Source: Methanobacteriota archaeon (GTDB lineage: Archaea; Thermoplasmatota; Poseidoniia; Poseidoniales; Thalassarchaeaceae). Taken from it: a stretch of DNA of 64,000 nt. Shown here one piece after another: positions 1 to 64,000 of this stretch. The position numbers were made by a program, and so were the translations under genes. The DNA lies in assembly GCA_018654845.1 (NCBI GenBank), contig JABIKU010000034.1:1-64000 (forward strand), written 5' to 3'. Each line of letters begins with the position of its first letter. Position 1 is the first letter of the stretch. Under the pieces are notes generated by a model, which worked only from the letters and a program-made list of their open reading frames with translations, ran no database searches and was not told the origin of the DNA.

Positions 1-16
1 GATGGTGAACATACTA

Positions 17-1435
17 TTATGACGATAAAAGAGATGAAAGCTCAATGCCCTCATTATTCTCTACCCAATCAAAATCGCAAGTGAAATGGCGAAGAAGACG
101 AGGTTGTTTTGTTATCTTCAAACCTCTCAGACTTTCCTTTCGCTCAACTACCGCCTTGAATGAATCAACAACATGTTGAAGGTGGCTTTCAGTATATGTT
201 CTTCTTGGAATGGCTAAACGAATTAATTCAAGCGGTGGTGTAACTAACTCTCCGGTTTCTGGTGAAATGAATGACAACATGACTGATCCTATCTCAACTG
301 CCCTCACGCCTCCTTCGAGGTAAAGTTCCACTGCGAGAGATTGTGCAGGGAATTCAGATTGAGGAATATGGTCTAGTAAAGAGCCTGCATCAACGTAAAC
401 TGCATGACCTCCAGGCGGTCCGAATACAGGCACTCCAATATCCTTCAAAGAGTCGAAAAGCCAAGCCACCTGAGAAGTCCGATATGATAGGTAATCATCT
501 TCAGTACCTTCCCTAAGACCTGTCGCCATTGCATCTAAATCTCTTCCTGCAAGGCCACCATATGTGGGGAAACCTTCGTGCATAATCAATTCATTACGTG
601 CATTTTCGTAAAGTTCCTTATCGTTCATCAATAACAATCCGCCAATATTGACAATTGCATCTTTCTTAGCACTGAATGTGGCACCATCAGCAAGTGAGAA
701 CATCTTACGTGCAATTTCACGCACACTCATGTGTGAGTATCCATCTTCTCTTTGTTGAATCAAGTAGGCATTCTCTGCAAATCTACAAGCATCGATGAAG
801 AGAGGTTTTGAAAACTCATCACATAGTTTTCTCAATCCTTCAAGATTTGCAAGTGAGACTGGTTGTCCACCACCTGCATTATTTGTTACTGTAATCATGC
901 AGAATGGTATCATATCAGTATTTTTTTCAAGAACTTGGCGAAGTGCATCTAAGTTTATATTGCCTTTGAATGGATGATCATAACTAGGGTTTTTACTATA
1001 ATCGTGTAATAGATTCTCCGGGATTCCTTCACGAGCCAATACATGAGCTGCTGTAGTATCGAAATGTGTGTTGTTAGGAATTAGGTTTCCGGGTTTGACT
1101 AACAAACTCATCAGAATTCCTTCCGATGCCCGCCCTTGGTGAGTTGGCAAGAAATGCTTGAAACCGAAAATCTCGTCTACAACTCGTTCAAGTCTGTCGA
1201 AGGAGCGAGAACCTGCATAACTCTCATCGCCTCGCATTAGTGAGGCCCACTGCTCACTACTCATGGCTCCAGTTCCTGAATCTGTTAGAAGATCAACCAT
1301 TACATCTTCCGCTTGGATTTTGAAAATATTGAAATTAGCCTCTTTCAATGCTACTTCTCTTTCTGCTCGATTGGTTATTCTCAAATTTTCAATCGACTTT
1401 ATTCTGAATGGTTCAAAGGGGTGTTTTCTAGTCAT
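17..1435 (-). CDS. tnaA: Tryptophanase (tryptophan indole-lyase)
   Basis: PLP-dependent beta-eliminating lyase, 472 residues, the normal length for the TnaA/tyrosine phenol-lyase family; it splits an aromatic amino acid into pyruvate, ammonia and indole or phenol in the cytosol. The start region (EPFRIKS), DLLTDSGT, FPTYGGLAGRD and the PLP-lysine stretch FSAKKD (about residues 254-259) are all present. Specificity residues point to tryptophan: Asp126 in HFDTT (Thr in tyrosine phenol-lyase), Ile382 in AVEIGS (Arg in tyrosine phenol-lyase) and His450 in LRHFT (Phe in tyrosine phenol-lyase). It is the last gene in this window of a minus-strand run, 9 bases after an SDR and downstream of the benzoyl-CoA genes. 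The family is certain; the tryptophan preference is inferred from these three positions. Confidence 0.93.
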   Translation of the reverse strand: MTRKHPFEPFRIKSIENLRITNRAEREVALKEANFNIFKIQAEDVMVDLLTDSGTGAMSSEQWASLMRGDESYAGSRSFDRLERVVDEIFGFKHFLPTHQGRASEGILMSLLVKPGNLIPNNTHFDTTAAHVLAREGIPENLLHDYSKNPSYDHPFKGNINLDALRQVLEKNTDMIPFCMITVTNNAGGGQPVSLANLEGLRKLCDEFSKPLFIDACRFAENAYLIQQREDGYSHMSVREIARKMFSLADGATFSAKKDAIVNIGGLLLMNDKELYENARNELIMHEGFPTYGGLAGRDLDAMATGLREGTEDDYLSYRTSQVAWLFDSLKDIGVPVFGPPGGHAVYVDAGSLLDHIPQSEFPAQSLAVELYLEGGVRAVEIGSVMLSFISPETGELVTPPLELIRLAIPRRTYTESHLQHVVDSFKAVVERKESLRGLKITKQPRLLRHFTCDFDWVENNEGIELSSLLSS

Positions 1436-1444
1436 GCTAATTCC

Positions 1445-2203
1445 TCATAGTAACTGTCCACCATCTACTGGAAGTACAACACCAGTAATGTGTTCCGACA
1501 TTTCGGAGGACAGGAAAAGTACAGCATCAGCAACATCGCTAACCTTAGTCAAACGCCCATCAAGAGTCTCGTTCTTAGCGTTCTGAATGATTTCTTTGGG
1601 TAAGCTATCAGTTAACTCAGTAAGTACCATACCCGGAGCTACAATATTGACTCTAGTGCCCCACTTTCCTAGATCTTTAGCAGCTGAACGGCCTAATCCG
1701 ATTAGTCCCGATTTAGAAGCAGAGTAGGCCGTCTGTGCGAACTTTCCCCTAATGCCGTTAATTGATGAAATTAGTACTACACTACGTGGTTTTGGATTTT
1801 TTCTAGCTTGTATTGCAAGTTGATTGAGGTAGTTGAATGCTCCCGACAAATTCACGGACAATACTTCGTCCCATTCTGACTTACTCGCCTTCCAGAGAAC
1901 TGAGTCTCTGACTATTCCAGCATTACAAACCAAAATATCGACACTCCCTAATTCTGACTCTACTGTACTAAAACACGTTGCTGCAATTTCTGAATCACTA
2001 ACATCTGCAGCAAGAGCGAGACTACGCCTTCCATGAACTTCTATTGTTTCACAGGCAATACTCGGCTCCATCTCATTTGGATGATATGTGAAGGCCACAT
2101 CAGCGCCAGCAGCAGCTAAGTGTTCGCATATTGTAAGACCAATACCACGACTACCCCCTGTAACTAGGGCGACTTTTCCTTCCAAATCTATAATATGAGT
2201 CAA
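1445..2203 (-). CDS. Short-chain dehydrogenase/reductase (FabG-like)
   Basis: Classical SDR of 252 residues. The NAD(P)-binding motif TGGSRGIG lies near residue 16, the NAG motif is in VCNAGI, and the catalytic Ser and YxxxK are in LISSING and YSASK. The family reduces or oxidises hydroxyacyl or ketoacyl thioesters. It sits 9 bases after the ring hydrolase gene and 9 bases before tnaA, so it is almost certainly cotranscribed with the benzoyl-CoA genes. A hydroxyacyl-CoA step of that pathway (for instance after ring opening) is a reasonable guess, but substrate cannot be read from the sequence and a general 3-oxoacyl-ACP/CoA reductase is possible. Some benzoate clusters of the Azoarcus type also contain an SDR. 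Confidence 0.85.
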   Translation of the reverse strand: MTHIIDLEGKVALVTGGSRGIGLTICEHLAAAGADVAFTYHPNEMEPSIACETIEVHGRRSLALAADVSDSEIAATCFSTVESELGSVDILVCNAGIVRDSVLWKASKSEWDEVLSVNLSGAFNYLNQLAIQARKNPKPRSVVLISSINGIRGKFAQTAYSASKSGLIGLGRSAAKDLGKWGTRVNIVAPGMVLTELTDSLPKEIIQNAKNETLDGRLTKVSDVADAVLFLSSEMSEHITGVVLPVDGGQLL

Positions 2204-2212
2204 TACATCACC

Positions 2213-3349
2213 TCAAGAATTGTTATCAGATGATTTGGGCATCCAAGATTCTACCAAATCTTGGCTCCAATTTTCACCACGTGCAATCGCTCGTCGAACC
2301 TCGATAAAATCAACCTCACGAGAAATTCGACTGCCATCCTCGCGGACTCCACCGCCAACATTGAACGCACGGAATCCAGCGGCGGCCTCAACTGCCATAT
2401 TCAGTGCCAACCACTCGCGATTCGATTCACGGTTGGCATCCCACCAATGCAACTTCTTCTTGCGCACACTGGTCAGAGTCTTGCGAGTGCAGCCAGGGAA
2501 TGTGTTTGCGAGTTTCCACGAAAGTGTCTCCACTGCAACATCTAAACCAGATAAATCGACTTTATTCGACTTCAAAATTTTCAATCCGGCCTTCTTCGCT
2601 TCACCAGTCAAGAAATCACCGTAAACAATCTGTCCAGAGGTTGCATCAACCCAGTCATAGCGCACCAATGGATTAGGAATCCAAGTTCCTTCATTATCCT
2701 TCAAAACAGGAACAATTTCGTTTACTAATCCAAGATGAAGGGACTTGTGAGCACTCCACTGCTCACACAATACACATGATTCAACAGAACGGGCGAAACC
2801 GACGTAGAGATCGAGAAAATCGGTTGAGCCACCATCGGGAGCGGAACCATGTTTCGGACCGGCTTGGCCGTAGCGAGCGAGGTCACTAGAAACTGTGAAA
2901 TCACATGCAAGACCCATTTCTTGTCCTCCAGCGATTCGCATTCCATTAACGCGATTTATCACTGGTTTCTCATTCTCTAAAATCAGTGAAATCATCCGGT
3001 TGAACACACCCATGTAAGAGCGGTATTCCTGAGGTCGCCATGAGTAATCATTCTCGTATTCGACTGTATTTCCTCCAGTACAAAACGCCTTGTCATCGAC
3101 TGCAGTTAGTACAACACAATTGACATCGGCTCGCGTTGAAGCCCAATCAAGGGCAAGGCAAAGCTCGCGTAGACTCGCGGTCGTATAGGAATTGTATTGT
3201 TTTGGATTGTTGAGCCAAATCCATGCATCGAATATGTCATCCACCACCGAGCCATCTGGCTTCTTAAGAGGTTTCAATTCAACTTTGAGATACTTGAAAT
3301 CAGCGTTTTCTGCTAGGCTATGTCGGTTTGTCCACATTTCTTCACTCAT
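2213..3349 (-). CDS. oah: 6-oxocyclohex-1-ene-1-carbonyl-CoA hydrolase (ring opening)
   Basis: Crotonase-superfamily hydrolase, 378 residues, the length of the BamA/Oah/BzdY family. It adds water twice to 6-oxocyclohex-1-enecarbonyl-CoA and opens the ring to 3-hydroxypimelyl-CoA. Family-diagnostic stretches are clear: FCTGGNTVEYEND, RPQEYRSYMGVFN, NRVNGMRIAGGQEMGLACDF and YGQAGPKHGSAP. These are the segments commonly used to detect this gene as a marker of anaerobic aromatic degradation. The start is preceded by GGAAGTGA. The gene follows the 6-hydroxy-dehydrogenase by 27 bases and precedes an SDR by 9. Nothing looks truncated. Confidence 0.93.
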   Translation of the reverse strand: MSEEMWTNRHSLAENADFKYLKVELKPLKKPDGSVVDDIFDAWIWLNNPKQYNSYTTASLRELCLALDWASTRADVNCVVLTAVDDKAFCTGGNTVEYENDYSWRPQEYRSYMGVFNRMISLILENEKPVINRVNGMRIAGGQEMGLACDFTVSSDLARYGQAGPKHGSAPDGGSTDFLDLYVGFARSVESCVLCEQWSAHKSLHLGLVNEIVPVLKDNEGTWIPNPLVRYDWVDATSGQIVYGDFLTGEAKKAGLKILKSNKVDLSGLDVAVETLSWKLANTFPGCTRKTLTSVRKKKLHWWDANRESNREWLALNMAVEAAAGFRAFNVGGGVREDGSRISREVDFIEVRRAIARGENWSQDLVESWMPKSSDNNS

Positions 3350-3376
3350 TATTTCACTTCCATTTTCGATAATCTT

Positions 3377-4456
3377 TCAGCTAGGAACCAATATGATTCG
3401 CTTCGAAGAACCGCCGCAGTGTGCCGTTTCGAAGACTTCGTTTATTTCATTCAATGGCCTTTTCTCTGTTGTTCCTTCCAAGTTGACAGCCCCTCGGATT
3501 ACTTCTTTGAGAAGAGCAGGATAGAGTTCTGGTTGACATCCCCAATTACCGAATGCCTTGGCATCATGTGCCATCAAATTCGACAAACGAATAGTTACCT
3601 TTTCCATCGTGAATCCAACGACTGCGAGAGTCCCTGACGGACCTAGCATCTCGAATGCGAGGGTTTGTCCTGCTGGGTGGCCGCTGCATTCGAATATTTT
3701 CCAACCTGCTCGTGGCCAACTATTCTGTTTGGCTAATTCTTTGAGTTGCCCACGAATATCTCGATTGCTCAAATCTGAGCTATCGATGAGATTTTCAAAT
3801 CCAATATCCGCGAGTGCCTGTAATCGGGCAGGATTAACATCGATTCCGATAACATTCGCACCTAAAGAGTGAGCGAGTTGGGCAGAATAACCGCCGACTC
3901 CACCGCAGCCGATAATGATGCAAATATCTCCGGCAGCGACCTCAGCTCGCTGCAGAGATTGCCATGGCGTGCTGATAGCATCGGCGACGACTGAAAGTAA
4001 AGCAAGATCGCCAGAATATGATTCAGGAACAGGAACCATCCATCGAGAAGGAACACGAATATGACTGGCAAACCCTCCATCAACATCATTGCCAGGCATG
4101 ATTTGAGACCTGCATACATTACTTCGTCCAGACGAACAGTCAACGCATTCTCCGCAGGGAAGAACCGCTGGAATGACAACATTTTGACCAAGCATTGCAC
4201 TCGAATCAGCACCAGCAGCGACCACTGTTCCTGAAATCTCATGACCGAGAATCAATGGGAGAGGTTTCTTCGTCCTTACACCATCATAATGGAACCCGAG
4301 ATCAGTATGACAAACACCACATCCAGCAACCTCGACAACAACTTCATCTCCAGCCAATTCAGAAGTGTCAATTTGCCATTCACAATGAACCAATGGCTTA
4401 CCGACTGCAACACAATGCCATCCATGCGCTTGAATGAATTCAGTTTCAGATGGCAT
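3377..4456 (-). CDS. had: 6-hydroxycyclohex-1-ene-1-carbonyl-CoA dehydrogenase (Zn-alcohol dehydrogenase family)
   Basis: Medium-chain zinc alcohol dehydrogenase, about 359 residues, assigned to the Had/BzdX/BamQ step that oxidises 6-hydroxycyclohex-1-enecarbonyl-CoA to the 6-oxo compound with NAD. Catalytic zinc ligands are visible in CGVCHTD and GHEISG, structural zinc cysteines in PCGECVDCSSGRSNVC, and the Rossmann motif in IGCGGVGGYSAQ. The ATG at 4456 is chosen because GGAGGT lies 7-12 bases upstream; a longer reading frame begins five codons earlier with GTG. It overlaps the end of the dienoyl-CoA hydratase gene by 11 bases. The functional call rests on family plus its place between hydratase and ring hydrolase. 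Confidence 0.9.
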   Translation of the reverse strand: MPSETEFIQAHGWHCVAVGKPLVHCEWQIDTSELAGDEVVVEVAGCGVCHTDLGFHYDGVRTKKPLPLILGHEISGTVVAAGADSSAMLGQNVVIPAVLPCGECVDCSSGRSNVCRSQIMPGNDVDGGFASHIRVPSRWMVPVPESYSGDLALLSVVADAISTPWQSLQRAEVAAGDICIIIGCGGVGGYSAQLAHSLGANVIGIDVNPARLQALADIGFENLIDSSDLSNRDIRGQLKELAKQNSWPRAGWKIFECSGHPAGQTLAFEMLGPSGTLAVVGFTMEKVTIRLSNLMAHDAKAFGNWGCQPELYPALLKEVIRGAVNLEGTTEKRPLNEINEVFETAHCGGSSKRIILVPS

Positions 4457-5246
4457 CAAGATTACCTCCACTGTTCAAAATTCGAGTAGGTTGCCAATCG
4501 GCAGATCGTTTTTCGAGGAATGCCGTTAATCCTTCCAAATAATCTGGATGATCGAGAAGGTCAGCGAGGAATAACTGACCCATCTTGGAATATCCAGGGT
4601 CTACCAATAATCGATTCAATTCACGCATATGAAGCAAAGCAAGAGAAACAACAGAAGGTGAATTTTTTAGTATTGGAGCGAGCAAAGATTCTGCTGTTGA
4701 GCGAAGTTCATCTTGTGGCACGATTATTGCTATTAAACCAGATGATTGAGCCTCATCAGCTTTCATCAACCTGCCACTAAGAATCATCTCTTTTGCCGCT
4801 TGAATTCCTATCAAACTCGGCAATTGTAGCATCGCAAAAGGTGGATAAGATCCAACGGTTATTTCTGGAATCCCGATCCGCAAATTATCTGCTCCGATAA
4901 CGAAATCACAGCCCAAAGCAATCTCAGCTCCACCACCTAAACACAAGCCCTGAGCCATTGCAACCGTCACCAAAGGAGTGGTGTGCAATCGCTCAAGTGT
5001 TGTTGCCATTTTCGATATCATTTCTGGCGCTGCGGCTGGCAAATGTTCCTCGATTGAAGCGCCCGCACTAAACGATTTACCAGCACCTGACAAAACCAAA
5101 GCACGGATTGATGAAGTGTTTTCGAGTGAATCTATCGCTTCGATGAAAGCACTCAAAGTCGCGTCATCGACGATATTCAATGGAGGATTGTCAATCTCGA
5201 CATAAGCAATCGATTCGACAACTTCAATGTGGACTAATTCACTCAT
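4446..5246 (-). CDS. dch: Cyclohexa-1,5-diene-1-carbonyl-CoA hydratase (dienoyl-CoA hydratase)
   Basis: Enoyl-CoA hydratase/isomerase family protein of 266 residues. The family hydrates the conjugated diene made by class I benzoyl-CoA reductase to 6-hydroxycyclohex-1-enecarbonyl-CoA. Crotonase features are visible: NPPLNIVD near the start, the oxyanion-hole strand FSAGASIEEHLP, GLCLGGGAEIALGCDFV, and IPEITVGSYPP. The A-S-I-E-E-H and GSYPPF-like segments resemble Dch/BzdW/BamR proteins rather than beta-oxidation hydratases. I chose the ATG at 5246 because GGAGG sits 8-12 bases upstream; a GTG ten codons earlier lacks such a site. It lies between the small CxxC gene and had. Confidence 0.88.
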   Translation of the reverse strand: MSELVHIEVVESIAYVEIDNPPLNIVDDATLSAFIEAIDSLENTSSIRALVLSGAGKSFSAGASIEEHLPAAAPEMISKMATTLERLHTTPLVTVAMAQGLCLGGGAEIALGCDFVIGADNLRIGIPEITVGSYPPFAMLQLPSLIGIQAAKEMILSGRLMKADEAQSSGLIAIIVPQDELRSTAESLLAPILKNSPSVVSLALLHMRELNRLLVDPGYSKMGQLFLADLLDHPDYLEGLTAFLEKRSADWQPTRILNSGGNLDAI

Positions 5247-5324
5247 TTGCAAACCTCCGCACTTCTGCGTAATCACCTAAGGACTCTATTTCGATTCCGA
5301 ACATATCCGGGTCGTCCTCACTAC

Positions 5325-5570
5325 TTATTTCCGGATACGAGTCCAAATCGTGTAAGATTCAGCGGTTGGAATCGTTAAACAAGTTCGACAGTTTTCAGGT
5401 AATTCAGGGAATTCACTTGCAGATTCAATCAACTTGACCTCTTTGCCAAGCGAGCGGTATAATTGTTCTAATTCGCTCAACCGCTCACCTGAAGCAACAA
5501 ATTGTCGCACCCATCCATCAGACTCTAAGTGGAGTGGCGCATCTTCTGAATTATGTTGTGGGAGTTCCAT
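5325..5570 (-). CDS. Small CxxC protein of the benzoyl-CoA operon, unknown function
   Basis: An 81-residue acidic protein that I cannot assign. It has a single CxxC (ENCRTC) near residue 60 followed by a short tail with a WTRIRK ending. The start has a good ribosome site, GAGGAATTAAA before the ATG. It is placed between bzdQ and dch with short gaps (33 and 78 bases), inside a tightly packed operon, which supports it as a real gene. No signal peptide or membrane segment is seen. With only two cysteines it is not a ferredoxin. A metal-binding or subunit-assembly role is possible but unsupported. Confidence 0.75.
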   Translation of the reverse strand: MELPQHNSEDAPLHLESDGWVRQFVASGERLSELEQLYRSLGKEVKLIESASEFPELPENCRTCLTIPTAESYTIWTRIRK

Positions 5571-5603
5571 TTTAATTCCTCAGATATCAAACAATTTGCA
5601 ATA

Positions 5604-6455
5604 TTATGCTTCTATTATTTCAGCAGATTCTGCTTCAATTTTTCCAAATCTTTGTTGAGCCAGAGTAGCAGCTCCAATCGCACCAACATATTGCACCAAA
5701 TCACCTTCAGGAACATTCACTCCTTCACCGAGTTCGGCAGTCAAAGCCTTAACCATCGTTGGAAATCTCATAATTCCACCAATCAATGTGTATTCTGGCT
5801 CCATCTTGATTCGACGCATCAATTGTAGTGAACGTCCGACAAGTGAATTCATCGCACCGTGCATGATGTCAGCTGGAGCTGAACCAATTGAGAGTTGATT
5901 AATGACTTCGGATTCAGCGAAAACTGCACAAACGCCAGAAATTTCTACATCTTCAGTCGAGGAGGAGGCGAGTTCGCCGATCTCTTCGGTTCCATAATTC
6001 ATGTATCGAGCAGTCTTTTCGAGGAAGGCACCGGTTCCGGCAGCACATTTATCGTTCAATCGGAAAGATCTCACTTTGATTGCATCATCCAATTTTGTCG
6101 CCTTCATCGTCTGGCCACCGATATCGAGGACTGTACGAGTGTTAGGGAAGAACCAGTGAGCCCCACGGGCAGCTGCGGTTAGAGCTGTGACTGTGATATC
6201 GCGGAATTCAACCTGATGCCGACCATAACCAGTTGAGATGACATATCCTACTTTTTCTGCATCGATTTCTGCATCTGCCAGCGCACCATCGAAAGATTTC
6301 TGCGCTGCAACATCGAGTTTGAATCCAGTATTGCACATTGAGCGTCCGACGATATCGCCCTCTGAATTGAGAATCACTGCTTTGGTATAAGTCGAGCCAA
6401 CATCGAGTCCGCCTACGTATGTGCAAGGCTTGTCGCCACATCCACAATCGCTCAT
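5604..6455 (-). CDS. bzdQ: Benzoyl-CoA reductase activator subunit, BzdQ/BcrD-like ATPase
   Basis: ASKHA-fold ATPase of the BcrAD/BadFG/HgdC family, 283 residues. These subunits form a dimer holding one [4Fe-4S] cluster and use ATP to push low-potential electrons to the catalytic subunits. Seen: the phosphate-binding DVGSTYTKA near residue 19, the second phosphate motif DIGGQTMK, the cluster cysteine in NDKCAAGTG, and the second cysteine in CAVFAESE. The extreme N-terminus carries four extra cysteines ([10 protein letters not shown]), unusual compared with the partner. In the second phosphate motif the usual Asp (GGQD) is Thr. It overlaps bzdP by four bases. Both activators are short (265 and 283), as in Azoarcus-type (Bzd) enzymes. 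Confidence 0.9.
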
Positions 6456-7249
6456 GTAGACACCTCCGCAACAGCAACTCTGTCCATAGCATAGAGAGCG
6501 GCACCAAGTGCACCCATGTAGTGAGAATCATCACTGACATTCATCTTCAGACCCATATTTTTGTTGAGAACTTCGACCATTCCGAGATTCTTGGCAACTC
6601 CACCAGTGAAACTGACTTCTTCATTGATTCCAACTCGGCGAAGAAGTCCAATCGAGCGGGAACTGATCGATTGATGAACACCCATCAAGATATCTTCAAT
6701 CTTCTTTCCTTTGCCGAGCCATGAGAGAATCTCAGTTTCGGCGAAGACAGTACAAGTCGTACTGATTCGAACTGGGCGGGTCGCTCGCAGAGCGGTTGGA
6801 CCCAAGTCGGAAAGAGGGATATCGAGTGCAGCTGAGGCTGCACCAAGGAATCGGCCTGTTCCGGCTGCACACTTGTCATTCATACAGAAATCGACAATTT
6901 CTCCTGTATCACTAACAGCGATGGCTTTGGTATCTTGACCACCCATGTCAATAACTGTTCTAGTTCCAGGAAACATATGTACTGCGCCACGACCGTGGCA
7001 AGAAATTTCGGTGACTTGGTCGTCTCCAAAAGTTACTCGGTAACGCCCATAACCAGTGCCGATGACGTATTTTACAGCATCACTTTTGACACCAGATTCT
7101 GCTAATGCATTATCGAATGCAGTCTGTGCTGCGACCATCACATCAGCCCCAGTATCATTTAATGCACGACCGACAATCTTTCGATTCTCATCGATAATCA
7201 CCGCTTTCGTTTGAGTCGAGCCAACATCTACGCCAGAGGTGTAAATCAT
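6452..7249 (-). CDS. bzdP: Benzoyl-CoA reductase activator subunit, BzdP/BcrA-like ATPase
   Basis: Second ASKHA ATPase of the reductase, 265 residues. Motifs: DVGSTQTKA near residue 8, [10 protein letters not shown] (intact Asp), NDKCAAGTG and CTVFAETE, which supply the two cysteines for the [4Fe-4S] cluster shared at the dimer interface. It pairs with the neighbouring bzdQ product to form the electron-activating module. Its start overlaps the stop of bzdO (ATGA) and its end overlaps bzdQ, so the three are translationally coupled. The symbol follows gene order N-O-P-Q and size; a 2-hydroxyacyl-CoA dehydratase activator would be one gene, not two different ones, which argues for a benzoyl-CoA reductase. 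Confidence 0.9.
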
Positions 7250-8547
7250 TGAGCCGCCTCCTGTAATCGAGAGGCTTTTCGCATCTCAATGCCCTCGAAG
7301 AAAGCATCGATGCGATTCTTCATCTGAGCAACAGAAACAACACGCTTATCCATCATATCCGACTCAATAAACAAGCTCGGTAAATCAGTGGCTTCCATCA
7401 AAGCTCGACGATTATCGGCGAGCCCTGTCGAAGAAGTTCGGCAACTCTTGATCGGATGATAGACAACTCCCTCGATTCCGAATTCTTCCATATTGTCGAA
7501 GATGATTTGTTCAGGATGGAACATAGAATCCATCGCATCTCGAACATGAATCAAAGTCACTTCAGCGAGCGAATCTAGAGGATTGTCCAAATCATATTGG
7601 AATCCGAGATTATTACCACCGGAAGCGAACCATAGATAGGTCGATGTCACGAAAACTCCGCCCCAATCTGTGAATAAATTATTGAATTCACGGAAGATTG
7701 GATAGCATGGAACTCCAATGAATGCCAAACGATGTTTTTGCTCCCCATCCACACCGATTCCATTTTCGTGCATCCAGCGCTTCTCCTCGAGTAATCGCTC
7801 GAAGTATTCAGCACCGTCTTGTGTGCCGCGCATGATGTTATTCACACCCAAATAAGCGGTCCCATCGGTAAGCGCATTGAAGACCACTGGCGAAGCCTTG
7901 TTTAATTCTAGAATTTTCTTCCAAGCCGCCGACATTCGGTTTGAATACGCAAGAGTCTCTCGCAATTTATCCATGTCAAATTTTGTCCCAGTGACTTCTT
8001 CACAAGTTGTAATCAATTCATCAATTTGAGCGCGCACATATCGCTTTTCGCGCTCAAATTGTTCATCACCAGGCCACGACTGTGTGCCCATTTCTCGAGT
8101 GCCCGGCACATCGATAGTAAACAGTGGAGTCTCAAACATCCGTTCCCAGATTTCACCCCACTTGAGGTAAGTATTGCAAGCATTAGTCAGCAAAGCCAAT
8201 CCTGGTTCAGGTAGTTTGCCCATCGGGTGTTGACCACCACGGTTTTGCACAGCATAATCTGCCTTGACATACCCGCAGATATCCGGTGAATAACCGTGGT
8301 CCTCCGCCTCATTTAGTAAGTCTGCAGACTCATGTCGAATCGCAGTATTCAACGAAGTGATTTCTGGAAAAACAATTGGCAAATCGAAAGTGTTCAAAAT
8401 TTCAGTCAGGCTTCCCATAACAAAAACATAAGCACCTTTCTTTCCTTCATTCGCTGCTTGATCCAAATTGTCGAACCACTTTCGAAAAAGCATCGATCCT
8501 TCCTTATTTCCTCTTCTCCATAATTCATGATTTTCTACATTTTCCAT
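7246..8547 (-). CDS. bzdO: Benzoyl-CoA reductase catalytic subunit, BzdO/BcrB-like
   Basis: Large catalytic subunit of class I (ATP-dependent) benzoyl-CoA reductase, 433 residues, in the HgdB/BcrB fold family. With BzdN it binds benzoyl-CoA and a [4Fe-4S] cluster and performs two-electron dearomatisation to cyclohexa-1,5-diene-1-carbonyl-CoA. Likely cluster or structural cysteines lie in [27 protein letters not shown] and PIKSCRTSS. The start at 8547 is preceded by GGTGAGAAA. It follows bzdN by 9 bases and overlaps bzdP. Related 2-hydroxyglutaryl-CoA dehydratase subunits share the fold; the neighbouring dch-had-oah set decides for benzoyl-CoA. Confidence 0.9.
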
Positions 8548-8556
8548 TTTCTCACC

Positions 8557-9759
8557 TCAATCAAACAATATGTTCTCCACAAAGGTCTCCAACTGGATTT
8601 CCAATTGCGAGAACGTCGTCATATTCTCCTCAAATTCGCTGATGAAGAAGGGTATATCTTCTTCTTCGAGAGTTTGAATGTACGTCACTTGTTCTTCAAG
8701 CCCTGGCTCGCACATTTTAGCGGCGGTAATGATGACCGCTTCTGCATCCGCCGCGTGAAATCGCTCCAACAACATCTTCTCTTTCGGCTTGTTATTATCA
8801 TGCTGAACGGGGCTATAGGATGAGGATTCGATATAAGCTGTAGCAAGGGCTGCAATCGGGTCATCTCCTGCATCGACATCAGAAAGAATCCAGCGCAAGC
8901 CAATGAGGAAATCGTCATCGACAACATAGCAGGATTGGCCGATTGTTCGAATCAAATCCAGTGGAGGTTGTTCACAAAATCCGCCTTCGAAAATGACGCG
9001 GATTCGATCTTGTTTTCGAGTCGGACGCTCATCTAGTTGACCCAATACTTGGGTTAGTAACTCGTTGTGCTCTTCGCGAGGAATCATTCCTCCAATTCTA
9101 ACGAGCGTGTAGGCTTCATCCGCAGTGATTTTCCATGGAGTCTCCTTCTTTACAACGTATAGATCACGAATTAACTTACGATTCTTGTTGAAAACTGCAA
9201 TAGAATTCACCAATGCTTCATCGGTGATTTTCACTCCACTGACATCCTCTATCAATGCGATAATCCGCTGATATTCTTCAGTCAAATATTGTTTGGAATA
9301 ATTTGAATTTGGATTCTGAGGCAGATATAGAATCTGACAAGGATAATTGAAATTCCGACCCCAAATCGCACCGAGATTTCGTGCAGCATCACATATTGGA
9401 TGAGTAACGAACATTTCGAGTTCAACTCGGCCACTCAAAGCCTGTTCAAGGTTGGTTTTCATGATTGAACAGAGGTACGAGCCGAAGCGAGAATCTGACA
9501 ATCTAGGCTCGACAGGCGCTCCACTCATCTTCAGAGGTAACATTCCTGCCGCATGTGCAAATTCTTCAGGAAAGTAAACTTGAAAATGCCCGAGAACCTT
9601 TCCCCCATTTTCACGCCAAACTTTGACTGTGGGCCATGAAATATCTTCTAGAGTCTCTCGACACAGCCATAGTACTTGCTCGATAGATTTGCCTTTCCAT
9701 CCTTGTAATGTTTCAATTCTAGAATCATCACTAATCTGAATTTGCATTTCATTACCCAT
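8557..9759 (-). CDS. bzdN: Benzoyl-CoA reductase catalytic subunit, BzdN/BcrC-like
   Basis: Second catalytic subunit, 400 residues, HgdB/BcrC family. Conserved cysteine contexts are [12 protein letters not shown] (about residue 134), [10 protein letters not shown] (about 275) and [12 protein letters not shown] (about 350); these are the positions that ligate the active-site cluster in the family. It is the first gene of the bzdN-O-P-Q run, so its upstream region (9760-9884) is the likely operon promoter. A second in-frame ATG four codons in (9747) could be used instead. No dedicated ferredoxin or CoA ligase gene is seen in this window; they may lie outside it. Confidence 0.9.
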
Positions 9760-9836
9760 AATTAGTCGAATACTATATTTCTATGTCTAATTACTCCCGA
9801 ACATGTATTTTGAACCACATTTCCAGAGAGAAGTCG

Positions 9837-9850
9837 CCGAATATATTCGG
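9837..9850. promoter_or_regulatory. Perfect 14-bp palindrome upstream of bzdN (candidate operator)
   Basis: CCGAATATATTCGG is a perfect palindrome in the 125-base gap between bzdN and the RIC gene, 78 bases before the bzdN start. Its flank gives CTCCCGAATAT on the minus strand. A second copy of this half-site, CTCCCGAACAT, lies on the plus strand at 9794-9804. Two related inverted sites in the only long gap of the island suggest a regulator. The role is inferred. An AT-rich stretch at about 9773-9784 is a weak TATA candidate. Confidence 0.4.
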
Positions 9851-9884
9851 GAGGTGGGGCGTTTCAAACTTAGGTTTTGGACAA

Positions 9885-10619
9885 CTATTCTTTGCCCATA
9901 AGTCGGCGCTCTATTTCTTGAGCTTTAACGAACAGCACATGATTCTCTTTGTGGATATGAATGTGTGTATCTTTTTCAAGCAATTCTAATTCACCAAAAA
10001 GAGCACGATATGTGTTACAAGCGTGATCTGGTGGAGTGTAGGAATTAGTTAACTCCCTCAACTTACTCAAAGCTTGACCTGCCAAATCATGCTCATAGAA
10101 CATTGCTCGTATTGGATTTCTTACTGATCCACAATGTACCTCGGGTAAAGTCGTGGAACTATCAAGGAGTCTAATTAATGGAAAGAGAATTTGTTCTTCT
10201 TTCATCATATGAGGTTCTAATTCCGCTTTTAAATCTCCAAAAACGTGAGCAATTTCCTTGAGGTGTGGTTCTCTCTCACCATGAACTCTAGCCACCTTCT
10301 CAGCATGCAAGCTAGTAATTGGCAGATGCCGCTTCAGGAAGTTGTGATGTGTATTCTCAATATGGTCACACAATTCCGTTGAACTCATATTATCAAATTC
10401 ACTTCTCACAGAATTGTTATTCATCGAATCTATGTTGGCAATCTGAGATGTTACATCTTCAATCTCAATTCCCTTTTCTTCACAAACTTGCGATAGAGTT
10501 TCTCTTCCACCACAACAAAAGTCAATACCAAATTGAGATAATACTGCGGCTCTTACAGGCAATTCAGTTACAATATCACACACTCTTGTTTCTGCAAGCA
10601 TTGAGGCTGAGTCAGTCAT
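9885..10619 (-). CDS. ric: Di-iron iron-sulfur cluster repair protein (RIC, ScdA/YtfE family)
   Basis: A 244-residue protein with the two-part ScdA/YtfE layout. The N-terminal ScdA_N domain has the cysteine motif FGIDFCCGGRETL (about residues 32-44). The hemerythrin-like domain supplies the di-iron ligands in IENTHHNFLKRH, EPHMMKEEQILFP, FYEHDLAG and HIHKENHVLFV. The family repairs Fe-S clusters damaged by nitric oxide or oxidants. The ATG at 10619 is preferred because GGTGG sits about 7 bases upstream; the longer frame to 10658 has no such site. It is upstream of and codirectional with the benzoyl-CoA reductase genes, whose clusters are very oxygen-sensitive, so a protective role there is a fair inference. 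Confidence 0.9.
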   Translation of the reverse strand: MTDSASMLAETRVCDIVTELPVRAAVLSQFGIDFCCGGRETLSQVCEEKGIEIEDVTSQIANIDSMNNNSVRSEFDNMSSTELCDHIENTHHNFLKRHLPITSLHAEKVARVHGEREPHLKEIAHVFGDLKAELEPHMMKEEQILFPLIRLLDSSTTLPEVHCGSVRNPIRAMFYEHDLAGQALSKLRELTNSYTPPDHACNTYRALFGELELLEKDTHIHIHKENHVLFVKAQEIERRLMGKE

Positions 10620-10686
10620 AGTGCCCACCAATATCCATATGGGTATAATTTGACTCACGAATATGTTCGATTCGATGTTTCAATGA

Positions 10687-10848
10687 GCCCCCATTGATTC
10701 GAGGGTGGATGCATGGGTACCCCATCCATCCGTATACGAAGCAAAGGGTACATGGTCTGCTGACGGTCGCTACATCGCCTTCCACTCAGATCGCTCTGGG
10801 AACTTCGACATCTGGGTGGTAGAGATTCCTCTAATCAATTCAAATTAA
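10687..10848 (+). pseudogene. C-terminal fragment of a TolB/PD40-type beta-propeller gene
   Basis: An open stretch of 53 codons with no upstream gene body. It encodes a recognisable PD40/WD40-like repeat: TWSADGRYIAFHSDRSG followed by NFDIWVVEI and then a stop TAA at 10846-10848. The segment (W-S-x-D-G-x-x-I-A-F-x-S-D-R-x-G-x-x-D-I-W) is the standard repeat signature of TolB-like propellers, here as the very last blade. The frame is closed by a stop at 10684, so the rest of the gene is gone. A GTG at 10705 could give a 47-residue peptide, but a decayed remnant is more likely. It marks the border between the aromatic island and the conserved core. Confidence 0.7.
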
Positions 10849-10861
10849 GTATTCACATGTT

Positions 10862-11989
10862 TCAAGGGTGAAAGAGGAACGCCGCGCCGAGGATGACATA
10901 TGCACCCAGAAGCATAGCGCCCTCAAGCCAGTTGGATTTACCATCCGCAGCAATCAAATTGACTATCATCACAGCAAGGAAAACAGAAACTGTCTCAAGT
11001 TTCCCGAATTCAAAAGTCAGAGGTACACCCAACGCCCACGCAATCAGCACCATCAGTGGGGCGACGAAGACTGCGATTTGCGTCGAGGAGCCGACTGCAA
11101 TTGCGAATGAGAGATCCATTTTGTTTTTGGCTGCTACCGAAATGGCGGTGAAGTGTTCAGCAGCATTACCGAATAATGGTAAAAGAATAACACCAATGAA
11201 AAGGTGGGGCAAGCCAACATCAGCAGCAGCAAATTCCACCGAACGCACGAGAATCTCGGCCATCCAAGACACCAGGATTGTTGCCAATACCAATAACAGA
11301 ATTGCATTACGTTGAGTCATCTCGGGCTCTTCATTATGCTGACCTTCGGTGGCGAACAGATGTACATGGGTCTTGAATTGAAATAATAAAAATAAACCAT
11401 AAAGTGCTAAGAGAATCACTGCTGCAATATGACTGAGATTTTCAACACCAGTATTGCCTGCATCCCCTCCAACCGCCGAGTGAAAGACAGTAGGGACAAC
11501 GAGAACCATCACAGCAAGAAGGAGAAGGGAGCCGTTGGCGCTGACTTGGGTCTCGGAGAATTCCTGTTCCTGAAAGCGGATGCCCCCCCACACAAAGGAG
11601 AGTCCCATTACCAGCAATAAATTCCCCAAAATACTCCCAATCAGACTAGCTTGAACTAGATGCACCATCATATACGCAGTCTCACTACCAATACCGACTT
11701 TGTAGGCGGTCCAAATAGCGAGGAAAGCGATGATCATCTCAGCGGCATTTCCGAATGTGGCATTGAGAAGACCACCTAGAGACTCGGATGTTCGTAGAGC
11801 TATTTCCTCGGTTGCACGTCCCATCAAGAAAGCTAGCGGCATTATGGCTACCATCGAGGTGAAGAAAGCCATAGTCGAATCATTTGCAATGTATGCATAG
11901 TAGCAGGCGATAGGGACAGCAAGCAAAAGAAAATTGAGTTTGTTCTCTCGAGGATCTAAGGCTCTCGTCAGGCTGATACCGTCTTCCAT
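10862..11989 (-). CDS. cax: Ca2+/H+ antiporter (CaCA/CAX family)
   Basis: Integral membrane cation/proton exchanger, 375 residues with about eleven hydrophobic segments. The two alpha repeats that form the ion site are both present: GNAAEMIIAFLAI (about residue 80) and FGNAAEHFTAISVAAKNK (about residue 283), each with the conserved Asn and Glu, and the GSSTQIAVFVAP stretch follows the second. Such proteins export calcium using the proton gradient. It is transcribed away from the AK6-like gene, with the two start regions nearly touching. It stands alone and no regulatory site is evident. Confidence 0.9.
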   Translation of the reverse strand: MEDGISLTRALDPRENKLNFLLLAVPIACYYAYIANDSTMAFFTSMVAIMPLAFLMGRATEEIALRTSESLGGLLNATFGNAAEMIIAFLAIWTAYKVGIGSETAYMMVHLVQASLIGSILGNLLLVMGLSFVWGGIRFQEQEFSETQVSANGSLLLLAVMVLVVPTVFHSAVGGDAGNTGVENLSHIAAVILLALYGLFLLFQFKTHVHLFATEGQHNEEPEMTQRNAILLLVLATILVSWMAEILVRSVEFAAADVGLPHLFIGVILLPLFGNAAEHFTAISVAAKNKMDLSFAIAVGSSTQIAVFVAPLMVLIAWALGVPLTFEFGKLETVSVFLAVMIVNLIAADGKSNWLEGAMLLGAYVILGAAFLFHP

Positions 11990-12071
11990 ACCCCTGCGCC
12001 TACACTATGATGGGTCAATGTTGCGCCTGCCTCTCGATGCGTTCATGGCTTCCTCCACTAGCCCAAGACTC

Positions 12072-12614
12072 ATGGAGAACACCTTCCGACTGGCTCTAAC
12101 CGGCACCCCCGGTACTGGTAAGACCACTATTGCAGCACTGCTTACCAAAGCGGGTTTTGTGGTTGTTACGATTGAAGAATTGGCTAAAATCGCTGATGCT
12201 CTTGGTGATATCGACCCGGCAGATAATGCTCACCCGGTAGATCTCGACATACTTTGTGATTCACTCGATGAGTTATGGAAGCCGGCTCCTATAGAGCCGG
12301 AAATAATCGATGGGCACCTTTCGCACCACCTCCCCGCTGACGCTGTCGTGGTACTCCGCTGCGACCCAGAAATCCTGCGTGGACGCCTGGAGAATCGTGG
12401 TTATTCTACGGAGAAAACCGAAGGGAATATCGAATGGGAATTGCTTGGCGGTGCGTGGAACGAGCGTGAGGGCGATACTCCTTGGGCGGAGTTCGATACT
12501 AGCGAAGAGAGTGCTGAGGTAATTGTTACTGAAATTTCCAAATGGATTTCAGATGGCTTCAAACCGGCTAGCCCTGAGGCATGGATAGATTGGATAGCGA
12601 GGATGGATGACTAA
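12072..12614 (+). CDS. AK6-type adenylate kinase (Fap7/hCINAP family)
   Basis: P-loop nucleotide monophosphate kinase of about 180 residues. The P-loop TGTPGTGKTT follows the start directly, DGHLSHHLP is the typical acceptor-site segment, and RGYSTEKTEGNIEWE is the lid/C-terminal motif of the archaeal AK6 group. In archaea and eukaryotes this family acts as adenylate kinase or ATPase in small-subunit ribosome maturation. The open frame extends upstream to 11934; I chose the ATG at 12072 because relatives begin a few residues before the P-loop, though ATGs at 12018 and 12045 cannot be excluded. It overlaps the next gene in TAATG. Confidence 0.85.
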   Translation: MENTFRLALTGTPGTGKTTIAALLTKAGFVVVTIEELAKIADALGDIDPADNAHPVDLDILCDSLDELWKPAPIEPEIIDGHLSHHLPADAVVVLRCDPEILRGRLENRGYSTEKTEGNIEWELLGGAWNEREGDTPWAEFDTSEESAEVIVTEISKWISDGFKPASPEAWIDWIARMDD

Positions 12615-13291
12615 TGTTTGAGAAAATGCGCGATACTTGGACAAAAGCCGTTCAACCCCTCGTCCTACGAATGGGCGACCTTGACCCGAGTGTTCTGACA
12701 TGGACTTCACTGGTCATTTCTCTTGCTGCGTTTTATCTGATTGTAATCGCTGAATTGGACAGCACCGGTTCGATGATGATTCTCGGTGCTGTTGCCCTCG
12801 TTTTGGTAGCTGGTGTGTTCGATGCTCTGGATGGGGCTTTGGCCCGCCACCAAGGTACTGCGGGGCCTTATGGCGACTTTTTGGATCATTCAATTGATAG
12901 AATTGTCGATATCGGACTTATCGTTGCGATTGGCTATAATACTGCGTTTGTAATCGACCCGATGGCCGGTTATGCTGCAGCTTTACTCACCTTGCTCGGC
13001 TCGTATATGGGGACTCAAGCACAATCGGTCGGCTTGGGCAGATTGTATGGTGGATTCAGTCGTGCTGACCGCCTAGTTATCACCTTGGTTGGATTGCTTT
13101 GGGCAGCTTATCAGGCTGGAACCGGCGGCGCTGGAATTGATATTTCTGGCATTCATGAATATGCGAATTGGGCTCTCCTAGGTAATGCTGAATTAAACGG
13201 CATGACGCTTGCTCTAGCGGTGTCGTTTTGGGGTGGAGTTTACACTTTCCTTGTGCGTTTTATCGAAACTCGTAAGCGTCTCTTGGCTTGA
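12614..13291 (+). CDS. CDP-alcohol phosphatidyltransferase (archaetidylinositol-phosphate synthase-like)
   Basis: Membrane enzyme of 225 residues with six hydrophobic segments. It carries the full CDP-alcohol phosphotransferase signature D-G-x2-A-R-x8-G-x3-D-x3-D: DALDGALARHQ followed by GPYGDFLDHSIDR at about residues 72-100. The family transfers a phosphoalcohol from or to a CDP-activated lipid and makes polar head groups of membrane lipids. In archaea a neighbour of AK6 with this length is usually annotated as an archaetidylinositol-phosphate or archaetidylglycerol-phosphate synthase; the exact alcohol cannot be read here. Its start overlaps the previous stop (TAATG), so the two genes are coupled. 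Confidence 0.85.
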   Translation: MFEKMRDTWTKAVQPLVLRMGDLDPSVLTWTSLVISLAAFYLIVIAELDSTGSMMILGAVALVLVAGVFDALDGALARHQGTAGPYGDFLDHSIDRIVDIGLIVAIGYNTAFVIDPMAGYAAALLTLLGSYMGTQAQSVGLGRLYGGFSRADRLVITLVGLLWAAYQAGTGGAGIDISGIHEYANWALLGNAELNGMTLALAVSFWGGVYTFLVRFIETRKRLLA

Positions 13292-13308
13292 GAATGGACT
13301 ATCTAAAA

Positions 13309-13325
13309 TGAGCCCTTAGGGCTCA
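13309..13325 (+). terminator. 7-bp stem-loop between the phosphatidyltransferase gene and ftsZ
   Basis: TGAGCCC-TTA-GGGCTCA is a perfect inverted repeat 17 bases after the upstream stop codon. No long T-run follows, so it may be a weak terminator, an RNA processing site or simply a 3' end stabiliser. Confidence 0.4.
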
Positions 13326-13371
13326 ATTCGAAGGGGAAGCATTATGCTTGTTTTAGAACGCGAGTGAGATT

Positions 13372-14490
13372 GTGAAGCATCTGATTGACCGTGTTTTGGA
13401 ATTACAGGATGATGAGGGGTCACCCTCTGCTCCGGTCAAAAAAGAAAGTGATTCGGAATTAGCTTCGTTACTTTCCAGTCTTCAACCACGCATTCGAGTC
13501 TATGGGTGTGGAGGATGTGGTTCAAACACCGTTGCACGCCTCGAACACGAGGGGCTTTTCGATCAAACATATGTTCGTGGGATGGCAATTAATACCGACG
13601 CTCAGCATTTGCTTCGTGTTGGCGTCGAAAATAAAATTCTAATCGGAAGAACTGCACGTGGCCGTGGAGCCGGTGGCGATCCTGAGAAGGGAGAGCAGGC
13701 TGCTTTCGAATCTGAGCGTGCGCTGAATAATGAAGTTGAAGATTGTGATTTGGCTTTCATCACCGCTGGGCTTGGTGGAGGAACTGGAACCGGTTCCGCT
13801 CACATTATAGCGCGGCTCGCTAAGTCTGCTGGTGCGCTGACTATCGCTGTAGTTTCCTATCCATTTATTTCCGAAGGCGCTCTACGCCGACAGAATGCTG
13901 AATGGGGGCTTGAGCGCCTTCGCGAGATTTGTGATACGGTTGTCGTATTACCTAACGAGCGTCTGCTAGAGGTTGATGGCGTTCGAGATTTGCCTCTCGA
14001 CGCAGCTTTCCGAGTTGCTGATGAATTGATAATGCGCTCGATTAAGGGTGTTTCCGAGATGATTGCAAAAGAAGGAATCGTAAATCTCGACTTCCAAGAT
14101 TTGCGTTCAGTAATGGAAAATGGTGGAGGCGTTGCAATGATTGGGCTTGGCGAAGCAAGTGGGTCTAATCGAGCGGCAGAGGCAACAGAAGAGGCACTAC
14201 ATTCGCCGCTTCTCGACCTCGATATTTCCGATGCCCGAGGCGCTCTCATCAATGTCGTTGGTGGACCGGGCCTTTCACTCGGTGATACCGAGGCTTGTGC
14301 AAAGATTATTCGCGACCAAATCAATCCTTACGCTCGCATCATTTTGGGTGCTACAACAGACCCGACAATGGGTGACGAAATCCGCGTACTGCTCGTCTTA
14401 ACCGGAGTAAAGTCGGACCAAATTCACGGTGCAGCATTGCACACTCAAATGCGCAATTTACGTACTCGAACGGTTGAATTCATCAATTGA
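13372..14490 (+). CDS. ftsZ: Cell division GTPase FtsZ
   Basis: Tubulin-fold GTPase of 372 residues that polymerises into the division ring. The GTP-binding core is intact: GCGGCGSNTVARL near residue 46, INTDAQHL, the tubulin signature GGGTGTGSA at about 143-151, and NLDFQDLRSVM with the catalytic T7-loop Asp. An N-terminal extension of about 35 residues is polar. It lacks a long C-terminal tail, ending soon after the core in RTRTVEFIN, so it does not carry an obvious bacterial ZipA/FtsA-type peptide. GTG start at 13372. It leads into secE-spt5, the usual archaeal order. Confidence 0.96.
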   Translation: MKHLIDRVLELQDDEGSPSAPVKKESDSELASLLSSLQPRIRVYGCGGCGSNTVARLEHEGLFDQTYVRGMAINTDAQHLLRVGVENKILIGRTARGRGAGGDPEKGEQAAFESERALNNEVEDCDLAFITAGLGGGTGTGSAHIIARLAKSAGALTIAVVSYPFISEGALRRQNAEWGLERLREICDTVVVLPNERLLEVDGVRDLPLDAAFRVADELIMRSIKGVSEMIAKEGIVNLDFQDLRSVMENGGGVAMIGLGEASGSNRAAEATEEALHSPLLDLDISDARGALINVVGGPGLSLGDTEACAKIIRDQINPYARIILGATTDPTMGDEIRVLLVLTGVKSDQIHGAALHTQMRNLRTRTVEFIN

Positions 14491-14514
14491 GTTTAGCCAA
14501 ACCGTTCATTTTGC

Positions 14515-14565
14515 AAACCCTTTGGGTTTCCCGGCGTGCTTAAAGAGGGATGGTTGGTCGCCGGG
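14515..14565 (+). promoter_or_regulatory. Two stem-loops in the ftsZ-secE gap
   Basis: AAACCC-TTT-GGGTTT (14515-14529) is directly followed by CCCGGCG (14530-14536) pairing perfectly with CGCCGGG (14559-14565) across a 22-base loop. The second stem ends 18 bases before the secE ATG. The pair could terminate ftsZ transcripts or fold in a secE leader; no long T-run supports classic termination. Confidence 0.4.
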
Positions 14566-14583
14566 TCGCTAAGAGGGTCAGCC

Positions 14584-14850
14584 ATGTCTATCGAGAACTC
14601 AAACACTAGTCCCGTCGAGGATAAAGTCCAAGGTTGGCAAGATAACATTGAGGCTCGTGTTCGTGGAATCCAAACCGGTCCTTACGCACGAATTCTGAAA
14701 ATGGCTCGTAAACCATCCAAAGAAGAATTCCGACAGACTGTAATCGTTTGCGGAATTGGAATGTTCATCCTCGGTGGAATCGGTTTCGGAATGCTATATT
14801 TAATGGATAATTTACTTCCATCATTCTTTGCTTGGCTTATTGGTGCATGA
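14584..14850 (+). CDS. secE: Preprotein translocase subunit SecE (Sec61-gamma)
   Basis: Small tail-anchored subunit of the SecYEG/Sec61 channel, 88 residues. A charged cytosolic helix with the KMARKPSKEEF motif (about residues 38-48) precedes a single membrane segment (about 53-85). This lysine-rich amphipathic helix followed by one transmembrane helix is the family hallmark. I use the ATG at 14584, which has GAGGGTC a few bases upstream; a frame extending to 14536 lacks support. It sits directly before spt5, the conserved archaeal secE-spt5-rpl11 arrangement. Confidence 0.9.
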   Translation: MSIENSNTSPVEDKVQGWQDNIEARVRGIQTGPYARILKMARKPSKEEFRQTVIVCGIGMFILGGIGFGMLYLMDNLLPSFFAWLIGA

Positions 14851-14859
14851 GGTGTAATA

Positions 14860-15726
14860 ATGTCAGACACATTTACTGTTTATCTTCGTAACGACGAGCA
14901 AATTTTGCTGATGCAACGCGCTGACGAGGTCGCTGATTTCGCAGGTGCTTGGGATGGAATCTATGGTATCGGAGATCCTACTGATATCGATGTAGTCATC
15001 GCTCGCATCACCGAGTCTACTGGAATCCCCGCAGATCAGCTCGAGTATGTTCGCTCCGGCGACGCTCGTGGCCTCGCATTTGGAAACCGCTTGAACGATG
15101 TCACCCCACTACTATTCCTCTCAGGAACTAACGAAGTTACTCCGAAGACCCTCTACAAGGGCTTCGAGTGGGTTGACCCAGGTACTATTCGCCAGAAGGA
15201 ATACGCTACTCCAAAGTTGCGAGAAATGTATGGTGACGTTGCTTCTTTCCTCTACATTCTCAAGACCAGTATCGGCCAAGAACAAAACGTCGCTCGAGAG
15301 ATTCAAGCACGCCTTTCTGGCAGTGGATCTCTCGAAGACATTCAAGGCGAAATTTTCGGGGTTCTTTCACCGAATTTTATGCGAGGATATATTTTCGTTG
15401 AAGCTTCCGCACTACATCACGTTGAGAAACTCATCGGACGCGTTGGAGTCGCTGCGACTCCAATGAAAAATTGTAGAAAGGTTCTCGACGGAGAATCGCC
15501 ACTAGAAGATGTTCTTCCATATTTAGAGCCGAAGGCTGCTACAGCTGGAATCGAAGAAGGCTGTATTATCGAAATCAGTGGTGGCGCATTCAAGGGTCAA
15601 TCTGCTCGCGTAGTTCGTGTTACTGAATCCAAGGAAGAGGTCACAGTCGAACTCTTCGAAGCTCTCGTGCCGGTCGCTCTGACTGTGCGCGCTGACCAAG
15701 TTCGCGTTACCCAGCGCGTTGAGTAA
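14860..15726 (+). CDS. spt5: Transcription elongation factor Spt5 (NusG) with N-terminal Nudix-like domain
   Basis: The C-terminal half (about residues 129-288) is a normal archaeal Spt5. An NGN domain (FLYILKTSIGQEQNVARE to the YIFVEA strand) binds the RNA polymerase clamp with Spt4, and a KOW domain (GIEEGCIIEISGGAFKGQSA) links to the ribosome. The first 125 residues are extra. They read as a Nudix fold: an ILLMQRAD strand, GAWDGIYGIGDP where a Nudix GG-loop would be, a helix ARITESTGI matching the REUxEExGU box, and a closing FEWVDPGTI strand. The catalytic Glu residues of the box are not conserved (Arg and Ser in their place), so a non-catalytic binding module is likelier than a hydrolase. 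Usual archaeal Spt5 is about 150 residues; this is 288. Confidence 0.9.
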   Translation: MSDTFTVYLRNDEQILLMQRADEVADFAGAWDGIYGIGDPTDIDVVIARITESTGIPADQLEYVRSGDARGLAFGNRLNDVTPLLFLSGTNEVTPKTLYKGFEWVDPGTIRQKEYATPKLREMYGDVASFLYILKTSIGQEQNVAREIQARLSGSGSLEDIQGEIFGVLSPNFMRGYIFVEASALHHVEKLIGRVGVAATPMKNCRKVLDGESPLEDVLPYLEPKAATAGIEEGCIIEISGGAFKGQSARVVRVTESKEEVTVELFEALVPVALTVRADQVRVTQRVE

Positions 15727-15746
15727 GCAATTTACAGGAGACTTCG

Positions 15747-15806
15747 TTGAATCAATCACTCTCAAATAGTGAAGGTAAGTCGGCGAGGCACAAATACAGG
15801 AGGTAA
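15747..15806 (+). other. Possible 19-codon leader ORF before rpl11
   Basis: A TTG at 15747 lies 6 bases after ACAGGAG and opens a 19-codon frame whose stop TAA (15804-15806) falls inside the rpl11 ribosome site (ACAGGAGG, 15796-15803). The peptide is basic at its end (SARHKYRR). This layout allows translational coupling to rpl11. It is short and starts with TTG, so it may be chance. Confidence 0.25.
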
Positions 15807-15810
15807 GCAC

Positions 15811-16089
15811 ATGTCAGCAAGAAATGAAACACCACACAAAGTGAATCAAACTCTTGGCGTAAAGAAGTGCAATGGCTCCTGGGAAGAAGCAACTGAAAAC
15901 TTGACAATGGTTCAAGTTAAACAACTTGCTGAAGAACAAAAGGATCGGTTAACCGGTGCTGATTTGTACGCACGTAGCCGTGAAATTATGGGCACGTGTG
16001 TTTCTATGAGAGTCAAGGTTGAGGGTTTCGAACCAAAAGAAGCACTCAAGAGAATGAGCGAGGGGGAATTCAGCGAACACTTTAGCTGA
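15811..16089 (+). CDS. rpl11: Ribosomal protein L11, C-terminal domain only
   Basis: 92-residue protein corresponding to the rRNA-binding C-terminal domain of L11. Matching features are the linker, the helix TMVQVKQLAEEQKDRL, GADLYARSREIMGTCVSMRV and the archaeal C-terminal extension VEGFEPKEALKRM. Archaeal L11 is normally about 155-165 residues. The entire N-terminal domain, which contacts translation factors, is absent. The 84-base gap after spt5 cannot hold it. The ATG at 15811 has a strong site, ACAGGAGG, 7 bases upstream, so the short form is the real product rather than a missed start. Position before rpl1-rpl10-rpl12 confirms identity. Confidence 0.85.
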   Translation: MSARNETPHKVNQTLGVKKCNGSWEEATENLTMVQVKQLAEEQKDRLTGADLYARSREIMGTCVSMRVKVEGFEPKEALKRMSEGEFSEHFS

Positions 16090-16101
16090 ATGATCACGAA
16101 G

Positions 16102-16130
16102 CGTGGGAGAGGGAAACCTCGCAGACCACG
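16102..16130 (+). promoter_or_regulatory. Predicted L1 autoregulatory operator in the rpl1 leader
   Basis: The leader folds as CGTGG (16102-16106) / CCACG (16126-16130) enclosing GAGG-GAAA-CCTC (16109-16120), a GNRA-capped stem. The stems are joined by an asymmetric internal loop with GA on the 5' side and GCAGA on the 3' side. This is the topology of the archaeal L1-binding mRNA site (in Methanococcus: stem, GA on one side, a purine-rich GAGAAA on the other, second stem), which mimics the 23S rRNA L1 site. The rpl1 ribosome site GGAGGTG begins at 16130, so bound L1 would block initiation. The function is inferred from structure. Confidence 0.65.
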
Positions 16131-16142
16131 GAGGTGAAATAA

Positions 16143-16787
16143 ATGCAGGAAAATATTACAACCGCAATTGGACAAGCACTCGAGAACTCCCCGGAACGTA
16201 AGTTCGTAGAATCGATTGAAATGTCGATTACACTGAAGGATGTCGACCTAAAGAATCCTACAAACCGTATTCAAGAAGAAGTTCGTCTTCCTTCAGGTAG
16301 AGGTAAGGTTGTCCGCATCGCAATGTTCGCTGGTGGCGAGATGGCTGCAAAGGCTCGTGCTGCTGGACTCGACGTAATCGAGCCTTCTGAGATTGAAGAT
16401 CTCGGTGGAAACCGTCAGAAAGCACGTAAAATTGCTAATCAATACGATTTCTTCCTATCAGAAATTCCTCACATGGGAACCGTCGGACGGTACCTTGGTG
16501 TCGTTCTCGGACCACGTGGTAAGATGCCACGTCCTGTACCACCGGCTCTAGACCCTGCAAATATCGCAGCAGGCCTTCAGAGCACGGTTGTCGTGCGCTC
16601 ACGTGACAAGGTCACATTCCACACACTTCTAGGCTCACGCGAGCAAAGTTCGGATGATATTCTTGCAAATGCAATGGTAATTTGGAATCGAGTCACCGGT
16701 AAACTGGAACGCGGTGCAGGAAATATCCGTTCATGTTACATCAAGACCACCATGGGTCCTGCTATCAAGGTCGAGGTGATTGAGTGA
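16143..16787 (+). CDS. rpl1: Ribosomal protein L1
   Basis: 214 residues, normal archaeal length. It binds the 23S rRNA L1 stalk and takes part in release of E-site tRNA. Recognisable segments are the domain I start RKFVESIEMSITLKDVDLKN, the conserved GRGKVVRIAMF strand, the domain II start FFLSEIPHMGTVGRYLG, and GPRGKMPRPVP. The ATG at 16143 follows GGAGGTGAAATAA. Its stop overlaps the GTG start of rpl10. A predicted L1-binding structure lies just upstream, implying feedback control of this and the coupled stalk genes. Confidence 0.96.
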   Translation: MQENITTAIGQALENSPERKFVESIEMSITLKDVDLKNPTNRIQEEVRLPSGRGKVVRIAMFAGGEMAAKARAAGLDVIEPSEIEDLGGNRQKARKIANQYDFFLSEIPHMGTVGRYLGVVLGPRGKMPRPVPPALDPANIAAGLQSTVVVRSRDKVTFHTLLGSREQSSDDILANAMVIWNRVTGKLERGAGNIRSCYIKTTMGPAIKVEVIE

Positions 16788-17809
16788 TTAGTGCTAAGGT
16801 TGCACCTTGGAAGCGAGATCGTGTTGGCGAGCTCGCTGAAATCATCAACTCAGATGGAGTTGTAGGAATCGTCGATATCGGTGGAGTACCAGCAGGAAAC
16901 ATGCTCAACATGCGCAGCGATCTTCGTGGAAAATTAACCATGACCATGGCAAAGAAGACTCTCATCAAGTTGGCTTGGGAACAATCCGGCCGTTCGTTAG
17001 ATGAACTTGATACACTTTTCGATAATGCTGCTCAACCAGCTATCGTCCACTCCAATGCCCTCAACTCGTTCGAGTTATTTAGCGAATTAGAAAAAACTCG
17101 ACAAGGTCGTGCGGCAAAGGAAGGCGAACTCGCACCTTTGGACATCGTTGTCGAGAAAGGACCGACCTCATTCGGACCCGGTCCAATTGTTGGAGAGTTC
17201 AACGCTGTTGGAATTCCTGCAAAAATTGACAAAGGAATGGTCGCAATTCAGAAAACTTCTACCGTTGTAAACCAAGGAGATGCAATTTCTGCAGACCTTG
17301 GAATAATGCTAGCGAAGTTGGATATCTTCCCAATCGAAATCGGTCTAATCTTGACCGGGGCAATCGAAGACGGTTTCCTATTCCCTGCATCTTCTCTGTA
17401 TCTCGATTTCAAGAAGTTCGAATCTGATATCATTCAAGCAACATCTGGTGCATTCAATCTCGCTTGCAATGTTGCTTGGTTATCCAGCACGACAATGCCA
17501 ACGCTCCTCTCGAAGGCTAGCGGCGAGGCTTTGTCTGTCGCAATCGAGGCTGGTGTCACAAACGAGACGACCATGCCTCTGTTTATCTCACGCGCAAATG
17601 CGCGTGTTTTGGCTCTTGCTGGCCAACTAGATTCCTCAGCGCTCGATGAAGAGCTATCAACAGCACTTGGTGCTGCTGTGGCTGCGAGCGAATCCGTTGC
17701 TGTCTCCTCGACAGAAGCGGAATCAGAAGCGGAAGAATCCGCTGCTGAAGAGGAAGAAGAGGAAGAGGAGGAAGCTGAGTTCGGTGGACTTGGCGATCTC
17801 TTCGGCTAA
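16784..17809 (+). CDS. rpl10: Ribosomal protein L10 (stalk base P0)
   Basis: 341 residues, the long archaeal/eukaryotic P0 form. The N-terminal rRNA-binding domain (VAPWKRDRVGELAEII to about residue 110) is followed by the P0-specific insertion domain (KGPTSFGPGPIVGEFNAVGI), the helical spine that binds L12 dimers, and an acidic tail ending in EFGGLGDLFG. That tail is the same factor-binding motif as at the end of L12. The GTG start at 16784 overlaps the rpl1 stop. In this cell P0 sits on an L11 that lacks its N-terminal domain, so stalk-base contacts may differ. Confidence 0.96.
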   Translation: MISAKVAPWKRDRVGELAEIINSDGVVGIVDIGGVPAGNMLNMRSDLRGKLTMTMAKKTLIKLAWEQSGRSLDELDTLFDNAAQPAIVHSNALNSFELFSELEKTRQGRAAKEGELAPLDIVVEKGPTSFGPGPIVGEFNAVGIPAKIDKGMVAIQKTSTVVNQGDAISADLGIMLAKLDIFPIEIGLILTGAIEDGFLFPASSLYLDFKKFESDIIQATSGAFNLACNVAWLSSTTMPTLLSKASGEALSVAIEAGVTNETTMPLFISRANARVLALAGQLDSSALDEELSTALGAAVAASESVAVSSTEAESEAEESAAEEEEEEEEEAEFGGLGDLFG

Positions 17810-17828
17810 AAAAAATAGGTGAGATAAA

Positions 17829-18137
17829 ATGGAATATGTATATGCTGCAATGTTACTGCACTCTGCTGAAAAGGAAATTGACGAAAAGGCTGTAACCGCT
17901 ATTCTAGCGGCTGCAGGTGTAGATGTAGACGGAGCTCGAGTTAAAGCTCTAGTCACATCTCTTGGATCCGTCAACATTGGTGAAGCAATGGCTACCGCTG
18001 TTGCTGCTCCAGTCGCCGCTGCTGCTCCAGCAGCTGGTGGAGCCGCTGAGGCTGCACCAGCTGCTGAAGAAGCTGTGGAAGAAGAGGAAGAAGACGATGG
18101 CGCAGGCTTCGAAGGCCTGGGCTCACTCTTCGGCTGA
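17829..18137 (+). CDS. rpl12: Ribosomal protein L12 (P1-type stalk protein)
   Basis: 102-residue archaeal P1-type stalk protein, unrelated in fold to bacterial L7/L12. The N-terminal dimerisation helices ([33 protein letters not shown]) are followed by an Ala-rich hinge, a run of Glu/Asp and the tail [10 protein letters not shown] that recruits elongation factors. It comes 19 bases after rpl10 with GGTGAGATAAA before its ATG. It is the last ribosomal gene of the operon. Confidence 0.96.
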
Positions 18138-18321
18138 ACACGCTTAGTGAAGGAAACAAACAAATCCTCCGCATAGCGGAGTTAGTCCGTGCGGACGCTG
18201 GCTGCTCGAAAGGGCGGACGCCGGGAGATTGGCTCACCCCTCTCTCGTCCAGGCTGCACTTCACAAAAAATCCAAGTGGCTTCACACGAATCCATATTGA
18301 ATAGGCTCCCATCCGATTATC
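18138..18321 (+). other. Structured 184-base gap after rpl12
   Basis: No reading frame is convincing. Several stems are visible: CTCCGC-ATA-GCGGAG (18167-18181), GTCCG-TG-CGGAC (18185-18196), and CGGGAGA pairing with TCTCTCG (about 18212-18237) with one G-U. It is more GC-rich than neighbouring gaps. It may be the operon terminator region or a small structured RNA. It does not match tRNA, 5S rRNA or the SRP RNA helix 8 motif as far as I can see by eye. Confidence 0.35.
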
Positions 18322-18825
18322 ATGGTAGCAAGCCGCTTGCTGGAAATACCAGTTAGCGTGCAGCCTATCGACGCGATTCGTTCGATGCGATTAATTGCTG
18401 AATCGCAAGGTTGGGAAACTAAATTAATCGAAGAGAGTCGAATGGTTCACCGCTGGGCAATCGTGATGCCCATAACACGGCAAGCCCGTGTAATTGGTTT
18501 TCACGTAACTTCAGGTGAAGCGACCGGTTTCTCGATTAGAACATGGTCACAGACTCCTGGATCCGCTGGTTCGCTAGTATTCGTCTCATTCGAAATTCCA
18601 CGTCAATTAGAAGGAGAAAAGTGGGATTCAATAATCAAAGAATGGGTAAAAGGATTGCCGAGGTGTCCATGGAAATGGACTTTTGGTGAGCGCTCACGGC
18701 TAGGTTATTTGCTACCAGAATTCAAGCGCTCAAGAGTTCAATTTACAAAACAAGGAATCGATATGAAATCTTGGGGTGGAGCAAGCATAGATTCGGGCAA
18801 GGAAATCAAGGAAGAAAAAAATTAA
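18322..18825 (+). CDS. Conserved-looking hypothetical protein, 167 aa
   Basis: Unrecognised cytosolic protein with no signal peptide or membrane segment. It is a mix of strands and helices, rich in Trp and Arg (HRWAIVMPI, PWKWTFGERSR), with a polar Lys/Glu tail. It follows the ribosomal stalk operon on the same strand after a structured gap. Reading-frame length and a normal amino-acid makeup support a real gene. A role near translation is only a guess from position. Confidence 0.65.
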   Translation: MVASRLLEIPVSVQPIDAIRSMRLIAESQGWETKLIEESRMVHRWAIVMPITRQARVIGFHVTSGEATGFSIRTWSQTPGSAGSLVFVSFEIPRQLEGEKWDSIIKEWVKGLPRCPWKWTFGERSRLGYLLPEFKRSRVQFTKQGIDMKSWGGASIDSGKEIKEEKN

Positions 18826-19030
18826 CATTTCTACTTTATATTTTCGTGTAATACTTGGAGGTCGGAGTAATCTTTACGAACTCTGACTGGTCAATTATGG
18901 GATCTTTGAAAAACCTAAATATTTGTTTTTTTAAGGAAATCTTGCAATTTCCCCATAATTTTCCTATTCAATCCTCACAGATAATGGAATTGTTTGATAG
19001 GTGGGGAGTGGACGCAGAGCCGGGTTTGAA

Positions 19031-19693
19031 ATGGATTTCAATGACTTCGTCGATACGCCGCGTAAGCAATTAATGCTGGCTGGCTCAGTATTTTTCTTAC
19101 TCATTTTCCCAATATATTTCGCGGTAATGCCAACGCTAATCGGTGACGGGTTAGTTTCTGCTGGCAGTAGTGGAATTTCTGCAGAGTGGGAAGTTTCATT
19201 CACAGAAACACCGATTTCTCTTACAGAATCGGTTAATCTTGGTGATGGAGATAGTCACGATAGTTTCTTTGATTTAGAGACTGAATCAAATATCGGTTAT
19301 GTAATGTTAGAGATATCCTGCAATGATAACGATGACCCAGCGTTCAATGATGAAGGATCTGTGACCTCTGATATTTCACAAATTACTGGTGAATTCGAAG
19401 ATTTAAGTGATTCAGGCAGTTGTGGTAATTCGCCAGTCGTTACGATGATTTGGTATCCTACGACAAATTACACCGGTGGCAACCTCACATTGACTGGTAC
19501 CGAAAATGAAATTCGACAACTGTGGGCTTCGAATGGAGATGGTGTTGGTACTTGGGCGGCTACACTTACCGCTGAAATCAATGCCGCCCCAGTTCTTGGT
19601 GGAATTGTCGATAATGACGAAGATTACGACATCGTTTGGACTGCAATGACCTATGAGTTGGTTCTGACTCCAGTAGTCGAAGTCGAAGCTTAA
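19031..19693 (+). CDS. Membrane-anchored extracellular protein, 220 aa, unknown function
   Basis: After a short charged start (MDFNDFVDTPRKQ) there is one hydrophobic segment at about residues 18-40 that would anchor the protein with its C-terminal part outside. The outer part is very acidic and rich in Ser, Thr, Asp and Glu, with two cysteines about 40 residues apart (ISCNDND, SGSCGNS) that could form a disulfide. It reads as a beta-sandwich-like secreted domain. The ATG at 19031 is chosen because the anchor follows it; the frame extends ten codons further. Function unknown. Confidence 0.65.
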   Translation: MDFNDFVDTPRKQLMLAGSVFFLLIFPIYFAVMPTLIGDGLVSAGSSGISAEWEVSFTETPISLTESVNLGDGDSHDSFFDLETESNIGYVMLEISCNDNDDPAFNDEGSVTSDISQITGEFEDLSDSGSCGNSPVVTMIWYPTTNYTGGNLTLTGTENEIRQLWASNGDGVGTWAATLTAEINAAPVLGGIVDNDEDYDIVWTAMTYELVLTPVVEVEA

Positions 19694-19739
19694 TCGATTT
19701 TACTTCGTCACATTTTCTCAAAAAATGATTAATTAGTGA

Positions 19740-21023
19740 TCATTTTTTTGCATGAATGCTGATAATATCGCCATTCTGAATTTCATAATCCGCACCAATT
19801 ACCCGTCCACTTCTAGCATCGGTAGCGCGGATGAATCCATCTCCTAAATCACTGTGAACCGCATAAGCTAGACCCTTCGCAGTTGTTCCTTCTGGCACAA
19901 GTAGAGCATCGGGAAGGATGTTTCCTTCACCATCTATCCAGTGTGTGTCATCTTGGACAGGATATGCTACACGATGGCTTAATCTATCGAAAACGACAGT
20001 TGAAAGCAAGCCGATTAATCCACCACCATCCCATTGTGATAAGGTTTCAGAAATAGATGTCAAAGCGGTTCTTTGTGCTTCTGAAAGCTTTTCTTGACCG
20101 GTTTTTGTTATCTCAAATTCAGATGTATTCGGATCTAATTCAATCAATTTAGCAAGCGAAGCTCGTCGTAAAGCGAGTTCTGCCTCCGCACTTGTAGGGA
20201 CCAATACCCCTCCTGAATTTTCGACCAGTTTTGTTAGGTCTTCCCACGAACTTTTTTCACTACAATCGGCTTTATTTGCTGCAACTGAAATTGGGAAAAG
20301 TCCAGCACGAATCGTCGCAGCAAGAGTTCCGAGAACTTCTTGGCTCCAATTCCATGGTACTCCAGCATCGGGATGATTTTGAGAAACAGCTGATACCCCA
20401 GACAAAATATGAGATTCTTTTGCACCAATTCCAGTTAATTGATCAAGAAGATATGTGACGAGAGCTTTCTCGCCTTCAGATTGAACTCGTCGCGCTCCGC
20501 GCGACCAACTCGACTCGATAATTCCCAATAGCCAAGCGTCGAGTTCATCAAGCAAAAATTTGTGTTCTTCGACCGGATCTGAGCCGCCTTCACCAACTGG
20601 ATTACCTTCCATATCAGTCGAACCTGAAACATCGACAACCTGAATCAGCGCGTCACAACGTGCTAAATCTGACAAGAATTGGTTTCCTCGACCACGACCT
20701 TGGTGAGCGCCCGGCACAAGACCAGCAACATCGATTAAGGTCACGGGGACAAGGCGTAGGTGTGCCCGGCAAGAACCAGATTTAGGAGTGCAAAGACTAC
20801 CTGCACGATTATGGTCTTCTGAACTTTCTAGACGACCTAATGCCTCTTTTTTTGCGCGAAGTTCAGCGCATGCACAGGGCTCTCTCAATGGTAGCCAAGC
20901 GACACCGACATTCGGCTCAATCGTTGTAAAAGGATAATTAGCAATCTCGACTGGTGTTTGAGTGAGGGCCGAAAAAGATGTTGATTTTCCGACATTTGGT
21001 TTGCCGACGAGCCCGATGCGCAT
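19740..21023 (-). CDS. YchF/Obg-family GTPase with C-terminal TGS domain
   Basis: About 427 residues. G1 is GLVGKPNVGKST at the very start, the switch segment is NYPFTTIEPNVG, G3 is DVAGLVPGAHQGRGRGNQFL, and G4 is NKAD. The C-terminal 70 residues form a TGS domain ending in the typical NGDIISIHAKK. Between G1 and G3 it has the cysteine-containing insertion seen in archaeal members (CACAEL, SLCTPKSGSC). The family binds ATP or GTP and associates with ribosomes. ATG at 21023 is used instead of an upstream TTG. It follows the divergent oxidase-like gene with a 6-base gap. Confidence 0.88.
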   Translation of the reverse strand: MRIGLVGKPNVGKSTSFSALTQTPVEIANYPFTTIEPNVGVAWLPLREPCACAELRAKKEALGRLESSEDHNRAGSLCTPKSGSCRAHLRLVPVTLIDVAGLVPGAHQGRGRGNQFLSDLARCDALIQVVDVSGSTDMEGNPVGEGGSDPVEEHKFLLDELDAWLLGIIESSWSRGARRVQSEGEKALVTYLLDQLTGIGAKESHILSGVSAVSQNHPDAGVPWNWSQEVLGTLAATIRAGLFPISVAANKADCSEKSSWEDLTKLVENSGGVLVPTSAEAELALRRASLAKLIELDPNTSEFEITKTGQEKLSEAQRTALTSISETLSQWDGGGLIGLLSTVVFDRLSHRVAYPVQDDTHWIDGEGNILPDALLVPEGTTAKGLAYAVHSDLGDGFIRATDARSGRVIGADYEIQNGDIISIHAKK

Positions 21024-21028
21024 AGAAA

Positions 21029-22690
21029 TCAAAGTTTGGTTGCACTGCCTTTCTCATCGGATTGACTGACTGGAACTACCTCTGTATCGAGGCCAGCTCC
21101 ACTGGCGAGGATTCGGCGCACACTAGTAGTAGAAGCAAGAGAGTACGAGTCACTCTTAATCGAGGAAGAGTTGGCTGCAGTAGTCTCAACGAGTGCGCCA
21201 CGGAACAATCCACTAATCATATTCAAGGAATGAATTACAGCTCCGATAACGACGCCGTAGAACATAACCGAGCCAACCTTGCGCAATTCTTCAACGAGTG
21301 AAACGGGGTCTTCGACGGCAGCGGAAACGAGAGCCATATCGATGAAATCTGCAATCATCGTAATCGAAATTCCGAATAATGCGCCACCAGCAAGCATCCA
21401 GAATCCCCAGCGAGCGCGGGTTTGTGAAAGCAAATTACGACCGGTAATCGCTGGGTATAGACTCAATGAAGCACCGAGAGTGAGTGGAACTAGAACTAGC
21501 CAGACTGCCATCAAGCTCAACGCATTTGATAATCCAGCGAGTTCACCTGCACCTGCAACTACATCGGTTTGAACGAAAAGAGCCCCTATTGTGATTGGGA
21601 TTATCAACCATGTACCGAGATTCATCTCCATGCTACCTGCTCCTTCAATTGATGCACCATTTCCACGAAGCGTAATCATCATGTTTCCAACAAAAGCAAT
21701 CATTGGAAGGAAAGATAATGACATCAAAAACGCTACTGCAACGCCATCGGTTGTACCTAATTCAATAGTAGCAGATTCGGCTAATGGGCCGAGCATATCC
21801 GCAACCATCGATCCATCTGTAGCACCGAGTGGATTGATTGTCATCAAACCGCCAACCAAGGTAACACCTGCCAGAACCTTCGACCAAAGTGCATTGCCTG
21901 TACTTGCCGAAGCAGCGTAAAGTGCAATTCCGGATGTTCCCAAGAAAAAGAAAGAACTACCGATTAAGTGGTATGTCATCCATTGACCGATGCCGGTTGT
22001 TGCTGCACCGGTTAATACTGAGAGTGTGGCTACTATTGGGTCGCCTAGAAGACCGAATACAAGCATCCATGCCGGTAATGCAATCGCAGCGGTTCTTTCC
22101 GAAATTGTCAATAATTGATTGATAATAACCGAAGTTAGTGCTAGAATTTGAACCATTGTTCCAATCATCATGACTGGAATTGTCAGAATGATTGGTGCAT
22201 GAGAACCAATGATTAGTAATAATACGGAAAAAGTCCAAAGAAGCGAAGATAAAACTCCATTCTTCTCACTAGCTAATTTGGCACCGACCAACTTTGGAAT
22301 GATGTGAAGTCCGGCACCAATGATGAACATTGAAACCGAGCCGTATAATGCCGTGTATTCACCAGCAGAAATCAAACTAGCAGCAGAAGGCGAATATCCC
22401 CAAGACGAAAGTGAGTGGAGCGCATTCGGGTCGTGGGTTAACCAAAGACCTTCAAAGGTGAAAGTAGCAGCTGCAAGAAGCCAGATTGTACCTTGAATAA
22501 TCCATGCTTTGGCACCCGAGCCAGCGCGTCCTTCGACAAGATCAGCGCCAGGTCCGAGAGCCTTTTCAATCATGAAAAGAGACATGCCTTTTGCAACATC
22601 GGTGAATATCCAAAGTCCGCGTTGAATCAAGAAATAAGCTACAAATAAACCAATCCAGAATAGTAGCATCATTGTCAAAACTGTGTCCAT
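21029..22690 (-). CDS. Polytopic membrane protein resembling heme-copper oxidase subunit I, ligands not evident
   Basis: 553 residues with about 12 hydrophobic segments, the number in cytochrome oxidase subunit I. The stretch SLYPAITGRNLLSQTRARWG with FWMLAGGALFGI (about residues 417-448) looks like the CcoN/NorB segment YYxxPxLTGRxLxSxRLAxxHFW. YGSVSMFIIGAGLHIIPKLVG resembles the helix II region. However, the histidines expected there (HG in helix II, HxH before the P-x-L-x-G segment) are Tyr, Ser or other residues. It may be a non-heme relative or a very divergent oxidase. It has a good ribosome site (GAGGTGATGATGA) and is coupled to a small membrane protein gene upstream. Confidence 0.5.
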   Translation of the reverse strand: MDTVLTMMLLFWIGLFVAYFLIQRGLWIFTDVAKGMSLFMIEKALGPGADLVEGRAGSGAKAWIIQGTIWLLAAATFTFEGLWLTHDPNALHSLSSWGYSPSAASLISAGEYTALYGSVSMFIIGAGLHIIPKLVGAKLASEKNGVLSSLLWTFSVLLLIIGSHAPIILTIPVMMIGTMVQILALTSVIINQLLTISERTAAIALPAWMLVFGLLGDPIVATLSVLTGAATTGIGQWMTYHLIGSSFFFLGTSGIALYAASASTGNALWSKVLAGVTLVGGLMTINPLGATDGSMVADMLGPLAESATIELGTTDGVAVAFLMSLSFLPMIAFVGNMMITLRGNGASIEGAGSMEMNLGTWLIIPITIGALFVQTDVVAGAGELAGLSNALSLMAVWLVLVPLTLGASLSLYPAITGRNLLSQTRARWGFWMLAGGALFGISITMIADFIDMALVSAAVEDPVSLVEELRKVGSVMFYGVVIGAVIHSLNMISGLFRGALVETTAANSSSIKSDSYSLASTTSVRRILASGAGLDTEVVPVSQSDEKGSATKL

Positions 22691-22701
22691 TCATCATCAC
22701 C

Positions 22702-22980
22702 TCACTCGCTTGTTGCCTCCAAAAGCAACGTGCCAACTATCGAAAAAGCCCCAATCATAATGCCGAAGATGAAGAACCAAATTCCTGAGTCAAAAATTCC
22801 TGAAAAGATTGGTAAAACACTGGAAATAACCGGCAACTCCTGGCCGGGGTAAAGTAGACTAAACATCACTAAGAAACTGAATGTTGCTACCATACCAAGA
22901 GCCAAAAATACCCAAGATGCAGCTGGTTCTTGCTCTCCTTGGAGAAATCTTTCTGTTGAATCAATTTCACTTTCTGACAT
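22702..22980 (-). CDS. Small two-helix membrane protein, 92 aa
   Basis: Two hydrophobic segments (about residues 22-43 and 62-86) separated by a short loop, with an acidic N-terminus (SESEIDSTER). It precedes the 553-residue oxidase-like gene by 11 bases on the same strand, so the two probably form a complex. Size and topology would suit a small oxidase subunit. Start at 22980 is chosen because AGGTGTGATT precedes it. Not otherwise recognisable. Confidence 0.65.
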   Translation of the reverse strand: MSESEIDSTERFLQGEQEPAASWVFLALGMVATFSFLVMFSLLYPGQELPVISSVLPIFSGIFDSGIWFFIFGIMIGAFSIVGTLLLEATSE

Positions 22981-22993
22981 AATCACACCTAGT

Positions 22994-23012
22994 GCATTCC
23001 CATAGGGAATGC
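22994..23012. promoter_or_regulatory. 8-bp perfect inverted repeat before the small membrane protein gene
   Basis: GCATTCCC-ATA-GGGAATGC lies 14 bases before the ATG at 22980. A TTAA-containing TATA-like stretch at about 23034-23041 would place the start of transcription near the repeat. It could be an operator at the transcription start or a 5' hairpin next to the ribosome site. Confidence 0.4.
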
Positions 23013-23078
23013 TCCGACCAGCGGTAATTGACCCTTAAGCATTAGGCGAGAGGGGGGCGAAGTTTTCTACCGTGCACA

Positions 23079-24212
23079 TCATGGTGCACGAGCCAGGTCG
23101 ACTGCCAGTCCACGTCTATCAGTTCCTGAACCAAGTGGTGCTGGAAGAACTGAGTCATTGAATATTTCAGCTTGCCATACCTTTTTGCAATCGCAATCAA
23201 GTCCTCTGAATTCGTCGAGACTTCGAGAAACAGAATAGCGCTCAATTGCGGCTACTACTTCTGTATCGCATTTCTTGCAATTATGTGCACCACGGATTCT
23301 TCCACCAGCAGTAGGATGAACAATTGTACGACAATTTGAATCGGCTATATCATCGTGTGTGCACTCAATCATCTCAACTAATGACCATAGCCAAGGTGGG
23401 CGATATTCGCGATTTCGAAAAATTCTATCGACGATGGTTCCCTTTTGAATATTCATTGGATTTATAGAAACCTCATCGGACAGTGGTGCTACCTCTCGCA
23501 ACCATTCTTTGGTCAAGTTGAGTGCATCCCCCTCAGACATGAATGGTGGTTTGAACAGCAGGTATGTTTTGACACGAAGCCCTGCTGTTCGCAAATCGTC
23601 AACTGATTTTCGCCACGTTTTTGTCGAAAATCCCTTGTTACAATGAAATCGAAGAACCGTATCATCCAATGCTTCGAGGCCGATTGCTACAGTGCATCCC
23701 GGATGGCGTTCGGCCACCCAAGCGAGTTTATCTGGATGGCAAAGATGAGCTTGAGCCTCAACAATCAGATGAAGCCCCAATTCATGGGTCTCTTTTAGAA
23801 CTAGATCTTGAAATTCAACTGGAATTTCTCTATCTTCAAAAAATGTTCCAGAAGTGTAAACTTTGACCATCGAACATCCATCAAAATCATTGGTTTTTCG
23901 TTTAGCTTCATCCCATTGCGCGAACAAATCATCTACAGTTACATCATCACGAACATCATTGAAATATCCACAGAAAGTGCAACCCGATTTCCACCACCAA
24001 ACACAGCCGCGAGTTCGTAAAATTACAGTCGCGGCAGTACAAGGAGTCCCATCGGGTAGGGTCTCTGGAGTTTTGTATACTGTCGCTGGGCGGGAAGCAT
24101 CCCAAGATTCTCGGCGTGAAATCGATGATACAGAATTTTCTGGAGCCTTGACGAGATGATGGACTTTGACGGCTTTTGAGCCGTCACCGAGCAAGCCACA
24201 GGCATCTCCCAT
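23079..24212 (-). CDS. raSEA: Archaeosine synthase radical-SAM subunit RaSEA
   Basis: Radical-SAM enzyme of 377 residues that, with ArcS, converts the lysine adduct of preQ0 at tRNA position 15 to archaeosine. The cluster motif is in LRTRGCVWWWKSGCTFCGYF (cysteines about residues 70, 78 and 81, the Elp3/RaSEA spacing). GLEALDD and VKTYLLFKPPFMSEGDA are typical of the family, and a C-terminal segment has more cysteines (HNCKKCDTE, LDCDCKK). It is divergent from a small membrane protein gene and shares a 16-bp inverted repeat with it. A hairpin CGTGCAC/GTGCACG (23071-23090) straddles the stop codon. Confidence 0.85.
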   Translation of the reverse strand: MGDACGLLGDGSKAVKVHHLVKAPENSVSSISRRESWDASRPATVYKTPETLPDGTPCTAATVILRTRGCVWWWKSGCTFCGYFNDVRDDVTVDDLFAQWDEAKRKTNDFDGCSMVKVYTSGTFFEDREIPVEFQDLVLKETHELGLHLIVEAQAHLCHPDKLAWVAERHPGCTVAIGLEALDDTVLRFHCNKGFSTKTWRKSVDDLRTAGLRVKTYLLFKPPFMSEGDALNLTKEWLREVAPLSDEVSINPMNIQKGTIVDRIFRNREYRPPWLWSLVEMIECTHDDIADSNCRTIVHPTAGGRIRGAHNCKKCDTEVVAAIERYSVSRSLDEFRGLDCDCKKVWQAEIFNDSVLPAPLGSGTDRRGLAVDLARAP

Positions 24213-24217
24213 GATTT

Positions 24218-24331
24218 ATCGACTCTGAACCCCGACTTGATTCTGACGGGTCCAATAGGTCAACCTAATTTGCCTGCTTGCATCGTAAGTGGTGTGGAAT
24301 CTGTTTCGGAGAGTGGGGGTTCAGAGTCGAT
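24218..24331. repeat. 16-bp inverted repeat framing a divergent promoter region
   Basis: ATCGACTCTGAACCCC (24218-24233) and its exact reverse complement GGGGTTCAGAGTCGAT (24316-24331) lie at the two ends of the gap between raSEA and the small membrane protein gene. On each side the repeat ends at or within five bases of the start codon. The symmetry suggests a shared regulator or promoter element for both genes. Confidence 0.55.
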
Positions 24332-24476
24332 GGATAGCCGAATGGCCCTTCTCAGCATCGTCATAGTGATATTACTAGGGATGCAGATATTCCTTCGTAT
24401 TGATGTCGAAGAAGGAATAAGAGTTGCAAAAGCCGTTGATGCTGAGGCTGGATTAATTCGTGGTGAAGAAAAATGA
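24330..24476 (+). CDS. Small single-pass membrane protein, 48 aa
   Basis: A 48-residue frame with one hydrophobic helix (ALLSIVIVILLGMQIFL) followed by a charged tail (RIDVEEGIRVAKAVDAEAG). Its stop overlaps the start of the acyltransferase gene in ATGA, which supports translation. The ATG at 24330 lies directly at the end of the 16-bp inverted repeat. The frame continues upstream to 24237 but that part looks non-coding. Unknown function; possibly a partner of the membrane-bound acyltransferase. Confidence 0.5.
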   Translation: MDSRMALLSIVIVILLGMQIFLRIDVEEGIRVAKAVDAEAGLIRGEEK

Positions 24477-25192
24477 AATCGTTTGATTTTGTTCAGAATT
24501 TGTTGACTACTCTGGTCATCCCAATGTTAGCAATTGTTGTGGGAATCGCTGCTACACCAGGCGTCTGGATATTTCTTGAATTTCATCCATTAGTTGCTGA
24601 GCAAGAGTACTGGATTGAGATTCTTGGTACAGGCATCCTCCTTGGTTTTGGAGTCATGATTTGGGGTGTCACCTTAGTTTTGTTATCAGGGGTTCTTGGT
24701 GGCTTGACTGGTCCTCGGGTTGGAGAAGGAAGGTATCCACTCAGATCGTTTGTTACAATCCAGTGGGCATTTTCAATGCTTTTCCATCGTATTGCATTGT
24801 TCTTCCTACCAAAACTAGTCCCTTCATTCATTGGAACATTGTACTACAGACTTTCAGGAGCGAAAATAGGTAAGGGTTGTCAACTAAACACAGAGAATGT
24901 TAACGATTGCAAATCAGTAATTATAGGGAACAGTGTTGTTCTTGGAGGTGCATGCACAATCAATGCTCATCTCGTTGAAAGAGATGAGTTAGTCATGGCT
25001 CCTGTTGTAATAGGCGATGGGGTTCTTATTGGAGCAAAGTCGACTGTACAACCAGGGTGTAAGATAGGAAAGGGAGCAGTAATTGCCACCATGGCTGTAC
25101 TACCGAAATGGACTGAGGTCCCAGCTGGTGAAGTATGGGCAGGCATTCCTGCAAAATGCATCCGTCGAGCTGATGGATCAAAACCAGAATGA
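24473..25192 (+). CDS. Membrane-bound hexapeptide-repeat acyltransferase
   Basis: 239 residues. The first half has two hydrophobic segments (about 13-35 and 50-80). The second half is a left-handed beta-helix of hexapeptide repeats (KIGKGCQL, VIIGNSVVLGGACTI, VVIGDGVLIGAKSTVQPGCKIGKGAVIATMAVL) ending in AGIPAKCIRR, which is the standard end of LpxA-type transferases. The combined membrane-plus-hexapeptide layout resembles the terminal domain of Pls-type nonribosomal peptide synthetases. It would acetylate or acylate a surface or lipid-linked substrate; which one is not visible. It is coupled to the small gene before it. Confidence 0.8.
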   Translation: MKSFDFVQNLLTTLVIPMLAIVVGIAATPGVWIFLEFHPLVAEQEYWIEILGTGILLGFGVMIWGVTLVLLSGVLGGLTGPRVGEGRYPLRSFVTIQWAFSMLFHRIALFFLPKLVPSFIGTLYYRLSGAKIGKGCQLNTENVNDCKSVIIGNSVVLGGACTINAHLVERDELVMAPVVIGDGVLIGAKSTVQPGCKIGKGAVIATMAVLPKWTEVPAGEVWAGIPAKCIRRADGSKPE

Positions 25193-25199
25193 TTTTCAA

Positions 25200-25844
25200 T
25201 CAATCTTCTGAATCATCGCCAGCATCTTCTTCGAGTTCTTCAGCCATATCTTTAGCGTGAGAAACTGCATCTTCTGCTGCGTCGAGAGCTTCATCCATTC
25301 GCGACTTGAAAGTATCTTGCTTCGCAGCGAATTCTGCCATCTTCTCGACAGCTGAATCAATCATTTCGTAGCGAGTGTTAATCGCTTCGTTCAGATTTTC
25401 GAATAATTGCATGTGTTGAACATACCAGTCATCACGAGCGCTGAGTTCTGCTTGAGCTGTTTGCAGCGACTCGTCGAGTTCTTCTGCAATTTCAAAAACA
25501 CGACCGAGTCGAGCCTTTTCCCGAGAGTACATTTCTTCGGTTTTCTCAAGTTTCGGCAAAAGGTGTTCCATCTTCTTGCCGGACTTAGCACCTTCCATCT
25601 CCATGCTGCGAATTCGATTGTCCTTCTCAGTCAACAATGATTCTAAGCCTTCACGATCGATTTCATGATCGATTGCTTCCTTTTCGAGGGCATCGATAAT
25701 GCCGTTTTTTTCTTCGATCTCATTCTCGATATTGCGATATGCAACATATAATTTTTCAAGTCTATCAGATTCTTCGATCAAGCGCTCTTCGAGCTGCTTA
25801 ACACGAACTTCTGGGGTTATCGAGCCGCCTTCTTCATCACTCAT
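25200..25844 (-). CDS. Coiled-coil protein, 214 aa
   Basis: Almost entirely charged heptad-repeat sequence from about residue 12 to 205 with no membrane segment, beginning with an acidic MSDEEGG and ending in an acidic EELEEDAGDDSED. It is likely a long rod-shaped dimer. No enzymatic motif is present. It is convergent with the acyltransferase gene, 7 bases apart. Possible structural or chromosome/cell-surface scaffolding role; nothing in the sequence decides. Confidence 0.75.
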   Translation of the reverse strand: MSDEEGGSITPEVRVKQLEERLIEESDRLEKLYVAYRNIENEIEEKNGIIDALEKEAIDHEIDREGLESLLTEKDNRIRSMEMEGAKSGKKMEHLLPKLEKTEEMYSREKARLGRVFEIAEELDESLQTAQAELSARDDWYVQHMQLFENLNEAINTRYEMIDSAVEKMAEFAAKQDTFKSRMDEALDAAEDAVSHAKDMAEELEEDAGDDSED

Positions 25845-25927
25845 GTGAATCCCTTGCTATGTTCGAGACCTACTCTCGCTTTAACTTCGGCGGATTCATT
25901 CTCATGATGAACGGCGTTCGCCCGTCC

Positions 25928-27340
25928 TCACTGCGAAACTGCAGCTACTGTCGCAGCGAGGACAGCAGTCAACCGTTTAGAAGAAGGAATGTGGAGTTTT
26001 TCGTCCGGTCCATGAGCATTATTCCCTGGACCGCCTGTACCTGTACAGAGGAAACTTGCATTTGGGTATTTATTCTGCATCATCGCCATGAAAGGTATAG
26101 TCCCACCAACCCAGGTTGCCATAGGGGGTAATCCGCTGATATGCTTGCTTGCTTGTGCAAGTGCTTCAGCGACTTTTCCTTGCATCGGCGGTGCATGGAA
26201 ACCATCGGCCGCCGCATCTTGTGCATAAGTGACTTCAGCGCCATATGGAGGATTTTCTTCAAGACGCTGCTTCACAAGTTCATCGACTGTTGCTGCATCT
26301 ACTCCGGGAGGAATTCGGAAACTCAATTTGAGATCAGTATTGGTTCGCAAGACATTTCCGGCGGTCTGTGAAGGTGGCATCCCATCTGCTCCAATAACTG
26401 CCATCGCCGGCCGCCAATTCATATCGAGAAGTATTTCTTTTGATCCTGGATGCTGTGGGAGAAGACTGTCAACTACTGGCAATTGCTCCCAAATTCCATT
26501 TCCGAGAAGTTCTGCTAATGCTGTTGCCTCTTCGTGAACTTTATCCGAGATCTCAACATGCATTTCTGGAATTAGCACTTTTCCAGTTACTGAATCTTCT
26601 ACTCTGTCGAGTAACATTCGCTGAATTCTGAACGAGGATGGAATCGTTCCACCTGACATTCCAGAATGTACACCTTCGTGCGAAACTTTGACAGAAAGGT
26701 TTCCAGAAACTAGACCACGTAGGGCTTCAGTGACCCAAATATGTTCATAATCTGGCCCACCACTATCAAGAACGACTACTAAATCGGGATTTCCAAGTTG
26801 CTCACTCAAAGCTTCTAGATATGGTGGTAAATCAAATGACCCCGACTCCTCGCATGTTTCTATCAAAAAGTGTGAAGTCGGATACGGCACTCCTTGTTCC
26901 TGAAGCATCTTGAGTGCCGTAACACAAAGATATCCGCCATATCCATCGTCTAATGCACCACGACCGAATAGCCAAGGATCTCGACGGACGCCTTTCAATG
27001 GATGCAATCCTTCTGACCAAAGATTTGGGCGTGATGGTTGTTTATCAAGATGAGAATAGAAGATGACTTCGCCCGGTCCTGTTCCTTCGACCGAAACCAA
27101 TAATACTGGACTTCGATCATCGATTCTATGAATTTCATAACTCATATTTTCGATATTTTGTTTGTCGAGCCAAGCCGAAAAAAGGTCGATTGTTGCATCT
27201 AATTCACCTTTTTCAGCCCAATTTGGTTCGAAGCCAGGTGATAATGCCTCGATTTCAATAAATTCACAGAGACTCGGCAATATTGAGGATTCCCATAACT
27301 CATCCGCTCGCTCACTCAGTCGGTCCAAATCTACAGACAT
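25928..27340 (-). CDS. M20 family dipeptidase (CNDP2/DUG1-like)
   Basis: 470-residue zinc aminoacylase/dipeptidase. Metal ligands are in FYSHLDKQP (His, then Asp), GRGALDDGYG (bridging Asp), CEESGS (catalytic Glu followed by ligand) and the C-terminal NAHGPDEKL (His). The lid/dimerisation domain occupies about residues 215-400. The close spacing and HSG/GG segments place it with the long cytosolic dipeptidases that split short peptides rather than with succinyl-diaminopimelate desuccinylase. ACAGGAGG lies just before the ATG. It is transcribed alone. Confidence 0.9.
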   Translation of the reverse strand: MSVDLDRLSERADELWESSILPSLCEFIEIEALSPGFEPNWAEKGELDATIDLFSAWLDKQNIENMSYEIHRIDDRSPVLLVSVEGTGPGEVIFYSHLDKQPSRPNLWSEGLHPLKGVRRDPWLFGRGALDDGYGGYLCVTALKMLQEQGVPYPTSHFLIETCEESGSFDLPPYLEALSEQLGNPDLVVVLDSGGPDYEHIWVTEALRGLVSGNLSVKVSHEGVHSGMSGGTIPSSFRIQRMLLDRVEDSVTGKVLIPEMHVEISDKVHEEATALAELLGNGIWEQLPVVDSLLPQHPGSKEILLDMNWRPAMAVIGADGMPPSQTAGNVLRTNTDLKLSFRIPPGVDAATVDELVKQRLEENPPYGAEVTYAQDAAADGFHAPPMQGKVAEALAQASKHISGLPPMATWVGGTIPFMAMMQNKYPNASFLCTGTGGPGNNAHGPDEKLHIPSSKRLTAVLAATVAAVSQ

Positions 27341-27414
27341 AGCCTCCTGTCGTAGAGTCCTTTCTTTGTATCTTCGACAGTGGAACCTGTAAATTTTCGA
27401 ATAAATAGCTCAGA

Positions 27415-30400
27415 TTATTCGATAATTTGCATCTCAGCAGAACTACAAATTGGGGTCAGTCCTCGATTAAAGGGGCAGGTTTGGCAAGCTTCTGCTTCTT
27501 TTCCAGAAAGGCGTTGATGATTTGAGAGAGGTTCATCCGAGGATAATGCCATGCTCGCTGCTAGAATGAGAATTTCGTCAAGATCTCGTTGGGCTTGGTC
27601 GAACATATCCTGAGGATATTCGACAAGTCTACCCGTCACACCAATCCAAATCGCTGGTCGAAGTACCTCACGAGTGGCGAATCCTGCCTCATTGCGGAAT
27701 TTCTCAAGGCTTTCAATTGCTCGATAATATAGTGCTAATTGCATTCGATGATGGAGCAGCATGTCGAATTCTGCTTCACACTGAGGTGCAATTCCAACTT
27801 TCCCTGACCCTTCGAGCAAGCCATCTTTAAAATTGGAATTGAGTTTCCATGCCTCTTCGGTTTTGAGATCAATTGGACGAATTGAAGGGCCCTTTTCATC
27901 AATAGTGCACAAAACCAAATCGATAATTCCATCCATCTCAATAAATGCTTTATCGATTTGAGCAAGCGGTTTGTCACCATCAGGTGTCCATCGGCTACGA
28001 ATTAGACCCCCCAACGGGGCTGGCAAGGAGATGTGGAATGGCATTTCTGTTCGTAATCCTTCAACAATTTCGCCACCATCATCTGAAATTCCTTTTACCA
28101 AATTTCCAAGTTTACTATTCTGTAAATTATTAATCATCAAATCGACGAGCTTTTGTGTTGTCTTCTTATCTCCGGCGGCTGGGAATAATTCACCATATAC
28201 CTGATTGTGAAGGCTCTGGTCAGCCATTTGATCTTCATTTGATTGTGTCCAAGACTCACCAAGAGGTGTTGAAGGTGATTCACATCCAGGATTTGGAATG
28301 CCGAGTTCGACAATTCGATGGATGATTTTTCCGAGCGTTGCTGCATCGACTCCAGCGGGCATTCCAGCGACAACACTCGATTCTGACTCAGGAATGATGG
28401 GGTCAGAAGTCAGACCACCACGTGTCTCAAACCAATGTCTTCGGGAGCATTGCCCAAGAATAGATAGACGGTGCGGTGCAATACGAATTCGTGGTGCTGC
28501 GTCGGTACGAGCAGGTGGGAAAGCTACTTTTTCGCGGGTAGAGGAATTTTGTGCGGCATTATTTGTCCGCTCAATTTTTTGTAATGGAGTATAGAGAGGT
28601 TCGGCATCTGAATCATCAGTATTGAAACAATCCGAATGATGTAAAACAACCATTCCACTCAGATTAGTCTCGCCAGTAAATGCATCGAAATTCATTGAAA
28701 ATGGGTTGAGATAACGAATCGTATTATGAGTTGAAGGTGGGATATTTGATTCAAAATCATCTTCTCTATTCCAAATCGAATTCCTCTCACCTCGACGCCA
28801 GGACCCTTGACGGAGCGATTCTAACCACATCTGACCGAGTTGTGGCATGGTTTTACTGTAATTCCAAGGAATTTGCAATCCAGAAGGCGTCCCGGCAATT
28901 TCATCTTCAGCATCATATTTCCAAATCGTTCCTTTTGGCGAGCCAACGAGAATCAATCTATGTTTGGCTCGAGTCGCTCCAACGTAGAGAAGGCGGCGTG
29001 CTTCAGCATCCTTTCTCGCCTGATAAAGCCACTTTGTATGCTCCCAAACACCAGACTTTGCTTTGTCCTCATCAGTCCAAGGAAGTGGGCTTCCAGCAAA
29101 TATTTCTGGACTCACAATTGCTCTCGAACGATACTCATGATTGAGGTTGGTCTGTCTTTTTGAGAAAATATCTACTAGGAAAACGACGCTGGCTTGCAAA
29201 CCTTTTGAGCCATGAATTGTCATTACTCGAACAGCATCCTTCGGCGGAATTGTTACCGCTTCCATTGCCGAAGAATCCCTCTCTCGTAATTCTCTGATTC
29301 GGTCGGCGATTACAATTGCATCGCCACCGACCTCAACCATAAGAGAGCTAACCAATTGAGTGAATTGTTCGACATCTTGGAGCGTAGTTGTATCGGGATA
29401 TGTGGCGAGTAAATCAGAGCGATCGAGCGTGTCTTCCAGCAACTCAATTATTCGACCGGTTTCAGCAAGGGCAATCCACCGGTCGATGAGGTTTTTTTGA
29501 CGAGAATTGACTGCGAATTCAGCCATTCGATGAAGCAAATTTTCATCTCGTTTAGCCAAGCTGATGAATTGTTGCAATCTAGCATCATCAAAACCAACTA
29601 AGCTAGAACGCGCAACCCAAGCTGCGTTGTGACGATCAAACGGTCGTGCGATAAACTGCAGCAATCCATCGAGCGTGTGCACTGCAGGACGCTCGAGTAA
29701 ACCTCCTTCGCGATCGGCTTGAGCATCGATTCCAAAATCGTTCAAATACCGTATTATTACATCACGAATTCGCGCACGAGTAGGCAGCAGCACCATGATT
29801 TCGTGCGCTGGAACCGGTTTTGATTTCGATAGTATATCCCATCGGCCTTCAGGTGACTTTACCCTAACCGAGCGACCTTCAATTAAGCTCTTAATCCGAA
29901 GAGCGATCATCATTCCTTGGCGCTCCATTGAATTTGGTACACCCGGCCCAAAGGCGTCGATATACTCATACAAATCAGTGGGTGGATCGGTAGCGATTTC
30001 TTTGTTGAGAGGGCAGAGCCACTCAATTGAACCACTAGATTTTGTAAGATCAGGACAAGCGAATAATTCTTGAGAATCTGCATAAAAATCACCACTCGGA
30101 ACAGTTCGATGACGTGGTGAAAAAATATCGGTCCACCATTGATTCATCACACGTAATAATCCACCATCTGTTCGATAATTTACTTTCAAAGAAACATGAC
30201 CTTCTATCCGCATATCGACCTCTTCTTGACTCGGCGAAGAAAGACCTTGATCTGTCGCATCGAACGGAATCCAACCGACTAAATCACGTCCACCATCCTG
30301 CCATATTTTTGTCGCTTGAACAATTGTCAAAGGATGGTCATTTCTTGGATCCCGACTATGTGTTTCGCTTCGCAGCGGTGGACTTCTTGTCAATTCTGAA

Positions 30401-32355
30401 AGACTTGCGAACTCCTGCTTATTGACCTCTCTTAGAGTGCGGGCATACGTGCGGAATCCTGTGACTTCGGCTTGTCGGAACGCATAGATGCTTTGTTTCA
30501 CATCTCCAACATAACATACTGTTGGCTGCCATGGTGTATTCGGAATTTCAGGATCTCCTTCTACCCATTCTCGCTCACCCCATAGCCTTGCTAATAGTCT
30601 CCATTGTAGTGGAGAATTATCTTGAGCTTCGTCGATGATGAAGGCACGGTACCTGCGTCTAATCTTCTTCAATAATCCATATCGATGGGTTAAATCGGCG
30701 CGGATTTGACCTAAATGAGCGGCAGATTCACCTGCTCGACTGGGATCTTCTTCTAGCGCATCAAGAGCTGTAAATGCAGTGAAAATATTCTCATCACGCC
30801 AGGGTTCGGCACTCGATTTATCGAGTGCTGACTGAATCGATGGGTGATAAAATTCTCGACATGCTTCTGGACAATTAATTAGAAGCAAGTCGCCGGCCAA
30901 TCGTTGAATATCATCAAAGTCATGAACTTCATCTCGAGCTTTCAATTTAGCGAGAATTCCTTGGAAGCCACGTAAAATTAATCGTAAATCATCAAGATTT
31001 CGAGCCTCGTGGGAGAGTGAAAAACAGTGTGCTGTTCCCTTGCTAACAGTTGGAGCAACCTCAGGAAGTTCTTCAGGAAGTGTCGCGAGGGGAGATTGCC
31101 AATTTTCATTCGAACATGGAGGGGGCGTCTCATCGAGTAGTATGGCTGTTCGAGTGAAGTGAAGGTAGGTTTGACCTTCTGTAGTACTCCACAATTCATT
31201 GATTCTTTTCGCGGTTACATCGAAAAGTGATTTCAATGAACCAAAATTTTCGATACCTTTTGGCCAATCATCATTCGGCAGCGAGGCGCGTGGGAAAAAT
31301 GTGATTTTCTTGTTGAACCAGGTCGAGCGGTTTGAAGTACATTGCAAAATATGACCAAGCCAGATTAATTTATCCCAAACTTGGTCACCCGGACCATTAT
31401 CTGCTAATCGATCTAAGCATGCGATTCGAGTATTTGCATCCCAAGCACCTCCTAATTTAGTAATATTAGATTTAACTGATTGGCAATAATCATCGATAAG
31501 CCTGTGAATCTCTTCAGTAAATTCATTTAGAGTATTTTCATCGATTGATTCTAATATTCGTCCTAACAATAATTCTGACGAAATTGAATCGTTTTCATCG
31601 AGTAAATTTCGAATACCTTCCTCGATGAAAACTGAACGAGTGACAAGAGAGCGAAGAACTGAAGTTGCTCGGCGGCGACCGGAATAGTGTCGCTGAATTC
31701 GGTCACGAGCGCCCAAAACTGATTCTGCAATTTCAGCGGATATCCCAGCATCAACAGCTTCACCGATAAGATTTGGTGAACTAGGTAATCTCCAAAGTGT
31801 GTTTAGGGCGGATTCTGTCAGTAAAATTCGGCCTGAATCCGAGATATTTTCGCGGCTTAATGCATCTCCTAAAATGCCGCGATAGGGGGCCACTAATTGA
31901 TTGAAGAACGAATCTATCGTTCCGATTGGTGCATCATCGAGAAGAGTCAATAATTGCTCATTGAACCCTTGATGGCGTATTCTTGGATCCTTCCGATATG
32001 TGCCATCATCACTTGCTGAACCCGGCTTCAATCTCGAAATTCTCTTACGAAGTCTATCTCGCATTTCATCTGCTGCTCGATTTGTAAATGTCAACAATAC
32101 AACTTCGCCAGGTAACAACCCTCCCCATTTCCTCAAATCGATTCTCTCAGCCGAACCGGCGACCAGCATCCCACTTTGCAATCGAGATGGGCGCTCAGGT
32201 TTTGGCAAAATTCGTGTTGCTCGTTGATCTTCACATAGATAATGTTCGATAACTCTGTCAACAATAGTGCTGGTCTTTCCAGTGCCTGCACCAGCATCAA
32301 CCACGATGTGAGAGTCTAGGTTTAGAGCCAGAAGTTGGGCTGTATTCAACTGCAT
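27415..32355 (-). CDS. UvrD/RecB-family helicase-nuclease (AddA-like)
   Basis: Giant SF1A helicase of about 1646 residues with a C-terminal RecB-type nuclease. Helicase motifs in order: Walker A GAGTGKTST (about 23), LLTFTNRAADEMRDRL (Ia), TIDSFFNQ (Ic), Walker B FIIDEAQD (about 572), YVGDVKQSIYAFR (III), MTIHGSKGLQASVVFL (V), RRLLYVGATRAKHRL (VI). The nuclease carries the core Asp and DLKTEE (PD-(D/E)XK), with cysteines before it (LGQCSRRH) and after it (ACQTCPFNRGLTPIC), the arrangement of a RecB/AddB-type Fe-S cluster. The ATG overlaps the stop of its partner (TGATG), so they form one complex. It would process DNA double-strand ends. Such a pair is uncommon in archaea. Confidence 0.88.
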   Translation of the reverse strand: MQLNTAQLLALNLDSHIVVDAGAGTGKTSTIVDRVIEHYLCEDQRATRILPKPERPSRLQSGMLVAGSAERIDLRKWGGLLPGEVVLLTFTNRAADEMRDRLRKRISRLKPGSASDDGTYRKDPRIRHQGFNEQLLTLLDDAPIGTIDSFFNQLVAPYRGILGDALSRENISDSGRILLTESALNTLWRLPSSPNLIGEAVDAGISAEIAESVLGARDRIQRHYSGRRRATSVLRSLVTRSVFIEEGIRNLLDENDSISSELLLGRILESIDENTLNEFTEEIHRLIDDYCQSVKSNITKLGGAWDANTRIACLDRLADNGPGDQVWDKLIWLGHILQCTSNRSTWFNKKITFFPRASLPNDDWPKGIENFGSLKSLFDVTAKRINELWSTTEGQTYLHFTRTAILLDETPPPCSNENWQSPLATLPEELPEVAPTVSKGTAHCFSLSHEARNLDDLRLILRGFQGILAKLKARDEVHDFDDIQRLAGDLLLINCPEACREFYHPSIQSALDKSSAEPWRDENIFTAFTALDALEEDPSRAGESAAHLGQIRADLTHRYGLLKKIRRRYRAFIIDEAQDNSPLQWRLLARLWGEREWVEGDPEIPNTPWQPTVCYVGDVKQSIYAFRQAEVTGFRTYARTLREVNKQEFASLSELTRSPPLRSETHSRDPRNDHPLTIVQATKIWQDGGRDLVGWIPFDATDQGLSSPSQEEVDMRIEGHVSLKVNYRTDGGLLRVMNQWWTDIFSPRHRTVPSGDFYADSQELFACPDLTKSSGSIEWLCPLNKEIATDPPTDLYEYIDAFGPGVPNSMERQGMMIALRIKSLIEGRSVRVKSPEGRWDILSKSKPVPAHEIMVLLPTRARIRDVIIRYLNDFGIDAQADREGGLLERPAVHTLDGLLQFIARPFDRHNAAWVARSSLVGFDDARLQQFISLAKRDENLLHRMAEFAVNSRQKNLIDRWIALAETGRIIELLEDTLDRSDLLATYPDTTTLQDVEQFTQLVSSLMVEVGGDAIVIADRIRELRERDSSAMEAVTIPPKDAVRVMTIHGSKGLQASVVFLVDIFSKRQTNLNHEYRSRAIVSPEIFAGSPLPWTDEDKAKSGVWEHTKWLYQARKDAEARRLLYVGATRAKHRLILVGSPKGTIWKYDAEDEIAGTPSGLQIPWNYSKTMPQLGQMWLESLRQGSWRRGERNSIWNREDDFESNIPPSTHNTIRYLNPFSMNFDAFTGETNLSGMVVLHHSDCFNTDDSDAEPLYTPLQKIERTNNAAQNSSTREKVAFPPARTDAAPRIRIAPHRLSILGQCSRRHWFETRGGLTSDPIIPESESSVVAGMPAGVDAATLGKIIHRIVELGIPNPGCESPSTPLGESWTQSNEDQMADQSLHNQVYGELFPAAGDKKTTQKLVDLMINNLQNSKLGNLVKGISDDGGEIVEGLRTEMPFHISLPAPLGGLIRSRWTPDGDKPLAQIDKAFIEMDGIIDLVLCTIDEKGPSIRPIDLKTEEAWKLNSNFKDGLLEGSGKVGIAPQCEAEFDMLLHHRMQLALYYRAIESLEKFRNEAGFATREVLRPAIWIGVTGRLVEYPQDMFDQAQRDLDEILILAASMALSSDEPLSNHQRLSGKEAEACQTCPFNRGLTPICSSAEMQIIE

Positions 32356-35300
32356 CAATTATCCTCCTTTAGATTTACATCACAAATTTCTGCAACCCTA
32401 CAAAATTTACACGCGTCTTGAGAAGGTGTAGGATGTACTCGACCATTTTTAGCACCGTTTGCAACACCTAGGGCAACGGAAATTCTTGCGGCTAGCCAGG
32501 CTCGTAGTGGATCACTTTGAGGATCGTTGTTCTCGTTTTTGAATCGATATCGGTCATGAGTAATAGACGTTCGATTACCAAATGAAGCACCTTCATTTGT
32601 AGGATTGAAACGGTTCGAAATTTCTATGAGATGAGTAGTTTTGTGACCAAGAACAGAAATTCCAGCGGCAACGACCAAATCACCTGGATGAGCAATTTCC
32701 CATGCACGAGCATAAAGGGCAAGTTGCAATTCTTCGAGCAATCCCTTTGCATGCCGATCTGTTACTTTTGTTGATTCACTGGTTTTGAGATCTCGAATTG
32801 CGATTAATCGCCGAGGTTTCCAATCGGTACCAATTATCTTCAAGGGAGCGATGGTTTCACTTCCTTCAGCATCAAACCAAATAGACTCATTCTCATCGAA
32901 TGAGAGCAAATCTACACGATCAATCATTCCTCTCAAACGCAGTGAAGGTAATGCTTCACCGTTCGGGATGGTTATTTCTGCAGGTAATTCAATCTCAATT
33001 CCTCGCTCATCATGATTAATCAATTCCCATTCTAATGCAAGAGGAATCGCTCCAGTCAATTTGAGTTCTTCTCGTATCATTCGGCCGATTCGGCCGGCAA
33101 TAGGTGTCGGCTGAGGATTTGGAGTCCAGTTCATCCATTCACGCAGATTCATTCCCGTCATCATTCGAACACGATTTGTCGATACCGCATCACTACGATT
33201 TAACCAAGGGGCACGATCATCTAGTACCTCGAGAGCGATTTTCATAATTTCCTCTTCATTAATTCCAGATTTCGCTATACTGAGAGGAATTTTACTATCT
33301 ATACTAAAGTCAATTTCACGGTCACCTCCCATTTCAAAATTTAGTATTTTACACAATAAATCATGGTGGACATTATGGAATAAATCACCATGAGTTCGTG
33401 CATCTAAATCTTCGGTTTGTAAGTCTTCAACATCTGCATACAAACCGCGACCTAACCAACCAGCTCGCGGGCATCTCGCCCAATCATGGAGACGGCTGGC
33501 TGACCAAACTGAGATGTTTTGTTCAGCTCCAACAACATGTCCGTGTCGAGCATCATTTACCTGTGAATGAACTGAAAGTGGCGTGAATGGACGAGGATCG
33601 ATTGTTACCGTCCTAATCTCCTTTGATGCTACACCCGTGCGGGCACTGATAACCGGCCAACGTTCATTCACCCTAGGTGGAGTGATGTCTTTCGGAGAGC
33701 GTTTTTTGAGATCTTCTCGGCGAAATTGAAATAGATGTTTTTTAGCTGAATTGGGTAGATACCCGTCTTCTTCAGCCACGGTCGGTTGACGTCTCTCACG
33801 GTCTCTTTGAAGGGATGAATCCAGTGAAATTGTTATCGAGTCTGGATTTAATGCAGGAGTAATCGGTTCGATATTTTGGCGCATGCGCTTACCATCAATT
33901 TGACGATGAGCGCGTGGACTTAACGAAGTGATTTTATCCAATTCAAACTTCTCACAATCATCATTTGGATCTTGTTCAAATGACCATTCTCGAATTGGAG
34001 CAGATGCAGGAGTTGCTTCATCAAGACTTGGGTCGAGAATGATTACCTCATTTGCACAATTCAAAAAGTGTTCACGATGGTGCCTAGCCTGACGGATGGG
34101 TCCATCAGGCCTCAGTAGATTCTTTTCATGTCGTTCTTCATCTCCGAGAAAAGGTAATTTCGATACACGCAAATCCCAAGAAATGCTTGAAGTATTTGCA
34201 AGAATGAGCAAATCTGCTGAACAGCCAAGTGCTTGTTTTGGGTTTAGTAATCTCAATCTTGAACTCAATTTGCTCTGGCTTGATCTCAACTCTGCTGAAC
34301 GCAATAGAGTTGAAATTTGATCAACCCAATCTGAACCCATTCTCGGATGATTGAAACCTACTAAGGATTGAGATGAACGTAAGGAGGCTAATTCTTTCAC
34401 AATAGTTTGAATGACCGCGGCCGGAGTTGCAAATACTCCATCAGAATTTTCCTTTCGGGACTCCACATCGATATTAGCTAAGGTGGCCATCAACCACTCG
34501 TCACCAGTTTTTGTTGATGGGAAAAAAGACAATTTCTTTCCGCTAAAGCAGCCAATTTTTTCACACTCATCGAATACTGTCCTATCAGCTCCAGTCAAAA
34601 TTGGCCTCAGGCTATTTACAACTGATAATAACCACCATAATGTTGATTCTTTGGCTATTGCATCACGCTCTTTATTTGCTGGGCGAGAGAGAGTTTCTAT
34701 CCAACGTAACAATGCCCCAGGCCCACCTAAAATATGATCACTACGAGCTAATTCACTCATCAAATTAGCATCGGGAACTGGCCGAATTTCTAAATCTGAT
34801 GAGTGATGTGAAATTTCAGGAAAGAGTTTTATCGAATTTTGTAAGGCTAAGGTTCTCAACTTCTCCAAAGAGAATGCATCTGATCCGTGTCCAAGTTGAA
34901 TCAAAGAGTGTAACCAATGTCCGAGTGAGTGCCCTATTACCGTTGAATTTTCAACAATAATTGGGAATCCTAAATCTCGTAATGAACGATTCCATTTTCC
35001 CTGATTATTTGTTAAATTTGGATCGACGATAATGATTTTCATCGTTGAACTTTCTCTCAATTTTTCATCGGTGAAAGACATTGCAGCGTGAAATGATTGG
35101 CTTTCACGTTGCAATAATACACGTCTTACTATAGATTCAGAATTATTGAGGCGAAGTTCGTGATTCGGCACCCATTCCGGCAAATTTATTGATTCTTTTA
35201 TCGGATATTGATCTTCGAGTAAAATACCATGGGTACCGAGTCTGTAACTACCCTTATTTGCGAGTTGATGAATTGGGCAATGTTTCGAGATTGCAATCAT

Positions 35301-36032
35301 CAAATCGATATGAGATTGAGGAAGAAGAGGAGCATGATTTAGCATGATGATGCCATCAATATCGAGCAAAGAAAACGGGTTCTCCCCCTCATCTAAACGC
35401 TCGATTAGTCGGTCAAAAACAAAGTCGGGATGAGTTCCTTCGAGATTTTTCTCAATTTTCCTTAATATTTGACGCAATGTCTTGATTCCAGGTCCATCCC
35501 AAGATGCTCCGGCACGCTCTTTTGAAAGGAAATAATGCAATTCAGAAAGGGCGGCGGTTTTCCCCATTCCCCACCCCATAGTCGGTAAAGGATTAATCAA
35601 TGGAAAACCAAGTTTCTCGGCTTCTCGTCGACAGGATTCATGTAAAATCAACTCGAAGGATGAATCTGTTGACAATACCCGTGGTAACCTAAAATCAGCC
35701 ACCAATAAAGCTGCCATCGACTCCACTGTTTGATGTAGCGTCCTATCGATAACACGCCCTCCTTCTGCTAAATCTGCGAGAATTTCTCGGCGCGCTTCTT
35801 CACTGGGATAAACCACCATGATGCGTGCCAAACCACCTAATTTCAATGAACGAGGATCAACGATTTGTTTCTCGAGGTGAGTCATGAGCCAATTCGGAAA
35901 GGCACCAGGAGAGATTTCTTCGTTAGAGATTTGATTTTCACAGACTTCCAACATGGCCTCACCGAGCGTTGACGATGTACGGCGGGGGTTATTCAACCCA
36001 ACGATACAATTCGCCGATGATGGCCTACTCAA
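32355..36032 (-). CDS. AddB-like partner: inactivated helicase core with Fe-S RecB nuclease
   Basis: 1225 residues, cotranscribed with the AddA-like helicase. The N-terminal 800 residues show no intact Walker A (CIVGLNNPRRTSS where a GxxGxGKS would be expected), so the helicase part is probably structural. The C-terminal nuclease has GMIDRVDLL and IRDLKTSEST (metal-binding Asp and D-L-K), then LLEELQLALYARAWE. Cysteines ahead (WARCPRAGWLGRG) and at the end (DACKFCRVAEICDV) match the four-cysteine Fe-S pattern of AddB. TTG appears to be the start, overlapping the end of the thioredoxin-like gene. Role: second nuclease and scaffold of the end-processing complex. Confidence 0.8.
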   Translation of the reverse strand: MSRPSSANCIVGLNNPRRTSSTLGEAMLEVCENQISNEEISPGAFPNWLMTHLEKQIVDPRSLKLGGLARIMVVYPSEEARREILADLAEGGRVIDRTLHQTVESMAALLVADFRLPRVLSTDSSFELILHESCRREAEKLGFPLINPLPTMGWGMGKTAALSELHYFLSKERAGASWDGPGIKTLRQILRKIEKNLEGTHPDFVFDRLIERLDEGENPFSLLDIDGIIMLNHAPLLPQSHIDLMIAISKHCPIHQLANKGSYRLGTHGILLEDQYPIKESINLPEWVPNHELRLNNSESIVRRVLLQRESQSFHAAMSFTDEKLRESSTMKIIIVDPNLTNNQGKWNRSLRDLGFPIIVENSTVIGHSLGHWLHSLIQLGHGSDAFSLEKLRTLALQNSIKLFPEISHHSSDLEIRPVPDANLMSELARSDHILGGPGALLRWIETLSRPANKERDAIAKESTLWWLLSVVNSLRPILTGADRTVFDECEKIGCFSGKKLSFFPSTKTGDEWLMATLANIDVESRKENSDGVFATPAAVIQTIVKELASLRSSQSLVGFNHPRMGSDWVDQISTLLRSAELRSSQSKLSSRLRLLNPKQALGCSADLLILANTSSISWDLRVSKLPFLGDEERHEKNLLRPDGPIRQARHHREHFLNCANEVIILDPSLDEATPASAPIREWSFEQDPNDDCEKFELDKITSLSPRAHRQIDGKRMRQNIEPITPALNPDSITISLDSSLQRDRERRQPTVAEEDGYLPNSAKKHLFQFRREDLKKRSPKDITPPRVNERWPVISARTGVASKEIRTVTIDPRPFTPLSVHSQVNDARHGHVVGAEQNISVWSASRLHDWARCPRAGWLGRGLYADVEDLQTEDLDARTHGDLFHNVHHDLLCKILNFEMGGDREIDFSIDSKIPLSIAKSGINEEEIMKIALEVLDDRAPWLNRSDAVSTNRVRMMTGMNLREWMNWTPNPQPTPIAGRIGRMIREELKLTGAIPLALEWELINHDERGIEIELPAEITIPNGEALPSLRLRGMIDRVDLLSFDENESIWFDAEGSETIAPLKIIGTDWKPRRLIAIRDLKTSESTKVTDRHAKGLLEELQLALYARAWEIAHPGDLVVAAGISVLGHKTTHLIEISNRFNPTNEGASFGNRTSITHDRYRFKNENNDPQSDPLRAWLAARISVALGVANGAKNGRVHPTPSQDACKFCRVAEICDVNLKEDN

Positions 36033-36964
36033 TCATCTCTTCGTGGTAGCAGGGCAGCCCCAAATAATGGCAAAAGAATAGATAATGCAGGAGCTGGAAG
36101 TGCCGCAGCGAACGAATTATCTTCCTTGACTTCGGGTGAAAACCAATTGAAAACTAATACTGCAGACAAATCATCGCCATCAAAAGCGGCGATGTGCTCG
36201 ACTGGTATCTGACCAGAAATTGCCGGAAGTTTGACTACATCGCGTAAAATATGGTGATAATAATCAGCTCCATTTCCACCTTCTGGAAAATATCCAACAT
36301 CTTCGATAAAGTAAATCATCGGCTGAATTTCCAAATCTGAATACATGTCGGGAACTGAAATATTCCAAATGAAAATTTCTTCTCCTTCCTCACTCGAAAA
36401 GGCCAATGATCCCGAAAAACCACTTTTATCTATTGTCGAACCTGTATTGAAAGAGATCGAATAATCATTCTCGATCGAATCTGAAGTCGGCGAAGTCCCA
36501 ATATGGAATCTTTCGCCGTCAAAAATATTAGTTGGTGCTAGACGTTCCCCACCAGCAGCATCGAGAGAGGTTTGCGCATATCGATCTAGCCAATAATTGT
36601 CAGTAGATTCAGCGCCGAATGGATCTTGAGTTTCAGCAATAAAGCGATGAAAATGTGCTTGAAGAGTGTTTTCACCATCGACTATGTTTTCCATTACCGC
36701 CTCAGTTTGGAGGCAATTTAAGCACCATGTAGCCGTGTAAACTTCGATGATTGTCGGCCAATCAACTCCATCTAAGCTAGCCGATTCCTCAGTAGTGTTA
36801 TTGGAAAGAGAAATCGATATCCCGCCTAATGTTCCCGAATCTTGCCAAGATTCTTCGACAACATCTATCCATGTTATGGATTCAGTTGGAGAAACACCGG
36901 CAACGTTGCCAGCGAGAAGAAGAATGGTCACGAGAATCGTGAATAGGGAACGATTCATGACCAT
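36029..36964 (-). CDS. Secreted thioredoxin-fold protein with C-terminal anchor
   Basis: About 311 residues. A signal peptide (RSLFTILVTILLLAGNVAG) is followed by a thioredoxin-like domain with the redox motif TATWCLNCLQTE (CxxC at about residues 81-84), then a beta-rich region and a C-terminal hydrophobic stretch (SILLPLFGAALLP) ending in RRDD. That tail, Pro-rich then hydrophobic then Arg-Arg, resembles archaeal C-terminal sorting or anchoring signals. It probably works outside the cell on disulfides of secreted proteins. The start is placed at 36964 because the signal peptide follows; the frame runs on into the aldolase gene. Confidence 0.72.
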   Translation of the reverse strand: MVMNRSLFTILVTILLLAGNVAGVSPTESITWIDVVEESWQDSGTLGGISISLSNNTTEESASLDGVDWPTIIEVYTATWCLNCLQTEAVMENIVDGENTLQAHFHRFIAETQDPFGAESTDNYWLDRYAQTSLDAAGGERLAPTNIFDGERFHIGTSPTSDSIENDYSISFNTGSTIDKSGFSGSLAFSSEEGEEIFIWNISVPDMYSDLEIQPMIYFIEDVGYFPEGGNGADYYHHILRDVVKLPAISGQIPVEHIAAFDGDDLSAVLVFNWFSPEVKEDNSFAAALPAPALSILLPLFGAALLPRRDD

Positions 36965-37010
36965 TCGGTGCAATGTGATGCACTCAAATGCTTGGGTTCT
37001 GTGATGCCTA

Positions 37011-38057
37011 TTATATCGTCGATTCAAATGCTGTAATCGCGCGCTCAATATCCTGATCCGTGATGTGTAGATGGATGACCGCACGTATTGTCGATTCATC
37101 AATTGTCAGAGTATCAACACCATGATTTGCAAGCCTATCGACAACCGCCTGCGCCTCACCTTCAGCGGTTGAGATGTAAACCATATTCGACTGAACCGAA
37201 TCTAAATCAACGCTGAATCCTAACATTTCATTCACTGCTGCTGCCAACCTCTTAGCTCGAATGTGATCCTCTTCTAAACGCTCGACATTATGGTCGAGCG
37301 CAAACAATCCAGCGGCGGCGAGAATACCAGCTTGACGCATACCGCCGCCGAACATTTTTCGCCATCGATGAGCTAATGCGATGAATTCAGAATCACCGAT
37401 AAGCATGCTTCCAACAGGTGCACCCAGCCCCTTTGAGAGACAAATTGAGATGGAGTCATAATCTCGTACCATACGAGCGACATCGGTTTTAGTAGCAATA
37501 GCCGCATTGAAGATTCGAGCACCATCCATGTGTGCAGCGCAGTCATTAGCGTGAGCGATGTGGGCAATCTCGTCTAGGACTTCCTGTGAATAACACGAAC
37601 CACCACCACGATTCGAAGAATTCTCAACGCAAACCAATGACCCATTAGGGAAGTGACCAAAACTACCATCAACCTTGCGAATTGCCTTCTGCACATCGGC
37701 TGGTTCCATTAATCCAGCACGGCCAGGAACCAATGCGATTGAACACCCAGATAGGGCAGCGTATCCACCACCTTCGTAGATGTAGATATGACTCGTTGCT
37801 TCAGTGACGATTTCGTCACCAGGATTTGTATGAGCTCGAATTGCTATTGCATTCGACATCGTTCCACTAGGTACGAAGAGAGATGCTTCCTTGCCAAATA
37901 TCTCTGCAATTCGATTCTGCAATTCGATAACTGTTGGATCATCACCTAGAACATCGTCGCCAACCTCAGCTGTTGCCATTCGCTCACGCATCGCTGAAGT
38001 CGGCTGAGTAATCGTATCTGAGCGCAAATCAACTCGATTGCTTGGATGTTCGTGCAT
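37011..38057 (-). CDS. ltaE: Low-specificity L-threonine aldolase
   Basis: PLP enzyme of 348 residues that cleaves threonine or allo-threonine to glycine and acetaldehyde. Seen: [20 protein letters not shown] at the start, the substrate loop [31 protein letters not shown] (Asp binding the PLP nitrogen), and the PLP lysine in [13 protein letters not shown]. Length and motifs are standard for the family. It begins 9 bases after livF of the first Liv operon, on the same strand, so amino acids imported by that transporter may feed it. The family also cleaves other beta-hydroxy amino acids. Confidence 0.92.
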
Positions 38058-38066
38058 TCTAATTCC

Positions 38067-38789
38067 TCATTCACCAGTTCCGCCAAGGAAGTATTCTCCA
38101 ATTTCTGGGTCTTCTAATATATCGGCGGCCTTGCCGGTGTGAACAACCTTTCCAGATGCGAAAACATATCCCCTATCCGAGCGAGAAAGAGAAAGACGAG
38201 CGTTCTGCTCAACAATTAGAACGGTAATACCGCTTTGGCGCAATGCATCGATTCTGTCGATAATTTGCTGTTGGAAAAGCGGAGAAAGCGCTGCTGTTGG
38301 CTCATCAAGAAGCAAAAACTTAGGCTTCGAAATAAGTGCTCTAGAAATCGCCAACATTTGCCGCTGACCACCGGAAAGTGAAGCTGCTAAATCATGCATA
38401 CGAGAAATCAAATCTGGGAACATTTCGAGGGAATCATCGATTCTCTCATTCAGCACTCGAGCAGATAGGCGGTTACCGCCCATCTGCAAATTTTCTGCTA
38501 CTGTAAGCGAAGGAAATACATTGTCAACTTGAGGGACATAAGAAATCCCACGTCTGACCAATTGATCGGTTCGCCAGCCAGCAACATCCTCTCCATTATG
38601 CTCAACATCACCATTATAGAATGTGCAAAGACCGAAAATTGCCTTGATAAAGGTGGATTTACCACATCCATTCGGGCCAATAATCGTAACGAATTCACCT
38701 TTTTCCACATAGATATCTATACCGTGAAGAATCTGGACCGAACCATATCCTGCTTGCAAATTTTTAACATCTAAAATTCGCTCAGCCAT
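38067..38789 (-). CDS. livF: Branched-chain amino-acid ABC transporter ATPase LivF (copy 1)
   Basis: 240-residue ABC ATPase. Walker A is GPNGCGKST, Q-loop YVPQVDNVFPSLTV, signature LSGGQRQML, Walker B FLLLDEP, switch His replaced by Gln in IVEQNARL, which is normal for LivF. It couples ATP use to the fused LivHM permease. It overlaps livG by one base (TAATG). It is by eye about three quarters identical to copy 2 at 51362-52078, so the two operons are paralogues. Confidence 0.93.
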   Translation of the reverse strand: MAERILDVKNLQAGYGSVQILHGIDIYVEKGEFVTIIGPNGCGKSTFIKAIFGLCTFYNGDVEHNGEDVAGWRTDQLVRRGISYVPQVDNVFPSLTVAENLQMGGNRLSARVLNERIDDSLEMFPDLISRMHDLAASLSGGQRQMLAISRALISKPKFLLLDEPTAALSPLFQQQIIDRIDALRQSGITVLIVEQNARLSLSRSDRGYVFASGKVVHTGKAADILEDPEIGEYFLGGTGE

Positions 38790-39583
38790 TATTCCTCACC
38801 AACTGTTTCGGCTTCACCTTCGCCACCAAGATATGCTTCGATAACCTCTCGACTATCCTTTACTTCTTCCGGAGTCCCCTCCATTAAAATTCGACCTTGA
38901 TCCATCACGATAATTCGGTCGACACCTTGTCTGAGAATGAAATCCATATTGTGTTCAATAATCAAAACCGAATTTCCGGTTTTGGAAACATGCTCACGCA
39001 AATCATTGAAGATTTTCATCGCTAGTGGGCCGGCGACTCCTGCGACTGGTTCATCGAGCAGAAGCAATTGTGGGTCGCTCATCAAAGCGCGTCCAATATC
39101 AACTAATTTGCTTTGACCGCCAGATAGCTCACTAGCTAAATTATGTGCCATATGAGGGATTTCTAATTGTCTCAAAACTTCATATGCGCGCTTCAGTCGC
39201 TTCTTTTCTTCTAAGCGGCTGAAAGGCCTGAATAATGCCAAGAATTTATTCGGTGAAAATTGATTTCGCGGAGGAACTAATAAATTTTCAATTACCGTCA
39301 TTTCTCGCCATAATCGTGTATGTTGGAAAGTACGTGTAAAGCCAAGTTTTTGGATTTGGTCCGATGATAAATTTAAGATATCTTGACCACAGACTTCGAT
39401 GTTTCCAGTAGTTTTCGGAAGTAGTCCGCTAATGCAATTAAACGTCGTCGATTTACCGCATCCATTCGGCCCGATAAGCCCGACAAATTCACCTGGATAT
39501 ATATCGAAAGTCATATCTCCGACGGCTACCAGTCCACCGAATTCTTTGGATAATCCCTCAACCCGCAATAATGGTTCGCTCAT
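38789..39583 (-). CDS. livG: Branched-chain amino-acid ABC transporter ATPase LivG (copy 1)
   Basis: 264-residue ABC ATPase of the LivG type. Walker A GPNGCGKST, the LivG-specific TRTFQHTRLWREMTVIENLLV, signature LSGGQSKLV, Walker B LLLLDEPVAG, switch IIEHNMDFIL. The long insert between Q-loop and signature and the VAGVAGPLAM segment are characteristic. It overlaps the permease stop (ATGA) and livF. A C-terminal acidic tail (GGEGEAETVGEE) extends past the usual end. Confidence 0.93.
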   Translation of the reverse strand: MSEPLLRVEGLSKEFGGLVAVGDMTFDIYPGEFVGLIGPNGCGKSTTFNCISGLLPKTTGNIEVCGQDILNLSSDQIQKLGFTRTFQHTRLWREMTVIENLLVPPRNQFSPNKFLALFRPFSRLEEKKRLKRAYEVLRQLEIPHMAHNLASELSGGQSKLVDIGRALMSDPQLLLLDEPVAGVAGPLAMKIFNDLREHVSKTGNSVLIIEHNMDFILRQGVDRIIVMDQGRILMEGTPEEVKDSREVIEAYLGGEGEAETVGEE

Positions 39584-42500
39584 GCTTCCACCCCTTCTGG
39601 ATCATCTGGTCGACTCGGCACTTCAGGCACGAGACCCTTCTCAGCGAGCAATAATGAAACGATGATTACCAAACCAATTAGTGCTAATTTGAGATAGGCT
39701 AATTGGGCTGTAACAGATAGTGGATCATCTAAGAACTTCGGGAAAGCATGAGTAAGCGCTTCATCACTCCAGAGCAAGGATAGAGGAGAGTCGAGCATCA
39801 GCCAGCGGAATGCTGAATCGATGTAGGCGACTAAGAAATAAAGACTGGATTCGGCATTTCCACGAGCGGTAATGAGGGCGTTGAAAGTAAATTCTGTAAC
39901 GACCAAAATCATCGCTCCGACCATCATTCCACGATTACTGCCTTTACCACCGACAATGAATGCAGCCCAGATAATGAAAGTTGTACGGGCTGGCGATAGG
40001 TTATCTGGATGTATTGTCGTATTCATCCAAGCCCAAAATATACCACCAAGCGCTGCTATAGCTGCGCCTAATGCAAGGCTAGCAGCCTTGTTGCTAATCA
40101 CATTGTGACCATGATGCTGAGCAACTTCTTCATCTTCTTTTATCGCTCGTAGAATTCTACTCCAAGGAGATGCAAAGATAATTTCCAGCAACCACCAGCA
40201 AACAATGGTTGTGATCAAAGCAGTGAATCCGAGTAAAAGTACGTATGGGGCATCAGAAGGAGCACCGTTATTGACTAGTCCTAACATACTTCCTACCGAT
40301 TCTGAAGGACCTGATTCCCACCATCCTTTCATCGGCAGAGTATAGCGTGAAATACCGATTGCGGTGGTATTTGTTCCAGCTCGAAGCATAGGTTCAGCAA
40401 TCAAGGTGATTCGCAATAACTCACCCAAAGAAACTGTGACAATTGCGAAATAATCAGTGCGTAATTCTGCTGTTGGATAAGCAAGAACCCAACCTATAGC
40501 TGCAGATACCAGTATCGAGAGAATAATTGCCGGAATTGGATGCCATCCATATCCACCAACATCGACCATGACGCCGTTCATCTCAACGCTGACAGGGGTT
40601 GTTAGCAAACTTACAATCACCGCTCCAATTCCAACGAAGAAGATAACGCCAAAGTTGACCATTCCGGTCAAACCGGTGTGGATGTTTAACGAGAAACTCC
40701 AGAGCGAATATATGGAGAATAATAGTAATATTCGACCGATTTGCATCGCCTTTGTGAAACTAGATGAACTCTCTAAGCTAGCTGTAATAGAGAATGTTAG
40801 AATCATCAATAACGCGAATATGAGGTAGGAACCATTCGGACTTTCTCGACCATATGGAGCGAATTTATGCCATCTTTGTCTAGTAGAGTCAAGCTTATCA
40901 ATCAAAATGTTTGTAGAATCATTCTTCAATTTTTCACGTAATACTATTATTGATTTTGAGATTACAGATTTAATCGTATCAAAGAATTGCCCGGTTGCTC
41001 TATTAATACTAGAAATGGCTAAATCGATTGTATCTGAAATTAACAATTTGGCCTCATGAATTGGTTCTAGAAGACGCTCGAATGTATCGAACACCTTCTC
41101 AAATGGATCTTCGGACTTGCCAATTAAGAGATAGGTTCCTTCAATAATTGCTGAAAGCCATACCAATGCCATGAGCCAGGGGACAGAATTCATTATTCCA
41201 ATATTAATTCCAACCGAATAACTCCAATTATCGATTAAGAATTCTGAACCGACACCAACAATCGAGGCATCGAAAGCCCAACCTGCGAGTAGCCAAAGAA
41301 AAATTCCCATAATTGTGATAATTAACTGATTTTCAGCCCTAGAAGTATTTTCTTTGTAATAATTATGCAAACCAAATGCCCCCGTTGGCAATAATGCCAA
41401 AGCAATAAAAATTTTCGGATTAGGTTCACGTTCACTCTCGGCCTTCTTACGTAAACGATCAACATTCCAAGATTCGAAAGCATCTCCGAGTCCCTTCGGC
41501 ATTAACATTAGAATGACAATTAGGAAAATGAAGGGCATGACTTCGGAGAATCCACTCCAATTGGCACGACCCAGCGAATTACCTGAGCCAACAAGAACCG
41601 GTTCGGATAATGAACGGACGAGGCCGACGCAGAATGAGCCGATTATAGCTCCAGGAATCGAGCCAATCGTTCCCAATACGATTACCGCGAATGCCGGTAG
41701 AAGAATACTCAACCCAACCTCTGGATTAATTCGTACAGACGCAGCAAAAAATGCTCCACCAAAACCGGACAAACCTGCGGATAGGAATGCGCTGTAACGC
41801 TGGATACTTTCGATATTAATTCCGCTGCTCGCTGCTAAATCAGGATTGTCCGCAACAGCTCGCATCCTTCGCCCCAACCGGGTTTTCTTCATCAATAAAT
41901 AGAGTAAAATAACTGATGAAAAAACGACTAATACCAAGGCGGCTTTATAGTAAACAAATCCATAATCGTTGACAACAGCATCCCATTCGAAAATAGGATT
42001 CATATCAGGAGCGCCAATTGTAAATCCTTCTTCGGTTTTTTGATATTGCCAATCCCAAATTGAATCGCCCCGTTCTCCAAGACGGAATCGCATAAGACGC
42101 GAAGGAACCTCGAATTTTTGGCTCGTCAGACGCCAGTCTGGATCTGGTGTAAATAACTCTGACGCTGCGGTAAAACGTAGGTAAACTAGAGCACGTAGAA
42201 TCATCGCCACCCCAAGTGAAGCAATCATCATCGTCTGAGGTGAAGCATTCTTCAGCCTAAATCGATAGTAAACCAACCGGTCGATTACCACTCCAATTAG
42301 ACCGGTGACAATGAAGGCTATAAGACCAGCAAACAAAATTAAATTCCAATTCACAATACCATCACGTGGTGCCGAAACACCCTCAAAAAATCTGTCACTC
42401 CACTGAAGGGTCAAGGCTATATACGCGCCGATAATGAAAAATTCAGCCTGAGCAAAATTCCCATAGCGTTGAACTCGATAAGTAAGTGTCAAACCAATCG

Positions 42501-42927
42501 CAATAGCCAGATAGGTTGCGCCCCAAACCAAGCTTGATGTCAAGATTGATGAAATATTAAAATACATTCTCGTATCATTTTCGAGACCTGTCAATAACAA
42601 TTCGAAAGTGATCCCGATGAATATTAAAATTAATAGTGGAGATAATGAAATCCCAAGGATTTTTTTCCAACCAGATAATTCTGAAAAAATTATTTTCACC
42701 AATAAAAATGCTGCAATTAGCATCTCTGCACCCTGCATCATCCAGATTAAATCGCCGGGTATTTTTCCACTCAAAAGTAAATCAAACCAAGAGAAAATTC
42801 CTTGATGATAACGCAATCCAATTCCGGAATCAAAAGATAAAATTGTGAATATTAACAATTTTTGCTGTAATGAGGTCAAGTTATTTTTTGCATCAATAAT
42901 GCCTTTCAGACTCTCCCCCACTGACAT
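39580..42927 (-). CDS. livHM: Fused LivH-LivM branched-chain amino-acid permease (copy 1)
   Basis: About 1115 residues joining two normally separate permease subunits. The first half is LivH-like (AIAIGLTLTYRVQRYGNFAQAEF, RMRAVADNPDLAASSGI, FAVIVLGTIGSIPGAI). The second half is LivM-like (VNFGVIFFVGIGAV, AYPTAELRTDYFAIVTVSLG, REDEEVAQ-type coupling helix seen as AIKEDEEVAQHHGHN). They are joined by about 200 residues with extra hydrophobic segments and a charged helical stretch. The ATG at 42927 aligns with the start of copy 2. LivG and LivF follow with overlapping codons. No binding-protein gene is adjacent, so it may share the one at 56756-59878. Confidence 0.9.
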   Translation of the reverse strand: MSVGESLKGIIDAKNNLTSLQQKLLIFTILSFDSGIGLRYHQGIFSWFDLLLSGKIPGDLIWMMQGAEMLIAAFLLVKIIFSELSGWKKILGISLSPLLILIFIGITFELLLTGLENDTRMYFNISSILTSSLVWGATYLAIAIGLTLTYRVQRYGNFAQAEFFIIGAYIALTLQWSDRFFEGVSAPRDGIVNWNLILFAGLIAFIVTGLIGVVIDRLVYYRFRLKNASPQTMMIASLGVAMILRALVYLRFTAASELFTPDPDWRLTSQKFEVPSRLMRFRLGERGDSIWDWQYQKTEEGFTIGAPDMNPIFEWDAVVNDYGFVYYKAALVLVVFSSVILLYLLMKKTRLGRRMRAVADNPDLAASSGINIESIQRYSAFLSAGLSGFGGAFFAASVRINPEVGLSILLPAFAVIVLGTIGSIPGAIIGSFCVGLVRSLSEPVLVGSGNSLGRANWSGFSEVMPFIFLIVILMLMPKGLGDAFESWNVDRLRKKAESEREPNPKIFIALALLPTGAFGLHNYYKENTSRAENQLIITIMGIFLWLLAGWAFDASIVGVGSEFLIDNWSYSVGINIGIMNSVPWLMALVWLSAIIEGTYLLIGKSEDPFEKVFDTFERLLEPIHEAKLLISDTIDLAISSINRATGQFFDTIKSVISKSIIVLREKLKNDSTNILIDKLDSTRQRWHKFAPYGRESPNGSYLIFALLMILTFSITASLESSSSFTKAMQIGRILLLFSIYSLWSFSLNIHTGLTGMVNFGVIFFVGIGAVIVSLLTTPVSVEMNGVMVDVGGYGWHPIPAIILSILVSAAIGWVLAYPTAELRTDYFAIVTVSLGELLRITLIAEPMLRAGTNTTAIGISRYTLPMKGWWESGPSESVGSMLGLVNNGAPSDAPYVLLLGFTALITTIVCWWLLEIIFASPWSRILRAIKEDEEVAQHHGHNVISNKAASLALGAAIAALGGIFWAWMNTTIHPDNLSPARTTFIIWAAFIVGGKGSNRGMMVGAMILVVTEFTFNALITARGNAESSLYFLVAYIDSAFRWLMLDSPLSLLWSDEALTHAFPKFLDDPLSVTAQLAYLKLALIGLVIIVSLLLAEKGLVPEVPSRPDDPEGVEA

Positions 42928-43251
42928 GATAGGCTTTGCCAGCACCAACTTGCTTCTATTAGTTGCGCCTAACCCAAGTCAAAATAATAAGGAATAATGA
43001 GTAATAATGAGTAATTATTGCATTAATTGAATAATATTATATGTAAAATTGGTGATATAATTCGTCAAAAATAACCTGATTAACTATTGATAATTTCACT
43101 CGGTATTGCCTACTTCATCAAGTGTTATGGGGCACACCGGCGTTCGGAAAAAAGTGCAACAATCATTAACTGCTTCCTGAATTCGACCTGTTTTGTTATA
43201 TACTTGCTAGATTGCGGGAAATATTGCTCACTACGGTGGGAGGAAAATATA
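42928..43251. other. AT-rich divergent intergenic region
   Basis: A 324-base gap between livHM copy 1 (minus) and the aquaporin-like gene (plus). The left half is very AT-rich with short AATGAGTAATAATGAGTAAT repeats near 42996-43015, likely part of the livHM promoter. The right half contains the TATA box of the aquaporin-like gene. No reading frame is convincing. Confidence 0.5.
43196..43203 (+). promoter_or_regulatory. TATA box of the aquaporin-like gene
   Basis: TTATATAC at 43196-43203 lies 49-56 bases before the ATG at 43252. Archaeal start sites lie about 25 bases after TATA, which would give a leader of roughly 25 bases containing the strong ribosome site GGGAGGAAAA. Confidence 0.6.
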
Positions 43252-43827
43252 ATGGGAATGGATAACAAAGTAATGATGAATGAAATGGGCGGTGCCTTCA
43301 TGGTCGCTTGGCTTGCAGGTGGAATGGGTACCCTAGAGGGTGCACTAATTCTAGCTGCAGCTTGGATGGCTATCGGTGGAGCACATATCTTGCCCGTGAT
43401 CACTTGGGGTCACATAATGACTGGAGACCTCGGTGATTCCGATGCATGGATGGGTAATGGAAGCCGATTGATAGCACAAATTTTGGGAGCCGCTCTTGCG
43501 CTTCTTGTAATGACTGAAGGCGGAGATCTTGGACCAGCATATGTTGCTGAAGAGATGTGGGCCTTTGATATGTGGACTGTTGTTGGATCACTTGCTGGAG
43601 GAGCTCTCCTCTGGACAGTATACGACCGCTGTGACGCATGGGTTGCTGCAATTGGAGTAATGGCACTTTCAGGAGCGCTTGCTCTTGGTGGTGCTTCCGA
43701 TATGGGAGCAATGCTGCTAAATATGGGAGATGCTGATTTAGTAGCATCTCTAGCTAACTGGGTCCTTAACGGAGCTTTCGCCGGTGTCGGCGCATTAGCA
43801 TCTGTTAAGCTCGCTAGCATCTGTTAA
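43252..43827 (+). CDS. Aquaporin-like (MIP) membrane protein lacking NPA motifs
   Basis: 191 residues with six hydrophobic segments in two related halves, as in the MIP family. The first half reads like an aquaporin with a changed selectivity loop: GGAHILPVITWGHIMTGD where GAHxNPAVTxxxxxxG is expected, then SRLIAQILGAALALLV for the AQ-xG-A helix. The second loop (SDMGAMLLNMGDADL) has no NPA or following Arg. It may not conduct water, or could pass another solute. ATG at 43252 follows GGAGGAAAATATA. A 19-bp tandem duplication at the 3' end has changed the last residues (see findings). Strong own promoter and double terminator suggest high expression. Confidence 0.65.
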   Translation: MGMDNKVMMNEMGGAFMVAWLAGGMGTLEGALILAAAWMAIGGAHILPVITWGHIMTGDLGDSDAWMGNGSRLIAQILGAALALLVMTEGGDLGPAYVAEEMWAFDMWTVVGSLAGGALLWTVYDRCDAWVAAIGVMALSGALALGGASDMGAMLLNMGDADLVASLANWVLNGAFAGVGALASVKLASIC

Positions 43828-43833
43828 GCTCGC
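43796..43833 (+). repeat. 19-bp tandem duplication across the stop of the aquaporin-like gene
   Basis: TAGCATCTGTTAAGCTCGC occurs twice without spacer (43796-43814, 43815-43833). Because 19 is not a multiple of three, the second copy shifts the frame and ends the protein in KLASIC. With a single copy the frame would end in KLAEAI at a TGA at about 43854. Confidence 0.9.
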
Positions 43834-43880
43834 AGAAGCGATCTGAAATTTTAGGAAACTAATCTGACAGAAATACGTAA

Positions 43881-43913
43881 GGCAGACTGGGGGGTTCGCC
43901 CTCCAGTCTTGCC
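43881..43913 (+). terminator. UUCG-capped hairpin after the aquaporin-like gene
   Basis: AGACTGGGGGG pairs with CCCTCCAGTCT across a TTCG loop, with one G-U pair, and the stem extends by GGC/GCC around a one-base bulge. UUCG tetraloop stems are very stable. It begins about 50 bases after the stop and likely protects or ends the transcript. Confidence 0.6.
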
Positions 43914-43925
43914 GAATCAAAACAA

Positions 43926-43960
43926 CCCCGAGGAGCATTCGCTTACTCGGGGATTTTTTT
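43926..43960 (+). terminator. Intrinsic-type terminator (stem plus T-run)
   Basis: CCCCGAG (43926-43932) and CTCGGGG (43946-43952) form a perfect 7-bp stem followed by A and seven T. It ends transcription of the aquaporin-like gene before the convergent pth2 gene. Confidence 0.75.
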
Positions 43961-44020
43961 CGTTCAAGCCGCAATATTACTCTAGGCGAGTTAACGAGCA
44001 AGATACACCGAGTGAGGGTT

Positions 44021-44365
44021 TCACTTCACTAGTGGAAGGCTACTCGTAATCGAATCGATTGTTGATCGTGGGCCTGGCCCTATTCCAACGACAGTTACCG
44101 TTCCTGCAGGAATTTCAGTATGCCCTGCATCTTTGACCATGTAAGTAATCAATCCAGATTCTGATGCTTCACCAAAAATCCTCTTCAACCCTTCAAGGTG
44201 TTTTGCGGAAACTACGATTTTTCTAGCACCTTCAGCCCGATACCTCTCGAGGATTTTCGGTGCGATTCGCTTAGCCTTCAAAACGCACTCAGTAGCCGCA
44301 TGACTGCATTGTGCAGCCAACTTACCTTTGGAGAGATTAAGGTCACTACGAGTGACGAGAATCAT
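44021..44365 (-). CDS. pth2: Peptidyl-tRNA hydrolase, archaeal/eukaryotic type
   Basis: About 114 residues. Pth2 frees tRNA from prematurely released peptidyl-tRNA. Family motifs: MILVTRSDLNLSKGKLAAQC at the start (catalytic Lys in GKLAAQ), HAATECV, VKDAGHTEIPAGTVTVVGIGP and the final PLVK. The ATG at 44365 matches relatives that begin exactly at this strand. A GTG at 44395 would add ten residues and overlap the upstream gene. It is coupled to the ECF-type gene, 10 bases after its stop. Confidence 0.93.
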   Translation of the reverse strand: MILVTRSDLNLSKGKLAAQCSHAATECVLKAKRIAPKILERYRAEGARKIVVSAKHLEGLKRIFGEASESGLITYMVKDAGHTEIPAGTVTVVGIGPGPRSTIDSITSSLPLVK

Positions 44366-44375
44366 AGTTATTTCA

Positions 44376-45029
44376 TCAGTTCGTGACAACTTCACTCACC
44401 GCATTCTCATTCGGAATAATTCGATGTCGGTGCATTAGATCGCCCAATGGCACAGCCATCCAAGCGGCGAAAGCCAGATTACCGGCTGCGTGATAGAAAT
44501 CATACAACAATCCATTGAAGATGTAAGGAAGCAGCACGGAAATGTCTGCCTGAATTAGAATACTTAAGGAAACTATCCAATTGAAAGCGAAACCAGCAAT
44601 GAATGCAACTAGAGCGATTCGATTAACATTCAATTTCTGATCGGATTGTAACCAGTCGCTCAGAAGAGCTCCTGTAATCCCGACTCCACCCCATCCAATT
44701 ACTTGGAAAAGTGTCCAAGGCCCGTGCCCCACAACCAAGAGGTTTGAGAGAAGAGCGACAATGCCTGCCAGAGCAAATGCACGAGGTGCACCAAAGTAAA
44801 TTCCAGTTAATAATACGATAACTGTGACCGGTTGAATATTAGGTAGTGGCTCAAATAATATTCTGCCAGCAATCGCAAAAATTGCCAAGACTCCAAGCAT
44901 TATCCATGAACTGCTTTCATCGAGTTTGCGTTCTGCTTTCAGTAAAGCGAAGATAATTATTCCCAGAATCGCTGCATTCAGCAAGAGTGTTTCTGCGGTT
45001 GAAAGAGCTATGTTGTGTGCATCGAACAT
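44376..45029 (-). CDS. ECF transporter substrate-binding (S) component
   Basis: 217 residues with about six hydrophobic segments. PNIQPVTVIVLLTGIYFGAP, SNLLVVGHGPWTLFQVIGWG and GITGALLSD are typical of a group of S components, the membrane proteins that bind a vitamin and pair with the shared EcfAAT motor. No EcfA or EcfT gene is adjacent. The neighbouring DUF4430 protein, a domain related to cobalamin-binding proteins, suggests vitamin B12 or a similar corrinoid as substrate; this is inference. Confidence 0.75.
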   Translation of the reverse strand: MFDAHNIALSTAETLLLNAAILGIIIFALLKAERKLDESSSWIMLGVLAIFAIAGRILFEPLPNIQPVTVIVLLTGIYFGAPRAFALAGIVALLSNLLVVGHGPWTLFQVIGWGGVGITGALLSDWLQSDQKLNVNRIALVAFIAGFAFNWIVSLSILIQADISVLLPYIFNGLLYDFYHAAGNLAFAAWMAVPLGDLMHRHRIIPNENAVSEVVTN

Positions 45030-45085
45030 GTTAGGTCCCTGCCACTCTGGTTATCATGCAACACTTGATGCTTGTCCAAAGATAC

Positions 45086-45739
45086 CTAAGGTTCGATGCG
45101 CCAGGTGATAACATCATCAGCATCGATTTGCAAATCACCAATACCGACCGGTGCCTCTGCCCCGTTGATGTACAATCCCCACCAACTACTCCAATCATCA
45201 GCTTGAGTAACTCCCCCAATCGAAGTCACAAACGGCCCGTAATCACCGACATCGTAGACGACTTCGAGATCTCGATTTGGCAATAGAGCGACTGCATCTA
45301 ATGTCAAACCGAATCCATTAGTATATCCGGAAAGCCCTCCAATACAAGCACCGGTCATCGCCTCATCACCTATGAAAGAACCATCCCAACTCGCGAGCGA
45401 GCCATTGAATGCATCATTGACTGAAATCGATTCACCGCTCGACGAAATCATTGTCGTCCCAGACATAAAAACGGGATGTTCGGAGTCAGAAGAAAAGTCA
45501 AAACAAATCACTTGACTTCCTTCCCATTCTTGTGGTAATCCATCATGAGAATTACCATCATCTTCGACATAACTTATCGCTTGAGATGCCCATAATTCGG
45601 ATAACATCGGTGCAGTAAGAACCAACGCGAGTATCCAAGCACCGGAAACAAATTTTAATCGATATTCTTCGTCGATCGGTTTCATAATTACAATTGTAAT
45701 TATTACTACTGCTCCAAATACTAGAGTTAGGTCTTGCAT
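45086..45739 (-). CDS. DUF4430-domain surface protein, probable partner of the ECF S component
   Basis: About 217 residues. Two hydrophobic segments at the N-terminus (about 7-22 and 33-55) anchor it; the rest faces outside. The C-terminal part ends with WWGLYINGAEAPVGIG and IDADDVITWRIEP, the DUF4430 signature (WxxYVNG, then GD-x-I-x-W), a fold shared with transcobalamin and intrinsic factor. Two cysteines (QVICFDF, TGACIGG) may form a disulfide. It is 56 bases upstream of the S component on the same strand. The ATG at 45739 is preferred over a TTG three codons earlier. Confidence 0.72.
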   Translation of the reverse strand: MQDLTLVFGAVVIITIVIMKPIDEEYRLKFVSGAWILALVLTAPMLSELWASQAISYVEDDGNSHDGLPQEWEGSQVICFDFSSDSEHPVFMSGTTMISSSGESISVNDAFNGSLASWDGSFIGDEAMTGACIGGLSGYTNGFGLTLDAVALLPNRDLEVVYDVGDYGPFVTSIGGVTQADDWSSWWGLYINGAEAPVGIGDLQIDADDVITWRIEP

Positions 45740-45791
45740 GGAGTTCAAGTGTGATTAAAATTGGCTTATAATCTGTTTCTCGGCCAAATTT

Positions 45792-47921
45792 TCAAGTTAA
45801 TTTTTGTATTTTTTCTCGCAAAATTTGACTGACGACTTTTCCATCTGCTGCCCCGCCGAGTTTGCCCATGACCATACCCATCAAAGGACCTACTGCTGCC
45901 ATGCCACGTTCAGCTACGAAATCTGCTCTTTCTGCAAGGATTGTATCGACTGCATCTTCGACCACGCTAGTATCGGCTGGCGTGAAACCTTCTTTCTCTG
46001 CGCGGTTTGCAAACCAATTCAAACGTGTTTCAAATTCGGCTTCGCCGATAGTTGGACCTTCTGTTATCATTAAAGCAGCCATAGGAATTAGGCCTTCTCG
46101 AGTAATTATTCCATCTTCACGTGCATGAACTGCGAGTGTTAATATCGACCAATTGATTTCTTTTTCAACAAGATTTGTTGCCTTTGCAATATCTGACCGA
46201 GTATTATCAAGAAGTATGCTAGCCCATGCTTTAGCTGGAAGTGAGGGGCAATGATGCAACCCTCCTTCAACTCCGATTACGAAAATATCGTCGAGTTCAG
46301 ATCCTAATAATGCTTCAATTTGATTAGATGATATTTTGAATTTCTCAAGGCGATTGAATCGCTCACTTCGATTCATTGGAAGGTTTTCGGAGATTGTTTT
46401 CCAATAATCACCATTAATTTCCAAAACAGGAATATCGGTTTCTGGATACATTCGGGCACCGCCAGGAAGCGGACGCATCGCAGTTGTGGTTCCATCTTCA
46501 GGTGAGCCTTTTCGAATGACAACATTTCTAACTTCTTGCGGTATTCGATGATAAGCCATTCTCGCACGATTAACCACTGATTCAAGAGCTAAATCCGCTT
46601 GCCATTCTGGAGCTACACACAAAATAAACGCATCCATTTCTGATAAATTCAACGCCTCCCTCACTCGCTCTACCTCTGTGCTGTTGATACCGTATGCTGG
46701 CAGTTCATCGGAGTGGAAAATACCGGCGACACCAGCAAGCTTTGCTGCGCTGGCGAGCTCCCGGCCAAGTCGGGGCATTTGCGAACCGTTTTTGTCAACT
46801 TCTTTTGTTCCGAGTTTGTTGGCGAATCCGGGCAAAGAAATTCCTTTAACAACAGCACCGGATTCGAGAGATTTTTTCACCATTTCAGAATCACACGTTT
46901 CAAATTCAGTAGTTATATTTTGAATTGTGATAGGCAATCTTGACTTTGCAGAGGTTGAAACTCTATTCTCAACCGGTGTGGAATCTTGGCGACGATCTGG
47001 AGGTAAAGCAGGTAATCCTGCCTCTGAGCGAAGTGTGTTCGCTAGGCGATAGAAATGGAGTTGGCGAGCCATCTCTAATCGAATTATTTTCGGAATCCAA
47101 TCCAAATCTTGGCATCCTTTGATTTCAACACGATCGCCACAAGCGATACTAACATTGAGATCTTGTCGTATTGAACCGAGTCCACGTCGAACCATTCTGG
47201 TATCTCGCAATAGTGTTCCAAGTGCTATCGCGACCTCCTTTGCATGATCAGGGGTTTGTACATCTGGTGCGGTTGCGATTTCGACCAGCGGCATTCCCAG
47301 TCTATCGAGAATATAATAGACAACTTCTCCTGAATTTGTTGACTTTGTATCAAGTTTTCTCGCTGAATCTTCTTCGAGGCAAATTACATCGATTCCGACA
47401 GTTCCAGAGTTGGTAGAAATTACTCCATTTGTTGCAACTAAGGTGGTTCGTTGAAATCCGCTAGTATTCGAACCATCGACTACGGTTTTTCTCATAGCTT
47501 GAAGCGATGATACCGGTTTTGCTTCCATCATTGCTGACATTGTCAAAACCGCATTCACCGCATCTTTATCGTGCTCAAGAGGCGGAGCCTCATCGATTTC
47601 TATCAATCCTGCATTTGGCGGTTGCACATAGACAAATGATCGGTTTCGACGCTCCTCAAATCGAGCAGCAATGTCGACTCGACCACCTTCACCTTGTGAA
47701 GCACGAAGTTTTCGATGTGATTGTGTCCATTCTTGTGGAATTTCTTCAATACTCTGTTCGTAAAGTCGGCTTGGCATTCTAGAATGTAATTTTCCAGTTG
47801 CCAACTGTTGATGGATTTCCAATCCACACATGAAGCCAAGGCCTTGTGGATTCAAAGAATCAGAAGCAAAGACATCGCCGACCGGTTCCATTCTAATTGA
47901 GGTGGCGAGGCTCTCGCTCAT
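45792..47921 (-). CDS. gatE: Glutamyl-tRNA(Gln) amidotransferase subunit E
   Basis: 709 residues. With GatD it converts Glu-tRNA(Gln) to Gln-tRNA(Gln) in archaea. Seen: GFMCGLEIHQQLATGKLHS, VYVQPPNAGLIEIDEAPP, MPLVEIATAPDV, RRGLGSIRQDLNVSI, RVEIKGCQDLDWI, the GAD insertion domain (about 320-480), RPLPGGARMYPETDIPVL, and the C-terminal GatB/Yqey domain to the end. It is longer than most GatE (about 620-640), mainly at the N-terminus and in loops. gatD is not in the window. It follows mcm by 17 bases on the same strand. Confidence 0.93.
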   Translation of the reverse strand: MSESLATSIRMEPVGDVFASDSLNPQGLGFMCGLEIHQQLATGKLHSRMPSRLYEQSIEEIPQEWTQSHRKLRASQGEGGRVDIAARFEERRNRSFVYVQPPNAGLIEIDEAPPLEHDKDAVNAVLTMSAMMEAKPVSSLQAMRKTVVDGSNTSGFQRTTLVATNGVISTNSGTVGIDVICLEEDSARKLDTKSTNSGEVVYYILDRLGMPLVEIATAPDVQTPDHAKEVAIALGTLLRDTRMVRRGLGSIRQDLNVSIACGDRVEIKGCQDLDWIPKIIRLEMARQLHFYRLANTLRSEAGLPALPPDRRQDSTPVENRVSTSAKSRLPITIQNITTEFETCDSEMVKKSLESGAVVKGISLPGFANKLGTKEVDKNGSQMPRLGRELASAAKLAGVAGIFHSDELPAYGINSTEVERVREALNLSEMDAFILCVAPEWQADLALESVVNRARMAYHRIPQEVRNVVIRKGSPEDGTTTAMRPLPGGARMYPETDIPVLEINGDYWKTISENLPMNRSERFNRLEKFKISSNQIEALLGSELDDIFVIGVEGGLHHCPSLPAKAWASILLDNTRSDIAKATNLVEKEINWSILTLAVHAREDGIITREGLIPMAALMITEGPTIGEAEFETRLNWFANRAEKEGFTPADTSVVEDAVDTILAERADFVAERGMAAVGPLMGMVMGKLGGAADGKVVSQILREKIQKLT

Positions 47922-47938
47922 ATGTTCAACGGCTGAGC

Positions 47939-50092
47939 CTAGACGAAAGAATACTCATCATTGCGATTACTGAAGAGTTGGCCTGCTGTTCTCATCTTGG
48001 AAATTACTTCATCTACTGTGAATTCTGGAATCTTTTTGGCTGCAGTCCGATTGTAAATTTCAGTAATCGTTGCAACATTGTTTTTCTCGGCACAAATATC
48101 TCTAATGATCTGCCGAACAACGTTAGTTATATTTCGATCTTTGGTTGTTGTGCCGGAATATTCAGACTCATCTTCTATTCCCGCTTCTTCTCTCCAATGT
48201 TTGTAGACTGCAATGGCGACTTGGGCATCTTCGTTGGTAGCAATATTGCGCAAATACATCTTTGCATGGGCCTCAGTTAATCGAATTAAGGCCTCTAGTG
48301 CGCGTGCGGTAATCGGGACAACATCTGTTCCAGGATCTTGGTCACCACGACCATAAGACTGGCGTTCATCGGTATAATATTGCAAAATTGCAGCGGTTGC
48401 ATCATCATCTAAATTGGGGTGGCAATTCAATTTTGCATGTGCGACATATTTGCGTAAGAAATCAGATGTTAAGTGCTCCTTACCATCAACTCCGATTTCG
48501 ATAATTTGTTCAGATTTAATATCGGCTGGATTCATTTCCAAATTTTCTTCAATCATCAATTCACTGACACCAAGGGTTCGAGTTGCCAAAATATGTCGAG
48601 CGATCCTTTCATCATCCTCTTGCTTGACTTCATCTCGCATCATCCAAATAATATCGAAACGAGATGCTAAGGGTGGTGGTAATCCTGTTTCGCTAAACGA
48701 GTGAAGAACGCTTGCGTTTACACCCCGTTGAGAAAATCGGCCTGCAGTAGGGTTCGCAGCAGCAAGAATTGAACAACGGGTGGGTAATGTTGCAGTAATT
48801 CCACCCTTTGCAATGTGAAGTTGCTGCTGTTCCATCGCAGGAAGGATCGACGAGCGATCCTCTTTGTTTATTTTATCAAATTCATCGATTGCAGCTAAAC
48901 CTCTATCGGATAACGGTAGTATTCCTGCTTCGAGAGCAAAACGTCCATCAGAAAATGAATCTTTGATTGCGGCGGCTGTAAGACCGGCACTAGAAACTCC
49001 CCCGCCCGAAGCTAATTTCCCCCGAGGAGATAATTTGGACATATATGATAGAAGTTGAGATTTTGCAACACCGGGGTCTCCCATCAATAGAATATGAATA
49101 TCACCACGAGTTCGGGTTTTATCTGGATTGATTCGAGCTACCCCTCCGAATAATTGCAAAGCAAGTGAACGCTTGACGAAGGGCAACACACCAGTAGGAA
49201 AAATTGATGGAGCGATGGAATTTTGCATTAATCTAAACAAATCATCACGTTGAGAAATTTCACGAATTTGTTCCTCCTCTTCTTTAGTGATTTTAATTTC
49301 AGTAAATGGTACGGATTCATGTTCAGAACTAACCAAATGATACATGATATCAAACATTGGAGTCTTTTTATTTCGTCGATATTCAGAATGAACAACAGGA
49401 ATTACATTGACAATAACCCTCTGGCCAGGAAGATGTTTGTTCACTAAATTGCCCTCTAATAGAGCAGAAGCTCGACCAGGTTGCGAACCACTTGAAACCT
49501 GCTCTGGTAATTCCTGAATCTCAATCCACTGATTGTTGACCAGTTTTGAAGTATTGTAAATCAATTCAAAACGAGTTGCACCACTCTTAACTGTCTCGCC
49601 ACAACCACCCTGGTCAGTTGGAGGGCACTTCAGAGGTTCGACCAATTCGCGTTCATTGTGTTGTGCGATTTCAACATTATATCCACAAGCCTCACATTGG
49701 AAAACTGCAATGTGCATCCTTGGCTTCAAATCAGATATTTTCGTAACGATAACTTCTGAACTTCGGAGTTTTTCAATGTCCGCCGCTCCAATGTCTCTCA
49801 AACTGCGGCGAGAATCACGCGGTAATTCACCAACTCGTAGCATCACATCAATATCTTCGCCGCGCTCTCGACAAATCTCTCGCAACATATCGGTTCCTGA
49901 TGCGAGTATTTGTCGAGGAAATAGCAAAATATCTTCAGCGAATTCAGGATCAAAGCCTTGTAACTCGTGAAATGACACTTCCAAAACCGGTGTTTTTGAC
50001 TGTCGAGAAAGAAGGAGAAGGATATCCGAATTCTTTGCTTCAGAGAAGAAGGTTTTCCATCTTGCAGATGAATCGTGTGCTGCCATTGCCAT
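47939..50092 (-). CDS. mcm: Replicative DNA helicase MCM
   Basis: About 717 residues. The N-terminal domain has a zinc ribbon (QCEACGYN and, about 25 residues later, LKCPPTDQGGC). The AAA+ core has Walker A GDPGVAKSQLL, Walker B AAIDEFDKI, sensor 1 AANPTAGR, the arginine finger in PPPLASRFDIIW, and a C-terminal winged-helix domain (IRDICAEKNNVATITEIY). It forms the hexameric replication helicase. The ATG at 50092 has GGCGAGGAT upstream and matches normal MCM starts; the open frame continues to 50248 without family similarity. Divergent from the PPC-domain gene. Confidence 0.95.
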   Translation of the reverse strand: MAMAAHDSSARWKTFFSEAKNSDILLLLSRQSKTPVLEVSFHELQGFDPEFAEDILLFPRQILASGTDMLREICRERGEDIDVMLRVGELPRDSRRSLRDIGAADIEKLRSSEVIVTKISDLKPRMHIAVFQCEACGYNVEIAQHNERELVEPLKCPPTDQGGCGETVKSGATRFELIYNTSKLVNNQWIEIQELPEQVSSGSQPGRASALLEGNLVNKHLPGQRVIVNVIPVVHSEYRRNKKTPMFDIMYHLVSSEHESVPFTEIKITKEEEEQIREISQRDDLFRLMQNSIAPSIFPTGVLPFVKRSLALQLFGGVARINPDKTRTRGDIHILLMGDPGVAKSQLLSYMSKLSPRGKLASGGGVSSAGLTAAAIKDSFSDGRFALEAGILPLSDRGLAAIDEFDKINKEDRSSILPAMEQQQLHIAKGGITATLPTRCSILAAANPTAGRFSQRGVNASVLHSFSETGLPPPLASRFDIIWMMRDEVKQEDDERIARHILATRTLGVSELMIEENLEMNPADIKSEQIIEIGVDGKEHLTSDFLRKYVAHAKLNCHPNLDDDATAAILQYYTDERQSYGRGDQDPGTDVVPITARALEALIRLTEAHAKMYLRNIATNEDAQVAIAVYKHWREEAGIEDESEYSGTTTKDRNITNVVRQIIRDICAEKNNVATITEIYNRTAAKKIPEFTVDEVISKMRTAGQLFSNRNDEYSFV

Positions 50093-50309
50093 GTCTAATC
50101 CTCGCCGGGCATTTGAGACGGGCGTCCACAGTCTATAACCAAGTGGTTTGGAAAAACCTACCCGTATGTTTCCATTGGAAATTTTAGATACAGGCAGGTA
50201 AGCGAATGTGGTGCTGAGGGCTTCCACTGCAAGAATATTATGATTCAAGCCAAGTCCATAGGAAATCTACCTTCAGGGAAATTAAAACCTAAGATGTTAT
50301 CCGCCATTC

Positions 50310-50747
50310 ATGGACTTACGGCGCGTTGGTGATGATGTATTCTTGCGATTAGATCCGGATGAAGAAATCCATGCTACAATTCAATCGCTTGCCGAACACG
50401 GAATCACTTCTGCAGTTATTACCAGTGGCATTGGAAGAGTACGTGATGTTGAGGTTGGATATCTCGATTCAACTGGTACTTACCAAACTGTCATTCACGC
50501 AGGACCAATGGAATTGGTCTCGACTCAAGGTAATCTAGCACCTTCTTCGGATGGCCCCTTTACACACATTCATTCAATTTTCTCCGATGATGACCACGTC
50601 GTTCATGGTGGTCATCTCATCTCGGCAACAATCGAAGTTGTCGCCGAGATTCACCTTCGTGTTTTGAACTCTCAAAGTGATGACCCTATGGAGCGGGTCA
50701 AAACCGAAAGCGACTTTGTACGATTATCTTTTTGTGATTTGGGGTGA
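50310..50747 (+). CDS. PPC (DUF296) domain protein
   Basis: 145 residues making a single PPC domain: LDPDEEIHATIQSLAEHGI, a conserved GIGRVRDVEVGY strand, MELVSTQGN, and the metal-site-like THIHSIFSDDD followed by GGHLISATIEVVAEIHL. Free-standing PPC proteins form trimers with conserved His/Glu residues in a cleft. In plants the domain is part of AT-hook DNA-binding proteins; in archaea and bacteria its function is unclear. Its stop overlaps the start of an alpha/beta hydrolase gene (GTGA). Confidence 0.85.
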   Translation: MDLRRVGDDVFLRLDPDEEIHATIQSLAEHGITSAVITSGIGRVRDVEVGYLDSTGTYQTVIHAGPMELVSTQGNLAPSSDGPFTHIHSIFSDDDHVVHGGHLISATIEVVAEIHLRVLNSQSDDPMERVKTESDFVRLSFCDLG

Positions 50748-51361
50748 AGGTGTTGAAAGTCCTGTGGGCTCATGGCCTAGAAGGAAAGGCAAATGGTTCG
50801 AAGCCAACTTATTTGATTGAAGAATATGGTTGGGAAGTGATCTCTCCAGAGATGGCAGCAAATGGATGGTCAATCTCAGATCAAACAAATATCATTCTTG
50901 AGATGGTTTCTGCAAACCCTGATTTCGACTTGATTATGGGGTCGTCATATGGAGCTCTCGCTATCGCTAATGCTGCATCTCAATTGAAAGATACTGATTT
51001 GAAATTAGTACTCTTAGCACCAGCTTTCGGACTTTACGAAAACTTCTGCGACAATATTGGCAAAGAAGCGGTCGCTGAATGGCAATCTAGTGGTACTCGG
51101 CAATATTTTCATCATGGATTCGGACATAATGTTGAATTTGGATGGGATTTTATGGAAAGTGCTGAAAATAATTCTTGGCCGAAATTTTCTCAATCAGCAG
51201 TAATCATCCATGGTACAAATGATGATATCGTTCCATTTTCGTTTTCAAAAAATTATGCTCAAGAAAATGAAAATATTGAATTAATTACTGTCGATGATGG
51301 GCATCGGCTACTCGAATCGTTACATCAAATTGGACTAGCAGCAGAAAAGTTACTGAAATAA
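50744..51361 (+). CDS. Small alpha/beta hydrolase (YqiA/RBBP9-like)
   Basis: 205 residues. The catalytic triad can be read: nucleophile Ser in MGSSYGALA (about residue 66), Asp in HGTNDDIVP (about 166) and His in VDDGHRL (about 187). LWAHGLEGKANGSK is the oxyanion-side loop. Short esterases of this group act on small acyl esters; the substrate is unknown. GTG start, coupled to the PPC-domain gene. It converges with livF copy 2 directly, with no gap. Confidence 0.82.
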   Translation: MKVLKVLWAHGLEGKANGSKPTYLIEEYGWEVISPEMAANGWSISDQTNIILEMVSANPDFDLIMGSSYGALAIANAASQLKDTDLKLVLLAPAFGLYENFCDNIGKEAVAEWQSSGTRQYFHHGFGHNVEFGWDFMESAENNSWPKFSQSAVIIHGTNDDIVPFSFSKNYAQENENIELITVDDGHRLLESLHQIGLAAEKLLK

Positions 51362-52078
51362 TCAATCTATTGAGCCAAGGAAATATTCGCCTATTTCGGG
51401 ATCGTTGAGAATATGTTGAGCATCACTTGAATGGACAACCTTTCCGCCAGCTAAAATATATCCACGATCTGATCTTGCCAGCGAAAGGCGGGCATTTTGC
51501 TCAACTATCAATACCGTAATTCCATCCTTTCTCAAAGAATCTATTCGCTCGATTATTTGTTGTTGGTAGAGCGGGGAAAGCGCCGCAGTCGGTTCATCGA
51601 GCAACAAAAATTTCGGATTGGAAATCAATGCCCGAGAAATCGCTAGCATCTGCCTCTCGCCACCAGATAGGGATGCTGCCAAATCATGAACTCGATCATC
51701 CAAATCTGGAAACATGTCCAATGCGCGCTCAATTCTTTCATTAAGAAGTGCAGTTGGTAAATTATTGCCGCCCATCTGGAGATTTTCGTGAACCGTGAGC
51801 GACGGGAATACATTGTCCACCTGAGGGACATAGGCTATTCCACGATTGACTAATTGGTCAGTTCTCCAGCCTGATACGTCTTCGCCGTGATGCTCAACTG
51901 TTCCTGAATAATGAGTTGCGATTCCAAATATTGTTTTGATTAGAGTTGATTTACCACAACCATTGGGTCCGATGATAGTAACGAATTCTCCTTGTTCAAC
52001 ATACAGGTCAATATCATAAAGAATTTGGACAGAGCCATATCCACTATTAAGTCCCTTTACATCAAGAATTCGTGCCAT
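51362..52078 (-). CDS. livF: Branched-chain amino-acid ABC transporter ATPase LivF (copy 2)
   Basis: 238 residues. Walker A GPNGCGKST, Q-loop YVPQVDNVFPSLTV, signature LSGGERQML, Walker B FLLLDEP, IVEQNARLSLARSDRG. The ATG at 52078 lies one base after the livG stop; a frame 13 codons longer overlaps livG and is not needed. Paralogue of 38067-38789. Confidence 0.93.
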   Translation of the reverse strand: MARILDVKGLNSGYGSVQILYDIDLYVEQGEFVTIIGPNGCGKSTLIKTIFGIATHYSGTVEHHGEDVSGWRTDQLVNRGIAYVPQVDNVFPSLTVHENLQMGGNNLPTALLNERIERALDMFPDLDDRVHDLAASLSGGERQMLAISRALISNPKFLLLDEPTAALSPLYQQQIIERIDSLRKDGITVLIVEQNARLSLARSDRGYILAGGKVVHSSDAQHILNDPEIGEYFLGSID

Positions 52079-52079
52079 A

Positions 52080-52856
52080 TTATCCCTCATCACCAACTGA
52101 ACCAAGATATGCTTCAATCACTGCTTTATTTGATTTAACTTCATCGGGCGTGCCGATCATTAGAACTTCACCCCCATTCATCACAATAATTTTATCAACT
52201 CCTTGACGAAGTATGAAATCCATATTATGCTCAATTATTAATATCGAAATTCCGGTTTCATCAACTGTTTTACGAAGATTGTCAAATATTTTCATTGCTA
52301 AAGGACCTGCGACTCCAGCTACTGGTTCATCTAGCAATAGAAGATTGGGGGCTCCCATTCTTGAACGAGCAATGTCAACTAATTTAGACTGCCCTCCGGA
52401 TAACTCACTTGCTAAATTATGTGCCATATGAGGAACTTCTAATTCGTCAAGGATTTCAAGTGCCATGGCCAACCTTTCTTCCTCTTCTTTTCGACTTTTT
52501 GGCAAAAATAGTGATTTCAAAAGGCTAGGTGAAAATTGTTTTCGAGGAGGCACCAATATATTCTCAATAACTGTCATCTCACGCCATAACCTAGTATGTT
52601 GAAAAGTCCTAGTCATCCCTAAACTATGTATCTGGTCTGGTCTCATATTTGATACGTCATTACCATGAACCTCTACAATACCAGAGGTCTGATCTAGGAG
52701 ACCACTGATACAATTAAATGTAGTAGATTTACCACATCCGTTTGGACCAATGAGACCCACAAATTCTCCTTTTTTAATCTCGAATGAGACATCTTTTACA
52801 GCCACTAGTCCACCAAATTCCTTACGGAGATTTTTAACTTTAAGAACTGTACTCAT
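52080..52856 (-). CDS. livG: Branched-chain amino-acid ABC transporter ATPase LivG (copy 2)
   Basis: 258 residues with the LivG layout: Walker A GPNGCGKST, TRTFQHTRLWREMTVIENIL, signature LSGGQSKLV, Walker B LLLLDEPVAG, switch IIEHNMDFIL. It overlaps the permease stop (ATGA) and precedes livF by one base. It is highly similar to copy 1 but lacks the longer acidic C-terminal tail. Confidence 0.93.
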   Translation of the reverse strand: MSTVLKVKNLRKEFGGLVAVKDVSFEIKKGEFVGLIGPNGCGKSTTFNCISGLLDQTSGIVEVHGNDVSNMRPDQIHSLGMTRTFQHTRLWREMTVIENILVPPRKQFSPSLLKSLFLPKSRKEEEERLAMALEILDELEVPHMAHNLASELSGGQSKLVDIARSRMGAPNLLLLDEPVAGVAGPLAMKIFDNLRKTVDETGISILIIEHNMDFILRQGVDKIIVMNGGEVLMIGTPDEVKSNKAVIEAYLGSVGDEG

Positions 52857-55800
52857 TCTATATCATCTCCCTTCAAATTATCAGAAATAAATCTACGTGA
52901 GGATTTTTTAACATGCGTTTTGGGCCTAAATGGTACTTCGGGAATAAGCCCCTTTGGATTTAATTTCAACGAGAATAGCATTAAACATCCTACTAAAAAT
53001 ACTTTCACATATGCCATATCTGCGCTAACTATACTACTTGTAAATGATTCATCAATAGAACGTTGCCCTAACATCAAAAGTGTGAATAAGAAGATGAATA
53101 TTCCCGAAATTCCGACATCAGATATTGTCCTATTTCTTATCATAATACCTATTACTGATATCACAATAAATATCTTAATTACTTCCCATTGGCTTGTAAC
53201 TAACCAGTGGAATAATCGATCAATACGATCGGCAGTAGTGTACAATGGAAGATCAGGTGAACCCTGTGCAGCAACTAATACATTGAATACGAACTCCATA
53301 AGAACTATGATGAATGCACCTACTATCATCCCCTTATTATTGGCTTTACCACCTATAATAAATGCTGCCCATACAAGGAAAGTAGAACGGGCTGGCGACA
53401 TTATTGAAGGTTCGAAACCAGTTAACTTCCAAGCCCAGAATGCACCTGCAAGACCTGCTATTCCAGCGCCCAATGCAAGACTTGCTGCCTTGTGAGAAAG
53501 TACATCATGACCATGATGTTGTGCAACTTCTTCATCTTCTCTAATTGCTTTCAATATTCTACCCCAAGGTGAAGATAATATTGTTTCAAGAAGCCACCAT
53601 ACGGCTAATACGGAGATAATTCCCATAATTGCAAGAAGCATCATATATGGTGCTGGTTCAATTAGACCATTGGCATCAGTAAGATTCAGTAATTGCCCCA
53701 TTTTATCTGCGGGTCCAATGAGAGTTAAATCATCTCGACAAGAATCAGCACTGATATAGTCAGTATTGGGCCCTATAGCAACCCCATTTCCACAAAACCA
53801 CCACTGCTTCAATGGAAGTGTGTACTTGGAAATTCCAATTGCAGAACCAATAGATCCGACTCTTAAGAGGGGTTCTCCGGCTAACAAAACACGAAGAATC
53901 TCACCAAGAGAAATTGTAACTATAGCAAAATAATCCATCCTTAAACGTGCTGTTGGATATGCTAATGCCCATCCAAATGCAGCTGCCAATAATATAGCAA
54001 CAACAGTTGCGGGTAAAACAGGCCATGCATAACCATGTACCTCTGTAGGAGCAGTTAGAATACCTACAGTAATTGCCCCTATTCCTACGAAAAATATAAC
54101 ACCAAAGTTAACCATTCCAGTAACTCCAGTATGGAGATTTAAGGAAAAAGACATCAATATGAATATTGATAATGTCAATAGAACATTTGAAACTTGAAGA
54201 GCTTTGTTGAAATTCATTGTTTCTGAATTAGAAATAGGTAGCCAATAGAGGAATACGAATAAAACTAGGAGTAAGAATATAAATGTGATATTTGATCCAG
54301 ATTGACTTTCACGACCATATTGTAAACGACCAATTAAGGCCGAATTGTTATTCCATTTATTTGGAATACGAGTTGTTAAATTATTTATATTGGTATCAAT
54401 AATAGATTTAAATCTAGTAATTATTGAATCATAGTCCCTAATAATTTTTTTCAAGATATTATTTATTTTTGAATAATATTTGCCTAAGAATGCTAAATAG
54501 CCAGGTTCCACAACTTCATTTGTGGATTTAATAACTTTAGGTATAGGATTTTTTTCTGAAATATATTCATTCGCCTGAATTAGGGCCAACATCCAAATTA
54601 ATATTGGAATCAATGGCCAGACAAAAGAATCTACAGAGGAGATAAAGTCAATTAACCAAATTTCGGTTTGCATCAAATCAAACCAAGACATGTCGATATT
54701 AGACAAGGTATCGGAAAAGAAAGGAGAATCTTCTGGTTGTAATACACCATCACTACCTAATAAAATATCTAAATTTGTTTCGACAGACGCATCAGATGCA
54801 CAAGTATCCGAACAAGCTCCAGGTGAGAATGAATGTTTATCGATAAAACTAGCAATTCGATGGAAAACATAAGTTCCAACACTAAGAGCGCCCAACGTTT
54901 GTGCACGATCTGAACGATTATTCCACCAATTATGAAGCCCTAAAACTGCAGTTAAAGGGAAAATTGCAAGTATATATGTGACAAGTTTTGAAGGTTCACT
55001 AGTTTTTTCTCTCTGGCGCCTTAATCTATCAATTTTCCATTTCTCATAAGCATCGCCAATCCCTTCTGGCATAATCATTAATACAGCAACAAGAAATAGA
55101 TAGGGCATTACTCCATCCAAAGCAGTATAATTAGACCGATCTAAAGGACTGCCGATACCAATTAATATCGGGGAAGAAAGTGCTCTAACAAAGCCGACTA
55201 TTAGTGAAGCAATAATTGCTCCTGGTATTGAACCAATAGTTCCTAAGACTATAACAGCAAAAGATGGTAGCAGCAATGTAAATGCTGTCTCAGGATTATA
55301 TCGAAGAGTTATGGCAAATATTGCTCCACCTAAACCAGAAATCCCAGCAGATAGGAAGGCACTGGTTAATTGGACGCGTTCTACGTTGATACCACTGCTA
55401 GATGCGAGTTCAGGATTATCTGCAACTGCTCTCATTTTCCTTCCAAGTCTAGTTTTTGTCAATAATAAAAGGAGAATGGCAACAGAACAAAATATAACCG
55501 CTGGAACTATCCCTTTGTAGTACGCATAATTTGTAGTTGCCCCAGTTATACAGTCGACATTGGTGTCATACATTTCAAAAAATGGCTTAGAAATTTCACT
55601 AATAATTCGAGAGAAAATTGGTTCACCTGTTGCTTCATCAATACCTGTCTGCTCACAATTATATTGTGTGTAAACTTGTGCATTGTCATATCGATTATCT
55701 CCATCTAAATCAATAAATGATTCGACCAAGCCATTAGTTCCCCCATCATAAACACCATTCCCATTAGCATCCGAAAATGGTTCTGCAGGAGCAAGTCCCC

Positions 55801-56647
55801 TATCGCCAAGATTGAAGCGAAATTTAGTTGTTGGAAGTTCCCAACGCATTGCAGGCATTCGCCAATCTGAATCAGGCTCAAACATATTTCTTGATGCTCC
55901 AAAACGTAAATATGTCAACGCTCTAAGAATTAATGCGACGCCTAAGGACGCTATCATCATCACTTGAGGAGAGGATTTGTTTTTACGGAAACCACGATAA
56001 ACAAGTCGATCAATAATTATGCCTGCAATTCCTGTTAATACGAAAGCTGCAATTAGAGACCAAGATAATAATGACCAAGTTAAGACACCATCTTTCGGAG
56101 CATCATACAAAGGAAAATAATAATCGCTCCAAACCATTATCATTCCTAAGTACATACCAATCATGAAGAATTCAGATTGGGCAAAGTTACCATATCTTTG
56201 CACCTTATATGTTAAAGTTAATCCAATTGCAATCGCAAGATAAGTAGAGGCCCAAGTTAGAGTTCCAGTACTAATTGAAATTAGATCTAATGTTATTGTT
56301 GCTTGTGTATCGAGTCCTTGAAGCAATGATTCTAATGTTAGAAATACTACACCTACCATAAATATAGGCGAAATTAAGATTGCCAAAGTTCGAATTGGAC
56401 TAGATGGAAGGTCGTCAAAGAATATTTTTACTACAATAAATCCTGCAGTTATTGATTCCAATAACTGTAGTAACCAAATCAAATCAGTAGGTAATTTGTC
56501 TAAAAGAAGTATATCAAGAATGTTGAGGAGCCCGTAACCATAAGATAATCCTAAGAATAGAGAATCAAAGAATAGCAATAAAGCAAGAATTAGTTTTTTG
56601 TTGAAAGTTGAAAGTTGATTATAATTTGCGCGAATCTGCTGGAGCAT
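52853..56647 (-). CDS. livHM: Fused LivH-LivM permease (copy 2) with Ca-binding-type insert
   Basis: About 1264 residues with the same LivH-linker-LivM order as copy 1 (AIAIGLTLTYKVQRYGNFAQSE, KMRAVADNPELASSSGI; VNFGVIFFVGIGAI, AYPTARLRMDYFAIVTISLG, AIREDEEVAQHHGHD). Extra pieces are present. One external loop (DNA about 55680-55790) has two Asp-rich motifs, DANGNGVYDGG and DLDGDNRYDNA, like dockerin or thrombospondin type 3 calcium sites. The linker has a cysteine pair (GACSDTCAS), and the LivM half has a Cys-containing insert (WWFCGNG, SADSCRDD). The gene looks AT-richer than copy 1. An AT-rich TATA-like stretch (GATATTATG) about 30 bases before the ATG suggests its own promoter after the terminator. 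Confidence 0.9.
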   Translation of the reverse strand: MLQQIRANYNQLSTFNKKLILALLLFFDSLFLGLSYGYGLLNILDILLLDKLPTDLIWLLQLLESITAGFIVVKIFFDDLPSSPIRTLAILISPIFMVGVVFLTLESLLQGLDTQATITLDLISISTGTLTWASTYLAIAIGLTLTYKVQRYGNFAQSEFFMIGMYLGMIMVWSDYYFPLYDAPKDGVLTWSLLSWSLIAAFVLTGIAGIIIDRLVYRGFRKNKSSPQVMMIASLGVALILRALTYLRFGASRNMFEPDSDWRMPAMRWELPTTKFRFNLGDRGLAPAEPFSDANGNGVYDGGTNGLVESFIDLDGDNRYDNAQVYTQYNCEQTGIDEATGEPIFSRIISEISKPFFEMYDTNVDCITGATTNYAYYKGIVPAVIFCSVAILLLLLTKTRLGRKMRAVADNPELASSSGINVERVQLTSAFLSAGISGLGGAIFAITLRYNPETAFTLLLPSFAVIVLGTIGSIPGAIIASLIVGFVRALSSPILIGIGSPLDRSNYTALDGVMPYLFLVAVLMIMPEGIGDAYEKWKIDRLRRQREKTSEPSKLVTYILAIFPLTAVLGLHNWWNNRSDRAQTLGALSVGTYVFHRIASFIDKHSFSPGACSDTCASDASVETNLDILLGSDGVLQPEDSPFFSDTLSNIDMSWFDLMQTEIWLIDFISSVDSFVWPLIPILIWMLALIQANEYISEKNPIPKVIKSTNEVVEPGYLAFLGKYYSKINNILKKIIRDYDSIITRFKSIIDTNINNLTTRIPNKWNNNSALIGRLQYGRESQSGSNITFIFLLLVLFVFLYWLPISNSETMNFNKALQVSNVLLTLSIFILMSFSLNLHTGVTGMVNFGVIFFVGIGAITVGILTAPTEVHGYAWPVLPATVVAILLAAAFGWALAYPTARLRMDYFAIVTISLGEILRVLLAGEPLLRVGSIGSAIGISKYTLPLKQWWFCGNGVAIGPNTDYISADSCRDDLTLIGPADKMGQLLNLTDANGLIEPAPYMMLLAIMGIISVLAVWWLLETILSSPWGRILKAIREDEEVAQHHGHDVLSHKAASLALGAGIAGLAGAFWAWKLTGFEPSIMSPARSTFLVWAAFIIGGKANNKGMIVGAFIIVLMEFVFNVLVAAQGSPDLPLYTTADRIDRLFHWLVTSQWEVIKIFIVISVIGIMIRNRTISDVGISGIFIFLFTLLMLGQRSIDESFTSSIVSADMAYVKVFLVGCLMLFSLKLNPKGLIPEVPFRPKTHVKKSSRRFISDNLKGDDIE

Positions 56648-56682
56648 TGACGACACACACACTAAATCATAATATCAAATTG

Positions 56683-56726
56683 AAAAAAAAGGGGGCAGCG
56701 TGGCGGGAAAAATCCCGCCACGCTGC
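56683..56726 (-). terminator. Strong intrinsic terminator between the binding-protein and permease genes
   Basis: A perfect 14-bp stem (56695-56708 with 56713-56726) with a four-base loop is followed on the minus strand by CCCC and eight T (56690-56683). It lies 30 bases after the binding-protein stop. Partial termination here would give more binding protein than permease. Confidence 0.85.
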
Positions 56727-56755
56727 TTTACGTTGCCTGTTTATCTAATAGATAA

Positions 56756-59700
56756 TCAAGACATTCCGTTTGCTGGATCCCAACTGCGGTTGCAAGTAAA
56801 GGCAACATTGCCAGATGCATCTTCTGTGAAGTCTCCAACACAGTATCCTGCACCGGGGCTGTCTCCGTTAGCAAGGAAAGAGATTGTTCCACTCGCTCCT
56901 TCTAATCCTTGACCAGTTCCCATGATTACTTGAGATAATGTAGCTCCAGGTGATGCCATTTGTGCGAATGCAGCTAATGCCATTATAACAACTCCATCGA
57001 ATGCTTCAGCAGTATAGATACCGCCAGCACAGTCAGGAGATTGTGCACATAGATTAGCGAATACATATCCTACAGTACCCATTGTTCCTGATGCTGGCTT
57101 GGTAGCAATTATGCCATCAACGCTAGCACTTGTGCCTGCTGCAAGTCCTTCTTCAGCAATTCCATCGCCACCGTATACTTGACCTGACCAACTTTGTGTA
57201 GCCATCTCATCAAGAATCATTCCGCCGTCTGCTGCATATGATACTAATACAACTGAAGTGCAGCCATTATCAACTAATGCTTGAACTGCAGATGTGAAAT
57301 CAGTTACTGTTTCTTCGTATCCAATAGTTGTACATAGCATAGTTCCATCTGCTGTGAAATCAGCACTAAATGAATCTGCAAGACCAGATCCATATGCGTT
57401 AGTCATATGAATAAGTCCTACTGAACCATCTGCTGGTGCATCTGCTTTGACTACTGCACTAAGTGCTTGACCTTGCAAAGCATCGCTTGGTACTACACGG
57501 AAGAAATCAGGATAAGCTATTGCATCTGAAAGTGCTGGGCTAGTACTTGCATAGGATATCTGTGGGATACCTGCTGCTGCTAGAACTGCGTTAGCTCCCA
57601 TTGTAGCACCAGAGCACGCCGCTCCAACTACTCCTACAACACCTGCATCAACTAATGCTTGTGCTGCAGCTGCACCCATAGTTCCGTCACAACCTGAATC
57701 AGCATAAACTATCTCGAACTGAACCATGCTGTTCCATCCGATTGTGTTAGCTATACCAACAGCAATTTGTGATGCTGCTACGAAACCTGCTGCGTATACA
57801 GCAATTGGTCCTGATGCGTCATTAAGGAAACCGATCTTTACAGTAGCCCCCATAAATGGTGCTGCTGATAAACCATCAGTAGCAGTCCACATCATGTTGC
57901 AATTGAAGTAATCGCCATATGTAGGTACGTGATTGAAAGAACAAACATCGTATCCAGCTCCAGCAACGTCTCCGTTTGCTAGGAAGTCGTGAACACCGCT
58001 TGCTCCTTCATACATCATACCAACCATATCTAAATGTGTAGCCATATCAGCTCCATCGGCATGCGTTGCTGCTTCACCGATCATCATTACTGCATCGTAT
58101 GATTCTGACTGGAAAATTCCTGTACTGCATACTGCATCATCAGCACAAATAGCTGCGAAGCCACCTGCGCCTGCTGCTGCTCTAGGCTTAGTTACTTGAA
58201 CGCCGTTAGCTGCTGCTGGGTTTGAATAATCTCCCAGAGCCGCTTCACCAGCGATTCCATCAGCACCGAAAATAGGTACTGCTGCTCCCATTCCTGCCAT
58301 AGTCTCGATAATCATTGCACCATCTGCTGAGTATGATGCTAATACTACAGAGTCGCATCCACCATCTATAACTGCTTGAACTAATGCTGCAGCATCTGAT
58401 AGTGTGGTATCATCATATCCTGTCTTTAGACAAAGTGAGTTACCTGCGTCAAGCCAGAATCCCTCGAATGAATCTGCAAGACCAGCTCCATATGCGTTAG
58501 TCATATGAATTAATGCTGGGTTACTTACGCCTCTTGCTGCAACCATGTCTGCCATAGCGTCGCCTTGAATTGCGTCGCTTGGAACTACACGATAGAAGTC
58601 AGGGTAAGCTGTTGCGTCTGAGAGTGCTGGGCTAGTACTTGCATAGGAAACCATAGGGACTCCTGCTGCTGATAATACTGCGTTAGCACCCATTGATGCA
58701 CCAGAACAAGCTGCTCCAGCAACTGCAACTACACCAGAATCAATCAATGATTGAGCTGCTGTTGCTGCTACTGTACCATCGCATCCTGAATCGGCTTCTA
58801 CAATTTCAAAATTGTATCCGTCGTTTGCTGCATTCAAATCTGCTATTGCTTGTGCTGCTGCAAATGTGAAAGGAGGGGCGAATTGAGAAATTGGGCCAGT
58901 AATTGGGTTCAAGAGTCCAATCTTAATTGTAACATCTTCTACTACTACTACAGGTGGCACAAACATTGGGTTTGAAACACCCATGTAGTTTGCTGCTATC
59001 TCATCAGCGATTGCGTTGCCGATATCGACATCGAAACCTTCTGCATTACCATCAGCATCAAGATTCTCAAACGGAGGATATGATGTGTCAGAGCAGAACC
59101 TTAGGTCTCCAGATTCAAGGACAGTAGTCAATGAACTTCCCTCGGATGGGACAGGCCATGACCCAGCTGTTTCATCGGTGCGGTCATCAGTTAGGACAAC
59201 TGCGCCTTCGAACCAAGCACCAAAGATTAAATCGTACTCGCCAGAATCGATAATTTCTGTGATAGCCATATCGAGAGCATCGAGAAGTTCTGTATTTCTC
59301 ATGTCATCTGAGTCGTCTGTACCTGCAACAGCAATACCGAAAGTCTCGTCAGAGAAAGTAGTGAGTAAATCGCCACTTAGAGCCAAAACTGGTGCATCAC
59401 CGATTGCATAATCTGCATCTCCATTGCCGATTGCCGCAGTTACTGACGGGAAGTCCGGGTATGCTACAATAGTAGCGGCGCCGAGGTTTGCAGCAGCGTA
59501 GAGATCAGATGTTGTTCCTGATTGCAGTGCAACTCTCGTTCCATCAGCATTCAAATCAGCCACGCTTGAGATAGCAGCAGCACCAGCAGCACCGATTACA
59601 CCTTGGCTACTTGTGTAGTAACCGCGGGTGAAATCCACTACTACTTCACGCTCAACTGTCTTGGTCATAGCTGAGAGAAGTGCATCGCACATCTCTCCGT

Positions 59701-59878
59701 CGTTCAAGTTGGGGATAATCGGATCCCAGTCTGAAGTCACGAAAACTGCGTTGACATCGTCAGCTACAGTTACGTACCAATCAGGTTCTGGTTCGTCTTC
59801 CCCGCCTAAGCAACCAGCGAACGCAGCCGCTAGCATACTTAGGGTCATCATCATTGCAATTATTTTATTGTTTTTCAT
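56756..59878 (-). CDS. Three-module lipoprotein: permuted SBP_bac_3 plus two LIVBP-type binding domains
   Basis: 1040 residues. A signal peptide ends in the lipobox AAAFAGC (Cys23), so it is lipid-anchored outside. Residues 44-225 match an amino-acid binding protein from its middle onward (VTSDWDPIIPNLNDGEMCD, VDFTRGYYTSSQGVI, VALQSGTTSDLYA, GEYDLIFGAWFEG). The part that should come first (DLRFCSDTSYPPFENLDADG, GFDVDIGNAIADEI) is at 258-294, after the C-terminal helix: a circular permutation. Two tandem Peripla_BP_6 domains follow (about 316-680 and 690-1040), each with IKIGLLNPITGP or VKIGFLNDASGP, a GCDG...AA.ALVDAGV segment and YASTSPALSDA. It serves the Liv system encoded downstream. Confidence 0.85.
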   Translation of the reverse strand: MKNNKIIAMMMTLSMLAAAFAGCLGGEDEPEPDWYVTVADDVNAVFVTSDWDPIIPNLNDGEMCDALLSAMTKTVEREVVVDFTRGYYTSSQGVIGAAGAAAISSVADLNADGTRVALQSGTTSDLYAAANLGAATIVAYPDFPSVTAAIGNGDADYAIGDAPVLALSGDLLTTFSDETFGIAVAGTDDSDDMRNTELLDALDMAITEIIDSGEYDLIFGAWFEGAVVLTDDRTDETAGSWPVPSEGSSLTTVLESGDLRFCSDTSYPPFENLDADGNAEGFDVDIGNAIADEIAANYMGVSNPMFVPPVVVVEDVTIKIGLLNPITGPISQFAPPFTFAAAQAIADLNAANDGYNFEIVEADSGCDGTVAATAAQSLIDSGVVAVAGAACSGASMGANAVLSAAGVPMVSYASTSPALSDATAYPDFYRVVPSDAIQGDAMADMVAARGVSNPALIHMTNAYGAGLADSFEGFWLDAGNSLCLKTGYDDTTLSDAAALVQAVIDGGCDSVVLASYSADGAMIIETMAGMGAAVPIFGADGIAGEAALGDYSNPAAANGVQVTKPRAAAGAGGFAAICADDAVCSTGIFQSESYDAVMMIGEAATHADGADMATHLDMVGMMYEGASGVHDFLANGDVAGAGYDVCSFNHVPTYGDYFNCNMMWTATDGLSAAPFMGATVKIGFLNDASGPIAVYAAGFVAASQIAVGIANTIGWNSMVQFEIVYADSGCDGTMGAAAAQALVDAGVVGVVGAACSGATMGANAVLAAAGIPQISYASTSPALSDAIAYPDFFRVVPSDALQGQALSAVVKADAPADGSVGLIHMTNAYGSGLADSFSADFTADGTMLCTTIGYEETVTDFTSAVQALVDNGCTSVVLVSYAADGGMILDEMATQSWSGQVYGGDGIAEEGLAAGTSASVDGIIATKPASGTMGTVGYVFANLCAQSPDCAGGIYTAEAFDGVVIMALAAFAQMASPGATLSQVIMGTGQGLEGASGTISFLANGDSPGAGYCVGDFTEDASGNVAFTCNRSWDPANGMS

Positions 59879-59964
59879 AGAGTATCCACCCTTCAGTTTC
59901 CTTAGCGAGGAAGTATTTCTGTTATAGACATTATTACATGTGAGAAAAGAAATGCAAATTTTGC

Positions 59965-59981
59965 TATTATTCGTAATAATA
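59965..59981. promoter_or_regulatory. Inverted repeat upstream of the binding-protein gene
   Basis: TATTATT-CGT-AATAATA lies 87-103 bases before the ATG at 59878 in the divergent gap to purM. It may be an operator or an AT-rich promoter element. The binding-protein gene itself has the ribosome site AGGGTGG before its ATG. Confidence 0.3.
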
Positions 59982-60074
59982 AATTACATCATTGAATAGG
60001 AAAGGAAATTTTTCCATCCCTCACAGAAAATAACAAACAGAATTGTTCATGCGCTAGTGCCACCTCACAAGACC

Positions 60075-61205
60075 ATGAAAGACACGCCCCTCGACTATGC
60101 GTCTTCGGGGGTGGACATCGATGCAGAAGGAGCGGCGGTAGCGAGTTTAATCGGGGCATTGAGCCCATCTACCCGTAAACCCGGTGAATATGGTGCCCCT
60201 GTCCCATTACCTGGAGGATTTGGAGGAATTATCGAATTTGGAGATTCCTGTCTCGCTCTTGCTGCCGATGGTGTTGGATCGAAATTGATGCTCGCAAATC
60301 AACTTGGCCGATACGAAGGTGTTGGCATCGATTGTGTCGCGATGAACGTTAACGACTTACTTTGTGTCGGTGCAGAACCCCTCGCCTTCGTTGATTATGT
60401 TGCCGTGGTTAAAACCGACCCTGAAACCCATGCAATTCTCGGCGCATCTCTCGCTGAAGCTTGCCGACGCGCTCGTATCACTCTCGCTGGCGGTGAAACT
60501 GCGACGCTACCTGGAATCGTAACTGAACTCGACATGTCAGGTACTGCTTTGGGATGGTTCCCGAAAGGTGAAGCCATCACAGGCGAAAACCTCGAAGCAG
60601 GAGATCTTCTGATTGGTTTACCGAGCAGTGGGATCCATTCTAACGGTTACACATTAGTCAGAGCAATTCTCGAAAGAACAGAATCTTCTCTAACTGAAGC
60701 GGCTCCATTTAATCCTACACATGTATCTCGTGAAATTGAGCGGTTTGAAGGAAATAATAACAACTCTCGAGAAAGTTTAGGTGAAGTTTTACTGAATCCT
60801 ACAAGAATTTATGTCGACCCATTAATCGATTTAATCAAACAGTGTAGAGATGGTGATGGACCTTGCAATATCAGTGAAATAAAAGCGATGGCACACATCA
60901 CCGGAGGGGGACTTTCAAACCTTCTTCGCCTGCACAATAGTTTGGGATGGCACATCGAAAACCCACTTCCAATTCCACCGGAATTTACTTGGTTAGCTGA
61001 GCAAGGATCTGTCGATATTCGCGAGATGCATCGTACCTTCAATATGGGTCTTGGAATGGTTCTCACGGTTTCGAAAAGTGCCGCTCAATCTGTCGAATCG
61101 TGGATATCTGAGCGACTGCCTGGTAGTCAGATAATCGGTGTTGTCAACGATGAGGGAAATCGTGTGACTCACGTTAATTCAGAAGTGGTTTTCGAGCATT
61201 ATTAG
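60075..61205 (+). CDS. purM: Phosphoribosylformylglycinamidine cyclo-ligase (AIR synthase)
   Basis: About 376 residues. It closes the imidazole ring of purines using ATP. Seen: DYASSGVDIDAEG at the start (normal for the family), LAADGVGSKLMLA (ATP site), GIDCVAMNVNDLLCVGAEPL, ARITLAGGETATLPGI, GLPSSGIHSNGYTLVRAI, AHITGGGLSNL and RTFNMGLGMVL. The length is slightly above average because of an extra loop around residues 210-250. I use the ATG at 60075; a GTG six codons upstream is possible. Confidence 0.94.
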   Translation: MKDTPLDYASSGVDIDAEGAAVASLIGALSPSTRKPGEYGAPVPLPGGFGGIIEFGDSCLALAADGVGSKLMLANQLGRYEGVGIDCVAMNVNDLLCVGAEPLAFVDYVAVVKTDPETHAILGASLAEACRRARITLAGGETATLPGIVTELDMSGTALGWFPKGEAITGENLEAGDLLIGLPSSGIHSNGYTLVRAILERTESSLTEAAPFNPTHVSREIERFEGNNNNSRESLGEVLLNPTRIYVDPLIDLIKQCRDGDGPCNISEIKAMAHITGGGLSNLLRLHNSLGWHIENPLPIPPEFTWLAEQGSVDIREMHRTFNMGLGMVLTVSKSAAQSVESWISERLPGSQIIGVVNDEGNRVTHVNSEVVFEHY

Positions 61206-61253
61206 TCGGGCTTAGGTAGTCAATACCTTGTGTGATGGGTCTGTCGGAAGCCT

Positions 61254-62576
61254 ATGGAGAAACTCGTTGGCTGGCCAGGTGAACTTCATCGAGAGGGGCG
61301 GACATTATTCCGAATTTCGGATGGAATTTCTCAGAAAGGTGTTGGTCCGGCAACGAAGGATTCAACCGCTGTCTTCTACAATCCGGCCATGGCGGGTTCA
61401 CGAACCCGCAGCGTGATTTTGATGCGAACAGTCATCGAGTCCGGCTATCTTGGTAAGAAGGATATTTACGCAATCGATGGATTGTCTGCTAGCGGATTAC
61501 GGGCACGTCGCTGGTTGAACGAATTACCGGAAAAAATTGCGGCTCGGCTCGATGTTACAATTTGTGATATGGATGAAAAATCACTTGAGTGGGCAATGGC
61601 GACACATGAGGAATTTCCTCCAAATAATATTAGTGCTTTGAGGAAGAGAGTGGGTGATTTACGCACAGCTGTACTCGACCATGGCCGACATTGGGTCGAT
61701 ATCGATCCATTTGGCTCACCGATGCCGTTTCTCGATACCGCAATTCAATCATTAGCTCGCAGGGCAGTTATCGAAGTTAGTGCAACCGATACTGCAGCAT
61801 TGACCGGATCTTCAAAATCTGCATTACTTCGTCGTTATGGCGCTCGAGTTTTGACAGATGGTTTATGCCATGATTCAGGAATGCGTGTGATGCTTGCCAA
61901 TATTGCTCGAATCGCAGCCAGCCATGACCGTTGTATTGAACCGATTCTTTCAATTTGGGATTCTCATCACCTTAGAGTCTCAGTTAAAGTTACGAAATCA
62001 ATCAAAGGTGCAAATCGATTCGAAGAAAACATCGGTTGGAGAATCGCAAAACCTGTTGAATCAGAAGTAATGGTTTCAATCGAAAATGGACTTCATCCAA
62101 AATCTAATCTAGACATCTTGCCAATGCATTGTTTCGTCCCTTTGAGTCAACCCGTGGAGAGTGGAGACAAACGGATTTCAGGGCCGATGTGGATTGGTCC
62201 AACCGGGGCGGGCGAAGTCATGGAGAAAATTACTGAACAAGCAGCATTGGCACTGTCCGCTCCAATTTTTCAAAAAGATGATCCATTAAAATGGAGTGAA
62301 AAAGAAATTGAACTAGAACGGCGAAGAATTTCAAGGAATGTACGTTATATTTCAAGCGAAGCCACTGCGATTCATTCCCCGCATTTTATCCTCACCGATG
62401 ACCTCGCAAGTTGGTTGAAAATAGGTTCACCTCCCAGTCCGAATATTATGGTAACATTACTCGAAGAAAGAGGTTACTGTGCCGCTAGAGCTCACTATGC
62501 AAAACCTGCATTTCGCACCGATGCACCGTGGCAAATTATTGTTGAAGTTGCAAATTCAATTCAGCCAGAAAGTTGA
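61254..62576 (+). CDS. trm1: tRNA (guanine26-N2)-dimethyltransferase Trm1
   Basis: 440 residues. It makes m2,2G at position 26 of tRNA. The start carries FYNPAMAGSRTRSVIL (the P-A-x-x-x-x-R-D-type Trm1 motif), the SAM site is in AIDGLSASGLRARRW, and the catalytic motif is DIDPFGSPMPFLD. A C-terminal domain follows (about 300-440), where the zinc-binding cysteines seen in many Trm1 proteins are not obvious. Coding continues to within one base of the convergent moaA gene. Confidence 0.92.
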   Translation: MEKLVGWPGELHREGRTLFRISDGISQKGVGPATKDSTAVFYNPAMAGSRTRSVILMRTVIESGYLGKKDIYAIDGLSASGLRARRWLNELPEKIAARLDVTICDMDEKSLEWAMATHEEFPPNNISALRKRVGDLRTAVLDHGRHWVDIDPFGSPMPFLDTAIQSLARRAVIEVSATDTAALTGSSKSALLRRYGARVLTDGLCHDSGMRVMLANIARIAASHDRCIEPILSIWDSHHLRVSVKVTKSIKGANRFEENIGWRIAKPVESEVMVSIENGLHPKSNLDILPMHCFVPLSQPVESGDKRISGPMWIGPTGAGEVMEKITEQAALALSAPIFQKDDPLKWSEKEIELERRRISRNVRYISSEATAIHSPHFILTDDLASWLKIGSPPSPNIMVTLLEERGYCAARAHYAKPAFRTDAPWQIIVEVANSIQPES

Positions 62577-62577
62577 C

Positions 62578-63585
62578 TTAACCGCCGATATATGACATTT
62601 CGATTCGAGGTAATGCTACAGTCTCAGTAGAGCGGTTTTCACTATATCGGTCATCACGTCGCTGCCATATCGCAGCGATAGCTTCATTCAATTCATCCTC
62701 ACTAGATTTACTCTGAATCAGAGTACGGATATCGTGTCCACCGGTAGCGAAAAGGCAGGTTACCAATAGCCCATCTGCAGACAAGCGGATGCGTGAGCAA
62801 TTTTCACAGAAAGGTTGAGTTACAGATGAAATAAATCCAATTTCACCAGAACCATCCGAATGAGCCAAACGAACTGCAACATCACTTGAACTCACTGATT
62901 CAAGCGGAACTAAATCAAATATTGAATTGAGATGAGAAAGTATCTTTTCTGAGGGGACAATCTGTCCCAATTGCCAACCATTTGTTCTTCCAACATCCAT
63001 ATATTCGATGAAACGAACAATTACATCCGTTCCACGAAAGTGCGTGACGAGTTTTTCGATTTCAGATTCGTTAACACCGCGCTGGACAACACAATTGACT
63101 TTCACAGGAGACAAGCCAACCTCCTGTGCGGCATCGATTCCATCCAATACCTCCTCAACCGAAATTGTACTATCTGTCATCTCGGAATGAATTTTGGGAT
63201 CTAATGCATCCAAACTTACAGTCACACGAGACAAACCGGCCTCACGTAAATCTTCAGCCTGATTCCGCAATAGAGAGCCGTTAGTGGTCAAAGCAACCTC
63301 GAGGTTTAGGGCAGAGAGGCGTCGAACCAAATCAGCTATACCTGGCCGTAATAGTGGTTCACCACCAGTAATTCGCACTTTTTCTAAACCGAGAGGCAAA
63401 CAAGAGTGAACCACTTTTTCAATCTCTTCAAAGGATAATAAAGCACGGCGAGGAAGGAAGGTATGACTTTCACCAAACCTTTCCCTTGGCATGCAATAAC
63501 GGCAACGAAAATTACATCTATCCGTAACTGAAATGCGTAAATCTTTCAGAGGACGGTCAAATACATCGAGCACGGTCTGCGACAT
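62578..63585 (-). CDS. moaA: GTP 3',8-cyclase MoaA (molybdopterin biosynthesis)
   Basis: 335-residue radical-SAM enzyme for the first step of molybdenum/tungsten cofactor synthesis. The N-terminal cluster motif is TDRCNFRCRYCMP, the SAM GGE motif is KVRITGGEPLLRPG, the second cluster cysteines are in FCENCSRIRLSADGLLVTC, and the protein ends in the conserved Gly-Gly (YIGG) needed by the reaction. Normal length. No other mo- genes are adjacent. It is divergent from the A-type carrier-like gene. Confidence 0.95.
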   Translation of the reverse strand: MSQTVLDVFDRPLKDLRISVTDRCNFRCRYCMPRERFGESHTFLPRRALLSFEEIEKVVHSCLPLGLEKVRITGGEPLLRPGIADLVRRLSALNLEVALTTNGSLLRNQAEDLREAGLSRVTVSLDALDPKIHSEMTDSTISVEEVLDGIDAAQEVGLSPVKVNCVVQRGVNESEIEKLVTHFRGTDVIVRFIEYMDVGRTNGWQLGQIVPSEKILSHLNSIFDLVPLESVSSSDVAVRLAHSDGSGEIGFISSVTQPFCENCSRIRLSADGLLVTCLFATGGHDIRTLIQSKSSEDELNEAIAAIWQRRDDRYSENRSTETVALPRIEMSYIGG

Positions 63586-63662
63586 AGCCTTGCCAATCGA
63601 ATCAAGGCAATGAGTGTTCCTCGTAAAAAGACAGGTTGAAGAACGGCAGACTTCAGGCGAAG

Positions 63663-64000
63663 ATGAGAATCATGTTGAATATCACTGAGAAAGCTCGCGA
63701 GATGCTCGATCAATTCATTTCTCAAGCAGATGGTGGAGAAGAACTCGTTATTCGAATTGAAATTATCGGCCGAGGTCCCAAAGGCTTCCAATACGATTTA
63801 CAATTAATTGAAAAGAGTGATTCAAAAGATGGCGATTTACACACAAACTCTAGCGGTTTTGATGTGCTAATCGCGCAAAGAAGCGTTCAATACATCGAAG
63901 GAACGACTCTAGATTTCAAGGAGACACTTATGGGTGGTGGTTTCTCTTTCGAAAATCCCAACCCACTCTGGGTTGACGAATTATCCCTATCGGTAGCAGA
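63663..64000 (+). CDS. A-type (HesB/IscA-like) domain protein, truncated by the window end
   Basis: The frame opens with ATG at 63663 (or 63672) and runs off the window without a stop, at least 112 codons. LNITEKAREMLDQFI, FQYDLQLI, FDVLIAQRSVQYIEGTTLDF and GGGFSFENPNP follow the IscA/HesB domain order. The three cysteines that bind the cluster in true carriers are missing (GRGPKGFQY in place of GCxGxxY; no CxC after NPNP). A domain of this kind without cysteines is the N-terminal half of NfuA, so a NifU-like C-terminal domain may follow beyond the window. Confidence 0.7.
   Translation, partial: MRIMLNITEKAREMLDQFISQADGGEELVIRIEIIGRGPKGFQYDLQLIEKSDSKDGDLHTNSSGFDVLIAQRSVQYIEGTTLDFKETLMGGGFSFENPNPLWVDELSLSVA

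Follow-up and report, generated by a model that had tools for sequence, protein, structure and literature searches.

Results

Gene organisation of the Spt5 locus

The window analysed here is a stretch of 64,000 nucleotides (contig JABIKU010000034.1, assembly GCA_018654845.1) from an archaeon of the Thalassarchaeaceae, order Poseidoniales. ORF 14860-15726 (+) encodes Spt5 (288 aa), the one transcription factor common to all life, and lies between the genes for SecE and ribosomal protein L11 (Table 1). Residues 131-286 constitute a normal Spt5 (TIGR00405, 112.7 bits vs. a cut-off of 69.95), with an NGN domain and a single KOW domain whose Pfam match is slightly below the gathering score. This core matched the P. 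furiosus Spt5 (2.5e-24, phmmer), and the closest solved structures are the Pyrococcus and Thermococcus Spt5. Spt4 (PF06093) was encoded in 39/40 relatives, including the genome analysed here, and FttA is encoded as well, indicating that the usual Spt5 machinery is intact.

Between its alpha and beta elements, the NGN domain has an insertion that is specific to the clade (approximately 15430-15480 in the window and 1575-1640 in L072). It comprises about 8 residues in one family and about 17 in the other (GRSGGRDPAARRGLNQTP), and is not present in the Thermococcus Spt5.

Table 1. Features of the spt5 locus (coordinates refer to the window) and Spt5 loci carrying a different N-terminal domain.
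Feature	Coordinates	Strand	Evidence or remarks
SecE, upstream of spt5 (9 bp gap)	14584..14850	+	PF00584 2.4e-5; gene order kept in L061, L072, L098, L137
Degenerate Nudix domain (predicted), residues 1-122	14860..15225	+	AF2, Foldseek, HHalign, Pfam NUDIX
Degenerate Nudix box, residues 36-56, GIGDPTDIDVVIARITESTGI	14965..15027	+	RE changed to A-R49, EE changed to E52-S53
Nudix-NGN joint, residues 118-128	15211..15243	+	C-terminal helix and Y124-G125-D/S-V127
NGN domain, about residues 130-226	15247..15537	+	PF03439 4.5e-11, TIGR00405 1.4e-32, PDB Spt5 matches
KOW domain, about residues 230-288	15547..15723	+	PF00467 3.1e-4, TIGR00405
Ribosomal protein L11 without N-terminal domain, operon of spt5	15811..16089	+	PF00298 only, no PF03946
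Spt5 loci with APEW...GARYGD domain			L038, L039, L058, L081-L092, L096, L204, L206, L207, L209

The N-terminal domain of Spt5 has a predicted Nudix fold

The preliminary description of this DNA had proposed that about 125 residues with the Nudix order of elements precede a normal NGN-KOW, and the layout was borne out by AlphaFold2, Foldseek, HHalign and TIGR00405. AlphaFold2 modelled the N-domain, using 34 homologues, with the strand/helix order of Nudix proteins (mean pLDDT 81, pTM 0.77), so that the claim about the fold withstood structure prediction. The best 50 PDB matches listed by Foldseek were all of Nudix fold (probability 1.00, query TM-scores approximately 0.55-0.78). HHalign of the N-domain against a catalytic archaeal Nudix family gave a probability of 99.2 (E = 3.5e-19, 115 columns). 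Residues 1-126 alone matched the full length of Pfam NUDIX slightly below the gathering score (E = 0.0014), and the same family was matched in 11/19 Poseidoniales relatives (best 2.2e-6). A sequence profile search of the PDB with the N-domain placed Nudix proteins first, weakly (best E = 0.022). The agreement between the AlphaFold2 model, the Foldseek matches and the profile matches indicates that this is no chance resemblance, and the N-terminal ~122 residues of Spt5 are predicted to fold as a Nudix domain. Replacement of Spt4 by this domain was ruled out, as Spt4 is present.

An internal translation start at MYGDV (around residue 124), which would leave the domain untranslated, was considered and rejected. 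The ATG at 14860 is located 9 bases after the SecE stop (14850) and has an SD-like GAGGTG 5 nt ahead of it, while no SD-like motif was found in the sequence ahead of the internal start at 15226. TTG codons are able to start translation; the position of M123 is occupied by leucine in the seven relatives examined, encoded by TTG in four and by CTC or CTA in L180, L183 and L188. Moreover, room for another gene is lacking, and purifying selection acts on the sequence upstream of the internal start. For the closest pair, dN/dS of the N-domain was 0.107 and that of the NGN-KOW part 0.017; in distant pairs, pN of the N-domain was 0.11-0.34 with pS saturated. The N-domain evolves faster than the Spt5 core, yet it is under clear purifying selection, and we count it as translated.

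The Nudix domain is a fixed trait of Poseidoniales Spt5

Almost all of the matches in the nearest genomes (59 of 60 matched) were end to end, and the named records among the retrieved relatives include Thalassarchaeaceae and Thalassarchaeum. In the phylum sample, the N-domain profile was matched in 83 Poseidoniales genomes belonging to both families. Five further Poseidoniales genomes lacked a match: in three the assembly contains no Spt5, and in two Spt5 is cut at a contig end. What had been described for a single genome is thus a fixed trait of the whole order, and an assembly artefact or single-genome oddity is ruled out by the 83 genomes, the two families and the many assemblies. None of the eight sampled genomes of the sister order in the same class (probably Marine Group III, judging from taxonomy) had a Nudix domain on Spt5, and the three sister-order Spt5 loci that were sequenced have only a short acidic tail at the N-terminus. 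The fusion survey covered the Thermoplasmatota.

The Spt5 N-domains were monophyletic, on one side of the tree (support 100/100). Given this monophyly, a single fusion in the Poseidoniales stem would be the simplest history.

One Poseidoniales genome (G033) has an additional, incomplete Spt5 at the start of contig 36 (L099); it is of the sister-order type, lacks a Nudix domain and is probably contamination.

Ribosomal protein L11, encoded by the next gene after Spt5, lacks its N-terminal domain across the Poseidoniales (also in L072, 2000-2290, and L061, 1990-2295). PF03946 was above the cut-off in 0/40 Poseidoniales genomes, where the C-terminal PF00298 was found in 39/40, and it was present on L11 in 12/12 genomes of the sister order and other Thermoplasmatota. 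The loss of this domain maps to the branch of the Spt5-Nudix fusion.

In many other Thermoplasmatota families, Spt5 starts with an unrelated domain of about 120 residues (motif APEW...GARYGD, Table 1), which is probably an Ig-like beta-sandwich. Its group profiles matched each other (HHalign 94-99.8 in 4/6 comparisons) and not the Nudix profile, and Pfam gave only weak matches, e.g. NPCBM_assoc. An identity of the Nudix domain with the N-terminal extension of other Thermoplasmatota Spt5 was rejected on these grounds. Unrelated domains, at least two of them, have thus been added to the Spt5 N-terminus within a single phylum.

Parent family and substitutions in the Nudix box

The N-domain profile matched catalytic Nudix proteins across the Thermoplasmatota (E down to 7e-17), which appear from these profile matches to be the closest relatives of the Spt5 N-domain. 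Some of them stand alone, e.g. L197 in a sister-order genome (G062). A recent copy from the Nudix genes of the same genome is unsupported, since its own paralogues match the Spt5 N-domain profile only at E ≥ 0.01.

In several Thermoplasmatota a catalytic Nudix domain lies behind an AcnX swivel domain (L198, L199, L200, L224, L230; PF01989 confirmed for L199, sequence likeness for the other four). These fusions perhaps have a role in isoprenoid or nucleotide metabolism.

Residue columns were compared between 52 Spt5 N-domains and 24 catalytic relatives. The four glutamates E40, E52, E55 and E56 are invariant in the catalytic relatives, and D-W-E-H ahead of the last strand is present in 24/24 or 23/24 of them and gone from the Spt5 copies. 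The intact box (GX5EX7REUXEEXGU) was not found in the 52 Spt5 N-domains; in the window it reads A48-R49-I-T-E52-S53-T-G55. The RE glutamate is replaced by Arg49 in 51/52 Spt5 N-domains, and the second EE glutamate by Cys, Ser, Ala or Val at position 53, where no Glu occurs. The first EE glutamate is kept as E52 in 47/52, and the upstream glutamate is mostly Asp, as in the window Spt5. The loss of catalytic glutamates in the preliminary description thus holds for the RE glutamate and the second EE glutamate, but E52 remains and the upstream position is mostly still acidic (Asp).

Other positions became newly fixed in the Spt5 N-domains (D32, G38, R49, R70, G71, Y99, Y124 and G125). The arginines R10, R49 and R70 are nearly invariant, and with a net charge of -8 to -19 the domain is strongly acidic. 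As read from the alignment, this residue pattern is that of a repurposed site and not of decay.

The joint between the Nudix and NGN domains

Y124 and G125 were present in 52/52 N-domains, and V127 is invariant. In the full-length model, helix 118-127 runs nearly straight into NGN strand 130-135. Overall confidence in this model was low (pLDDT 70, pTM 0.53), making the relative placement of the domains unreliable; the weakness stems from prediction alignments drawn mostly from one family. The segment just ahead of the joint (residues 111-122) is variable, with insertions in some genera, and could be a flexible tether.

Discussion

Archaeal Spt5 is described in published reviews and structures as an NGN domain plus one KOW domain (PMC3382729, PMC11616081), and the main text of a 2026 elongation-factor survey does not mention Nudix (PMC13289920). 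The preliminary description knew of no Spt5 with a Nudix-NGN-KOW layout; likewise, no description of an Spt5 with a Nudix domain was found in the literature searched, coverage of which is incomplete. Spt5, Nudix proteins and degenerate Nudix sensors were already known; what appears to be new is that they are combined and that the combination is fixed in an order. The Poseidoniales, an abundant marine order, have a third, folded Spt5 domain. It derives from an enzyme, the catalytic site of which was taken apart as new residues were fixed. Within this one phylum, the N-terminus of Spt5 acquired unrelated domains in different lineages.

We propose that a catalytic archaeal Nudix gene was joined in frame to the beginning of spt5 in the Poseidoniales ancestor, that its active site was dismantled afterwards, and that the domain persisted as a binding module without catalytic activity. 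The NGN of the T. kodakarensis complex bridges the polymerase and contacts the non-template strand immediately upstream of the bubble, and the KOW holds FttA (PMC11616081). From the NGN position in that complex we infer that the Nudix domain hangs at the NGN N-terminus, where the C-terminal helix and the invariant Y-G-x-V joint would tie it. The grip of Spt5 on RNA polymerase would keep the domain above the polymerase cleft. A small molecule or a partner would bind in the former Nudix pocket, remodelled with R49, E52, R70 and Y99 at its centre, and binding would shift the helix entering the NGN and thereby change elongation, pausing or factor recruitment. Pocket binding, allostery and the effect on transcription are steps modelled on analogous proteins. 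We give a probability of roughly 0.5 to the reading of the Spt5 N-domain as a binding module that has a pocket but no catalytic activity, resembling NrtR/AraR. A more specific version, about which we are tentative, is a metabolite-gated general elongation factor, in which the pseudo-Nudix pocket on every transcribing Poseidoniales polymerase binds a nucleotide-like metabolite. If true, elongation or termination would be set genome-wide by the metabolic state of the cell, through the helix into the NGN.

The conserved residues of the N-domain may serve only to maintain the fold or for protein docking. A protein-docking scaffold that recruits a ribosomal protein, FttA, the RNAP stalk or a chromatin protein, without any small ligand, is the leading alternative, somewhat less likely than the pocket reading. 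The acidic surface of the domain would suit such a scaffold. So would the other N-terminal extensions of Spt5 in the phylum, which are acidic tails or the unrelated beta-sandwich, as if several solutions had been tried; Spt5 is moreover a known recruitment platform (PMC3382729). The newly fixed D32, G38 and R49, however, map to the loop and helix that were once catalytic, a better fit to a pocket. The purely structural reading, in which the domain stabilises the NGN or Spt4/5 and binds nothing, draws on the very short joint with its fixed Y124-G125-x-V127 and on the high conservation of buried positions. It does not account for the charged residues that became fixed at the former active site, and sister lineages manage without a Nudix domain, so that we regard it as highly improbable.

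Two further readings relate to what Nudix proteins do elsewhere. The preliminary description had suggested sensing of a nucleotide or of capped or 5'-triphosphate RNA, for which the argument is one of analogy. It also placed the domain on a complex that couples RNA polymerase and ribosome, a coupling taken from general knowledge of Spt5/NusG. A reader of nucleic acids or RNA 5' ends, like CFIm25 or a dead RppH, binding nascent RNA or non-template DNA, would agree with the nearly invariant arginines and with the presence of RppH and other nucleotide-binding Nudix proteins among the Foldseek matches listed; CFIm25 binds RNA despite a degenerate Nudix box (PMC3695940). RppH was no nearer than other Nudix families, though, the domain shows no tie to RNA ends, and its strong negative charge argues against simple RNA binding, which makes such a reader unlikely. 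Continued enzymatic activity, in which E52, D39 and other residues of a rebuilt site would carry out another kind of hydrolysis, is less likely still. Some Nudix enzymes deviate from the box, and E52 and D39 are acidic in most sequences. Against this, two of the four invariant glutamates are lost, one of them to a fixed arginine at a metal-binding position, and the invariant DWEH of the parent family is gone.

The binding-module reading suggests that global elongation control in the Poseidoniales could accept input from a ligand or a partner, an idea that this 122-residue domain, with its known parent enzymes, makes directly testable.

Comparison with known systems

Poseidoniales Spt5 shares with the archaeal Spt5 of P. 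furiosus (3p8b) and T. kodakarensis (9bct) the NGN and KOW domains, the SecE-Spt5-L11 neighbourhood and an Spt4 in the genome. The known archaeal protein begins at the NGN, whereas the Poseidoniales protein has the 122-residue Nudix domain first, together with the NGN insertions. The WEHTEY-type Nudix proteins of the Thermoplasmatota, stand-alone or AcnX-fused, are homologous to the Spt5 N-domain end to end and have L16, R20, W31, G36, E52, G55, L85 and W104 in common with it. They differ in that the parent type has the four catalytic glutamates and DWEH, most of which the Spt5 copy has lost while fixing R49, R70, Y99 and the NGN joint. CFIm25/NUDT21 likewise has a Nudix fold without catalytic activity and works in machinery linked to transcription, but it is a separate RNA-binding subunit, and no sequence closeness to the Spt5 N-domain was found. 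The bacterial NrtR/AraR regulators also begin with a degenerate Nudix domain, which has lost two or three glutamates and is joined by a helix to a transcription module. In BtAraR, L-arabinose is bound in the cleft of such a domain, with two or three glutamates lost, and a hinge helix passes the movement on, turning the DNA-binding domain (PMC4666351). The C-terminal part of NrtR/AraR, which form homodimers, is a winged helix that binds DNA, whereas that of Poseidoniales Spt5 is the NGN-KOW of a general elongation factor.
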